Shown: positions 1 to 64,000 of the stretch, in pieces | Layout of the letters: the number at the start of each line of letters is the position of its first letter | Position numbering within the stretch: position 1 is the stretch's first letter | DNA from: Polytrichum commune | Taxonomy: Eukaryota > Streptophyta > Polytrichopsida > Polytrichales > Polytrichaceae | Assembly (NCBI GenBank): GCA_950295325.1 | Contig: OX485807.1 | Span: 39,710,440 to 39,774,439, forward strand | Direction of reading: 5' to 3' | DNA: 64,000 nucleotides | Notes under the pieces: model-generated | What the model saw: the letters and a program-made list of their open reading frames with translations, nothing else | What the model was told of the DNA's origin: nothing | Databases searched by the model: none | Program-made: the position numbers and the translations under genes

Positions 1-404
1 ATTTGTCATTGCCATGTTGTTATTCTTGTTGGTTTACTAGTTGGCTCTTATAACATTGCATTGTTGACGTTTCAAGGGTCATAGCTATGATCCTTGTCGA
101 GAAGAAGTATATGAGCCCATGGAATGGATTCCAGCCCTCTCGTGAGGCCACGTCACATTTCCATTTCTGTCCGTCCGATTCAGAACTTTTTCATGTGTGC
201 CGTAGATGTTCGTTTTCAGCTTGTACATCGAGGATTCAGCTTGTAGATGTCCGTCCGATTAAATTTTATTTTCATGTCTGCCGTCGATTTTGAAGTGAAA
301 CTTAACCGGAGCTTTTGGCGATGGATTCAAGGCGACGTTGAATTCAAGGCGTCGTTGCTTTCGTATTTCTGTAAGAAGACGAGGCTTGTCTCCTGTTGGC
401 TATG

Positions 405-560
405 TCGCGAGTTACAGATTTGTGAGAGGAGTTCAATACGCCATTGCTCTTGGTTTACTGGACAAAGGAGAAGTTGTTGCAGGAGTCCTTGGGTCCCCTA
501 ATCTACCTTTGGCATCAATTGCCAGTGGAGTCTCTACAGATTCAAGCGAGCCTATAGGTT
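405..560 (+). pseudogene. SAL1/HAL2-like 3'(2'),5'-bisphosphate nucleotidase fragment
   Basis: An open frame reads FVRGVQYAIALGLLDKGEVV followed by AGVLGSPNLPLASI and, a little later, GCLFS. This matches the region after the metal-binding DPIDGT motif in the HAL2/SAL1 branch of the inositol monophosphatase superfamily, which dephosphorylates PAP and inositol phosphates. Only about 50 residues are present. The metal-binding motif itself is missing, the usual acidic residue after RG is V, and the frame drifts just after GCLFS. No neighbouring exons of the family are visible. It is most likely a captured or decayed gene piece. The family call is good; functionality is very unlikely. Confidence 0.6.
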
Positions 561-600
561 GTTTGTTTTCTCAGTGGAAGCTCCGGAGACGTAGTGTTGG

Positions 601-1739
601 ATGAGAAGCCCGGAGCTGTGTTGATGTTAGAGCGATCTGGGCTATGGTGAGTGAGTGCCCTCCGGAACCTTTCTTTAGGATTTTTATTGCAATTGTTGGG
701 GGTTTGAGATTGGCTATGGCTTCAGGGGTGCTATCTTCTCTTACTCTCGGGGAGTTCACGGCGATAATATTAGAAAACAACATGCGGGAAAATATAGGGT
801 AATTTATATTCACAAAAGGAAAAACTTAGAATTTTCTTAGAAGTAATATAGGTGAGTATGTATGATAACATTTGTATTATAAATAATATAGGCTTCATAC
901 AAATAACGCATATTTTTAAAATATTTGTAAAAATATACCGTAGGATTTAAGAAGTTGGAGTGCAAGTCTTGGAGAACGTTTGCGGACAGCTCGTTGAAGG
1001 TTATGGCGATGAAGTTGGGGCGCTGGGACGTAACATATTACAGATATTAAAGGCATGCATTATTTGTTGATTATATACTAGTGTTCTTAAAAGCTAGGAA
1101 TTGTTTTGCAAAATGAACATGACATCTTTCATTTGCTATGAACAGTTTTGCTAGTGTTTTTAAATGCTAGAAACAATTTCTCAAGATAAATTAGAGGAGT
1201 TTTGGTTGGTCTTGTGTCTGTCTGCTTCAAGCAGGATGTTGTAGTATTAACTCTATACCCTTTTACATTATTGCATGGACCTTATTTTTGTTTGCTTTGT
1301 TGTTGGTGTTTTAATTTTTCTTTGACACTCAGTACCGTTGTGTTTAATTGTGCGTGTAACTTGATTGAGGAACATGGGCTGATTTTGTTGTTTGAAACTG
1401 TTTATGAACACTCTTAATGTAAAACCTTGATGTGCCTTGGATTTTGGTGACATAGTACTTTGAATGCTCTTAAACCCTTTGGAGCAAAATCAAATAATTA
1501 TAATGAACATACCTAGCTTAAAATTAGAGCTTCATCAAATTTAAAAGTAATTATAGGGTCATTTAAAAAACAAAAAAAATTAGCAAACTATGTAGTAATA
1601 CAATACAAAAAATCAAGGATGGATAATTAAATACCCCTTGAATAAATACCCTTGTCACGCACGTGTATACATATATACATGTCTAGTGAACTCCCCAAGC
1701 TCTTACTTTTACAAAAGAAGTTTGAATAAAACTCAAGGC
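601..1739. other. AT-rich intergenic stretch, no gene seen
   Basis: Short interrupted frames only. The piece at about 700-730 resembles the motif repeated in the adjacent degenerate tandem array (a phrase like gagattggctatggcttc), so the array may once have extended here. Confidence 0.5.
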
Positions 1740-2530
1740 CATGAAGAGGGCTGATGTGCACAATGTCGTGTCCATTTTGAAGCTATGTTGTGCATTTGAG
1801 GTGGACTTGAGGTTGGTTATGGAATGGGTGGTGCTTTGTGCACATTGTTTGTCCTTTTCGGAAGCTTTGTTAAGCATTTGAGGTGGATGCGTTGTATTTT
1901 TGTGCACTATATTTGAAAATTTGGAAGTAGGTTGATTAAACCCAAGGCTGCGAAGTGGGCTGATGTGCACAATGTCTTGTCCATTTTGAAGCTTCCGAAT
2001 CGTTGTGCATTTGAGGTGGATTTTGAGGTTGGCTATGGCTTGGGTCCCGCTATGTGCGCCCAAATTGCAATAATTGAAGTAGGTTGAGGAATTCAACATC
2101 ATGAATAGGGCTGATGTGGACATGAACTTTTCTGAAGCTTAGTTGTGTATGAGAGGTGGACTCATTGTTTCTATGTGAACTGTAATTGAGGTTTTGGAAG
2201 CAGGTTGACGAAATCCAACACCATGAAGAGGGCTGATGTGCACAATGTCATGTCCTCTTGTGAAGCTTTGTTGTGGATTTGAGGTGCATTTGAGGTTGCC
2301 TATGGATTTGGTGTTGCTACGTGTAATTAAATTGTAGATCTTCAAGAAGTTTGAGTTAACCCAGCTCCATGATGAGGGCCGATGTGCACAAGGCTACTTC
2401 CATTTTAAGCTTTCTTGCGCACATGATTTGGATTGGAGGTTGGCGATGGCTTGGATGTTGTTACATGTATTCGAATTGAATATTTTCAAGAAAATTGAGT
2501 TAAGCCAAGGCCATGAAGATGGTTGGAATA
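1740..2530 (+). repeat. Degenerate tandem repeat, about 120-210 bp per unit, 5 recognisable units
   Basis: A core close to GGCTGATGTGCACAA recurs near 1749, 1958, 2110 (variant), 2231 and 2379 (variant). Each is followed by a TTTTGAAGCTT-like block and then by GAGGTTGGCTATGG-like text. The order of sub-blocks is kept but the spacing varies, so this is an old diverged tandem array. Short frames on both strands repeat with it and show no recognisable protein. Confidence 0.7.
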
Positions 2531-4392
2531 TCCTAATTTCATTCCAAGTGCACATAGCAACCACCCACGTTATAGCCAACCTCAAATGCACCACAAAGCT
2601 TCAAAATACACACTTTTCAAAATATGTATTTTCCTGTTTGCAGGGACGTTCAAAGTCGGATCATCGGACTTCATCAATTTCTTCTCAGATGCTATTGCAC
2701 ATGTGGCATCACCGTCCTTTATTATGGTGACTCGTCTTGGTAAGCACACAACGCTTTTGTATAATTCAAGTTCTGCAATTGGCTGGGCATTGTTGCATTT
2801 CGGTAATGGTTTGATGGTAGAGAAGTTTCTTAATGGATGTATTATCAATAGTATTGATTATCTGATATGATAGGTGAAGCGGAGGTTGGATTATAGAATC
2901 TGTAGGCCTGTTTTTTGTTTTATGTGGAGAGAGTGTGGGACGGGTGACTTTGGGTCATCTACATTGTGCTGGTGTGAAAGACAGGCCTTGTTCAAGTTGA
3001 AATTTCAGAAGGAGGGTGTGGTGTCTGTTGGTTTGACATTTTGAATTCTAGCATTTCTTAGGAGGTCCAGGGTGTGGACCGCAACCTTGATTCATTCTGC
3101 GTATGTAAACCTGGAGGATTGGTTGGTAGACTAGAATTTGGATATTGGAATTGTGGTGATGATCTTCAGATTCTAGGTGTGTGACACTGTGACACTGTGA
3201 TTTAATGATTTGATGTGAGCTCATGGTTCCACCAAAATTGGAGAGTCCAAGGCTCTTTGCTGAGTTTCGATTACACCTGATTGAGAACATCTGTAGTCTG
3301 TTTGAGAGTGTCGGACGGTAACTTGGTCCATATTCATTATGCAAGAGTGAAAGGTCTTTTGGAAGTTGAATGTCAGAGATGCGGTGGTGTCTGTTGGTAT
3401 TTGACATTGGAAATTGTGTTCCTGTTTCAGGGTTTGTTTAAGAAGGAGGTTGGACTTTAGATTGAGGTAACCAACCACGCAGGCGGAGAGCTTGAGAGTG
3501 GGAGATGTGACCCTGCAATTGGGGAAGCTGGGCCGGACTGAGTTGGGGAAGAATTTGTGAGGTAAGTTCAGCGTGCCTAATTGGGTCACTCATCTTAAAC
3601 AAACACCTATGTTTTGAGTGATGTGTGGTTAGGTTTGGATATAAGAATAGACCAAACAATGGCATCATGTGTTTAGAGGGATTTGAATTACGTCCTCCAA
3701 ATTCGCTAAACATTTTTGGCACAATAGTCACATAATTGGGGGGACTATTCAATGAGAAAGAGAATATTCACTTTGATTCCTATGAACACCGAAAATCATG
3801 AGGAAGTTGACTACGGACAGAATCTGGATTTTCTATTCATCTCACACTAATTTTGTGGGTCTTCAAAGGTGGTTGTGTCTTGCTTTTTTTCCCATTTGCG
3901 GCATATTCATTAATACTAGGTTCTGACCAGCTCATTGATAACATTATATAGGTACCTTGAATTGCTTGAAGTCTAGACTATTTGCGGTTCTTGTGGATGT
4001 ATTATCAATAGTATTAAAGCTTGAGGCTGGATTAGAGCGTCTTCACCAGTGTGCAGAAAAGGACTTGCAAACATTTCTTGAAGGGGAGACTCCATTGAGC
4101 AGTTTCAATGACTTGTGAACAAAAGTTGTTGGCTTGACCAAGTGAGATACCGAAAGCCATATCACATTGTTGTTTTTGCGAGCAAACCTCAATTTATATA
4201 GAACTGTGAACAAACATCCAATAGTTCTGGTAAGTCTGATGCTGTAACTATATGTAGTTGACAAGTTACTTGGCTAAATGGCATCTCATTGAATGTCACA
4301 ATTTGGCTGCGATTCAAGTCATGACTTTGTGTTTCTGTTTCTGTTTCAAGTCATGACTTTTAGTTGACACTATAGCTCCACCAGAATTAACC
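2531..4392. other. Region without a recognised gene
   Basis: At 2641-2738 an exon-like block is preceded by a TTTGCAG acceptor and followed by GTAAGC. It reads FKVGSSDFINFFSDAIAHVA, then SPSFIMVTRL, which I do not recognise. From about 3640 to 3860 lies one copy of a dispersed repeat listed separately. Nothing else is supported. Confidence 0.4.
3640..3860 (+). repeat. Dispersed repeat family, copy 1
   Basis: Shares an ordered series of blocks with segments near 21360-21660, 22790-22960 and 60600-60810. The blocks are a variant of ATTGGACTAYRTGCTC, then CAATAGTCAACATAATTGG, then ATCTTCACTCTGAT. The 3640 and 21360 copies stay alignable over about 220 bp, to a shared TTTTGCACTAATT-like block. 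No terminal repeats or coding capacity were identified. Confidence 0.55.
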
Positions 4393-7300
4393 ATGAGGTT
4401 CAAAAAAAATGTGCATGAGAAACTAAGAATAAGACGTATGAAACGATTTCAACCATGGGATCGTTGTTGGCTTCATAGAAGTGATTTGCAATATTCTTGG
4501 TTGAAACAAACTAAATCATTTTTCAAAGACTTGTATTGCTGTGCAATTTGTGGTGTGACGAAGTTAAGTAACCGCAATAAGAAATACCGTTTCTTTCACA
4601 ATACATATCACGATGGGGTAGCACCAATACAAGGATGTACCCCGTACGGTACAACAAACACATATATTGCAAAACACACGACAAACGCCTCGGGGGACAA
4701 GATGATTCTTTGTAATCAATGTCATTCAAATAGAAAGAATTCTCCTCATGTCCCTTATGTAGTGTACCAGCCACCAGCGTATATGAAGTCTATTGTCACG
4801 TTGAATCCTCTGCACGTGCAGTTGTTGTCGTTCATGGACATTGGTGTGCACATGCAATCTAAAGATTGGGGATTCAGCACTGGCAAAATTGTTTCTGACA
4901 GTCTTCTTAATAGTCCTTTATTTGGTTGGGCTGAGAATTCTGATGCATCCCAAACAATTGAGAATTTGGTGTCATCTTTGACCCCATTGTTGTTTCAAAA
5001 CCTGCATACAAACCCATTCTTTCAAAAATACATGACGGTTTTTGAACAACCAGAAAAGAGCATAAGCATGTGTATTCTTACACCAGATGTGATTCAACCT
5101 ATTATTGCCAACACTGGCACACACTCGATGTCATTTTCAACCATGGACGTTCCTAGGGATGTGTACGATCTTGCACTTCTGTTTGAGATACGTACACAAA
5201 CACAGCCTAGAAAACATGCCAATTTTTTCACAATAGAAATGTCCATCTTCGAAATGGTTCGCGGTCTGACACTAGAGGGGAGCCTATCACATTCAGGAGA
5301 AATATATTGAATGTCGAATTGGAAGGCATGACGCTTGAGAGTGCGCTATTTCCTTTCTTATTTCCACATGGAGCCTACGATGGTCGGACTACACTCTCTG
5401 AATACCTGAAATATCGGATGACTACATTGTTTTCTTCTTTCACTCTATACAAACCATATTTGCTATACATGTATGATATACGACAATCCGTGCAATTTTT
5501 TAAGGAAGTTTCTCAGCAATGTTTGGAGAAAGATATCAAACAAACCCAACATGCACACCCGCATATAAATGAAGCTGAAGTATTGCAACATGTTACAAAA
5601 TATACTCTTCCATCCTCTATTGAAGGCACTCCACGTTGATACAAATCTCAACTAAAAGACTTACTCGCAATGGTTGACAAATTTGGAATGCCTGACTTGT
5701 TCCTTACATTAACAGCCGACGAAGCAAGCTCTCTCCGATGGGAGGATGTTGTAGATATAGAACAAATAGTCCGACAAATCGATAAGTCTATGACATGGAA
5801 AGATTGTCCTGTGGAATGTGCTTTCTTATTCCAATCACGCGTTCAAAAATTCCTCCATGATTACATATTTTCGGGACCTTGTATACTAGGACGTGTGAAA
5901 GAATACGTCGTTCGCTATGAAATATAATTTTGTGGTTCCTTGCATGCACACATAATGTTATGGATAGAACATGCAGACTTGGAACGTATTGCAAACGAAA
6001 TAACTGCAAGCGTTTCTGCAGTATTTGACTCTACATCAGGCAATTTTATTGAGCCTACTGATACTGAGCAAAGCACTTTGTTCAAAACAGTGATGAGAAA
6101 GCAACTGCATACATATATTTCACGATGTCATCATAGAAAAAGCCATGGCACATGCAAATACAGGTTTCCTTTTCCACCGCATACAAAAGAGCAGACGACG
6201 TACAATGTTGATACAAGAAGATGGGATTACTATAGACCCCGCAATGAAGACCGCAATGTTGTGCCATATCACGCAACCATTTTGCTACTTTGGGGTGGAC
6301 ATATGAATTTGCAAAGAATTAATACAACTTATTGGTCGTACTACTTGCTGAAGTATGCGATGAAATTTGAGCCACATGGACCTATACAATTAGATAAAAC
6401 AAACGCTGAACGTTTGGGTCTACAAGGTGCCTCAAATTTTCAATTGCAATTAATTTCCTCACTCATTATATCGAAGCCAATTTCCCCTGCAGAAGCAGCA
6501 CTGGCTTGCCTTCACATCCCGGTAATCCAAAAAAGCCGAATTGTGAAGTATATTGATTCTAATCCACCTATGCTACGAACAAAATTGGTTACCAAATCCA
6601 GGGTATTTGGATTCCATCCTATCGATACATATTGCAACAGACCAATTATTTTTTAGAGCATGATTTTTTTTCAGTACTTTGAAAGATTTGAAACTGACAG
6701 AACATAAAAACCGAACATGACATGCTATGGGGTCGACATGTTTGGATTCTATTTGTACGAGACCACAAAGGTAACAAGGTTAATTGACTTCCATCCCACA
6801 CACAATACACAGGGTTTCTTCTTCAATATTCTCCTCCGCAACTTCACATTCAGAGATGAAAGACAATTATTGTCTGAGTGTAATACAAACAAGAACTACC
6901 TCCTTGAATGTTATATTAGAGGCTTGCTTCCTGATGTCCAAGCAGTGCAAAACTATTTGTCACAGTATGCTCATCGAAACCTTATTGAGACTGAAAAACA
7001 TGCACAACTTTTAGATCGATTTTTGCAAGACTATCCAATCCTCGATCCATTAAACATTTCTAACAATGAAAATATTCCACACGAATTGACCCCTCCTTCA
7101 TTGCATCGCCTCAGTAGACCAAAAGACCATGTTTTTTATATTCAGCTTTCAGACATGATGCTTACACCTTACTAACAACGTGTATTCCAGGTCATTCTTC
7201 AAAATCCAATAGGGTTGCACGTTTTAATTGGAACACCTAGAAGTGGAAAAACATTTTTTGTTAAATATTTGGTTCAATACTTTCAAACACAAAACAAACG

Positions 7301-8462
7301 TGTATTGTTGTCTGCTACAACAGGCGTTGCAGCTTTGAGACTGTCCTCAACTGCATCCACAGCACATACATTGTTTCGTATTCCATCACGAGGTTACTTG
7401 TCACCACTGCCAGAGCCATCCACTGTACTAGAGCGTTTACATAGTGCAGACGTAATTGTCATAGATGAAATGTCTATGATGACTAGCTATATGCTATGCA
7501 CGGTTGAGCATCGCCTCAAACAAGCATGTAGAGACACAATTAGCAACACATTTTGCAACAAGCTTGTGTTGCTTGTCAGAGACCTTGCACAACTACCATC
7601 AATATGTGTGCATGCTCCAAAAGCCCCAGATATTATTTGCAAATGTTGCCACATTAGTTCCGCTCCATGTTGGGCCAGTGCACTACAACACAAACTACAA
7701 ATATCAGTGCGTCACGCAACTGATCCAACTTACTTGCAGTTTCTAAACATCATACGAAATAGAGAACCAACAAAATCCGAAATTGAAGCCACATTGTCGA
7801 CATGTTTTGTCAACGAACTGGAGTTGACGGGCCACATTCATGCAGACACAACCATATTATGTTCTCATCGCCATGATGTGATAATGTACAATAACATTGT
7901 GTTCAAAAAAAAAATTGATCAGTCGGAAACAGTGCGTGTAAACTTGGACAGCAATGTAGTGCCAGAAGACAATATGCAACATTGGCTTCACGACCCGCAC
8001 TTTGACCAGATTCATCTTGTTGCTGTGGGTGCACTCGTTATGTTCATTGAAAATGTAAGCCTTGCAAAAGGTGCAATAAACGGAGCTACTGCAACTGTAA
8101 AAGGCATCAATGTGGACAGCGCACAAAATGTTACCAGCATTGCCGTCGAAGTCAAAAACACTTCTAAGCACATGCTCCTGAAACGTACTACCTTCCAACA
8201 TGTGTATACATTTGGTAAAAAGTTCTACAAAAGTGGATTTCCAATTGTGCTTGCATACACAATGACTGGCCATAAGTCACAAGACGCCACTATTTCCACA
8301 AATGTGGTGGTAGACATCCGCAATGTCTTTGCCCCAGGGTTGACTTATGTAATGTTGTCAAGGGTTACGAACCGGCAAAATTTCAAAATCAAAGGACGAT
8401 TGTCCCCATCTCACTTTGTTCCATGTTATCTATCATACACCGCTTCTGAAAAGCCGAGTTAG
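4393..8462 (+). pseudogene. Helitron Rep/PIF1 helicase (decayed autonomous Helitron)
   Basis: A Helitron transposase (Rep endonuclease plus 5'-3' helicase) for rolling-circle transposition. The N-terminus has paired cysteines (CCAIC, LCNQC). A Helitron-like N region includes FPFLFPHGAYDG, followed by the HUH motif GSLHAHIMLWIE at about 5935-5975 and a tyrosine motif YYLLKYAMK at about 6337. The helicase part (7215-8462) has Walker A GTPRSGKT, Walker B VIVIDEMSMM, motif V TMTGHKSQDATI and motif VI YVMLSRV. The frame changes once, at about 5280-5310. Downstream of that, one frame is kept but broken by stops at 5637-5639, 5925-5927, 6654-6656, 6705-6707 and 7173-7175. The GDxxQLP helicase motif reads RDLAQLP. 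The element can no longer make its full protein. Helitron termini were not located. Confidence 0.9.
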
Positions 8463-8636
8463 AGCTATGTTTTTTGCTCGAAGTTAACACATGCACAGTG
8501 ACTGGTTTTGCTGCTTCTGTGTGCTACAAGAAGATGCACTCCGTGTTTCCTTTCTGGAGGAGGATTCAAATCAATTCAGTTTGGGAGAGGATGAATTGTT
8601 TGTGAAGGGGCGGTGATTTTGGAGCAATAGCCGTAT

Positions 8637-8758
8637 GTGGCAATCCTGGAAGCTGGATCTCACAACAAGCGGTGTGATTGCTGTTACACGAAGTCCGGTA
8701 ATATGAAGCAATGCTCTGCATGCAACAGTGTCTATTATTGTTGCGTTGATTGCCAGGT
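8637..8758 (+). pseudogene. MYND-type zinc finger, first half, as a single exon
   Basis: This exon reads CDCCYTKSGNMKQCSACNSV then YYCCVDCQ, giving C-x2-C, C-x2-C and YC-x3-C, the first six ligands of a MYND finger. It ends at CAG followed by GTAATA, a good donor. No downstream exon supplies the final H/C pair, so the finger is incomplete. It lies 175 bp after the Helitron helicase ORF, on the same strand. It may be a C-terminal addition to that ORF, an acquired exon, or part of an unrelated broken gene. MYND fingers mediate protein-protein contacts. Confidence 0.6.
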
Positions 8759-9150
8759 AATAACCAGTGTTCTCCCTGTTCCGCTAGGGGTTTTGGGGTT
8801 TAGGGCCCAAAACACATACATACTGCACAAAGTTTATCTGAGCACACACATACATACTGCAGCGCATAGTCAAGTTGGCATGCTCTCATTAGTCAACACC
8901 TTATTGTTGCCTATCTTCAGACACAAAGCCTTCTTCCATCTACCAAGATTTCGTCGAAGAGGTGTGTCCCAAATGAAATCATTCCTAGGTCATCCAGATT
9001 ACCTAAGAATTACTCCATTTGCAAAACCTAAATAGGCTACTTAAGAATGTAATGCCCACATTTTGAGATCATTTTGAGAATAATAATTCATATCCAGCAC
9101 ACTGAACAATTTTCAATAACACAAACTCACAAGATAATGGGTCTGTATAC

Positions 9151-9417
9151 CTTGCCAGTTGTTAGCCAACCATTCATGCAAACTGGGAGCGTATGAATCA
9201 GCAGCAACATATTCAGTCTCAAACTTGGAGTTCACATCAGTGGCCCAACTATCAATGACCTGAAATAAGACAGATGATCCCCAAGTTGTAGAAGGCATAT
9301 TACAGGTAGCAACTGACTAAGGTGTAATGAAAGAGAAGGAGATCTGGCACAAACTTGCTCATTATGACCATGCCGACGATAGCATACCAGATCCACCACA
9401 ACCTCTGTTTGAAATTT
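9151..9417 (-). pseudogene. 2-oxoglutarate dehydrogenase E1 fragment, two exons
   Basis: Two exons read on the reverse strand. Exon 9355-9417 encodes KFQTEVVVDLVCYRRHGHNE, the conserved VVVDLVCYRR(F/H)GHNE segment of the thiamine-dependent E1 subunit of the mitochondrial 2-oxoglutarate dehydrogenase complex (TCA cycle). Exon 9151-9259 encodes VNSKFETEYVAAD followed by SYAPSLHEWLANNWQG, matching the segment downstream in the same enzyme. Splice sites are intact: TTGCAG before the first, GTTTGT after it, TTTCAG before the second and GTATAC after it. No other E1 exons are present. Keeping the intron means the piece moved as DNA, not as a spliced transcript. Confidence 0.75.
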
Positions 9418-9489
9418 CTGCAAAAGTTGAAATATGATACCAACATGAATCTCATGAACCAAATTGATCCAAATTGCAGTTCCTTCCAA

Positions 9490-10607
9490 AAAATTTGGCT
9501 AGCATAGTTGCAAATAACTTGGGTTGTCTGTGTGTCTGTGCATGAGACATAGAAGGCTTTGTATCTTGTGAAAACTGCAGATGGTGAGTTCAGTTGGGAT
9601 TGGGAGTCTTTCTTTTAGAGTGGGTTACGAGTTCGAGAGAACTTGATAATAGACTGGACGGTGGTGTCAGTCACAGAGCAGCAACTGAGAGTTCCGCTTC
9701 CACTATATAAAGAGTGTTGCCTAGTATTGTCCTTCATTATGTCTATATACCTGAGGCTTCTCGTCATTGATTAAGAGTGCATGTCATTCTGTCCTCCTCT
9801 GCAGCCGCAAGCTTCGTCTCTGCCTCTGCTTTCACCAATCTCAAACGGCATCCGAAAGTCAGAACTTTCATCTTCTGTAAATCAGCATTGTACATTACGT
9901 TTCATTGAACATGTTTCATCTTGCAGTTTCGTAGTGTATTCTTGCTCATTGCATAGCTTGACGTTACCAAGTTATTCCTGGAAACAATATATGCATGACC
10001 TTAGTGGGTGTGTCCATCCGAGCTATGCATGTACAGATTATATTTATCAAGTGTTTTATCACTTCTGCGTAGGATGAGCAGACAATCTGCCAAAAAGATT
10101 ATGTTTCAGAGTGCTACATTATTTCTTCAATTTTAATTATGAAGATCATCACTGCTTAGCATTATTCTTGGATGATGGTTCTAACTTACGCAAAACTCCA
10201 TGCTCATTTGAGCTGGGCACCAATTTATAGTTGTCGAGACACAATCCTTTGGCCATTGGGCTGACGTTGAATGAAAATGATAGTTATTTTCTTTGTTTGC
10301 GTTACATGGGTGGTCACACGAGAAAGATAGATGGCTACTTAATTTGGACTAATATATACAAGTTGGTGTAACACTTGAGATGGCCAGTTCATCTCGTTGA
10401 ACATCCTTTCGAATTACATTAATTTCTTTTCTGTTTCCTCGTGATTATTGGTCGTAATTGTACCAAGCAGTCTGGGGTCGTACTACAGTTGAGTATATTG
10501 GTGATATGATGAAGTGGTCTTCGAGGTACTTGTTTCTGGATTTTGTGATAATCTATTATCGCTTTATTGCCACATACAAGTTTGAAATTTGGATATGGTG
10601 TTTGCAG
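9490..10607. other. No gene recognised
   Basis: AT-rich sequence with short unrelated frames. It may be intronic or spacer DNA within the patchwork downstream of the Helitron. Confidence 0.4.
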
Positions 10608-10764
10608 GATGCTTTTGCAGCATTGAAAAGTGGTCGTCTATCACCTCCAAGCGCACTCCCTTCCTTTGAGACTGCAAAAGATATTGTAGGCTTTACAAAT
10701 TATTTTGCAGAGGAGTCCCGTTATTCCACCAGTTCAGCTCCTCCATCTTATACTCGCCCATCAG
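10608..10764 (+). pseudogene. Isolated exon-like block, unknown protein
   Basis: Bounded by TTTGCAG and TCAG|GTTGTT. It encodes DAFAALKSGRLSPPSALPSF, then ETAKDIVGFTNYF and a Ser/Pro-rich tail. Joining its donor to the next acceptor (10902) shifts out of frame of the downstream gene, so it is not obviously part of it. Family not recognised. Confidence 0.35.
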
Positions 10765-10919
10765 GTTGTTAACATTTACCTCTTCAGTGACTTTGTTTTC
10801 CCTGAGGCTGTGTGATCTCAGTCGCGAATGGAATCCATTTGCCCAATTGTTTTATGGTTTACGTCATTTCAAGTTCTCTAGTACTTATACCTTTCATGCA
10901 GTTCAAACTCCTCATATCA

Positions 10920-11791
10920 ATGGCTCCTATCAACTACGCAAGCCTGTTGACAAAACTGAAGGCTGATTTGCCGGAGTCAGAGCCAGAGCCCAAGAAAAGA
11001 CGTCGCTCCTCCACAGCCTCTTTTTATCCCACAGAGGCACAAAATCGCTTGTTGGATGTTTGCCGTTATAAAGATTTCACGAATCCGCCAGCTTTCGATA
11101 CCATCAAGGAAGCTAACACATTTGTCATTAAATATGCAGACAACAAGAAAGCATTCAAGGACAGATATGGCTCAGAGCCATGTCCAGGTGAATACTCCAT
11201 CTTCAGTATTAATCTCTAATTACTTGCACCATGACCCGCATTCAACTAACGACCTGCTCACCTCATACCTACTGAAGTTTCAAAAAATACTAATATTCCC
11301 ATTTGTAATTCACATATATGTTTATGCATGTATTGTGTTATATGTACATATGAATGCCACGATTCTTTTGTTGTTCCCTGTGCACATATTTTTTACAAAC
11401 ATAGACAACTTCATGTGCTTCTGAATCAGGTCATGTGAAGATCCTCTTGGACTTATTTCAAATTGACTATGCGGGCGTCATAGACAAACTCACAGTTTGG
11501 AAGGCCCAATCGATGCTCAAGACGGTTGTACCGGGAGATTTGGGAACACACCAAATGTTCCGATTCTACCATGAATTTCGTATCACCGACCCTGCAGCTT
11601 GGTCTGATTTATCGTTTAAACAAACAACAGCCTTGTTGGAGGCACTGAGTTCTGAACATGAAGTTGTTGCTGGACTCAAAGCCCCTGCACCCAATCCCGT
11701 TGTGCCCAATACTACTGTTGGTGTCACCAACGTTCCTTCATCTTCCCGTCCAAAAAACGGGAAGCATGCCGCTTCAACGTCTACACCATAA
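10920..11791 (+). CDS. Unrecognised 209-aa protein, two exons
   Basis: Exons 10920-11187 and 11430-11791 join in frame across a GTGAAT donor and a GAATCAG acceptor, giving 209 residues from ATG (MAPINYASLLTKLK) to TAA. A basic stretch KKRRR near residue 23 could be a nuclear localisation signal. The middle is mixed helical (FYPTEAQNRLLDVCRYKDF; then HVKILLDLFQIDYAGVIDKL), and the C-terminus is low-complexity Pro/Ser/Thr. No family recognised. A GIY-YIG-like exon lies about 100 bp downstream on the same strand, and the two could be parts of one broken gene. The start is the first ATG after the acceptor-like site at 10901; a longer N-terminus is possible. Confidence 0.45.
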
Positions 11792-11894
11792 CTTGTAGGT
11801 ACTCTACGTATTCCCATTTGGTTTGATATTTCCTTTTCTGTTATAGAAATATCTCTACAATCTAATTTCTAAACTACGCTCTCCTTTCTACTAG

Positions 11895-12180
11895 GGCCAA
11901 CGGACGGGTCTATGTGGGGCAAACGATATCACCGCATGCAAGATACCTACAACATGCCCGCTCCCCACCCCTCAAGATGAGAAAGGACGCTAGGACTTAC
12001 CAACCGAATCTAGCTCACTTTCAGCTGCAGACAATCTTTACAACGGCAAGAAAGTACCTTGCCGATAGGAAGGAGAAACAGTTGATACGTATGTATCAAT
12101 CTCAACCAAATAAATCCTACAATATCTTAAGGGGTAGACCGTCGGTGGACCCTTTGTATTGGATATTGAGGAGAAAATAA
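11895..12180 (+). pseudogene. GIY-YIG-like nuclease domain exon
   Basis: After a CTACTAG acceptor the frame reads ANGRVYVGQTISPHARYLQH, then ARSPPLKMRKDARTYQP, later QLIRMYQSQPNKSYNILRGR, and stops at 12178-12180. The YVGQT..(x)..R..(x)..H pattern is the core of GIY-YIG endonucleases. The GIY strand that should precede it is not visible, so the domain is incomplete or continues in an upstream exon. A TAA closes the preceding exon at 11789-11791 and I found no donor that bypasses it. Confidence 0.45.
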
Positions 12181-12474
12181 TAAATATATGTTTTCCATTC
12201 CAATATGGAATTGCTGAGTATGCATCTCTCTGTCGTGTATTTGGACGTACCGTAAATCTGAATTCAAGTACAGATTCTATAAACATGATATTGTATTGAT
12301 GATATGCAAAGCATAACACCTTAGTGTTGACTTTTCAATGGTGAAAAATCCATAAGTGTCACTACAAACTAGGATTTTTATGTATAGTTCTTTAAGAAAA
12401 TCAGGAAAATCCAAATTCATACATTTCTATGCATAATGAATTCACACATTTCTCTCGACTTCTTCTCTCACCTC

Positions 12475-12866
12475 TCATTGCAAAAGGATTTTTAGTCCCA
12501 TCTCCTTTTGCCAATTCTGCGCAACTCTCACCTCAAGATAGGTTTGAGCAATATCTACCCAAAAGTTAGGATAGGTGTTACCAGCATGTAGGTAGTTCTC
12601 CATCACACCTAACCAAGCTTGGATGCGCATTCGCCCTCCTTCTTTGAATTTCTCCGGATCTGTTGGCTTGCGTTTCATTGGATCCTTCAACATATTGGTT
12701 TCTAACATTGCCAACTTCACCTCCGTGCGCTCCTTGGCCCTCTTCAATTCCTCTACCTCAAGCATAAGATTTTGAATAGTTATGCTATTCTTTAACATGT
12801 TCTCCATCTCTGGAGATACTGGAAAGTTTGTCTCAAGAGATGCCATCTTCTTCTTGAAACTAAAAA
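12475..12866 (-). pseudogene. LTR retrotransposon gag-like fragment
   Basis: Reverse-strand frame with a coiled-coil-like stretch (MLEVEELKRAKERTEVKLAM), then KPTDPEKFKEG, IQAWLGVMENYLHAGNT and VDIAQTYLEVRVAQNW. This resembles the gag region of plant Ty-type retroelements, where capsid-like sequence follows a short N-terminal leader. The frame begins just inside the primer-binding site, in the expected position. It stops at 12475 with no pol sequence beyond, so the element is truncated. Confidence 0.6.
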
Positions 12867-12867
12867 C

Positions 12868-12884
12868 CTGGCTTTGATACCAAA
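12868..12884 (-). other. Primer-binding site for initiator Met tRNA
   Basis: The reverse strand reads TTGGTATCAAAGCCAGG. The usual plant retroelement PBS complementary to tRNA-iMet starts TGGTATCAGAGC, so this has one difference. It lies two bases inside a reverse-strand LTR end (...TTACA). Confidence 0.75.
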
Positions 12885-12987
12885 ATGTAACGAACAACTC
12901 TAATTTCTCGTTGAAAATTACTTTGGCATGAACCACCCAACCACGAGATAAGATAAAAAAAAACCCTCACCCTCGTGCAAGAGCCCT

Positions 12988-13017
12988 TTATATACCTCCC
13001 CTTTATATACCTCCCCA
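12988..13017 (-). promoter_or_regulatory. Duplicated TATA box in the LTR
   Basis: The + strand has CCTTTATATACCTCCC twice in a row, giving two TATATAAAGG boxes 16 bp apart on the reverse strand. Position and orientation fit the retroelement promoter. Confidence 0.55.
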
Positions 13018-13039
13018 CCATGCCCGGTTGTCTTAAGTT

Positions 13040-13145
13040 TAACTAAAGTAAAAAGCAAGTTCAACTATAATGAACTTTATGCTTTTACTTCAACCTAAGT
13101 AAAAAGCAAGTTCAACTATAATGAACTCTATGCTTTTACTTTAAA
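13040..13145. repeat. Tandemly duplicated hairpin, 2 x about 52 bp
   Basis: Two copies of a unit beginning AGTAAAAAGCAAGTTCA, running through an ACTATAA loop to TGAACT(T/C)TATGCTTTTACT. The ends of each unit are complementary, so each copy can fold. They lie in the U3 part of the LTR remnant. Confidence 0.75.
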
Positions 13146-13180
13146 CTCATTCTAGACTACTGTTATCTTAGTTCTAGTCA

Positions 13181-16100
13181 ACATGTACCAATAGTGGCCC
13201 ATGTTACAGTGTTCATTTACCATGTTCGCTTGTTGTTTCCTTTACACTTAGTGATGCAATTCCAACAAAGCTACTAAGTAAGAATTAGCAGGATGATGTG
13301 AAAGAATTTACAAGTGCAAAATTCTCCGACATCCGAGGATGAGCTTATGTTCGGTGGTTAACATTGACCACATGCGACTAAGCACGTGCCCCCCATGCAT
13401 TGGACGTTGTTGTAACCATTTATTGCATCACAACTGAATCGGATAACCTTTCTTTGCGTGTGTTTGTGAACCATATGTCACATTTCACTAACACACAAAT
13501 TAACAACTGTTAATGTACACAAATTTCAATTTTATTTCAATTTGTTGACAATACTCAATGTTCTCACACATGTAGTTGTGTCCATGTTGCCCTCTTTTAT
13601 CCTTGAACCTACTAGTTGTAGTTAATCTTTTGCTATCACTCCAAACCAACCCAAGAAAAACAACTAGGGTCTTACGGAAGACACAACTAGTCTCTATAAG
13701 GATTGATGTCATGTTGGATTAAGGTTTCTAATAATAAGCTATGTCTTTTACTTCTTCATTCCTTCTTCATTAGTCTTAATTCATAATCTTAGGATTCATT
13801 GATGCTTTCTCAATCGTGTGTGATTTTGTCATACATGTGTGGACTCCTATCACTCTAACTCCACCCACTATGTCAGTTGTGAAGTTCAAGAGCTTAGGCA
13901 ATAGTTTTTACATCAGCAATTGTCTTTTGTATTGATCATATTCTTTCAAAGAATCCTCATCCATTTGGGGTTAGTAATCATTCCTTAATTAGAATGACAT
14001 TTAATCAAATGCAAACACACATCAAATTGCTTCTTTATTTAATATACTTTCATCACTCTCAATTAAGAATTTCACTTATCTCATATTCTTTATTGCCACA
14101 CAACACACAAAGACTTACTCAATTCTTGCAGTAACTCTAAAGTAACCATATAGGTTTATAGGCTATAGCAATTTTATCTTAACTTAATTAGCTTCATTGC
14201 TTAGCCTGACCTAGTTCCAATCATCAAACAATCTTTTTTTGTAATCATATCAAAATATTTTCTTTGTCAACTAGACTATTTGTCAACCAAACATCATCAT
14301 GATTGTGACAGGATTGTGACCCTCCTCTCGCCTTGCCACTTGCTATCCTATCATAGACAACCTATTACTTCTATCACATGCTTGTTGCCCTAACAAAATT
14401 CTAGTAATATCTTTTTTATCGTCCTTCATCTACTTCTCTCACTCCATCTTTTTCCTTTCCTAGCTTGTTCTTACCGCTCTCTGCCTATATTCTATATCTC
14501 ATTTCACTCTTGAACCAACCTCTTGCAAGTTGTTGGTTTCTAACCTTCCTTCTATGTTTGTGAATTGTTAAAGTTCATTGCTATTTTGTATCCTCAACTC
14601 TCCTTTAACTTGCATTTTTTGCACTATGCCCATCCCTCAAATTATACTCTCAGACTATTTAAGGCGTTTGGCTATTATTTCACGCTTCTTGATATGTCTT
14701 TACCATACTTAGAGTTAGTTCTCTCATGACATTAACTGTCACTTGTCTATCATTACGACAATGTATCATGGTTTGGGACTATTGCATGTTGATCCATTTA
14801 GGTTATAGCCAATGTGTCTCTTTGGAAGTTTCTTTTCCATTCTTAACTCAGGTTGCCACTCTTCAATCCTCAATTCCACCATCCTCCTTTCATAGAAAAG
14901 ATTATGGCATGTTCCAGTTTCCTTTCTCACAAGATCTCACTTGCAACTTCTCTACTCATTCTAACTACACCTTTTGTATTGAATTCATTCCACTCATTTG
15001 ATTCACAAACAATGACAAACTTGAGATATTGCCCATTCATTCCAACCACAATCATTTGCACATTGAGTTCATCATCAATACATATTTGTCGAAACTTTCT
15101 CAATCCCAATTCTATATATTCGTGTCCATTCCCCTATCACAACAATAATGACATAGTCATATTTCTTTGTTTTTCTATCTAACTTCAACTCTCTTGTCTA
15201 TAGCCTATCTTCATGCGGCTATAACCTTAGTAGATATAACAAAAATGCCATTATCTTCAGGTGATAGTTTTCTTATCCCTTCGGGGCTTCAAGTAGTTGT
15301 AACCTCTAAAACTACTTTTCGGAGACTATAGCCTCAGCAATTCATCCTATGACATTTTCATCTACCATTTCATCAACTTTATCATCTTTAAAGTATTTTC
15401 CTACACACTACTAGGGTATGGCCAAAAAAACATATTACATTAGTTGAAAAAAATCCTTTTTGATTCTTGATTCCTTAATACTAGTTGGTTGTAGCAATCA
15501 TAATTGGAATGGCATATATTCCAAGGTCTAATCTAAAGCTATACTAAAGCACAAACCACAACACATGTTTGCATCTCCATGACATGGCTCTTCTCACTAT
15601 GAAATTGTCAATTTCTTCTACATGTGTGGTTTATGGTTTGATGACACAATTTAGAGCATTTCTTGACAAACAATAAGCTTCAGTCATGCCATTGTCTACG
15701 CCATCAAGGTCATTTGCAAACAGAGTTGAAGTTGATCTCTCTAAATTAACAATTTTATTGGTTGTGGACTTTGCGGCACATTTGGCAGCCGTCCTTGTTA
15801 GCAACACCATTGCACTCATCCCTCGCATTTTATGTTTTCAAGTTGGTTCTCCATAGTCTCCTTGTTGAATGTGTTCCATAGATGAATGAAACCAACACGC
15901 ATGAGCTCTTTAGAATGTAGCAGTGCAATGAACTCTACCTATCATGTTCTCCCATTAGGAAAAGAATAAACTTGACGTCCACATTTGACTGCATTGGCCA
16001 ATAGACATGGACACATCATCCTACAATGACATCATACTCTAAAAATACCACCAAAGTAAGGAAAATATATTATATGAATATGAACATGCACCAATTCAAG

Positions 16101-17350
16101 AATATGTGAACAGTCTATGAGTGGCAATAACAAATTTGATATCCAACACTTACGTATTTCTATAGGAACAATTGGACACCACCCATGCCAAATCTGTGAA
16201 ACCGGGTCCTCATGCTAGCCTAGCAACTTTCTTTCCCATGTTGAATCATGTTATATGTGTAGGGTTAGTTTCTTGTTTCTCCAATTCCATTCTAGCACAA
16301 TGTTTCTCCCCCATATAAGAGATAATTCTCCTTCGCTTCCCCTCTCCTCTTCTTCCTCAGTCTATACTTGCACATCTTATAGTAGTGCTCATTTGCATGA
16401 CAATTGGCTACTGTCAACACTCCATTGTCATTAATTGGACAATAATAGGTTTCAACTACATCGGAATCAAGATAATTGAAGATTTATTGTGCCAATTTGA
16501 GATTAGAACTCATATAATCATCCACTAGATGCTCACTCCAAGCAAAGGAAAATTACTATTTCATCTGCTTCCAAAACTCGATCTTCAATAAGTTTAGTTG
16601 CTCCCTCCATGTCATATGCCACGGAAAAAGTGTAGATTCCAACATCATATATCCATGTTTTTCATCTACTCCCAAACCTTACCTCTCCACCTCCTCAAGG
16701 CTATTGGCCCCAAAAAGTTTCACACTGAAATTTTTGGCCCTCTTCACAATTCACATCATTCCTCTACCGTTGGTTAACAATATTTTAAATATTAGTCAAC
16801 ACCTCAGAGCCTTCAATGTTCCGTGTGCAGTTTACCTCTTCTAGTATGTGTTGGAGTTTGTTTTCTTGATGCTATGGGATCATTGCTTGATGGGACGTTG
16901 CAAACATTGAATGCCATATATAGGGGTCAAGATGTCTTGGGAGATGTGAATACTTTGTAAGACATTGACGATAATTATCAATGATGTTTCTATCAAGCAT
17001 TCGGGAATGATAAACAATTTCAACAATAACCCATGAAGAATGCTACTAAAAATCACTCACTTATAGCAATTATAGCTCACACCTAAATTCAATTTCCACG
17101 TCATATGGTAACATTTGGGACTTTCTCACAATAGAGTAATTAATCACACATCATCCGAATTGGTACAAGTATGCAATTTCATGAATGCTCTCTCCAACAT
17201 CATAACTTATGAGCAATCTACATTATTTCATGCACAAAAAATGGAACATAACGTTAAAGAAATTCCGAAAGATTGTGCTCGTTCTATCCAAGAAATGCTT
17301 CTCATTGCAATGAGATAGTGTTAATCAGGGTTTGAAGAGCGAGCGGAGGA
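13181..17350. other. Gene-poor, C/T-rich decayed repeat
   Basis: About 4 kb with no sustained coding frame. The + strand is strongly pyrimidine-rich in 13.7-16.8 kb, and many near-frames on the minus strand are broken. This fits old retroelement sequence degraded by cytosine deamination. I recognise no protein in it. The last few hundred bases are the presumed 5' region of the ZDP gene. Confidence 0.4.
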
Positions 17351-17416
17351 ATGTTAGTGTGGGAACGCGCCGGGTGGAGATGTTGTATTGCTTTGGGAAC
17401 TGGCGGAGTAGTGGCT

Positions 17417-20400
17417 ATGGCTCCCCGATTCATTGTAGAATATGCAAAATCGGGGAGATCGGGGTGTAAGGAGTGCGGGGGGAAAATTGCGGAGCGATCG
17501 GTTCGCCTGGGCTCCATTACGCGAATCAAAGGCTACGACACCTGCAACTGGTACCGAAATCAATCACCAGACACCTTGATTCCTCAGTTTTAAGGGTATG
17601 AGTGGAATTGAATGACTTAGCAGGTCAAATATCTCAAAATGCACGTGATATGATTGAATCAACGTGAAGTTATTGTTGATATAAGAATCTATAGGCTTAG
17701 TAGTTGGAAGCAAATCTAAGTGACGCTCTTGCGAATAATATCAAATGATTTCATTGCATGAACGCCATTTGGGATTGGGGTTCAGGCATCATCCCAAGTG
17801 CTACTTGTCCTCTAAAACTCATGCAGGGACAGTGGAAGAAGATAAGCTGCAAGGTTTTGCCACCCTCAAAGTGAGTAGTTGGAACTCTTTCATCTCACCT
17901 CAATGAGCTGCAGGTAGAGAAGTGAGGTGTCTTGTAGAGTCGGTTGTATGTTTTAGCAGGGTCTAAGGGTTAGGGTTTAGGGTTTAGGACTTGACGTATG
18001 ATTGATCAAATATTTTTTCCTTTGTGCAATACTGTTTCTCAGAGTGAGATCTACACTTGTACTTGCCTCGTTGCAGGAATCCGACAAGGCTGCATTGAGG
18101 TCTCTCACTCTGAATGCTGTCAAAGGAGAAGCTTCTGAAAGCACAGAAGCCAAAATCATGGAGCTTGTGTCAGTTTCAACAACAACGACAACGACGACAA
18201 CAACAACAATAACAGAGTTTGCCCGAGAAGATAAAGAGGTAAGTTTGTGTCTCAATTAGTTTTCATTTTGATAGCAGACCTAATTGCTTGCAGCTAATTT
18301 TGTGTAGGCTTTGTGAACTCTCCTACTAAACAGCATATATAAACAAAGATGATATGGCAATGACAAGGTTAAGAGAGTCTTGGGCTTTTAACTTTCCTTT
18401 TGATCAGGTTTCTCTACATTCCCTATCCAGATCTAAGTTGAACCTTGATCCACTGCAGGGACTCAAGCAAGCTGTCATATGTGATGACACCACCGCTGAT
18501 GGTGGGCCAGGGAAGCTCAGGAAGGTTACTCCAGGATCGGGTTCAACAACCTGTAATGAGGAGGTAATGAGGAGATAGAGCAGGTTCTATGCTCAGTTTC
18601 TGGTTTCTCCTTCATTGATGGAATGATCCTGGGATTTCAAGCATGGTTACAATTTGTTTCTGCATTTTTCTATATTACTCCCCTTACTTGTCATTACCAA
18701 GAGGATTGATTCAGACATTTGTGTCACACATTTGAAGCTTTGCGTTGCCCTATATATTGTCATTATCTTCTGGTTCTTATACCACCTTATCAGCATGGAT
18801 GTGATGCGACAGAGTTTCTGAATGGTGAATTCTAACAGAAATGTTGGCAAGGGAAAGATTACTTAGCTTTGCATGTGTGCTCTCTGATGTTGCCACAGAT
18901 TCTACGCTACAACCCTAAACTGTGGGAAATCACTCTCAGTGCATTTGATGCTTCTCTTCTTGTCAGCACATACAAGGTTTGTGAGTAACTTTGGTTGAAC
19001 AGGACTGTCATTTTCCCAGTTGTTAGTGACAAGTTGCTGACAATCACTGGTTGGTTGTAATTGCCGTCATGTGTTGGAAAGCGTCAGGTGAAGGAGGGCT
19101 GTCATGCTCTAAGCCAATTCAGAACTTGCATTGGCTGTATTGCCTTGATTAGTTCTTGCTTCTATGTCATGTACATGTCCCTGTAACTTCATTTCTTTTG
19201 GGTGTTTGTTTGTTCCTCGTACAAACATTGTGTTTATGAATTACCATTTGCCAGCCTTGTGAGCCCCTTCCAAATTTATGAAGCCGAAGATGAAGACTTA
19301 TAAATGCTTTATGTTTGTTGGTAAACAGGACGCAAAATTGCCCAGTGGCTGGAAAACATTTTCTTCTGTTATCTTCAAGGAGGTGAGCTCCCAGTGTTAT
19401 CACTTGTACTATATGGTAGCATTGGCCAGATGCATCTTAGTTGTCATTGTACTGCATTTCCTTCAGGCTGGGCAGTACAAGTTGGCGGACTTTACTACAT
19501 ACAGAAGACTAGATTTCATGTGAATTGTTGACAGTTGTATACTGCCTAGTTTGTATACACAATGTTACCAACGGCACTGTTAAGTTTTTTATGGCAACAA
19601 AAGTACTCCAATGATATTGCCTTTGCAGGAGGTGTAATGTTCTCCTTTCTGTTTTACCAGTTCTTGCATCTTGTTAGCCAAAAAATGGCTCTGACTTGTT
19701 TGTTCTGGCTAGAGATAGATTTCCCACACATTCATCATATTCCACTACTCCTGTTTCTGACATAACTAATGGGAGGTGGATGGTAGGCACCAGGGTTGCA
19801 GCCCTCAGAGAAGATTGCAGCGTTTGACTTTGACGGCTGCCTTGCAAAAACGGACTTTCGCCGGTATGACTTTCACAGGATACTCTAAATGAGAAGTACA
19901 GTAATTGTTCTCAGCACCTGATTTTCTTCTATGGATTGGATTTTTTATCTGAAATCTGGTCAAGCTTGACCATTTCAGTGGTTAATTAGTTTCAAAATTG
20001 CTGTGGTGCAGTGCAGCAGCTGTAAAGCTCTTGAAACTTAAACAATATCTTTTCAATTCTTGATAATCTTGATGCATCCAGAATACAAAGGAATGCTAAA
20101 TACCAAAAGAGCACTGATCTTGCTGTTGCCTGAAATAAGGGCACCTTATTTCCCCAAATCACACTTTACCAATTATGATGAAGTTGGGTATTTTTTGCAG
20201 AGCAGGAGCAGAGGCATGGTCTCTTCAATATTCTTCGATACCACAGAAGCTTCAGAGCTACCATGCTAAGGGTTACAAACTGGTTGGTCCCTAATGGTGC
20301 ACCGTCTTAAGTGACAAATATTGTGCTCGTGTAGGACCTTATCAGTTGCAGCTCAAAATAATTATTTTCTAGTGCAACATGTCACGCAATGGTTAGTTGG

Positions 20401-22173
20401 AGCATGTCAGTTAATCTAATTTCGGTAAGCAAAGTGCCTAAATTGATAAGGTACTACGGGTATTGTACAGGCAGCGTACACTGCATTCCCAGCCACCAGG
20501 CGGCCATAGCATCTACCTAGTGTATTGTTTGGAAGATCACTGTGTAACTAGCATTGTATTGTTACATTTTGTATGTATGGCAATCCTGTGTACTGTCCGT
20601 ACTTCTGCGTGTCTGTACTGAGTTGATTCATACAGCTCAGGGGTATCACTCAGTTTCAACAATGATGTTTCTGTATGTATTGCAGGTGATTTTCTCAAAT
20701 GAGAGTAACATTGAACGATGGAGCAAGTCACGACAAAAGGCTGTGGATTCTAAACTAGGTCGTCTTGAAGCCTTTATGAAAGTAGTAGGGGTACCCATGC
20801 AGGTAGGAGGCCACCTCCCTGGTTTATTATCAAGTTTTCTTCAACCTCTATTCATGTGTTAATTACTTCATATAAAACTGAACTTTTTTGTGCGTCATCC
20901 ATCTCCACCAAGGCTGCTTCTGTGGTGGATTGCATATTTATTCCTTCAAAAAGGTCGTCTAGTTCTGTTTATGATATAACTAAGTAGTTTTCTTGAGTAC
21001 GTGGGTCATGGGATGAGCTTTCGGATTTTTAGTGCATGTGCCAAGAACATCTGGCCACTGTGGTAACTGAGAAGCAAATCAAACTAAGAACTAGTAAGTG
21101 AAACGATGAGAAATTATTTTGGAATGCAGGCCTTCATAGCGTGTGGCAAGGAAGGGAGTGGGGATGCTTGTCGAAAACCCTCACCGGGGATGTGGCATCT
21201 GCTGGAAAGGCATTTAAATTGTGGAGTAAAAATCGATAAAGAGAGGTTGTTCTGCACTCAGCACTACATCATAGAAATTATATCTCCTTTGGTCTTCATC
21301 AGTCTGCTTTCTCAATCGAGTTCCTTATAAGGTAGACATGCCTAAATCAAACACAACAATAATCTGGACACCTATATATAAGTGGTATGTGGTTAGGTGC
21401 AAATCTAAGAACTGACACCAAAAGAACATATGTCTAAAAGAGATTGGACTATGTGCTCAAAATACGCTAGTCATTCTAGGCTCAATAGTCAACATAATTG
21501 GTGGGACCTGTATGACCACTTAATGAGCATGAAAATCTTCACTCTGATACTGAATGCAATATTCATATGAGCTCCAAAAATTATGAGGCAAATGGCTATG
21601 GGCTCGATTTGGATTTGACAATGATTTTGCACTAATTACGTGTTTCATATCCTAGAAGTGGGTGCAGAGAGAAAAGTATCCATCTTAGACATGTCTATGT
21701 TAATGATGTGATTCTTGTGCCATATTTGTCAGGTCGTTCTATGTTGGAGATGCAGCAGGACGGAAACAAGATCACAGTGCAGCTGACCTTGGTTTTGCAA
21801 AGGTAAGCAGACCACAGGTGCTATTTAAGTCCTCTAAGGAACTTATACTTTCTCTGGTCATTGCAAATAGGCATGTGTTGCATATGAAAAAATGATGTTG
21901 GGTGTTTTCTTGTTCTATTGAAACATCTATTTAGATAGAAATTACTCATCCTGAAGATTTGTCAGCAACAGATTTTGTGATTAGACTTGATTACAATTGT
22001 ATTGTTTCAGCTTTAGAAACAGACTAGCAAGTTGCATAAATCTTCAAATGCAGATACTAAGTTCTGACTTATTGATGTGGACGCAGGTGATCGGCTTAAA
22101 GTTCTACGTTCCAGAGGATGTTTTTGAGCAGCCCTCAATATTAGTACTTCCAGACACTATTGATGGGATATAG
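17417..22173 (+). CDS. ZDP: Polynucleotide 3'-phosphatase, ZDP type (DNA repair)
   Basis: Removes 3'-phosphates at DNA breaks (single-strand break and base-excision repair, nuclear). Twelve exons join in frame: 17417-17550, 17786-17870, 18077-18238, 18459-18563, 18899-18976, 19329-19382, 19787-19863, 20201-20282, 20686-20802, 21130-21245, 21733-21802 and 22087-22173; 388 aa. All have GT/AG borders. Residues 1-50 form one PARP-like zinc finger (CKEC ... WHHPKC, the HxxC half supplied by exon 2). The HAD phosphatase core has FDFDGCLAKT (nucleophile Asp about 220), VIFSNESN, KPSPGMW and YVGDAAGR...DHSAAD. There is no kinase domain, as expected for plant ZDP, and unlike the three-finger Arabidopsis protein only one finger is seen. 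A (Thr)10 run lies in exon 3. An in-frame upstream ATG (17351) would add 22 residues. Confidence 0.9.
17958..17989 (+). repeat. Short plant telomere-like tract in ZDP intron 2
   Basis: GGGTTAGGGTTTAGGGTTTAGG, written here as three TTTAGGG-type units. It lies between exons 2 and 3 of the ZDP gene. Such telobox-like tracts are common near plant promoters and first introns. A weaker one is at about 25168. Confidence 0.6.
21360..21660 (+). repeat. Dispersed repeat family, copy 2 (ZDP intron 10)
   Basis: Same ordered blocks as the copy near 3640, in direct orientation, sitting in the longest stretch of ZDP intron 10 (21246-21732). It does not disturb the splice sites. Confidence 0.55.
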
Positions 22174-24600
22174 GGTTCTTGAAAATGCCCAATCGCATCT
22201 TCAACAGACATTAGAGAATAGGTCCCAGCTCAGCGATTCAGCTTTTCAAGCCAAGACTTCACTCAGGCACAAACACAATCTCTGCAGGTAAGAAAAAACA
22301 GGAACAGACGATGGCAATTTGTTATGCATGTAAGTAGCCTAGAAAATATGACTTGTATTGTCAGGTCATCGTATGGTACTAGTGTGAGACATTTTCAACC
22401 AGCCGACTGGCTCAATGATTTGGAATACAAATGTAGACTTGTTTAAAATCTCTGTTACCACTGAAATGGAGGGCATCTTTTATTGATTTTGCTGAGTAAA
22501 ACGGAGGACAAGAGCATTTATCAGTATAGACTGTTCCAAAGAATAAGGTGAGTGACCTTAAAAAGACACCTCTGGCTATCTGCCCACCTACAATGGTTAG
22601 CAATTAGATTACAAACCCAAGGCCGTTGATATCATTTGATTTGAGTGACATATGAATTAGCAATTTAAGTATCATTGAAGTTCAAAATGTACATGACCCA
22701 TGAGTTTTTTTTTGACTTGGAGCTGGAGGTCCATTTTGGGTTTTTACTCTAACAAAATCATGATTTTTTCTTTTCATGTTCATCCTCGCATTTATAGGGC
22801 TTGGCGACACCCTAACGACACATGTTTGAAAGAAATTGGACTACATCTTCAAATTTTCTTAACTATTTCATACCCAATAGCAAACACAATTGGGAGGACA
22901 TATTCCTATTAAATTGGGAGAATCAACAAACATGTAATTCTGATGATCATAACTAAATCGGGAGAGGTCCATTTTTCAATCCATTTCTTTTTCTTGATGC
23001 TCCATCATAGATTTGCAATTCAACACAAGTTTTATCATGTTAATCTAAGCAGTAGAAACTTGTGAACATGAAAAACGCACCAAATGTCACTCACATACCT
23101 TACATAACACTATAAACAACTCCCACTTTTGACTTAACTGTAGTGGCACACATTTGTTCACAAGACTCGAGATGGGGTGTATGCTTTCTATTCGCAGTTA
23201 TATTCAATGCATTTTAGAAAGCACATAATCAATCATCCACTAGTGGGGAGCATTCCAACAACTCCAGTATGCATTTCTGTCCATGGAGAGAGTGTTTTGT
23301 CCCTTCCATTGATAGGGTCCAAAATGAAGAATCTCTTTCCTTTTATACTTCAACAATCACATGGGCCCTTGCATTTGTGCTAACTATTAAGTCCCATTGG
23401 CTATTTTGAGCACATAAGTGTTCAATTAAGATGCCTAACCAAAAATCTTACACTCATGTGAGGAACTTAATCAAGAGCAAGGAACCACGTAAATCAACAC
23501 AACTTGTGCGTTTACACTAGGAGCTTTTGGAGCTTCATTTAAAGGAAAAAAGCAAAATAAAAGAAAACCAATTTTGGTGTTTTTGCTACACCGACATGAA
23601 TGGGAGACTACTATTCTCCCTTGCAATGATCATGTTTTACTAAGGTTCATGGTATGGGTAATGGGTATAGGTAATGCTTTGCTTTCGGAAGGTGGTGTAA
23701 AATATGCAACAATATCTTGGACACTTCAAACTTCCCAATCGAGTCAAATTGTTGGACCGGCTCATGAATTGTCTTATCCACTTGGTGATTGTGAATCCAA
23801 AGATTGCCATTTCAGGTTACGAGGTGAAATGCAAAATTTATAGAAGGTCGAGTTTAGCTGTTTTTTTTTCCCCTTTAAGTGATCACATATTCCCTCCCAA
23901 TTTTGTTAATATTGAAACCGATAGGGTGTCAAGCTTTGTGTTGGATGGATAGGAAGGAAGTTGCACTCGTATGTAAGAACTCCTTCTCACTGTGGGACAT
24001 TGTTGAGTAAGGTCCCACTCTTGGAATCGGAGGTGAAATGAGGTCATAAAGAGGGGTAACTTAAGCACATGAATCATGTGTGGTCAAGGTCAAGCCTCGT
24101 CTACACTTTGACATGTGCAAGTAGGTTGCCCCATGCTAATTTATCGACATTCCACACTATTTTGGATATTAATCATCACATTAACAAATTACATGGCTTG
24201 TTTTTTCTATTGTGGTCGGTATATGGTTGAATTAACAAAGCTCTAAGCTTTTGTAATATGATTTGGCTCAATATAATTTCCAAGGGCAAAGAGCCAACCT
24301 ATTCACAAAGGCAACCTGATTGCATATACCACTATAGACTCAGTTGGATAACACATTATACTAATTACATGGACACATTAGCAATGTAGAAGTTGGCTAC
24401 ATACACCGCTATGTGCAATTAAGTTGCCTTTTGCGAAGAGATTGCCTCTTTGCCTATGCAAATCACCCTAGATCGATATTAATATGTAATTTTAAAAAAA
24501 ATTGTATAACTTTGTTTATAGTGTGGAATTGTCAATAAGTTAGTGTGGGGCAACCTGATTGGACATTATCAGTGTGCATAGGTGGTGACGTGGCATGCTC
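22174..24600. other. Downstream of ZDP, no gene recognised
   Basis: Includes a third copy of the dispersed repeat at about 22790-22960. The 89-residue frame at 23574-23843 has no recognisable motif. The rest is AT-rich repeat-like DNA. Confidence 0.4.
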
Positions 24601-24868
24601 CAAATATATACCACTCCAGCTGGCCAGTAATGTGGAAGGCAAATCAGCGGATGTGCACCCACATAAGGGCCACTTCACACACGAGACTGCGAGCCCGTGA
24701 CCATTTACACTGCAAGCACTCTCATTGGTGGAAAAGGCAGGGCCGGTCCAAGTTCGCTTCACACTACGCTTGAGGGACCAACGGAGTATGTGCATGCAAG
24801 ATGGATGTCAAATCTGCATGGACTCCTACATGGCATCGAATGGATTATGTCTCATGGTCACTTGGACT

Positions 24869-26188
24869 CTCGGGGGGGGCACTCCCTTGTATATTTTGCA
24901 TACACCTGCGATAATGACCTATTAAAATGGGGGCTATTTACCTATGAGAAAGGATTATAAGGGATGCTAATTTTTGAAATAATGGTAAATTGTTGTGATT
25001 ATTTGTACCCTATTGGTAATTATAAATTCTTGGATGGTTGATTTTATGGTACCCTATATTACTTATATGTAATTTTTTTCCCCTGATTGCCCTCATTCCT
25101 TAAAGTGTATGATACATTAGAATTCTCGTTAGAAGCACGTGTACAGAGTAAGAGAAACAAACATTTACTAGGGTTTAGGGTTCAGGGTCACACTGAAGTC
25201 CGGGCAAAGCAAAACACTAAACAATAACAACAAAAGATTGCAATTACATGTCATTAAGCAACACGAGCCAACAAATAAAAGTTGTGTTGGATAACACAGT
25301 TAGAAACCTTGAGGTTTTAGGGAACATGCCAACCACATGTGTCTCAAAGTCACATTTACAAGGTTTGCAGAAGCCCTACAATTGATGCCTTGATCTTCCA
25401 ATCCTACACATTGGAGGAAAATCCCACACCATGCAAGCAAAATCCACCTAAACTAGCTAGGCTACCATTTACACATGTGGGAGATATGAGGATACTCGAA
25501 CTGAAATGACTACTACAGATTTCAAGGTATACTAATGATCATTAAGCCTTTTTTCCAAATTATATCTCCACATATGTGAGATAGTACAAATTTAGCATGT
25601 TTTATTTTTTATTTGAAATGAACTCACTCAATGAGTTTGCATCTACCTCATCTAAGGTGTAGATTTTGCTAGTTGATTCATACACTAGAGACACAGTTGA
25701 GATAATAGCATCCACATCAACCCACACACAGTCACTCTCAACATACTTATATTTGTTGAGACCCGGCTATTTTTTGAACCAATGGAGGTAAGCCATAGCA
25801 GTTGGGAAGAACGTTTCTCTATTTCCGTTCTGGACTGCACGTTTCATCAAGTCAATGGGTTGCCAACAATTGCCCCACTTAGTACCAACCTTCACCCTTA
25901 TCTTTTGAACCCTTCCTATATAGAACATGCCATATTTTGGTGGCAAAGTATTTAATTTTTGAAACTATCGCTTTTTCTCCATGCTATTTTATATGTACCA
26001 CTTAGGTAATTTAATCATGTTTTGTCAAATGCTATATTACATATAATCATGTTTCACAATCCCAGAGCACCCTATACTACATCTAATAATTTTACAAATT
26101 TTACGCCAAATTTTTATACAAGACCCTATATTTTATCGCACGTAGTTCCTACGTTTTTCGCCCGTGCCCCCCCCCCCCCCCCCCCGAG
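24869..26188. mobile_element. TIR element with G-tract ends, 1320 bp, 8-bp TSD
   Basis: The left end is CTCGGGGGGGGCAC. The right end, read on the other strand, is CTCGG(G)n then GCAC, with a longer G tract. Direct repeats CTTGGACT flank it at 24861-24868 and 26189-26196. The related segment at about 58070-58090 has the uninterrupted version (on the reverse strand CACTTGGACTATTTTC), which is an empty site. The interior has no transposase frame, so it is non-autonomous. An 8-bp TSD is typical of hAT-like transposons, but the ends are not classic hAT. Confidence 0.8.
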
Positions 26189-26290
26189 CTTGGACTATTT
26201 TCAAAACCACCTCGTGGAGGTAGGCCTAACACAAAACCGGGAGACCATGGCACTCTGAACGCTCACAACCGTTGGTATATTCTATTTTAT

Positions 26291-26790
26291 CATGTGTGAG
26301 GACCTGCATAAATAGAAATTTATTGAAATAGCATTTGGTTGAGGGCCCAGTCACATATGACTTCACACCCTACACTAGAGGGTCCGTAACCACAACTACA
26401 TGACATTGGAGGTGTGTTGGGACGGCCTTTGGACACTTTTCTTTCGGGCTCTCACAATTTCATGTGTGAGGACCTGCATGAGTAGAATCCACTGAAATAG
26501 CATTTGGTTGAGGACCCGGTCACATATGACTTCACACCCTACACTTGAGGGTCCGCGACCACAACTACATGACGTTGGAGGTGTGTTGGGACGGCCTTTG
26601 GACACTTTTCCACAGTTTCATGTGTGAGGAGGACCTGCATGAGTAGAAATTCATTGATATAGCATTTGGTTGAGGGCCCGGTACATATAACTTCACACCC
26701 TACACTTGAGGGTTTGTGACCACACCTACATGACATTGGAGGTGATATGGGACGGCCTTTGGACACTTTTCGTTTGGGCTCCCACAATGT
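26291..26790 (+). repeat. Tandem repeat, 3 units of about 158-172 bp
   Basis: Units start at 26291, 26461 and 26619, each with CATGTGTGAGGA(GGA)CCTGCAT, followed by GCATTTGGTTGAGG, a GACTTCACACC block and GGGACGGCCTTTGGACAC. Single copies are at 58950-59060 (direct) and 57800-57985 (inverted). Confidence 0.85.
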
Positions 26791-27188
26791 CATGGTCACG
26801 GCCCTTGGCTCGGGTGTGAAGTGGCCCTAAGATGCACACCCCCACCAAGTTCCGGGGCCACACAATCTGTTGGATTGGGTGGTTGGCGTTTGGAGGGCAC
26901 GTGGTGGCCGTGGAAAGGCCACGGAGGCATTGTCATGGGTGACCGGACTTGGGTTGCGGGCCCCACCTCAAGCCAAGTGCCCGGGGAGGTTGTGGGCCCC
27001 ATCGGTCGAGATCCGAGTGCTTCCAAGTGCAACTGGTTGGTTACATGTGGACGGACATCTTTTGGTCTCTCTTTATTGATTTGAGGTATATTCCATAGAA
27101 TCCCCATAAAACAATGGGTAAGTTTCATGAAGTCTTGAACCCTCGACCGGTTGGTTATTTCTCAAACTCGACCAATTTATTTCTCAAA

Positions 27189-27555
27189 CTACACTAAATA
27201 GTCCTATTATTATAAGCCACAGTGAGTTTTTGGAGTCCACATTAATTTTCATAATGAGAGTAAATGTGGGCTGCGGTATTTTATGATTGACGTTGATTTT
27301 CTAGTGGAAAATTAGTGTGGGCCACAATAAAAAAAAAATTGTAGAAAAGTAATGTGGGTGATTACTTTGTGTGGTGTTACTTTTGTCTTGTAACTAATAT
27401 TCAATGTGTTGGTTGGAAGTCTTCATGAAGACTTGGGCGAAGACCCAGGGTCTGGGAGTCGCATTAATTCCACCTTGAGTAGAAAATTAGTGTGGCGCAT
27501 ACTAATTATTTGCACGTTGGTTTTCCACCCACACTAATAGGACTATTTAGTGTAG
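27189..27555. mobile_element. MITE, 367 bp, perfect 21-bp inverted ends
   Basis: Begins CTACACTAAATAGTCC and ends with its exact complement (GGACTATTTAGTGTAG), with five more complementary bases inside. If the ends are taken as CACTAAATAG, both flanks carry TA, as for a Tc1/mariner-type duplication. The interior is AT-rich and non-coding. A diverged relative is at about 58700-58850. Confidence 0.75.
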
Positions 27556-30124
27556 GTGGTTGGTTCTCACTGTTCATTGCCTCTAGGATATAAGGTAGGA
27601 GCACCTTCAACCAAGACAACCCCCAAAATCAACACCCTTGAAAACATGCATTATAAATACATCTTGATTATGAGAATGTTCATCATGTATACAATAGGTC
27701 CCCCTAACGGTTTTGGGTGACAAGATAGTTTCACAAAATGTGTATTTATATCAATATTGGGGGGACCACAAAAATTTAAAAAAATTGATTAAATTAAATT
27801 CAAAATTAATGTGCAATATGCATTGTCTATTATTTTCTACCTATCTCACGTGAATCCTTGTGGTTGTGGTTGACGGTGGAGTCGGTTTTAAAAATCTCAA
27901 TCTATCATTGGTTTAGGTCTTGGGCTCAACGAGACGATGAAATTAGAGACTGTTGTTATACTACATTGCTTATTCTAGGTTCAGTTGGGAGGACCATAGG
28001 CCACCCTCATCACATAAAGAAAAAGGATACATACATTTTGTCTTCCTATACCTTTTGTATCTCACCTCCAATTCTAGAACGTTATATAAGAATTTGCCTC
28101 CTTCAATAATTATTAATCAAATGAGACAATACCCGATCTTATCCAACAAGCTCTACCGAGGCCGTGTAGGGGGAGGATCCTAATAAATACCCCTATTACA
28201 AATAATTCATGGCGAAAAAGACAAATTTACATACAAATTATAGAAAACCCAAGTCCAGTCACTGTGGGCATTGGAGACAAAATTGTCCCATTGTTGGGTC
28301 AACAATCTCAGGTCAGGGCAGCCCTGATGATGACGAAGTCGTCTGCATAACCTTTCATGTGGTTTAGCTTAGGAAAGGCTTTTGCGCATTCCAGTATCAC
28401 CATATGTATAGAACAATTTTGAGTGCCTAGAGAAAATTACTTAAATTATGTATACGGACTCCATCAAGTTGAATGATGGGGAACAACAATGCCATCAAGG
28501 TAGTATAGTAGGTATATTTGGATGAAATAAACATTCATGTACAAGAAGCTTTCAAGGGACCTTAGGGACTAGATATATGTACGCCAAACTTATCAAGTAT
28601 GTTTAGAATACCCTTTTATGGTACCAATTGCTCCCCATCCAGTACAATACATGTTATGTTGATTGTCCCCTCCCATCACATATATAACAACCAATATTGT
28701 ATGTGGACTTGGAAATGCCCACAATAATGTTACATACTTTAATTTGGTGGCTAATGTAACCAAGTGTGCCACAAGAAGAAGCTCCACTTGCAGGTGAATG
28801 TAAATGGCAATGTATATAGTGGTCGCATTGAACATGAAAATTGACCTCCAAATAGGTTAGTCACTTCTACACTAGGTGCTTGAGAAATGAAGGTATTTGT
28901 GTGCATGCATATAAGCGAACACCTTTCTTCAAGCAAAGACTATCTTTGCACTTGAATTCTTCTTCTTCTTCTTCTTCTTCTTTTGCTAACTCTTTTGGCA
29001 TATGAGTGTAAAGAAGTGCTAAAGAGGTGTAAAGAGGTGCTACGAGTGCTAATCAAATAATCAAGTTAAATCAATGTGTGTGTGTGTGTGGCTCCATAAG
29101 GCCATGATATATTTTTAATTCTTTAAAAAAAAATTAAAAAAAAACTGGTGAATTTCTTCCTTAAGAACCACAACATGGAAAAAAGTGGCAAGAAGGTGAA
29201 CAAAATATGGCTTGATTGGTTACTATCAACTCTGCATTAAATGTTACATACAAAGCCTATGTCATGGTAGTGCCTCCCTAGTGATTATAGTTAGGTTTTT
29301 GCTATGACTTCAAATAACCAAAACCCAATGTTCAAACTCTCAAGGAAGGCTTGACTAGTGTCTATTACATGCATTTGTCAAATTACAATTCATTAATTAG
29401 ACTAAAGGGTTGTTCTTTTGCTCCAAAATCACAACTAAGATGTCTTTCACTTCTCTTTCTCTCAAATGGTTCCTCTCTTTCAATATCTCATTTAGTTTTG
29501 TCTTTTGGTTGTAGTATGTAAGTTTCCCTTCCCTCACAGTAAAGTGTAACAATAGTCTTTGGTAACCATTGGTCAATGCATATTCAAATCATAATGGTTT
29601 CCTTTATTTATTGGTCAAAGTTATCTCTCATGCAAGACAAATAGTTCATTTGTTACTTCCAAGATTTGATTTTTACTTACAATTATGCAATTAATAGCTA
29701 AACCAAGGTCAAACTATAGTCTTGACTACCCTCCACAACATGCATCATTAATAATAACAACCTGAGTAACACACAAGACCATAGTTAAGTTGATTAGCTT
29801 ACACTTCAATCTCACAGATCATAGTTCCTAGACTAGATATCAATCTAAGATTCTTACTTCATTTGAGGACAACTCATGCCTAAATAAAAATGATAACCCA
29901 TAGGTTATCATAACACTTTAACTCACAATCTATCATCCCCATAAGCACCTAATTGATCATAATTCTATTCTCATCATCTTCAGTTGGTAAAATGGTTCAC
30001 TAATCTCAACTCCTATAGACTCACACAAAATATTATAATTTTTGTCTCAACAATAATCACACATTTAATACCAGGACTCATCTTATCCTCCACGTTTAAC
30101 AAGTTTTGATAATAGTCAAGTAGC

Positions 30125-30164
<40 letters not shown>

Positions 30165-32225
30165 GACTAATCATTGACCGTCACTCTTCCGAATGCTTCA
30201 TTTGCCTTTCAGAGGACTTATTGCTACTAAAGTGGTTCCTCTCATAGGTAACCCTTGGTAACTCTTCATTTCTATCGCAAGGTAATTCCCTCTCAATGAC
30301 CAATGATCTTTTTCTTTGTCATTCTCTCAATATGTTTATGCTTCACTCAGGTTCAATTACTCATTGTCTCTCTCCCTTAGAGCGTTGTTTTACCATAAGT
30401 GATGTTTTGCATTATCGGCTTCCTCGGCCATTGGTTTTTATATGCTCTTATAATTAAAGTATTTACTCCGCTCTTCGCTAAGAGTTTCCTTGCTCACTCT
30501 CATGTGAATGCCCTCTGATTCTCCTTCTCTTGTACATGGAGATGCCTTAACTTGTAGCTAACAGTTTTAGCATGTTGTCAATCTCTCGAAGCATATTGTT
30601 CAAATGTATCTCACTCCTTTTTGACACACGGAAATTTCTCATCACCTCAATTCCTTCCTCTTTCACTTAGTTTTTACTGCATGAGTCCCTATGTTCCACT
30701 TTTTAATTCACAAAGACCATAACTTGTTCACCTGCATCCAACCTCTATTGCAAAGATTCCTCAATTCATCTATATTCCAAGTCGCTTAGAGGTATCTAAC
30801 AAATTGTTGTAGACATTCGTTACCAATTACACTCACATCGCTTTGTCCTATTCCACTATGTAGTGGCTTAATGCTCATACACTCAAACAATCGATAATAG
30901 TGATCACCCAAAGCTCTATTACACTCCGATCACATTCAATAAAGATCCACGTCTATAGTTGCACAATAATCGACATTCATCTATGGACACATTCTCATTT
31001 CCATCAAATAGCAATATGTGCATGCGTCACACAATATTCTTGACAACAACTTCAAGTCCAAGAATCACTCCCTTAGACAATCGTTCTCTCAGCTACACAC
31101 CCTCTCAGAAGAATATATTATCCGAAAGTTAAAAGTATAACCTTGCAGGTAGCTAATCCGCCGAGGGACGCAGTTCTATAGTTTTTCTCTCTGCTACTCA
31201 AACAATTCAAGAAAAAAAAACCTACCTTTCTCTCCTCCCTATATCTCCTCATACTCAGAGTGTATAGATAATAGTTCTAATAAACCAGGGGCTCCTAAAG
31301 CCCGTGATCATAGTTATAACCCATTAACTCCGTCCATAGTTCACTACTTTCATCCATCAAAGGACAACCTCCATCTACACATCACGAAAATATCTACAGT
31401 ATAACTATCAACCTAAGATTTTGGCTCACAGTAATCTAACTGCATTTTGAAGGGAAAAAAAACAACAAAGCTTATCTCCAACTTATCGCCAACTTAGATT
31501 GTGAAATTGAATATACCAAAAATTATCATATGGTTGTTCATCGTGTATTTGTGCAACCCACATGCAGGCACTCATAAAACCAAAAAACAACGACATCAAA
31601 AACATAAAAATGCGACAAGGGAACCAACAAATCATGGAACAAGAAAACGGTAGAACCGTGAGGCTTTGTCCTTTGCTACGAAAGACTATAATTATAGCTA
31701 ATTACTTTGCTCATGCCAATCCATGGCTATTCACTATACCAAACCTTTCTTGGATTTTGTGCACCTTCTTCTCAAATACAGGTCAAGGATTGAAGCTACT
31801 CATTTATCACCCGAAATTTTTAAAATAAATAATCAAGAACTGCCAAAATAACTATAGTTATCTAGATTTCTTTCAATGCATTTTAGGGAGCACTTGTATA
31901 TATATATATATATATTTAATATAGAAAACATCCACATTAAATACAGTGGACCAAAAATAATAAGAACGAGTAACGTTCAAGTGTGAACACAAAGTGGTTA
32001 GGAAATTTGCTCTTGAAACAAAGAAGTTGATGCATAGTCTTTGTCCTACAGACAAAGCCAACAAATCATGGAACTAGGTGTGAATGATGGGTTTGAGGGA
32101 GTGGGTGTGATATTGGGCCACCTGGTGTAAGTCAGAGCATATAGTTACAGAGGGGAGTGAGTGTAAGGGAAGGAATATTGGAGCTCCACTTGTTGGGTTC
32201 ATAGAGGAGCATGCAGATGAACTAA
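27556..32225. other. Gene-poor AT-rich stretch with microsatellites
   Basis: No coding frame is recognised. Simple repeats: (TTC)n at 28957-28983, (GT)n at 29074-29090, (TC)n at 30126-30162 and (TA)n at 31896-31915. The interval 29.4-31.5 kb is pyrimidine-rich on the + strand, like 13.7-16.8 kb, and may be decayed retroelement. Confidence 0.5.
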
Positions 32226-32654
32226 TAAGGTCGTAGCCACACTGCCGGCAGGGTAATGCCGGGCAGTGGCTAGGCTAACCAAGCCCTGCCTAGAGGCCAC
32301 GCCAGCTGCCGGGCAGGTTGGCAGCCACACTGCCGGCAGCGGCAAATGGAAGGAGGCCCTTCCCAGAACCTTCCGAACTGTGAGAGCCGAGAGCAGGTCT
32401 GCAGGGGTCTCTCCAGGGGCTCTCCAGGAGCCTCATTTTCACCTGCTCCGGTTCTGGTCACTCCAGGAGACCCTAACCCAGCTGCAGCAGAGCCCACACA
32501 CAGCTGCACCTTTTTTTTTTTGTGTAAACCTTTGTGTTGTTCTAAAATGGACCCCCAGCTCCATAAGCTTTTCATTTTTTTACTCTTCCAGCTTACCTTC
32601 CTCACAACCTTGGAGTGTATGTCTACAGAGAGAGAGCATATTTTCAACTAGGAC

Positions 32655-33953
32655 TTGCAACAATTAGGTTGCTTGACACTTGCACTTCAAGGCCTCAACG
32701 TTAGAAACGGGAGACAACAACGACGTTTGTGGGCACATGATCGAGGGCTGCATAGACCTGGATTTTTTGACCAAAACCTGTTGGGCTCTTTCAACGCGAG
32801 GGAGTTCAAAGCGCGTATGCGAATGGATGTGTCGACTTTTGAATACTTGTGTAGTACACTCGCACCCGATTTGCAGAGAAAGGATACGAGCATGCGTTTG
32901 GCTATTCCGGTTGAAGTGAAGGTTGCTGTGGCAATTTCTAGGCTAGCTACAGATAATTCTATGCAATGTATTGCCGATTTTTACCGGATTGGCCTATCTT
33001 CTAGTCAACTCGCTGTCTCCTAATTTTGTGGTGCAATAAAAAAGAATTTGCTAAGGAAATTCATAAATTGGCCATCTCCTTCCACTATGGATAAATATGC
33101 ACAGGAGTTTCAGGATCTCCAACAGATTCCATATGTTGTTGGGGCAGTGGATGGCTCCCACATTCCTATAGTGGCTCCTCGATTACACGCTCCCGACTAC
33201 TACAACCGCAAAGGGTTTCATTCGATCCTTTTGCAGGGCGTGGTGTCGGCGAAGTGCTTATTCTGGGATTTTGATATTGGATGGGCTGGTTCGATGCACG
33301 ACGCCAACCTTTGGGCTAGGACTGCTATCGGCCAGTACTGCGAGGCCGGAAAGCTCTACCCTTATACCTTGGTTGGAGATGCAGCGTACCCTTGCCGTCC
33401 GTGGATGCTGGCACCTTTTAAGGGTCACAAGGACGGTCTTTCGCGAGAGGAGTATCACTGGAATTTTGTGCAATCATCCACCCGCATGTGCGTGGAACGT
33501 GCCTTCGGTATGCTAAAAGGGAGGTGGCGAATTCTTCTCAAGCGGGTGGATGTGCATTTAAAAAATGTGCCAGATTTGGTTTTGACGTGCCTCGTATTGC
33601 ATAATATGTGCATAATATTTGGAGACACTTTCTGGAGACAAGAATGGATGCGTGAGGTGAGTGATGAAGTCCACAACGGATTGGCCATCCCTAAAGTACC
33701 GGGTTCTTCCTTGCGGGAGCGATTAGCTATTGCGAATTTGGCTCTTCACAGCTTGGCCGGAATTGACGATAGCTCACGTGAAACTCTTGAACAACTCAAG
33801 CAAGAAGAGGCAAAGGATTTTGAAATTACAATGAATACGTCCGGAAAAACATTCAAGGAATTATCCGCAAGAAGAAATAGCATAGCAAAGAGTTTATGGA
33901 TGGCAAAGACTAAAGCTTGCATTGCACAAACTTTTATTGATGATGAAGTCTAG
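32655..33953 (+). pseudogene. Harbinger (HARBI1-like) DDE transposase with one in-frame stop
   Basis: One frame of 433 codons interrupted only by TAA at 33021-33023. Before it the N-terminal helical region reads NAREFKARMRMDVSTFEYLC. After it the same frame continues directly as FCGAIKKNLLRKF. The catalytic triad is present: Asp in VVGAVDGSHIP (33150), Asp in LVGDAAYP (33378) and Glu in ERAFGMLKGRWR (33495), plus the family block GWAGSMHDANLW. No frameshifts, so the copy is young, and one substitution probably inactivated it. The start is the first ATG of the frame; a short 5' exon in the 32.3-32.6 kb leader is possible. Readthrough is not excluded but nothing in the context suggests it. Confidence 0.88.
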
Positions 33954-33966
33954 GTTGCACATGTAA

Positions 33967-35743
33967 TCAAAATTTGTCAACTAGTTTTAGCATGCATTCT
34001 TGCATGCTTATCAATAAAGCCAATTTCTTGTCATCACTAGCCTTTAAAGCATCCATTAGGATTTGACTATTCTCTTTCATTTGAGCAATGCATCGTTCTA
34101 CAATAAGGTCGTCCTTGCGCTTGGGCTCGGGAGACTTTGAGGAGCACTCGGCACTCTTGTGATCCGTGGTGAAGGTGTCCGAACCGCTTGTCTTGGTTGG
34201 CCCTTCAGGACTTGTTGCACTCGCGTGAGCGTGTGTAACAACATGGGCCCTATCCGACATAAACTCATCGACCAACTGAAACCACCGGCATTTTTCGGAA
34301 CGGTCGGATCCGGACCGTGCATTCATCGCCTTATCCTCCTTGTAGTCGTTGTAGATCGAAGTCCACTTCTTCCTACAAGCCTCGCTATCCTTCGGAAAAT
34401 CCGGACAAAGGGCCACTAATTTGGTATGCAACCGGGACCAATTGTCCACTCCTGTACAACATTACAAACAAGCAAACATGAATTCAATACGTGATTTGAA
34501 ATTGAATATAAGTACGCACATTATGAAGATTTAAGTAAACAACCCCAAATTAAAACGAAAAAAAGTTACAGCTTATCGGCTTCAAACACGGTTCCAGATA
34601 AGAGTGTGCAATTTGCAAATTATAGTTTACAGTATGAAAAAAACAGCAAATATAGCCTGCAATACAGTCTGCAGACTCTGGATACAGACTGCAGCACGTC
34701 CATACAGTCTGCAGAGCCGGGAAAATACAATCTGCAGACAGACTGTATAGTCTGCCTGCGAAATCAGTACTGTTTCAGTGAAAAAACAGCAGGCAGGGAA
34801 AAATTCGGCCTGCAGACAGAAAACAAAGTCTGCAGACTGAAAACAGGGTCTGAAATAGAAAAATATACAGTCTGCCCTGAAAAATACTCCCTACAATAGA
34901 AATATACAGATTCTGCGAAAATACAGTCTGCAGACAGACTGTATAGCCTGCAGACCCTAAACAGAGTCGAAGAAACTGAAAAAACACAATCTGCCCCTGA
35001 AAAATAAAGAGTACAGTAGAAATTTGAAAAAAAATACAATCTGTAGAAAGACTGTATATACAGTCTGCAGACAGAGCAAATACTTGACATATAAATTTTG
35101 GCTTACAGTGACATAACAAATGATATCACAGAATTATTACGACTTGCAAATGGAAATTCACATTGCAGTATGTGGGGATACAACAAGGAAGGGTGATACA
35201 AAAAAAATAAAAAATAAAAAATATATATAACTATAAATTTAAATATGATGAGAGAGGCATACCTTGCTTTGGCGGGGCGTTGAAGGTGTTTTGCATCTCC
35301 CCTCTAAGCGAAATTAGCTGGATGGCCCAGTGATCCTTCCAATGGTGAGCATTCTTGACGAGGTTGACATCGTCGATGCCATCGTCCAATTCAACAATTT
35401 CGGGTTTCTTCCGGGGGTTTTTTTTTTTTTTGTTGGGCTTGGAGTGGTCTACGTCGGATTGTTGGGAGCCCCGCTTTTGTGATCCCTGCGTGAGATCAAT
35501 TGTGGCGCTAGGAGTGGATTGGGTAGGAGACCCAAACCCAAACCCTGGAATTGGGGGCATGTAGGAATGGGGATATAAAAAGGGCATTGGATTCCCCGCT
35601 CCGTGAAAGCCATGAAAGTACGATGGGGGAGGAATGGGAGCACGTTGTGCAGAATTTGCACTCACTGAGACATTGGGGATTCCACAAGGCACAACACTAG
35701 GGTTGGCCCTCACCGCTTCCCGCTTACCCCCCTGCGACTCCAT
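33967..35743 (-). CDS. Harbinger ORF1: Myb/SANT-like (trihelix) DNA-binding protein
   Basis: Partner protein needed with the transposase for PIF/Harbinger mobility; it binds DNA and imports the complex to the nucleus. Exon 1 is 35743 down to 35263, exon 2 is 34451 down to 33967, with donor AAG|GTATGC and acceptor TTGTACAG. The join is in frame and gives PPKQGVDNW; 321 aa in all. Exon 1 has a Pro-rich region, a basic cluster (KPNKKKKNPRKKP) that is probably a nuclear signal, and an acidic stretch. Exon 2 has the trihelix/SANT signature NWSRLHTKLV...ACRKKWTSIYNDYKEDKA...KCRWFQLVDE and a helical C-terminus. It is intact, unlike the transposase. The 811-bp intron carries a palindromic repeat array. 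Confidence 0.85.
34655..35080. repeat. Palindromic TCTGCAGA repeat array in the ORF1 intron
   Basis: About ten variants of CAGTCTGCAGAC, several followed by AGACTGTATAGTCTGC, in about 430 bp. The core GTCTGCAGAC is its own reverse complement, so the copies can pair with each other. The array is confined to the intron of the Myb-like gene. Confidence 0.75.
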
Positions 35744-36261
35744 CCTACACACAACCGCATTTACGATAAAAAGGGAGCTTAACAAAATGAGCATAACCAA
35801 AAAAATGATATAAATAACCAAAACAAATAAAATAATGATCTCAAGGGGGCAGCAGAACAGTACTGTACTTGTACAGAAGCGCACTCCAGGAGCTGTGTGG
35901 GCTGGGCTGGGTAGGAGCGTTTACAGACTGCGAGGCATTTGTGTGGGAGCCGGCTAGGTTGGAGAGGGGGCTCTGGCTGGGTTGGAGAAGGGGCCCTGAG
36001 CTGGCACCTGGCAGAGGCGGGAGAGCAAGGGAGGGGGCCCGTATACGGCGGCCTTAGAACTTCCAGGCGGCCTCCCTTGGAACTTGGTAGCCTTGGTTGG
36101 CAAAGCCACGTCAGCCTCCCGGCCGACGAAGTGCCGCCCGTGGGGTAGCCCAGGCTGCCCGGCAGCCAATCCCCGCCCACGGTTCGGCCTGACAGCCGAC
36201 CGTGTGGTACGCCCCTAAGCTGAGTGGGGAGTCACTTAACTTACACCTAGTGGGGAGTTTG

Positions 36262-37055
36262 TGTGCAAGAGTGTGCGTGCGTGCGTGTGGTGGCATTCAT
36301 TGGCAACACTTTTTGGAGGTGAGGCTTGGGACCAGAGTTCAGGGTGTTTTTGAAGCCTTAGTGGCTAATTGCAGGTAGTTGCTATGAAGGGTCAGATTTT
36401 TTCCAATTTACATCGGCAACAGCCGGTCTTTTGTAAAATCAATTGGCCAATTGCCTATATTTTCATATTTTCATTGGCCAATATCCGATTAAATGGAATT
36501 CATATCGGCACTAATTGTTTAAAAAATGTATGAAAAGTTATTAGAAGTCATTTCTTAGTACAAAATCTTGAATAAGTGAAAAGAAAGGCATGTTCAAAAC
36601 TTTAAATTTGAAGAGTTAATATCCTTGGCAGGAATTGAACCTAGCAATGCCTTCACCGCTTGAAGGCCAAGGGTCCCCCAATTCTTCATAGAAGCAATTG
36701 GATTTGGTCATGAAAAGGTTGCATAATTCAAAAAGTTTAAGGTTTAGGGTACTTCCTCAAGTGCATCATCAGATGCCCTAGACAAATAGCGCTTTGGATG
36801 CTTCCGGCTGAAATCCAGTAACTCACAAGAAGAATCGGCTACATTTCTGGGACATTTTATGGTCCATCGGCTAATTGCCGGAGGATTGAAATTACAGTCG
36901 GATTGCCATCTGATGGTTGGAAATTTGGACCGGCCATGAGGGGAAATCCATCGGTTGATAATGAACTAGCCGTCGGTTTTCCCCGAACATAGGCGTGTGT
37001 GCGTGCATGTGGTGGCATTCATTGGCAACACTTTTTGGAGGTGAGGCTTGGGACT
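36262..37055 (+). repeat. 62-bp direct repeat, copies 725 bp apart, around a SINE-like insert
   Basis: The text GTGGTGGCATTCATTGGC plus about 45 further bases occurs at about 36270-36332 and again at 36994-37055. The sequence between does not repeat, so this is not a simple tandem duplication. It contains a tRNA-like promoter on the reverse strand. Confidence 0.6.
36600..36720 (-). mobile_element. tRNA-related SINE-like segment
   Basis: The reverse strand has TGGCCTTCAAGCGG (A-box-like, 36656-36669), then GGTTCAATTCC (B box, 36631-36641) about 25 bp later, the arrangement of a tRNA-type pol III promoter. Ends and target duplication were not resolved. Confidence 0.4.
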
Positions 37056-38545
37056 TGTGTTGAGGGTTGGGTCCAACAAAAAGTTAAGTCCCAACTCTCA
37101 ACAGAAGTCCCGTGCATATTTTTGCATAAGATAATCAAGATTTGACTTTAATGATATTTAACCATATGTTAATGGTTTCTTGAGGCTCAATAGTTGGGAC
37201 TTTGTCTCCATGTAGGGACTTGGTAACATGAGTGGGACTTGGGACTTGGGACCCGTGTGAACGGGGCCTGATTCATTGGCTCCCAATGATGTAAGGTAGA
37301 TGGGTCTTAAATGGTTATGGTTTCCAACCATCCCACTTCTCGTAGGACATGAAACACGCGTTTAGTGAAAGTTTTTTTCTTTTTTTCTTCAGCAAATATC
37401 CAAATCGAGTCCGTATCCACTTTCTCACAATCTTCGGAGCGGGTCGTGTGAATATCTTTATTCATTCTCAAAACGAAATGTGTGTGCTCATTGCACAACC
37501 TCCTCTCCAACTTTGATTGGGATTTTGCTTCCCATGAAATGTTCCAAAGCATGAATGGCAAAAAAAGAACCAACTAGGCATTGCAACCTCATCCAGTGGT
37601 GGTGAGAGCATCCAAGCACAATCAATGCTAGATTCAACCTCCGCCCTTGTTGCATCCAATGCGGCCACTTCTCTTTGCCAATTTGTGTGACATGCATTGT
37701 CTCAACAATGTCATATGTGGCCCTTGGGATGGCATCCCATATGAAATTTCCTTCTTCCGTAAGTGACATGCCATGTGCCATTGATGTGTATGCCACTAAG
37801 AACTTTCACAATAATAGTTTGTGGGGTCTTCTCACCCTCCGTGTCATGCACGACGTCCTCAAACTCCTCAGGTACCTCATGTTCTAGCTCCTACGCTAGA
37901 GTTGGTTCCAGGATCTCCTCAACTCTCCCATGCACAGCATTGTTGGGACCCATATAGTTCACTTAATGCATTTTAAAAATGGCGCGTGGCATAATATAGG
38001 GAGGATTAAATTCGTTTAACATAAAATTTATAAATAAATTCCAAATAATGAAGGGTCCATTAAAAGTAGGCAATCCCATTACAAGTAAGGTAGATAGGTT
38101 TGAAATTTGGGCCATTCCTTTTTTGCAAAAATAATATAGGGGCTGAAAATAAGGATCCTAGGATGTATGTTTAGTAGAATCAATTTTGTACGCATGCCTC
38201 ATGAGGGATAGATGAAAAATGGCTCATCGTTTGCCCAAAAAATGAATGTAATTGTAAGCCCTAACCCCAACTCTCTTCCCTGTGGCTTCTGTACCATGGT
38301 TTCTCTTGGTGGTTTCTCTACCATGGCTTCTCTCAGTGGTTTCTTTACCATAGCTTCTCTTAGTGACTTCTCTCAGTGGCTTCTCTTGGTGGCTTCTTAT
38401 TTTTCCTGTTAGCTAGGAGGCAAAGCTATGTCCGTTTTTGCGGTGAATTTTGAATGCGGTGAAAAAATGTTGGAAAGCTTTGATCCACATCTTCAACATA
38501 CTAGCTATTCGATTCACCTCTATAAGGTATGATATGATACTTGCT
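37056..38545. other. No gene recognised
   Basis: A 102-residue minus-strand frame at 37488-37796 has no known motif and overlaps other partial frames. A minisatellite lies at about 38283-38400 (next entry). Confidence 0.35.
38283..38400 (+). repeat. Minisatellite, about 27-bp unit, roughly 4 copies
   Basis: Variants of TGGTTTCTCTACCATGGC followed by TTCTCTNAG recur in tandem. It reads through as a Gly/Phe/Ser-rich short frame that is not convincingly coding. Confidence 0.65.
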
Positions 38546-39640
38546 CGTTGAATTCTCCATTCCAAGAAAGGCGTAGAGTTGATTGGTAATCGTTTTGGCA
38601 GTGATTAGTATCTTGCAAATTAATAGTACACGATGACATGAATTTCTTCAAAACCCATAGATGAATATTGAGTGGGTAGCTCCATGGAAGAAATTGGATA
38701 CCCATTTTTGTGAGAATTTGACATGGTTAGGTTGAGAGTCTCGGCACACTTGCAATTTCTTGCTCATCAAATCCTCCCTACCCAGGAGGGCTTCGAGTTT
38801 ACTAGCCTTTTTGTTTTGGCAGTGATCGACATCTTGCAAAGGAATGGTATATGGTGACATGAAGTACTTCACGACTTGCAGACTCCAAGCCATAGACGAT
38901 GAGCTCGAGGGGTCACCAACAAAAATCGTAGAAATAACGTGCGATAAGAAATAGGGTCTAATATATTCATTGTAGATAAATTTTGCAAAAAACGTACATA
39001 TGATATAGGGGGTTTTAAAATAATGAAACATGTTTACATGTGAAATACCATCACATGTAATGGCCTCTTTTATCTAGTTAGTACATGTAAAATAACGTGG
39101 AAACAATTACTAGGGGGTAGTGGGTCTAAAGTAGGGTTTGTGCTAGTGGATGAAAAGAGGTAGTTTTCTGTTGGAAAAACTTGGATGGATGACTTCGCAG
39201 GCTGGCTGGCTGGCTTGAACGTTACTGAACCAACGTATCCAATGTGGAGTTAATGTTCTCTACCTACATGCCGGGAGGGAAAATTTCAGTGCGTTGTTTG
39301 AATTGCAATCTTCTTTCCAATTTTCTTTGGCAATATAAGTAAAATAGGGTATTTTAAAATGATTCCCCCCCCAAATTTTTTAATTACTGATAGGGTGTAT
39401 TAAAATACAAGCATTTACCTTTATTTTGAAAAATACCATACCTTATGATCTTCTTTGCAAGGTAAATACCCCCCTGATAAATAGGTCCTGAGAGCACGTG
39501 TATGCATTAATATAAGAGGGAGTGACCCCCCAAGATGATGAATATTGAGTGGGTTAACTCCATGCCAGAAATTGGACATTGATTTGGTGTGAGCTTTGGA
39601 GGAAATTGACAGGCTTAGGTTGAGGATATGAACAATTGGC
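38545..39640 (+). repeat. Diverged tandem duplication (about 220-bp unit) interrupted by a TIR element
   Basis: The block with TTTGGCAGTGATNRNNATCTTGCAAA is at about 38598 and 38815. The block GATGAATATTGAGTGGGT is at about 38653 and 39537. The second unit is split by the 631-bp insertion listed next, and the first unit shows the uninterrupted arrangement. Confidence 0.7.
38904..39534. mobile_element. Second copy of the G-tract TIR element, 631 bp
   Basis: Ends are CTCGAGGGGTCACC on the left and, on the reverse strand, CTTGGGGGGTCACTCCC on the right, matching the 24869-26188 element (CTCGGGGGGGGCACTCCC). The near-terminal 120 bp at its left end aligns in reverse with the right end of that element. 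Flanks ACGATGAG (38896-38903) and ATGATGAA (39535-39542) are an 8-bp duplication with two changes. It inserted into a tandem repeat whose other unit is uninterrupted. Confidence 0.7.
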
Positions 39641-41309
39641 ACATCTCATGCGACGTATTTGTTGTAATGTTTTTGCGGTTTTCATATACAAAGGTTCGAA
39701 GGTGAACTTGGACTTGAAGACAATGGTTTATGCTCAAAGTGCATATTTTTACCAAAATAAAATCAAAAGACTTAATAGAAAGTGGGACAGTCTGTGTCAT
39801 AAAGAAATAATAACGGGAACCATCTGTTTATTCCAAAAAAAATCCTAATCTAAAATGCACATTTTGATTCACAATAGAAGACCATGATTTTACCAAGGTA
39901 TTTATTTTATTCCTTGCAATGCACCTCTATGCGGAAAACAACAGGGCTCACCCTAAGGCAACCGGAATCCTTTGCGGAAAGCGACCGCATTCACCCTCAA
40001 GCAAAAGCAAGAGCTTTCAACAATAGAACAAATTCCATTCAACACTTGTCCATACCAGCAAGGGAAACCCTACGACCGAGAACCATCAAAAGTAGATAAC
40101 TATTGCATATATTGCCTAGGGTTTTTAAAAAAAACGCAAGTCGCACTATCACCCCCCGCCCCCCTCCCCCTTCTAAGACCCCAATGACAAACCACCACCA
40201 CCCCGACAAACATGTTACAATCCAAGTGCCATGCACACATGTTTTCAGGTCACAACATGAAATCTTGTGTACAGGTCTAGGATTGACCGGCTGGAACCTA
40301 ATCATGTAGTCCGACAACATGGATGACCATGGTGCGTGGAAAGATTTTGTTGAATGCAATGGTAAGCAAAAATAAAATAAAAATAAAAACAAAGGTATCC
40401 AACGGGAAAGAAAAGGAAGATCATGGAGGGCTCGAATATTGAGACATGCCATTTGCTAGGCACATTGAAGACCCGTGACACAAGTAATATTTTTTGGGGG
40501 GGGGGGGCTCTCCACCCTTGGAGGTTATGATGGTTTGGTGTATGGAGGGCCGTTTGGAGGGGTGGGTGGGGATGCTAGGGGGCAAGGGGGAGGAATACCG
40601 TATGGTAGGGTGAATGAGAGATCCTTCGCGTTGGAAAGTTGGCTCCGCATACTGGGAGTGAGTGAGTTGAGTGAAGTGGAGAGCACAACACCTGCCATTT
40701 GTTGCCTCCTCCGACCTCCCGAATCTTCACACCCATCCACGCCACTCGCATTCGAGCCTCCCACAAACGTCTGCGTCTCGGGTCTTTCGAAATTTCGAGT
40801 ATTCTGTGGCGACTTGAGGAGCTCCATGTCGTGGGGTTTGTTTGTGTGGTGCACAATGCTGCAAAGTTTGGGATAGAAATTGGGAGCGGGGTTGGAGCGG
40901 CGCGGAGCAGAGCTGAGCAGGAGCTCAATTCGAAGCTTCCGGCGAAATATTCTTGTGGAGGAGGATTCGGTAGAAATAGGTGGTGCCAATTTTTTGTTTT
41001 GGTTTGGGGGAGGTTGGTAGGTCGCGAGACAGGACGTCTTCGAATTTCACCAAGAGGAGCTGCTGCATATGTTGTTGAGCCAGGTATCTAGCTCACTCCC
41101 TTACGCCACTTCCAAGATTATCGACATACCCTACTATTCTCCAGAGATGTTGGTTGTGATTCGGCGAGCCTCGAATCCGCGTGAAGACTCTCTTCGTCGC
41201 TTTTCTCGCGAAATCTGCGGAACTCGCTCGTTAGGATTTTCGAATCGTCAAATGTTTCGTGAGCTAATTTGTTGACGAAAATTGAAACGGGAGCTAGCTT
41301 AGCTAACCC
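39641..41309. other. Intergenic and upstream region of the RSH gene
   Basis: From about 40.5 kb the GC content rises and overlapping frames appear on both strands, as in a 5' gene region; I do not consider them coding. A G tract is at 40494-40507. A donor-like CCAG|GTATCT at 41089 could belong to a 5' untranslated exon of the RSH gene. Confidence 0.35.
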
Positions 41310-41547
41310 ATGGCATTTGAAATTTTAGGGAAACTTTTTTCAGAGAAATTCAGAAATGTTTCCGGAACAAGGTATGATAGGGTAGGAAGGTTTTGGCGAG
41401 CCAATGGCGGGGCATCAATTGTGTCCCTCATCCGAGAGCAGGAAAACGTTTCTTGTACTAGCGTCAGTGCTATCTATTTCGGAGCTTCTGAAAGGTAAAC
41501 TTGTGTATCTATTTCTTGTGTATTTCTTTCTTCTTTGAGCAAGAAGT

Positions 41548-44500
41548 ATGGGCTTCGTATTGCAGGGAGGCGGAGGAGGTCACACACAGGGAGGCTGGCC
41601 CGGGGGAGCGGCGTCAAGCAGGCGCCGCTCTTCTATTTCTTCTTCTTCGTCATCCCCCAAACCATGCGCTCTTTCAATTGCCACCCCCTGCACGCTTTGC
41701 AAGCACGGAATTCCGCAGGACAGCATGGCCGCGGGTCCGCAGCTTGGCGGGTACAATCACGCCGCTCACGCGGTGGTAGTGCCAATTGTGCAATCTGCTT
41801 CTCGAACCTTCGAGAGGCTTCCATCTTACAGGCTGCAACCCCTTCCTAATGCTCAGCTGGAGAGTCCAAGTAGGGAGGTTTTGTTGGACCGAGGAGGAGG
41901 AGGGTATGGGGGCGAAGCAGGCTTGCTTCGTAGCCTTCAAGGGAGCATTCGAAGGATACCTCGTCGAAGGAAAGGTGTGGTTGAGGCTATGATACGGGAG
42001 GTGGTGACAGTGGGGACAGCCGCTGCGACGGTAACTGCAGGGGGAGGACACTCGGTCGTGCTTCGTGTGGCCTTGGCGACAGTCACGCAAGTGGCGGTCA
42101 CCGCGGCCGTTTGCTATGGCGCCTACTTGTCCCCGTATGCAGAGCAGATGCGGCGGAAAGAGAGCGACGAGGAACTCCCCCGTAAGTTTTTTGTAGAAAA
42201 AAAATTCTCACTCCCCACCTCATTTGCTTTGTCCACATTTTGATGCTCCAATCCCCTTGATTCCCCCTGTGCATCCTTATCTGCACGCAATTGAATGGTA
42301 ACTCATCGCCGGGCAAAATGGCGTCAGTAACCGAGGATTTGGCAGCTCCGTTGCCGGTTTGTCAGTTGCAAGAATCAAGCCATCTGGACGGGTTGCTTAA
42401 GCACATACAGAATTCCTATCCGGATTTCCAAACTTCTGAAGTTTCGGATTTCAATTAGAAGGCCTCCGTGTTACTCTCTTCCATCTGTTCAGAAAAATGG
42501 CGCTAGTACTTGGAGGCCCAATCTCCTTGATTCTGCCTGCGCATCCTTAACTGCACGCAATTGAATGGTAAGCAATGGCCGGGCAAATGGCGTCCAGTAT
42601 TCGAGGATTTGTCAGCTTCATAGCTGGTTTGTCACTAACAAGAACTAAGCCATTCGGAAGGGTTGCTCAAGGAAAGAATTCCCTTCCGGAGTTACAGAAA
42701 TCTCTCAATCTGTGGCTGTGAAAGAAATACTCTATCTAGGCACCATAATTTCTCAAATTCGGGGACACCGAAAGTGGCTCCAGTACGTGGATCCCCAAGC
42801 TCAGTTGCTTCTACCTTGTCCATCTCTTATCTGCACGCAAGTGAATGTTGCGCAAATCCAGGGGCAAATGGTATTCAGTAATCGAGACTTTCGCAGCTTC
42901 ATAGGCTGTTTGTCACAAGGATGAAGCCATCTGGAGGGTTGCTTAAGGCCAGAAGTCCTATCCGGATTTACATAATTTCTCAAATTTTGGCTGCAAAAGG
43001 ACTCAATCTAGGCACCAAATTACTTCAATTACAGGGGTACTATCTGTTCAAAAAGATGGCGCCAGCACTTGGAGCCCTAATCTCTACGTAATTGAATGTC
43101 CAGCAATAGACGGGAAAATGGTGTCCAGAATCGAGACGCTGGCAGGCCCCTAGCCAGTTTGTCACTTGCAAGAATCAAGCTGTCTGAAAGGGGGTGTTCA
43201 AGAACAGAATTGGTATTACTTGGATTTACAAAAACTTCCTGAATTTTCTGGCTGCAAAAGAAAGAAGGACCATAGGCACCACTTCAATTAGAAAGGCACC
43301 GTGTTACACTCGTCCATTTGTTTAGAAAATTGGCGCTAGTACTTGGAGCCCCAATCCCTTTGCTTTACCCTGTATATGCTTGTCTGCACACAATTGGATT
43401 TTAAGCAATTGACGGGAAAATGGCGTCTAGTAATCAAGACGATGGCAGCTTCAAAAGTGGTTTGGAACCTGCAAGAATCAAGCCATATGGAAGGGTTGCT
43501 CACGGACAGACAGAATTCCTATCTGGATTCTCCAAAACATCTTTGAGTTCTCAGTTCACAAAAGAAAGAATCAATCTAGGCAACACATTGCTTTAATTAC
43601 AAGGGCCTTGTGCTACTCTTGTCCATGTTCAGAAAAACAGTGCCATTTCCTCCTACCTCAGAGACTGGCTTTTTGAAGGTCGTTCGCCTGTGTGGTTTGG
43701 AGTAGTGCAGGGTTGCGTGGACTGTATAATGCATTATCTCCAGAGCTTGCAGAAGCAGATATCTTTCTTTTGTGAATTTGTGTGTTTCTGATCAAATTTT
43801 GCCGATTGTTCTGTGGCAGTTCATATTGAAATTGAGGGTGTTGATGTAACCGGCTACAAAGTCTTTCTAGAACCAGAGGTGAGCACATTGCTGTTTCCTG
43901 TTTTTATCCAAAATTATAAAGTTCTCTCATTCCTCTCCATAATTTTGTTCGCCATAAATTAGTATTGTAAGTCCTGGATTCTCTACCGCATTCATAATCC
44001 TAGCTGACGTTTGCAAGCATTGGATTCCCAGGTGCGGAGGGCTATAGATTATGCACAGGATGCGCATGCTGGGCAGACGAGGAAAACTGGGGAGCCCTAT
44101 GTTACACACTGCATCCACACTGCTAAAATTCTTGCTGCTTTGATTCCTCCTCAAGAGGGCAAACGTGTATACTTCTCACTTTAGCCCTGTGTATAATTTT
44201 CTTGAGGCTTGGTATGTCCAACCACATTGAGGATATCCTTGAGAACAAATGTCCAATTCATGCGATTCTACAGATGAACTGCTGTTGCAATGTACTTTTC
44301 TTCCATTGATGAGTTGAGCTCAAGTGGAATGCCCTAAAATGAGCAGTAGTCATCTGGTTTCTCTTACATGGTTGAAACAGGTAATAGATACAATTATAGC
44401 AGGTGTTCTCCACGACGTTGTGGATGACACAGGTCGAGATCTACGTGATGTGCGTGAGCACTTTGGAGATGAAGTGGCCAAACTTGTCGCAGGAGTCTCA

Positions 44501-47500
44501 AAACTCAGCAACATCAATCAGGTTCAGGATTACTTTGATTTCATACAATTTCACACCTCTTCACTTAAATAGGCCTAGAAACAATGCACGATTGGGTTCA
44601 TATAGCATTGTTGTTTGGCAGACCTCCAGAAAGAGGGATATTTAATGCCTGAGGTACCACAAAACAACTTTAACTGTAGGAGTTCACTGTTTTGTGCTTA
44701 CAAGTGTTACTTTCTCACAAGATATTGTTTGCTTCTGTTATGCAGCTGTTGCGGAGGCAACGAAGGATTTCATCTGAAGGAAAGGTGGACGATGATGGAC
44801 TCAGTCGTGCAGAGGTATAGTAATTCAGAGATTTCTGACTTGGGTTAGTAGTACTGGATACCCATTTCGTCTAAGATCCTCATTATCATAATCACTATGT
44901 AATCCCAAATTTTGGTTTGGCAAAAACAAGCTGAACACTATTAATGTAGTCAAAGTAGACAGGAGAGTCAGTAACAGGCATTTTGGATTCAGTTGCTTTC
45001 AGTACAAGGGTCTGTCATGACACACATTTCTTTGCTGCAATTCTCAGGTGGATGATCTGCGCATGATGTTGCTAGGCATGGTGAATGATCCACGGGTTGT
45101 GCTGATTAAGCTTGCTGATCGCCTCCACAACATGCGGACAATGTGCTTTCTCTTCCCTTTTGTGCTCGGTTTACTGAAAACTCACGAAAAATATACTCAC
45201 TTTCAGGAAACTTCAAAATTGATCTATCTCATCATTTATTGACCTCTGTGATAGTTTGGTAGTTCAATATGTATATCACCTAAATGATCCCCACTACTCA
45301 GGAGAAAGAGTTCCTGCCAGTTACAACAAACCTATCTATGTTGCTCACTTACTGGTTGGTGTGCTGGGGCATCCATATTTGATTGCAATTATGGGGTCAA
45401 GAGTGTCTCTTGTCATATGAGTACGTTGATGGATTGAATTTTATCCTGAGTAGAGGTCTATCATTTTGACTATTCTAATCCTGCAGTTACGCATTACCAC
45501 AAACAAAGGCATGCGCTGTGGCACAAGAAACTTTGGCAGTCTGGTGTTCTCTTGCTTCAAAACTTGGTGAATGGGCTGTCAAAGCCGAATTGGAAGACCT
45601 ATGCTTTGCTGTTTTGCATGTGAGTGTACTCTACTTGTCTTCATTCTCAAATGACAGCTCTGCCTTAGGGTAGTATTGAGAGCTTCTGCAAGACGTTAAT
45701 ATAACATGTCCTTCAGCATGGAATGGTATTGATTAAAACTTTGTCATAGTCTAATTCATGAAGGGTGTAGGTCATGAAGTAAGACATTGGTTAGTTTCAT
45801 TGTTAATCAGTGGTTTTGAGAAAGGTTTCTGCCTGCTCATACACTTTTCGATGAGCCCCTCATCCTGAAGGATGCAAGAGTCATAATCTGCTGCCAGCAC
45901 ATGTAAAGAGTTTGGCGTAAATGAGATGGTCAGAAGCCAATAAAACGTGCGTTGGAATTTATATGTATGTATAACATTTCAGGAACCCTGTTATACCTCA
46001 ATCCAAAGCAACAGGAGCACTCTTAATAACTATAGATTGTTAGATGCCTTTATCTTATTTTGAGCACATTCTGTAGTTAGTGTGCTCTTTGAGTTGTATG
46101 TTCTTGTTATCCCATTCTCCTTTGACAAATGCAACCATACAACACGCTCATATCAAGGGGATGTAGATTATTCTCACTCCTGTCATTTGAATTGACCTGA
46201 CTGTCCCCCCCCCCCCTTTGATGGTAGTATTGTCAAGTGGGAAATTTTTAAATGTCTTCATTGGTTCCTCGGGCCTCATACACGCCCATGACAAGTCATC
46301 ATCCTCTGGAAAGGGGGGGCTAGAAACTTGTGTGACTTCCATTTTTAATGCTAAAAATTGTTCTTGTAGAATGTTGTCTGTGATCTGAATGCGGTCGGCT
46401 ACACCTCATGTGTAGTTGATTCAATTTAAACTCAGGATTACTGTGTGCATGAAGTTGATGTAATGAAGCATGGGTTCTGGAAGTAAATCAAGCTGTTTGT
46501 TTGTGAAGCCACAATCATTTCGACAACTGAGAGCAGAGCTCGCTGCAATCTGGAGCCCCCCAAAAAACTGGAGGTCTTTGCGTCGGATAACGAAACGAGC
46601 CAAGCGAAGAGCAATCATGTACGGTGAACCAAGGCAAGAGCAAGAGGCTAAAGGCACTTCTGAGGATGATGAAGAACTCTCGATGAAGGTATTTGTGATT
46701 TTCTGAAGAAATTTGTGGTCATAAATTTGTGGTTCTTTCTGTAAACAAAGGGGTGTAAGTAGTCAAATTAAGATTTTATTTAGAGCTAAACTATTTAGTA
46801 TGATAAATTGGTACATACCTAGTAAGGTCTTGGCGATGGGTTTGTTGATTTTCTCCCCTAGTCATACTTGGGCACAAAAGGAGTAGGATTTGCACCAATT
46901 CATGGACTTTGTGTATCGTGTCAATGCATCCTCACGAGCTTCAGTCGATGTCACAACTCAAGGGTCCTTGATTTTGAGATCATGGGTAGGAATACAAGCA
47001 ACTAAGGATGTTAATTGCCTACTTCATTTGAAGTGGACAAGCTTTACCTTCTCTTACATCTATTTGTGCTTGTTGCTTCACTCAGGACCTTTTGGAAGCT
47101 GTGGTGCCATTCGAGGTGCTTTCAGACCGTAAGAGGCGGAGTTGGAGACTTAGAGCATCAGGGACAACAACAACAACAAAAGAGAAAACAAAAGTTGTTC
47201 GAGATGCAGAAATTGCGCTTGCTGCTTTGAGTGCTTGTGAAGAGGCACTGGAGCGTGAACTATTCATTGCAACCTCGTAAGTAATTGGTAATATCAATCA
47301 CGCTGGTTTCCATTAACAGTTTCTCTGAAGTCAGGTTTGCATGTAGCAGAAACACTTCTGGGTTATGAAGATAGTTTGTGATGCAATCTGAAAAAGAAAA
47401 AGAAAAAAAAGAGAGGTGAATGTCACCCCTTGTAACATTAAAAGGTAGTCAGATTCTTGTCTTAAAAGTGTGCTTCCACTGCAGATATGTTCCAGGAATG

Positions 47501-50500
47501 GAAGTCACACTCTCAGGCCGCCTAAAAAGCCTTTACAGTACTCACTGCAAGGTGAGTACTCAGCTTGTAAAAATAGACATCAAAGTGCAGCACGTTGTCT
47601 TATCTATGTCTCTAAACAGCTAAGGAAGGTTATGTCTTGACAACGCTTTGCGAGTATGATTTACTTCTTAGCAAAGCCAAGTGGATACAGATATTCTATG
47701 AACATGAAATTCAAATGCTTGATTTCTATCCCCTTAATATAGCTGGTATAGTACATAGCATTCTCAAGTGGTGTAGTGGGTGTTTTCCTTAGATAAGCAT
47801 CTTGGAGAGTATACACTTGGTGGGATTCCTTTTGGCAAAGTCTTCTAAGTTGAATCTTTGTAGATGGAGGAAGGCTTTGTCCGAAGATAGGTAACAATGA
47901 GGTGGCGACTAATGAAGCTTGCCACTTGACTATGCTTGGCATTCAAATCAAGGACCATGATTCTTGGATGTATTTTTGAAGCTAGAATAAAATGAGAACG
48001 TCCTGACACATGCTTAAGAATGCTGTGTATTAACAAATGTGAGGTGGATGTGCAGATGAGACGGAAAGGTGTAGGAGTTGATCAAATCTATGATGCACGG
48101 GCCCTGCGTGTGGTAGTTGGTGATGCAGATGGTAAACTTCACGTAGCTGCAGTTGAGGGCTGCTATAACCTTCTCAGCGTGATACATAGGTACATCTAAG
48201 ACTTTAATCTGCTGGTGCTGTTGCCTTTCTAGAAGTCAGTTACTGGATGTCATGATACTGCAAGAATTTCTGTAATATACATTAATCTTTATGATGTTAT
48301 TATCTGTTTGGAAGTTGTACAACGTTCTTGAATCAAGTCAAAACAAAAAGCACTATTACTTAGGAATCCATAATTTAGGTAGCATCTGACCATGCGCAGT
48401 CTCATACTTCCCACTTGCTCCATTGACATCATTCTTGCCTCAATATTATGCACGACTATTAGATATTGCCATGGGGGGGTCCTTATTCACGATATTTGAT
48501 GGTTTTCACAACATCAGTTCAGATGTGAGGGTTGATGTACTGAGGATTTCAAGCATCTTGACATTTTGTCATAAAATTGAATGTTTCTAGCATCTCTCCT
48601 CGTCTAAATTAAAGTAAGAATTGCATAAAACACAGAGTTCAAATCGTTTTTACTGTAGAATCTTTTGACTTGTGTGGGCTTTGTGAAATCACCATTGGGG
48701 GAACATATGAGTGTACCTCTATTTTTTTGGAAAGTTGAATATATTTGTTGCTTTATTGTAGCCTGTGGATGCCTGTGGGTGGGGAATTCGACGACTACAT
48801 TGTAAATCCAAAACCAAGTGGTTACCAGGTACAAACTTGTGTTCCTCTGCCTCCTCAATTGAGTTAATAAACCTTGTCAAGAAGTTAATGTGATCTTGCG
48901 ATTGGGATTCTCCAGTGCCATTAATATATGGTAGGAAGAACATGATAGACTTACGAGACTATGTTTTCTAGGAGAAGTGTCACTGACATCCATGGGTTTA
49001 TCAAAGAAGATGTGTTGCTGGACATAAATGAGAAGATAGGGTTTGCAAATAATAGGATTTATTTTGGTGACTTGTGATGGAGACTCACATTGGCCCTTTT
49101 GGTTGTCCAAATTGAGCTTGTCCCTTTCTCTCACCCTCTTGCACTCAAAAGTTCACCTGGATTGCAAACTGCGTCAATGCAGCTGTGTCAAGTCCTATAA
49201 ATTAAAATATCTGAGTGCATATCTTAAGCTCAACTTCTATTGCCTTTTGGCCACCTAGGCTATATTCCAAGACATCAATAATTTTTCAAGTCAATGAACC
49301 ACTTTCAGGTGCACACCCTTGTCATGGACGAACCCTCACCACTTTAAACTTCTGTTTTTGCAGTCACTGCATACAGCAGTGCAGGGTCCTGATGGTGCAC
49401 CTTTGGAAGTACAAATAAGAACTACGGTATGTCCGCTGCTATTCACTTTCAGCATTTTGTGTTCATGGAATGCATCATTTCTTTTGGGGACAGTTGAAGG
49501 ATTGATAGTCACATTTTTGTATGTTTGAGTTTAATGTAGTAGTTGTTTGTGAAGGGTATGCATGATCATGCGGAATTTGGTCATGCTGCGCACTGGATGT
49601 ACAAAGAAGGTGATACTGTGGTAAAGTCTATAGCACCAGTTGGCCCTGCAAGTGTACCCTTGCATCCTCCTCTTGGAGATGATTTACCCAGTGATGATGA
49701 AGGTGACGCATCAGAAGGGCGTCAAAGCCGGTATGCTCGCCCTCTTCATGAGCTTCAGTCACGTGTGCCCTTGCCACGTAGACCAGTACATGTGGGACAC
49801 CCAGCTTTACGCATTGAAGAAGGCAGACTCCTTGCAGCTGTGGTAGTCGGGTAAATTTCAAATTCTCACTGTCTTCAGGAGTGAATCCAAACACTCTTTG
49901 GCTTTTGTTTTTCCTGCTTCAAGGTTTTGTCCTACTTCTCATCATTTCCTTGTGCCGAAATTGAAGGGTTAGTACACATGCTATATAAAACTTTGCTTGA
50001 GTCTTCCCTTCACCAGTGGAGATGAGTAGCAGAAACTCAAGACAAGGATCCACTGCAGATTGCTGTGGGTGGCTCCTGGTCATATAGCTTGCCACCATTT
50101 GGCTATTGCTGCATGTGTGTTTCATTTTCTATTTCATTTTAGTTGTTTGATTGCTTCCTTTTATTGCTTTGGATGGAGTTCGTAACTTTAAAAGCCTCAG
50201 ATCAAGTATATCTCTTGATTAGGCTTTACTGGTTACCTTTATCTGTAAGTGTTGTTTGAACATCAGTACTTACAAGGATATGTTTTCCGGAGTGAACCAC
50301 TGTGATTAAGAGTACCTTAAGATTCTAAGAAGTAGTTCTTAGTTGTGGAATCCACTCTTGATATAAGATCAATGTGTGCCTTGTACAGAGTTTCGGATGA
50401 GGGGAGGGAGCTCTTAGTGGCTGCAAGCTTTGCACTTCATGCAAGAGAGGCGGTAGCTGCTGGTCGTTGTGGGAACCAAAGGAAGCGATGGTTAACCTAT

Positions 50501-52206
50501 TGCCGACTTTACAAGAAGGTAATATAGCATCCAAGAGCTAATTCCAACATCCACATCTCGACTCTTGTGTAAACCAAATGGATACAATGTTTTCACTGCG
50601 ACACCTTGTGTGAAACCCTCATGCTATACGCTTGTGCAGGTTGCGGACCAGTGGTGGTTTGCACCAGGCCATGGTGACTGGAGCACTTGCTTAGAAAAGT
50701 ATACTCTCTGTCGAGATGGCCTGTACCATAAGGTATGTGAATCTGACTGAATCTCCTGTTTAAATGACATTAGTCACAAGTGGCTCTACAGAACACAGTC
50801 AAGAATTTAAGAAGCGGTGGAGCAGCAAGTGGGGCTATGATGTGTTCTGGAGATACATTATTTGAATAATCACATTGGCACATCACTGCACAACCTAAAT
50901 CAGCAACATTTTGTCTGAATACTTCTCAAGATCATTTAAAAGTGTCACTGTCAGTTATCAGGACATTGTAGATGTGTCTTTTATAGAGTACGCTGAAGGT
51001 TATGTTTTTAAGATGTTCAAGGGTGGGTTGAGGAGCAATCAGGCCAGTGAATTGGTCTGTCCAGCTTTTTTTTATCAGTCTGACAACAATCCACTGTGAA
51101 CGGTGGTCTGTTTTTTCGTTTCAAGATGAGTGGAGATCCTCCCATGTGTTTGGTGACTATGTGCATGGTATGTCTACAGCAAGACCAGTTTGATCGTTCA
51201 CTTCCAACATTTATTCAGCTTCTGGATTTGAGTGAGCAAGAGCAACAGGATTACTGGAAGGTCATGGCTTTGGTGGAACAAGGTGAGGAGGTGGACCTAT
51301 TTGTGGGCCATGGTTCTGACAAGCGGAACGACCTGACAGCTGGGTCATCTACCACTACTCGCCTAAATAACAAGGTGAAAACTGCTATCTGAATTGTACT
51401 GGGTCATCTGCACGCTGAACTGACCTCTTAGCATTTAAGTGACCTTTTGTTATATAAAATCTAACGTTGGATTCATCTGGTACCTGTATAATGTCTGTAT
51501 GTTTGTTAGCATATTCTTTTACCTGTATTATTGGCAATAAGTGGCTTACTGAGGATATTGAAGATACTGAAAATAACATAAGATTATGTTTTCTTTTCTG
51601 AGACCACACTTAAATGTCATATTTGTGTGGCCACATCATCTCCCTAGATCTCACTCCAATGCTCAATTAGCTGGGTCGCTAAGTATGTGCAACTTCCTTA
51701 GAAGTGGTTTCAGGAAGTACTTGAAAAGATGATTCTGTGTGTGTCAACTCTCAATTGACTTGATTCTAACACACTACTAAACCACACTTGAAGGATACAC
51801 AAGTGCACATCCAATAAACCTTCGTTGGTACTGCAGGACTCTGTAATTTTGAAGTAAAAAGAATCTGCTGGTTTTAAGATGTGTTTCTTTTCTCCTGTAG
51901 GTGAAGTTGTTACGGTCAATGCTGCAGTGGGAGCAGGAGTTACGTCACGAAGTCGCACCAGATGGATCTGTAACAATATTGAATCCAGACCACCCAGATT
52001 CAGCAGCCTTAGTGGAAGTTCTCATCATTCGCTGGCCGGATGGAGAGATAATGCGAATGCCAGCTGGTAGCACCGCAGGTGACTTGGCGAGGCGGATGGG
52101 TATGGACGGTGAGATTGTGTTCATCAATGGTCAAGTGGCTCTTCCTCACATGAAGCTCAAAGATGGGGATCTTGTTGAAACACGGTTGCAGGTACCATCC
52201 TACTAA
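41548..52206 (+). CDS. RSH: RelA/SpoT homologue, (p)ppGpp synthetase/hydrolase, chloroplast type
   Basis: Makes and degrades (p)ppGpp, the plastid stringent-response nucleotide. Eighteen exons all join in frame: 41548-42181, 43820-43878, 44032-44166, 44381-44521, 44746-44814, 45048-45142, 45487-45619, 46509-46688, 47086-47276, 47485-47551, 48056-48189, 48762-48828, 49364-49426, 49555-49850, 50389-50518, 50640-50732, 51180-51374 and 51901-52206; 995 aa. Order: Ser-rich N-terminus fitting a transit peptide; HD hydrolase about 232-380 (THCIHT, HDVVDD, KLADRLHNMRT); helical linker (KAELEDLCFAVL); synthetase about 546-670 (YDARALRVVV, NPKPSGYQSLHTAVQG, AEFGHAAHW); TGS about 925-990. No ACT domain is seen. 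Start uncertain: TATTGCAG at 41560-41567 could be an acceptor and another ATG is at 41310. Both catalytic halves look intact. Confidence 0.9.
42240..43650 (+). repeat. Tandem repeat in RSH intron 1, 5 units of about 250-300 bp
   Basis: A landmark CTGCACGCAATTGAATGG or variant occurs near 42281, 42551, 42831, 43082 and 43384. It is followed each time by a GGGCAAAATGGCGTCCAG-like block and CAAGAATCAAGCC-like text. The array fills most of the 1.64-kb first intron. Confidence 0.85.
46199..46320. repeat. C-tract / G-tract pair in RSH intron 7
   Basis: A run of 12 C followed by TTTGATGG at 46206, and AAAGGGGGGG about 100 bp later, form short inverted homopolymer ends. They may be a degenerate small element or chance. 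Confidence 0.25.
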
Positions 52207-53210
52207 TTTTAGAAGAGAGAAGGTAAGATAGTGTCGTCCTCAGATGTGGGTGGAAGAGCTTGCAATTCTGGACATTTCCACCTGCCAAGCCCGTTTTTTA
52301 TGTCAAGCCGCCTCGTGTTCCTTTGCCACTGTAGAAATGGTTTAAGCAACCATTTTATCTGGTTGTATATTATCCAGGTGCAATGAGTTTATGTATGGTG
52401 CCCCACATTCAATGTGAAAGATCGTGGAGGTTTCTCGCTCAGTCGTTGTACATTTGTAACCTTGTAGTTGAAGATTTTTCTTTTTAAGTAGGATGTTGTA
52501 TCATCATCAGGTTTCACTCAGGATCTCATGAGGTGCTTAGCAAGTCTTACCTCTGTTGAGTCAAAGAAATTTAGGAAACCATTTGAGAATGCATACTAAA
52601 CATTTTGTACTTATTGTCCTCCTTAATTTGACTGTTTCTGGACATTAGTGATTTTTTAGTTTCAATCCTCAGTGATATGTTCTAAGAATCATTGTACATT
52701 CACACACTGTCATGCTTGCCCTCAGTTCTGTGCTCACAGATTATTTTCCATGTGGGTTAGGATTCTATTCAGCAAACTTTTATCACTCCTTGACTGTAAT
52801 GTTCCTCCAACTGAAACGTAGACGTAACTGTAGACATACAAATGTATCTGAGTCTCTCATTGCACAAGTAAATAACCTATATAGAGCATTTTGAGTTCTC
52901 TACAGACATTGAGGCAAACATCAGGCAAGCACACGGTTGCAACTCTGAAGGTAGGCCATGCTAAAATCATTGCCCCATCCAAAATTAACACCTGTAATTC
53001 TTGCATATTAAGTATATATTGAGTTTGGGAATGTTCACCATTTTGGCATGTGATGGTTTTTGGTCATGATTTAGCATAACTTTGAACCCTTCTAACTTTT
53101 GCATACCAAATTCAAAGAAAGTCTACTTGGGTGTGTGGAATCCTCTTGCAGTTGCCAATGAGAAACATATACAACTTGGTCAATCCAATAACAGTAGCTA
53201 TACACTTCAC
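52207..53210. other. 3' region of the RSH gene and spacer
   Basis: No further coding sequence. The first few hundred bases probably include the 3' untranslated region; I could not fix a poly(A) site. Confidence 0.4.
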
Positions 53211-53227
53211 TTAAAGTGACGGTTTCA

Positions 53228-53398
53228 TGGTCCGAGATGACCCTAAACTACCAAAGGACAGTGGAGAGGTACCCAAAACCAAATGGGGTGACTGGCGGTT
53301 CAATTCCCAGCCGTGGAAACTTCTCTCTACTTGACAGATAAACTGTCCAGGTGATCACGAGCCTCATGTGTTCCAAAACTAAATAAATAAAGTAAAAA
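53228..53398 (+). mobile_element. tRNA-related SINE, 171 bp, with 17-bp TSD
   Basis: Flanked by TTAAAGTGACGGTTTCA (53211-53227) and TTAAAGTGATGGTTTCA (53399-53415), one mismatch. Inside are an A-box-like GGACAGTGGAGAGG at about 53259 and the B box GGTTCAATTCCC (53297-53308). It ends in an A/T-rich tail (AAATAAATAAAG). This is the standard layout of a pol III SINE copied by LINE machinery. Confidence 0.75.
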
Positions 53399-53609
53399 TT
53401 AAAGTGATGGTTTCAACTCTCTACCTCAAGTTCTCAGCCATCTGACAGGACATCATGGGTCGCAATTAAGTGCGGTTGACCAATGTCAGAAAAATCTTGT
53501 GAACCTTATTTTAAAGAAACATTCATCTCTAATATGCAACTCAATAGATCACTTCATTGGTCTTAATTTTTAGAGGTGCAAGTCTCAAGATGTCATTTGG
53601 GGCCTCAAG

Positions 53610-53840
53610 ATGTTGCACAGGCAATGAACAGGGAGAACCGACTGCTGGTTACATGTGAAGCACTTGAATTTGGGAAACAATGTTGAAGTTCAAACTTCAG
53701 AAATTTTGACAAGTCATTTTAGAGGTATTTGAAGAATTTACTTCAAATCAATAAAGAAAATCCAAAAGGTGTCAACCAGTTGGACTTGGAAACACTAGGA
53801 TCTCGATTGATTATGCCCCAAAATCTCTCCGGACATGGAT
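53610..53840 (+). repeat. Old copy of the AACCGGTT MITE family
   Basis: Aligns along its length with the 59472 and 63568 elements (TTTTAGAGG, GTTGGACTTG, GATTATGCCC blocks in order) but is much more diverged, and no target duplication is visible. Confidence 0.6.
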
Positions 53841-55179
53841 ACATGGATGTTTAAAGAGATGTGTTGTTGTTTTAAGCTGAGACTTGTTGAACATGACCTC
53901 ATGTAACATGGAATCATTGTCATCCATTCCATACCTTCAATTTAAAACTTTTAAGTCTAAAAATAAATACAAGAAGGTATGGTGTTTACATAAACTCGTC
54001 CATTGTGAAGGTGAAAACATAATGAATGTATATTATACCATGTGAATGACTACTTTTAGATAATATGACTTCAAAAATAAAGTCAGAGACCTTGGATTAG
54101 TCCAGTGGTGTTGAATTGGAATGAATCGGACCTCAATCTTGTAGGGGACCTTTTTTTCAATTGAAGCCCCTACATCCATGATGGATGAGTTTATGTGGAC
54201 ATCATGAACCCCAAGCCTCATTCTTGTTATGACTAAATGTATTTTCACTTTCTCTTTGTGGTAGGTTGTGTTGAATGCAATTTCAAACTCGTGTACCTAC
54301 TAGATTCTTTACTTTAATACTTGTTGAAGGCTCATATAAACTATTTCGTGGACTATAGAACATACACCGGTGCCTTTAACCTTTACATATCCATGATGCT
54401 CATTTTGGGCCTCAAGGTCTGAAATGAAGGAGTTCAAGCTTACTTCTTGATATTGTCAAACAAAAATGTCAAATGTAACCCTATCTAAAATTGTCCCTTT
54501 TATCATCTGCAATAATCTAGTTGGAACTTACTTATATGTAAGGCGACTTGTATGGAGATTTTGACCTTGGATAAATGTCCTAGATTTTTATGCATACTAT
54601 GTATATCTTACCATCCTTGTGGCAAATGACTTTATTTTCAGTTCTCTTTTTGAAGGGTTGTGTTAAATATGGATTCACTCTCATAGGCCACTTAAAATTT
54701 CATTTGAAATACTTGTCGGGGGATGTGTTAACCATCATGCATCCATAGGTAGGTGTAATGACGAAGTGCGGGCCATAATGGAGAGATCTAATTGTGGTAG
54801 AGTTCAGTGGTTGGAAGGGTATCCTGATACTCATTGACATGAAATCGTTGGCATGTCGTCAACATTAATAAATGGAATATGAAGGATTCATTCATGCTTT
54901 TTTAATTTTGCAAATGATATATTGCAAGTGGTGGGAATGGATTCTACATTGCCTACACCTAGCAGACAACGCTAGTGTGGTTCCGTGGTGCGATTAGTGA
55001 GGGATTTATAGATGTGCGAAGACATGAAGGGTGTTTGATCACTTTGGCAAGGTTTCAAGTTGTACAACCTCAAATGCAAGGTGATTGTGGATAAATGTAG
55101 CATCCCCTACAAAGGGCGATATTGTTTCATCATGTAGTATTTACCTAACACACCAATAAGGTTTAGGATCAATTTTTGG
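53841..55179. other. No gene recognised
   Basis: AT-rich sequence with short frames. The right part may be the 5' portion of the adjacent piggyBac-like relic. Confidence 0.35.
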
Positions 55180-55790
55180 ATTCCAACTAGCTTCAAAGGC
55201 ATATTTGTGTGTAATTCACAGGTAAATCTCAGCCATGGCACATGGATAGTACGACACGGTTAGGTTACCATGTGTTATCGAGGATGATCATAGGACTTGA
55301 GAAAATAAGACATCATGTAGTGGAAAGTAATATTTTTTGTTTCTATCAACATGTTTCACAATCACTGTGAGAAGTGCAACTCTAACCTACCAAGCACGTT
55401 GAAAAGAAAGAATAACCTTGAGGTGCAAGATTCAATGGTACTAACAATGCACCACACACGGCAGATGGCCGTAGTGTCTCAGCATGATAGTAAATTGGTG
55501 ACCTTGTTGAGCATTGTTATGGACACTTGCAACCCAATGTGAATATGTTACGCCACATGAAGATGCTCAAGGGTCACTTTATCATGCCTACATCGCATGT
55601 AAACGTTGCATATGAAGAGTTTTCGAGAGGTGTAGATGTCATGGATCAAATCTATGGCAACCACTCCTCTCAAATCGTGATCCACAATTGAGGGCACAAG
55701 TTGTTTGTTATTTTGTTGTCGACCAACCACTCGTGAGCTCTTATGTATGTCATGCACCAATCAAAGCTTGAAGAACTAGGGTTGTGCGCT
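55180..55790 (+). pseudogene. piggyBac-like transposase relic
   Basis: Fragments in order across shifting frames. First comes LPSTLKRKNNLEVQDSM...QHDSKLVTLLSIVMDT, like the piggyBac stretch in which a Lys-rich patch is followed by D.K.V.LLST. Then EEFSRGVDVMDQIYGNHSS, like the GVD..DQ...Y block. Then IHN(stop)GHKLFVILLSTNH, like KWWHKLF..LL with Trp codons lost. Several stops and at least one frame change. The TTAA termini were not identified. Long dead. Confidence 0.5.
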
Positions 55791-56919
55791 TAGCCAAATG
55801 AAATTCAACATTGTCGTGGGCAAATATTTGGTAAAAGATGCATCGGTAGCTCAAAGGTTTTAGGGAAGAGGTCGGGTTGTTTGTCCTCGGAGGGCACGTA
55901 TGGTGCACACACATTGTTTAGGAGCTCACCAAGGCCGAGGTGCAAGTTATGTGGGTTGTGTGTCTAAATTGGTATTGTGCAAATCATGGCTTCGTTTGGA
56001 TGTGCAAGGGTTCGTACAATGCATAATTGCATGTTGATCTAGCACATTGTGGGTTTCTTTGACTTGCTACCCTAAGGTTTAAGGGTTCACAACTCATTTG
56101 CAAGCGATCGTTTTATTTTCGGATGCTTCATACCGAACACCAAAATATGGCACATGCAATGTGTGGGCTACACTAAGAAGCACACAACGTGCAATGTGCT
56201 TAAGGTAGAAATACCATACCCCGTGAAAACAAGGTGATTCGCATTGAAGATTTGGTCTGACGATCATGAGGTAATTTTCCAAGATAGACGCGAAGGATTC
56301 ATGAAGAATGAATGCAAGTTGTTTCATATTTTTCTGCCCTATACCAAAAAAATTCTACAATTTTTCAAAGTGGAAAGTTGTCCAACCCTCTAGTACTCAT
56401 TTACTAGATTCTCCCTACACCGAACACGGTGATCCGCATTTCCATACAGAACATCGCCTAAATCCGTTATCTCATGAGTATAATAACACTTGACTTCCAT
56501 TGGCTACACTAAGTGTACACACATTGAAGTTGTTGCCGAGCCATGATCCGTTTTAGAAATGGCACTTCACCATTGTGACAACGGTCTAGTGCATGGCTAG
56601 AGGGTGGTTAACGGGTTATGATATTTCTACCTTAATAGGGCTATGATGGTGGGAAATGATGTGGATATGATGCCATTGGAAACCTTGGACAAATTTGATG
56701 AATTTTTTGTGCGACGGATGAGGAACAAGCGCACGGAATTTTGCATTTCAACTTGAAGTATATTTCCTTTAGCGGGGTTTGCAAGGCAGTATAGCATGGC
56801 ATAGTGCAAGATAGAGATCAAAATTTGCATGGCAAGGAAAGTGCTTGAAAAGGAAGTGATTGAGGTGTGGCCAAATAGGCTCAAGGGGTTGACCTATGTT
56901 GTTGATAGGAAGCTCCCGC
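55791..56919. other. No gene recognised
   Basis: Short frames only, none with recognisable motifs. Confidence 0.35.
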
Positions 56920-59125
56920 ATTAGGGCCACTTCACACACAAGGCTGAAGGCCCCTGGCCATGGCAATGTAAGAGCTCTCATTGGTCAAAAAGGTAGAGAC
57001 CGTCCAAGCTCACTTCACACTAGGAGGTGAAGGTCTAAAGGCTCAAAGAAAAGTTCGTGAATGAAAAGTCTACATGGAGTCCTACATGGTAGGTTGTGCA
57101 TAAGGGTGCATGGTCTGTTGGGATTTGCATCAAACCCACCTCCAAGAGGCGGGCCTAACGAAAATTCCAAGAGACCATGATTTTTTATAATAATTTTTCC
57201 AACATGATAGATTTCAGGACATATTTCAAGGCAGATTCCAAGACGGATTCCAGGACACACAAACACCACCAAGTAATTCTCTTAAATTGATAAAGTTTGA
57301 GACATATTGAAATAAACCAAATCCTCCCCACTTTTTCCGCCAACAAAATATGCAATGGTCCCGCAATATGGTCCATCCTCACTTTACACTATGCTTGAGG
57401 ACCCACATCTACATAAAACGGCTTTCCCAACACCCATGGTACGGCCTTTGGATGAGAGTCAAGGGTCCTCACCATGACAAGGTCACACGGCTCTTGGCTC
57501 ATGTGTGAAGTGGCCCTTAGTTGAGGTTGGTAGAAGCGTGTGGGTAGTGTCATTTAGATAGGAACAATTTGTACCCATTTTGAATATAAGTAAATATTCA
57601 TAATTGCTCATAGCTCGGATTCCAAGGTAATAGAGTTTTGTTGTGCAAAGCTTATGTTTGTGTCTCCAATATCGTTTTTGTGGAAGGATGATTGTGTGTT
57701 GAAGATGACCATGTGTGTGCTCTTGATGGCATCTCGATGGCTCACAACATTGTTGTGTGGCATTTGATTGAGGGCCACTTCACACACAATTCAAGAGCCG
57801 TGACCATAAAATTGTGAGAGCCCAAACGAAAGTGTCCAAAGGCCGTCCCAACACACCTCCAAAATCATGCAATGTGGTCACAAATCCTCAAGTGTAGTGT
57901 AAAGCTATATGTGACCGGGCCCTCAACCGAATGCTATTTCAATGAATTTCTATTCAAGCAGGGTCCTCACACATGATAGAATAGAATAAATCAACAGTTG
58001 TGAGCGCTCAGAGTGCCGTGGTCTCCCTGTTTTGTGATAGGCCTACCTCCAAGAGATGGGTTTTGAAAATAGTCCAAGTGACCATGAAACATGATCCATT
58101 CGATGCCACGTAGGAATCCATGCAGACTTTACATACATCTTGCATTCACATACTCCGTTGGTCCCTCAAGCGTAGTGTGAAGTGAACTTGGACCAGCTCC
58201 GCCTTTTCCACCAATAAGAGTGCTTGAAATGACCTGGTCACGGGCTCTCAGTCTCGTGTGTGAAGTGGGCCTGAGTCACAAAGGCGCGTAGCAATCTTAT
58301 TTAGTTTTTTTTTTGTCGCAAGTCCAACATGTTGTGTAGTTTGGCTGAAGGAAGTTAGTACAAGTTGACTAGGACATTAGTTTTGTGGTTGGCTAGGTAT
58401 GGTAGAGTTATGTTACATGACATCAACTCAAAGGGTTGGACATGTTGCAATGCAACTTGGGCATTAGGAGGAATAAGGGGCCCATCATGTATCCCAACTT
58501 CTTCTTTGTATCTCACATGGAGTTGTAAGTAGGGTGGGTTGTTTGCCACTACCTCAACATTTTGTGTTGTATAATAAATATTCATACCTTAACGTTTGAT
58601 TTCAATAATGATGCGTGGGGGAAAAAAAATTTAATGGTGTTTGATGACAAAGCTTGGCGCAAGATTTGTGCCTTGTGTACCCCAAAATTTAAAGACTTTG
58701 AGTCAAACTACACCGAATAGTCCTAATGTTGTGGGCCACTGTAATTGTTAAGAACCCACACTAATTCTCATTATGAAAATTAAAGTGGGCCACACTCATT
58801 TTCAACCCACGCTAAATTTTGAGTATGAAACTAGCATGGGGGCACATTTATCGTTCTTCCTTGGAAATGAATACAGGTACTTATTTCATTTTATGCTACT
58901 TTTTTGGTATAAACAATACTCAATGTTACAAACCATAAATCTTCATGAAGACTGAAATAGCATTTGGTTGAGGGCCCGGTTACATATGACTTCACACTAC
59001 ACTTGAGGGTCCGTGACCACACTACATGATGTAGGAGGTGTGTTGGGACGGCCTTTGGACACTTTCTTTTGGGCTCTCACAATTTCATGGTCACGGCTCT
59101 TGGCTCGTGTGTGAAGTGGCCCTTT
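56920..59125. repeat. Right repeat nest related to 24.6-27.5 kb
   Basis: Contains a direct partial copy (56930-57110), an inverted contiguous copy (57765-58275) and a direct single unit (58945-59125) of the repeats in the left nest. A diverged relative of the 27189 MITE is at about 58700-58850. Several pieces end in GGGCCACTTCACACACGAG or its complement, so that phrase is probably an element terminus. Confidence 0.75.
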
Positions 59126-59471
59126 GGACACGCCATTTGGACAAATGGAGGGCCCAAATTAGGTCAGAAATGACAGCTCTGGGTTGAAGTGCAACAGTTA
59201 CTTCATGTAAGTTAACGCCGTATTTATGACACTCGGCGGTGTAGCAGAGCCACGAGGTACAAAATGGGATGCTCTTGAGCATATTCTCACCTTTCTCGTA
59301 TATAACTTATGTGCACGTGGCTTGCAGTCGATGATTAAATCAAGTTGTTGCAAGGTCACTCGTGTCCAAGTTCAAGTTGTTTGAAAAGAAAAGAAAAAGA
59401 AAAGAAAAGAAAATGCACATGCTTTGATGTGAATGTGAGCCCATTATCTTTAGCTAGCCATGGGTATCCAT

Positions 59472-59696
59472 CAATGATCGGGGGGAACCGGCAGTTAGTT
59501 ACAAATGAACCGGTTGAGTTTGAAAAATAACCGGTTGAAGTTAGAGACTGCAAGAAAATTACCCATGATTTTAGAGGAATTTATAGAATATACCCCAATT
59601 TAATAAAGGAAAACCGGAGGATGTCAACGTGTAACCGGTTGGACTTGCAAACACTCGGATCTCAACCGATTATGCCCAAAAATCTCCCCGATCACT
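59472..59696. mobile_element. MITE copy with 9-bp TSD, 225 bp
   Basis: Flanked by GGTATCCAT at 59463-59471 and 59697-59705. Ends are CAATGATCGGGGGGA and, on the reverse strand, AGTGATCGGGGAGA. The inside has AACCGGTT three times and no coding frame. A 9-bp duplication is the hallmark of Mutator-like elements. Confidence 0.8.
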
Positions 59697-59705
59697 GGTA
59701 TCCAT

Positions 59706-61656
59706 AGTTTTGAAGGTTGTTAAATGCATGTCGACTGAAGATATGTATACGAATTTCATTTCCCAACACCTACCAAGAGGGGGGTGCGTTAAAAGCTTGC
59801 CCCCCTCCTGTATGTTTGTATGGTTGCTAATTCATTCTACTTTAGATTCAATATTTCAATTTGGAATCTATGACTTTGGATTATGTGTTGATTTGGCTTT
59901 AGTTAGAGATTTTCATGTTCTACGGAGCAATCAACATTTTCACCCTCTCCCTTGGTAAGTGCTAGGAAGCATCGTCCATTGTTTACGCTACATAGGTGGT
60001 TGTGGTTTAGTTAATGACCACAATCAATGGCAACTATGATTGATTTTTATTTATTTATTTAAACTTGTTGTGTACAAATTCATGTGGTTGTCATTGATGT
60101 TGGGGTCGGTCTTTTATATCACGATCTACCAATAGTCAAGGTCTTGGACTTGGAAAGAAAATAGAATATTATTATCCTTGTTGGCTTTCGATTGCAATGT
60201 TAGAGTGCTTGTCACCTCAACTTTCTCCTTGGACTTTGGTCTTGCAGCTCACTACACTAAATATGATATTTCGTGTTTGATACATTAAATACGATCGCAT
60301 ACACTAAATGTCAACAACCTTATGAAAGTAAGTAATATTAAATGTAAAATCAAACACTAAATATCAACTATGGTAATATGTGAAGGTTACATGTTTGAAT
60401 TAAGTGTTAGTAAGGACATGAATTTTTTTTTTATAGTGCTAGCACTTTCCCTTCAGAGAGTTTGTTTCAAGTAGGTAGGTACTACAAGCCCTCTGCCCCA
60501 TTCAGACAATGATAAAAGGAGAATACTAGCATATCTTCTAGTATACCTTTTTAACACTGATGATAAGGAAACGAGAATTAGTGTTAAGCCTCATGTGGTC
60601 ACTTTTCTCTATTGGACACATATATATGAGTGGTACATGTATGGCAAAATTCGTCGGTAAGGATGGCCACCATAAATACATGTGTTATGGTGACATTGGA
60701 TTATATGCTCGCAATATAATAACCATACAAATGGTCACTTGTAAAACAAACTTGGGAGGGCTCATGTGTTCACTTAAAGAGAAGGACGATCTTCACTCTG
60801 ATTGCCTATAACTTGCACCTCACTCCAATCTTAAAACTTGAAATGACAATTTGTGTGATATGCCATTGTTAACTAGATAACTACATTGATTATCCCAATT
60901 GTTTGAGTTTGTGTTACTATTTGGAATCATGCTGTACAATAGCATCTTACTAAGGAGCTTAAATTTTTACTAACAAAAGTTTAATAGGTTGTTCATATAT
61001 TATAGAACATAAATGACTTTGCTTGGTGAATATTACATTTTAAACAAATATTTATAACACTACATAACTCCAAATAGTAACACGTGCAAATTTGGGTATC
61101 AATGTAGATAACATGTTTTTCAGTTCCATCCAATGGTCAAAGTTTTTGTGGACTTGGAAGGTTAAAGGGTGCTCTTTGCAAAAAAGAAAAAAAGAAAAAA
61201 GAAGAAGAAAGAGGTTCCCCAAATACTTTATGACCGAACTTTGGTTTAGTTATTTATACATACCCAAGGGCCAAAAATACCCAGTATGTTAAGTGAAAAA
61301 GAGCAAGAAAAAGTTTATGTGAAAATTTGTGAGTTCCTATAAAATAGAATGAAAACCACTCCCCTCCTTTTTGCATCAACCTCGTATAAATGACATAAAT
61401 TCAAATACATGACACACATTTGTTAACATGATTTATATGACATGTGATTGTATTTTCACTTCATGTTTGATGTAGGATGTGTTCAATACCCTAAATCCGA
61501 TGTGTAATTCAACTTAGACAAAGTTTCAATATTTGGTACAAAAATTGTCACACAACATCATGTGATCAGCTCCAACCTCTTAAAAAAACGATGTGAAAGT
61601 TGGATTGAAACAAAAGACATCCTCAAGTAGACCCGAACATACGGTAATTTCAATCA
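59706..61656. other. No gene recognised
   Basis: AT-rich. Includes copy 4 of the dispersed repeat (about 60600-60810) and, at about 60250-60320, fragments resembling CACTAAATAG MITE ends. Confidence 0.4.
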
Positions 61657-61661
61657 CATAG

Positions 61662-62759
61662 TGTAATGTAACTAGAATTATTAAGGAATATTCTAACTAC
61701 ATGTGTCAGTGTGTAAGTAGAGAAAGATGAGAGCTAGACAACTCTCAGTTGAAGATGAATGGATAGGAGTAAAACAACTCCAGATTGACAACATGTGCAC
61801 TGGAGTTAGACAGCTCCGCATTTTAGTGCATTGGAATTAGACTATTCCAATTGAGAACATGTGCACGTGAGTTAGACAACTCTCGATGAGGTGCACGGAG
61901 TTAGACCACTCCATATTTGGAAAGATGAATGTTATTCATTGGAGTTAGACAACTCTCAATGAATAGATAAAGTTAGTTGGAATTAGACAGTTCTAACTAG
62001 AAGATTGAATGAATGAATTAGTTGGAATTAGACAGTTCCAACTAAAAGAATGAATGGCTGAACTAGTTGGAATTAGACAGTTCCAACTAGAAGATGGAAT
62101 GGATGAACTAGTTGGAATTAGATTTGTTACAAACCTCTCAACAATATCACGACAGTTGGTTTCACGACAACATTATCCCAAAGTAAAGAATTGAAACAAA
62201 CACAATTTATTTCTTTATGGTTCTTTATGGTTCTTTCTATCTTTACATATAGTAAAAGTATTATATTCATAGCTCTATCTTCTAGTTCTACTATGAATCT
62301 TCTATCTTTGGTTCTTCTCAAACTTTCTTCAAGTTGGAACTGTCCAACTCCAACTTAGTTTATCCATTCCATCTTCTAGTTGGAACTGTCTAATTCCAAC
62401 TAATTCATTCATTCAATCTTCTAGTTGGAACTCTCTAATTCCAACTAGCTTTATCTATTCATTGAGAGTTGTCTAACTCCAATGAATAACATTCATCTTT
62501 CCAAATATGGAGTGGTCTAACTCCGTGCACCTCATCGAGAGTTATCTAACTCACGTGCACATGTTCTCAATTGGAATAGTCTAATTCCAATGCACTAAAA
62601 TGCGGAGGTGTCTAACTCCAGTGCACATGTTGTCAATCTGGAGTTGTCTTACTCCTATCCATTCATCTTCAATTGAGAGTTGTCTAGCTCTCATCTTTCT
62701 CTGTTTACACACTGACACATGTAGTTAGAATATTCCTTAATAATTCTAGTTACATTACA
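61662..62759. mobile_element. Foldback element, 1098 bp, arms built of mini-hairpins
   Basis: Starts TGTAATGTAACTAGAATT and ends with the complement. The two arms (about 61662-62110 and 62335-62759) are near-perfect reverse complements, separated by about 225 bp. CATAG flanks both sides (61657-61661, 62760-62764), a possible 5-bp duplication. Each arm carries about ten small inverted repeats of the form GGA(G/A)TTAGACA(A/G)(C/T)TCC. No transposase is visible in the spacer. Confidence 0.9.
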
Positions 62760-62764
62760 CATAG

Positions 62765-63558
62765 ACCAAGTCAAATTTCACTTTTGGTACTTGTTGGGGA
62801 CTACACCGTTTATGGTGTTGATGTCATGTACATTAATTTCGAAGGGCCTAAACTAGATGTCCAAAGGTCTGAAAGTGCCACGCCCATTAATTGTCAATAT
62901 AATACTATTTGTTAAAATAATTTTTTTTAAAGTTATTATACTTAGCGTAGCATATTGGGATACTTGAGATGATAGATTATGCATTTTAGTATGCAAGGGG
63001 AAGATATTATTGATCGTACTCATGGCAAGTGTCAATACATTTCAGTATGCAAGAGGAGGATATTCTTGAACGTATTAATATCAAGTATCATTTGTGTACA
63101 CTTCAGTCACATTGTAGACCATCACGTAACATAGGCACGCACTTCATAACACTATTGAACATACTCATGCCAAGATATTAATAAGTGCATTTGAACACCG
63201 AGTGTCATGAGGTGGCACGAATGATTGAGTTGTTGATCATTAGTGTCACCTAACATACGCCTCAAAATTGTGTAAATGACACTCTTATGCATGTGACACT
63301 AAATACCTTAAACGATGTACAATGTATATGATATTTAGCATCACTTACTATTGGGAACTACACAATCGCTATAACTATTTATCGAGAATGTAACATCTTA
63401 CCAAGTAAAGTCATTTATGCTCTATAATGCTTGACCAACCTAACAACCTTTCGCCAGTAAAAACTAGACTCCTGAATAAGAAGTCTTACTACATTGCGTG
63501 GCTCCAAACAATAAGCGACACTAAAGACCACAAAACGGTGTAGTACAAACCATTACGT
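62765..63558. other. No gene recognised
   Basis: AT-rich sequence with short direct echoes (for example GTATGCAAG(A/G)GGA at about 62990 and 63045). Nothing coding. Confidence 0.4.
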
Positions 63559-63567
63559 GTGCCATAG

Positions 63568-63798
63568 CTATGATCGGAGAGAACCGGCAGTTAGTTACAG
63601 ATGAACCGGTTGAGTTTGAGAATTAACCGGTTGAAGTTTATCAAGACTACAGGAAAATTACCAACCATTTTAGAGGAATTCATAGAATATACCCCAATTT
63701 AATAAAGGAAAACCGAAAGATGTCAACAACATGTAACCGGTTGGACTTGCAAACACATGGATCTCAACCGATTATGCCCAAAAAATTTCCCCATCACT
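63568..63798. mobile_element. MITE copy with 9-bp TSD, 231 bp
   Basis: Flanked by GTGCCATAG at 63559-63567 and 63799-63807. The same family as the element at 59472, closely similar and in the same orientation (AACCGGCAGTTAGTTACA, TATACCCCAATTTAATAAAG and other shared blocks). Ends are CTATGATCGGAGAGA and, on the reverse strand, AGTGATGGGGAAA. Confidence 0.8.
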
Positions 63799-63807
63799 GT
63801 GCCATAG

Positions 63808-64000
63808 AACGTAGTGATGGGTGCCTTCAATAAGTTAAGGGTTAGTAATAATCCCCTTTATTTTTTTGTAGGCCATCGTAAATTGTGTTGTAAAGCGGTG
63901 GACTCGCACACAAAATACACAGGTCGCCCTTTGTTAGAATATGCCGCTTGGATATTATTTCCTTTAAATATAGTAAACACTAAAAAGCTTCTTGAATTGT
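63808..64000. other. Window edge, nothing recognised
   Basis: Short AT-rich stretch to the end of the window. Confidence 0.4.

What the first reader, a model, noticed from the sequence alone, without database searches (positions are those of the whole stretch)
61662..62759. Foldback element whose arms are arrays of about ten mini-hairpins with a conserved TTAGAC loop
Seen directly: two long inverted arms, and inside the left arm small palindromes with cores near 61735, 61770, 61806, 61837, 61872, 61901, 61945, 61983, 62028 and 62072. Spacing is 29-45 bp, and the loop (TTAGACA or a variant) is kept while the stem sequence changes in a compensated way (GGAGTT/AACTCC, TTGGAAT/ATTCCAA, GTTGGAA/TTCCAAC). 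Stem variation with retained pairing suggests selection on, or a copying mechanism dependent on, hairpin structure. A transcript could fold either as one long duplex or as a row of hairpins. I know of no named family with this architecture.
Basis: partly seen in the sequence, partly recalled or inferred. Interest (0 to 1): 0.85.

Follow-up and report, generated by a model that had tools for sequence, protein, structure and literature searches.

The report
Palindromic double LTR from reverse transcription
The apparent foldback transposon is two end-repeats of a plant retrovirus-like element, joined tail to tail and inserted as one piece, which points to a reverse-transcription accident whose palindromic product could still be integrated.

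Summary
In detail: two 97% complementary 405-nt arms, each an array of mini-hairpins. The interpretation changes. The arms are the 5' (U3) part of the ~800-nt LTR of a multicopy Ty3/gypsy chromovirus-type retrotransposon; the LTRs sampled carry the same array. On the minus strand the window element is a nearly whole LTR (R-region deletion), then AAT (the 3 nt between LTR and primer-binding site), then an inverted LTR fragment (461 to 1). Both outer ends are U3 ends, flanked by CATAG, a 5-bp duplication as is usual in the family. A second, unlike case (L014) has 726-nt identical arms, a junction 12-13 nt into the primer-binding site with filler, and CCACC duplications; 5 of 5 fetched unoccupied copies of its target repeat show one CCACC. 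So that palindrome existed before integration, and the window's most likely did too. Best explanation: two LTR reverse-transcript ends were fused tail to tail by template switching, and integrase inserted the two-U3-ended molecule. Whether both arms came from one template is open. Two such elements were found in capped lists of 169 LTR starts. The hairpins show between-unit compensation; their role is undecided.

The parts
61657..61661 (.). left copy of the 5-bp target-site duplication CATAG
   Evidence: 38 of 55 solo-like LTRs of the family have a perfect 5-bp duplication
61662..62122 (+). left arm: LTR positions 1 to ~461 (U3), ending in the loop of a hairpin unit (TTAGA|CA)
61725..62089 (+). 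array of ten mini-hairpin units in the left arm (26-nt units starting at 61725, 61761, 61797, 61828, 61863, 61892, 61936, 61974, 62019, 62064)
62122..62124 (-). junction ATT: on the minus strand AAT, the three bases between LTR end and primer-binding site of full elements (A at 62122 can belong to either side)
62125..62759 (-). inverted, nearly whole LTR (U3-R-U5 with R-region deletion), 635 nt
62217..62232 (-). patch AACCATAAAGAACCAT (minus strand) replacing about 143 nt between TATA-like and AATAAA-like sequence of the LTR (142 nt in L009, 144 in L003); in no other locus held except L001 and L006, which are this same place
62334..62696 (-). hairpin array of the right arm, lacking one 45-nt unit present in the left arm
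62760..62764 (.). right copy of the target-site duplication CATAG

Best explanation
The element is a tail-to-tail, two-U3-ended LTR dimer of a Ty3/gypsy chromovirus-type retrotransposon. During reverse transcription the end of one LTR copy, at the edge of the primer-binding site where plus-strand strong-stop DNA and the unprocessed right end of the cDNA lie, was joined to the inside of an inverted second LTR copy. The joining was by template switching (onto itself as a snapback, or onto a second plus strand in the same particle), or less likely by host end-joining. The resulting linear palindrome has a U3 terminus (TGTAATG...) at each end, and integrase inserted it with the normal 5-bp duplication. 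Shown: LTR identity, two U3 ends, duplications in both cases, an empty site for the second case, junctions at LTR end + AAT and LTR end + AAT + PBS. Inferred: that the joining took place before integration also in the window case (from the duplication alone), that reverse transcriptase did it, and how. Not settled: one template or two.
For: LTR identity, PBS, PPT and TSD. Window: U3 ends outward, CATAG on both sides, junction LTR-AAT-inverted LTR. L014 at C2:10222544-10224117: same architecture, arms 726 of 726 identical, junction LTR-AAT-TGGTATCAGAGC plus ~30 nt filler, CCACC on both sides. Empty site with one CCACC in 5 of 5 fetched copies of the target repeat, 93-94% identical to the joined flanks. 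L014 filler starts with a 10-nt inverted copy of its own LTR/PBS edge; 350 of 200,000 random fillers held any such 10-mer. L065 has 5 PBS nt and a repeated U5 end inside a perfect ACTAG duplication: another accident at the same place that seems to predate integration. No two U5 ends faced outward within 3 kb among the 92 U5 ends (read by eye; the pattern misses diverged U5 ends such as the window's own). Window arms share one extra T, in a T run, absent from the 74 other rows.
Against: Only two cases. The window arms differ by 9 substitutions and one 45-nt unit; each arm's nearest row by identity is another copy. The tree puts the right arm with 27 other rows apart from the left arm on a supported branch (95/87), and holding the two arms together is near rejection (p-AU 0.054). 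So a single-template snapback is doubtful for the window; two co-packaged templates fit better. About 20 nt of L014 filler has no source found and could be host end-joining filler. No empty site was found for the window element. No cDNA data.
Confidence: 0.77

Rival explanations
1. Rearrangement after integration: two neighbouring LTRs in opposite orientation, or one nested in the other, fused by deletion or inversion.
For: Neighbouring inverted LTRs exist (L011: two solo LTRs, each with its own duplication; L005: an inverted LTR piece next to a solo LTR). The window arms look like two different LTR copies on the tree.
Against: The outermost flanks of both palindromes carry one perfect 5-bp duplication (CATAG; CCACC), and 5 of 5 fetched empty L014 sites show a single insertion. 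The inner LTR has no duplication of its own at the junction. L014's junction keeps primer-binding site, which a solo LTR lacks.
Confidence: 0.08
2. Joining of two unintegrated LTR cDNA fragments by host end-joining in the nucleus, followed by integrase insertion through the two U3 ends.
For: About 20 nt of unplaced filler in L014 and 1-nt microhomology in the window, both usual for plant end-joining (recalled).
Against: The 10-nt inverted copy at the start of the L014 filler looks like polymerase snapback, though repair polymerases can also make such copies.
Confidence: 0.13
3. A foldback DNA-transposon family, or a self-propagating hairpin family.
For: Long inverted arms, short duplication.
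Against: Arms are LTR U3; the two palindromes differ in junction, subfamily and target; no third was seen among the 169 listed starts.
Confidence: 0.02

Closest known systems
Template-switching complex LTR retrotransposons (Sabot and Schulman 2007, PMC1950507; whole main text read)
   Same: Abnormal strand transfer in reverse transcription makes a rearranged cDNA, inserted as one unit; a flanking 5-bp duplication is the argument.
   Different: Theirs are head-to-tail LTR-internal-LTR-internal-LTR with normal U3/U5 ends. Here an inverted LTR dimer with no internal region beyond AAT/PBS and two U3 ends.
Solo LTRs of Ty3/gypsy chromovirus-type elements
   Same: Same LTR, same 5-bp duplication, no internal region.
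   Different: A solo LTR has one U3 and one U5 end; this has two U3 ends and is palindromic.
DIRS-1 (passages of PMC5633606)
   Same: Inverted LTRs.
   Different: DIRS-1 is a tyrosine-recombinase element with ORFs between its inverted LTRs; full elements here have direct LTRs, Ty3/gypsy-type domains and the solo LTRs 5-bp duplications.
U3 tandem repeats as transcription elements, e.g. tobacco Tnt1 (passages of PMC3601003)
   Same: Tandem repeats in U3 upstream of the TATA-like sequence.
   Different: Here about ten diverged units each keep a palindromic stem and a TAGAC core; no regulator or test known to me.
Foldback transposons (search listing only: Tm1 PMC3169594, Tetris PMC4079207)
   Same: By name, long inverted arms; Tetris is linked with satellite repeats.
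   Different: The Tm1 title says Mutator/Foldback and the Tetris abstract start says DNA transposon; the arms here are LTR-derived.

Membership tests
Ty3/gypsy chromovirus LTR retrotransposon (for the arms) | Arms match LTRs that flank an internal region with PBS and PPT | tested here: met
   L009 and L010 LTR pairs, TGGTATCAGAGC 3 nt after the 5' LTR, GGGGGAGAT before the 3' LTR
Ty3/gypsy chromovirus LTR retrotransposon (for the arms) | gag-protease-RT-RNase H-integrase with chromodomain | tested here: met
   Pfam on five separate L010 pieces: Ty3_capsid, RVP_2, RVT_1 (29.4 bits, just under its 29.6 cut-off), RT_RNaseH, Integrase_H2C2, Chromo; the fifth piece had no match, and no integrase catalytic-core match came up in the pieces scanned
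Ty3/gypsy chromovirus LTR retrotransposon (for the arms) | 5-bp target-site duplication | tested here: met
   38 of 55 perfect, 12 of 55 with one mismatch, 5 of 55 with two or more
Template-switching complex insertion | Rearranged unit flanked by one target-site duplication | tested here: met
   CATAG, CCACC with empty sites
Template-switching complex insertion | Three LTRs in direct order with two internal regions | tested here: not met
   Two inverted LTR copies, no internal region beyond AAT/PBS
Foldback DNA transposon | A family of copies sharing the same inverted-arm structure | tested here: not met
   Two unlike cases in capped lists; the other sampled copies are single LTRs or LTRs of full elements
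DIRS | Tyrosine recombinase and no target duplication (the latter recalled) | tested here: not met
   5-bp duplications and an integrase zinc-binding domain in L010; no tyrosine recombinase among the Pfam matches of the pieces scanned

The most novel reading that the evidence does not exclude
Plus-strand LTR DNA of this family regularly pairs tail to tail because U3 is an array of self-complementary hairpins. The resulting two-U3-ended palindromes are integrated as ready-made inverted repeats, whose transcripts would form long double-stranded RNA and could trigger silencing of the whole family.
Probability: 0.15. Interest if true: 0.8.

Novelty: new variant of a known kind. Interest (0 to 1): 0.5.

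Why it matters
A two-U3-ended insertion with a proper target duplication is a natural test of two questions: whether a Ty3/gypsy integrase can act on two U3 ends in a plant, and what happens to strong-stop DNA that fails its strand transfer. It also gives a route by which an LTR retrotransposon can create long inverted repeats in one step, which annotation could file as foldback or MITE-like elements. Ten searches of the paper library returned no such insertion in the titles, abstract starts and passages that I saw; subscription journals are mostly not held, so this does not show that it is unpublished.

Tried and rejected
Foldback transposon family: rejected, arms are LTR U3. Rfam on 61600-62800: one sub-threshold CRISPR-repeat match, E 0.2, taken as chance. 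Nested insertion and later fusion: disfavoured by the outer duplications and the L014 empty sites. LTR dimers joined U5 to U5 within 0-30 nt, exact pattern only: none. U5-outward pairs within 3 kb: none among 92. An empty site for the window: the left flank gave one other match (90 nt, 75%) that did not span the site; the right flank from about 62800 is a high-copy repeat. Source of the L014 filler: only the locus itself and one 2-mismatch hit. One template for both window arms: the shared T speaks for it, but it lies in a T run; the tree and the clade test, p-AU 0.054, speak against it. I had first rated sisterhood as supported and withdrew that on re-checking; confidence lowered from 0.78 to 0.77. 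Strand test of the stems: G-T cells outnumber A-C cells 140 to 66 over 180 distinct units, slightly favouring sense RNA pairing, but the copies are not independent, so I give it little weight. L046 also has a repeated U5 end; no LTR start was found in the piece where its 5' LTR was expected, so its duplication was not tested. Rows left out: searches dropped six rearranged LTRs (L021, L022, L027, L031, L052, L074) and the duplicates L012 and L013, of 80 LTR starts 12 had no U5 end found and 8 PBS-flanked and 5 PPT-flanked ones were set aside, leaving 55. The 60 LTRs were chosen leaving out most same-strand pairs about 5.3 kb apart, so the share of solo LTRs is inflated. One search uses coordinates copied by hand from capped lists (100 of 113, 100 of 259 and 100 of 278 places) plus four, so two elements among 169 starts is not a genome-wide count.

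Full report
What is there. The window holds two arms, 405 nt and 97% complementary, 290 nt apart, within an element at 61662-62759 flanked by CATAG. Each arm is an array of mini-hairpins with a TAGAC core; nine regular left-arm units pair at 6.44 of 7 positions against 2.88 for all positions, and the left arm folds with z near -7 as RNA on either strand and as DNA.

What the arms are. The left arm has 630 first-look candidates in the window's genome (407.8 Mb in 64 contigs), of which 40 were scored. Fetched loci show that it is the first ~460 nt of an LTR of 707-864 nt. Full elements have two direct LTRs, mostly about 5.3 kb apart, TGGTATCAGAGC three bases after the 5' LTR (I recognise it from memory as the tRNA-iMet primer-binding site) and GGGGGAGAT before the 3' LTR. 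Pieces of L010 match Ty3 capsid, protease, RT (just under cut-off), RNase H, integrase zinc-binding and chromodomain models, so the family is of Ty3/gypsy chromovirus type. Of 55 solo-like LTRs examined, 38 have a perfect 5-bp duplication, 12 one mismatch and 5 two or more. The LTRs held carry 3 to 12 exact hairpin cores each; 77 of 82 rows carry 7 or more.

What the window element is. On the minus strand it reads: an LTR from U3 through U5 with about 143 nt between the TATA-like and AATAAA-like sequences replaced by AACCATAAAGAACCAT, then AAT, then an inverted LTR from position ~461 to 1. Both outer ends are U3 ends, TGTAATG, and the outer flanks carry CATAG. AAT is what lies between LTR and primer-binding site in full elements; since minus-strand synthesis starts at the tRNA (established knowledge), this junction coincides with the unprocessed right end of the linear cDNA.

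A second case. Listing LTR starts by pattern (100 places shown per call) and pairing 169 distinct starts gave two close pairs with U3 ends outward: the window and C2:10222544-10224117, locus L014. L014 has arms identical at 726 of 726 positions. Its minus strand is LTR, AAT, TGGTATCAGAGC (12 nt, or 13 with the next A), about 30 nt of filler, then an inverted LTR from 726 to 1. It is flanked by CCACC. It lies in another repeat (230 first-look candidates): in 5 of 5 fetched unoccupied copies the joined flanks align across the site with a single CCACC (93-94% identity). The L014 palindrome was therefore inserted as one unit. For the window the same is inferred from its duplication, whose chance is about 1 in 1024.

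One template or two. The window arms differ by nine substitutions and one 45-nt unit; at most of the nine sites the odd base is rare or absent in the other rows, as mutations after insertion would be. Both arms share one extra T, in a T run, absent from all 74 other rows, and a T found in 4 of 74. Against one source: each arm's nearest row by identity is another copy, a supported branch (95/87, bootstrap not settled) sets the right arm with 27 others apart from the left arm, and holding the arms together costs 7.6 log units, p-AU 0.054. Two closely related RNAs in one particle fit somewhat better than a snapback of one strand. L014 cannot decide, since its arms round to 100% identity with many copies.

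How it probably formed. Junctions at LTR+AAT and LTR+AAT+PBS are where plus-strand strong-stop DNA and the unprocessed cDNA end lie. The L014 filler begins with AATTTATTAC, an inverted copy of the GTAATAAATT just upstream, as if the 3' end had folded back and been extended; 350 of 200,000 random fillers held any 10-nt inverted copy of the upstream 72 nt. A third locus, L065, is a solo LTR whose U5 end runs on into five bases of the primer-binding site and then repeats the U5 end, inside a perfect ACTAG duplication. So accidents at this place before integration are not unique to the palindromes. Host end-joining of two cDNA pieces remains possible; about 20 nt of the L014 filler has no known source.

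The hairpin array. Between-unit compensation is supported by three measures (cells paired, cells changed on both sides, covariation score; 0 of 500 shuffles each) and not by two others (221 and 222 of 500). Two inner pairs and several core bases never vary. A palindromic protein-binding site with a conserved centre would look the same as an RNA hairpin. U3 tandem repeats that may regulate transcription are known (Tnt1, in passages of PMC3601003). G-T cells exceed A-C cells two to one, a weak hint at sense RNA. The window's inverted junction lies in a hairpin loop, and so does the outer break of an inverted LTR piece in L005; two cases prove nothing.

Comparison. Sabot and Schulman (PMC1950507) described head-to-tail complex elements flanked by duplications and explained them by template switching. 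This is the inverted counterpart, without an internal region and with two U3 ends. It is not a member of that class by its order of LTRs, but it works like it. The ten library searches returned nothing that describes it in the titles, abstract starts and passages I saw; I read one paper's main text through and passages of four others.

Noticed in passing
L065 (C7:26747150-26748069), minus strand: Solo LTR with an aberrant U5 end: AATTGGTA plus a repeated GAGGTTTGTAACA between LTR end and a perfect ACTAG target duplication.
   Followed up: partly
L046 (C3:48813233-48814152), minus strand: 3' LTR whose U5 end is repeated, the two copies differing (GGTTTG and GGTTCG), as if from two templates.
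   Followed up: partly
L005:1229-1498: Inverted LTR piece (positions 372 to 103) directly beside a solo LTR; its outer break lies in a hairpin loop at the same phase as in the window.
   Followed up: partly
L013:1-670 and 1816-2485: Another 99.7% identical inverted pair with 260-bp internal direct repeats, outside the LTR match.
   Followed up: no
window 62800-63100: High-copy repeat just right of the element (3335 first-look candidates; the 39 other scored places 74-80% identical).
   Followed up: no
C1:72840113, C2:26540862, C2:48105278, C3:9883416, C7:16311242 and others: Full elements with LTR starts 5302 bp apart and LTRs at or near 100% identity (as rounded) with L014: a recent burst of this family.
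   Followed up: no
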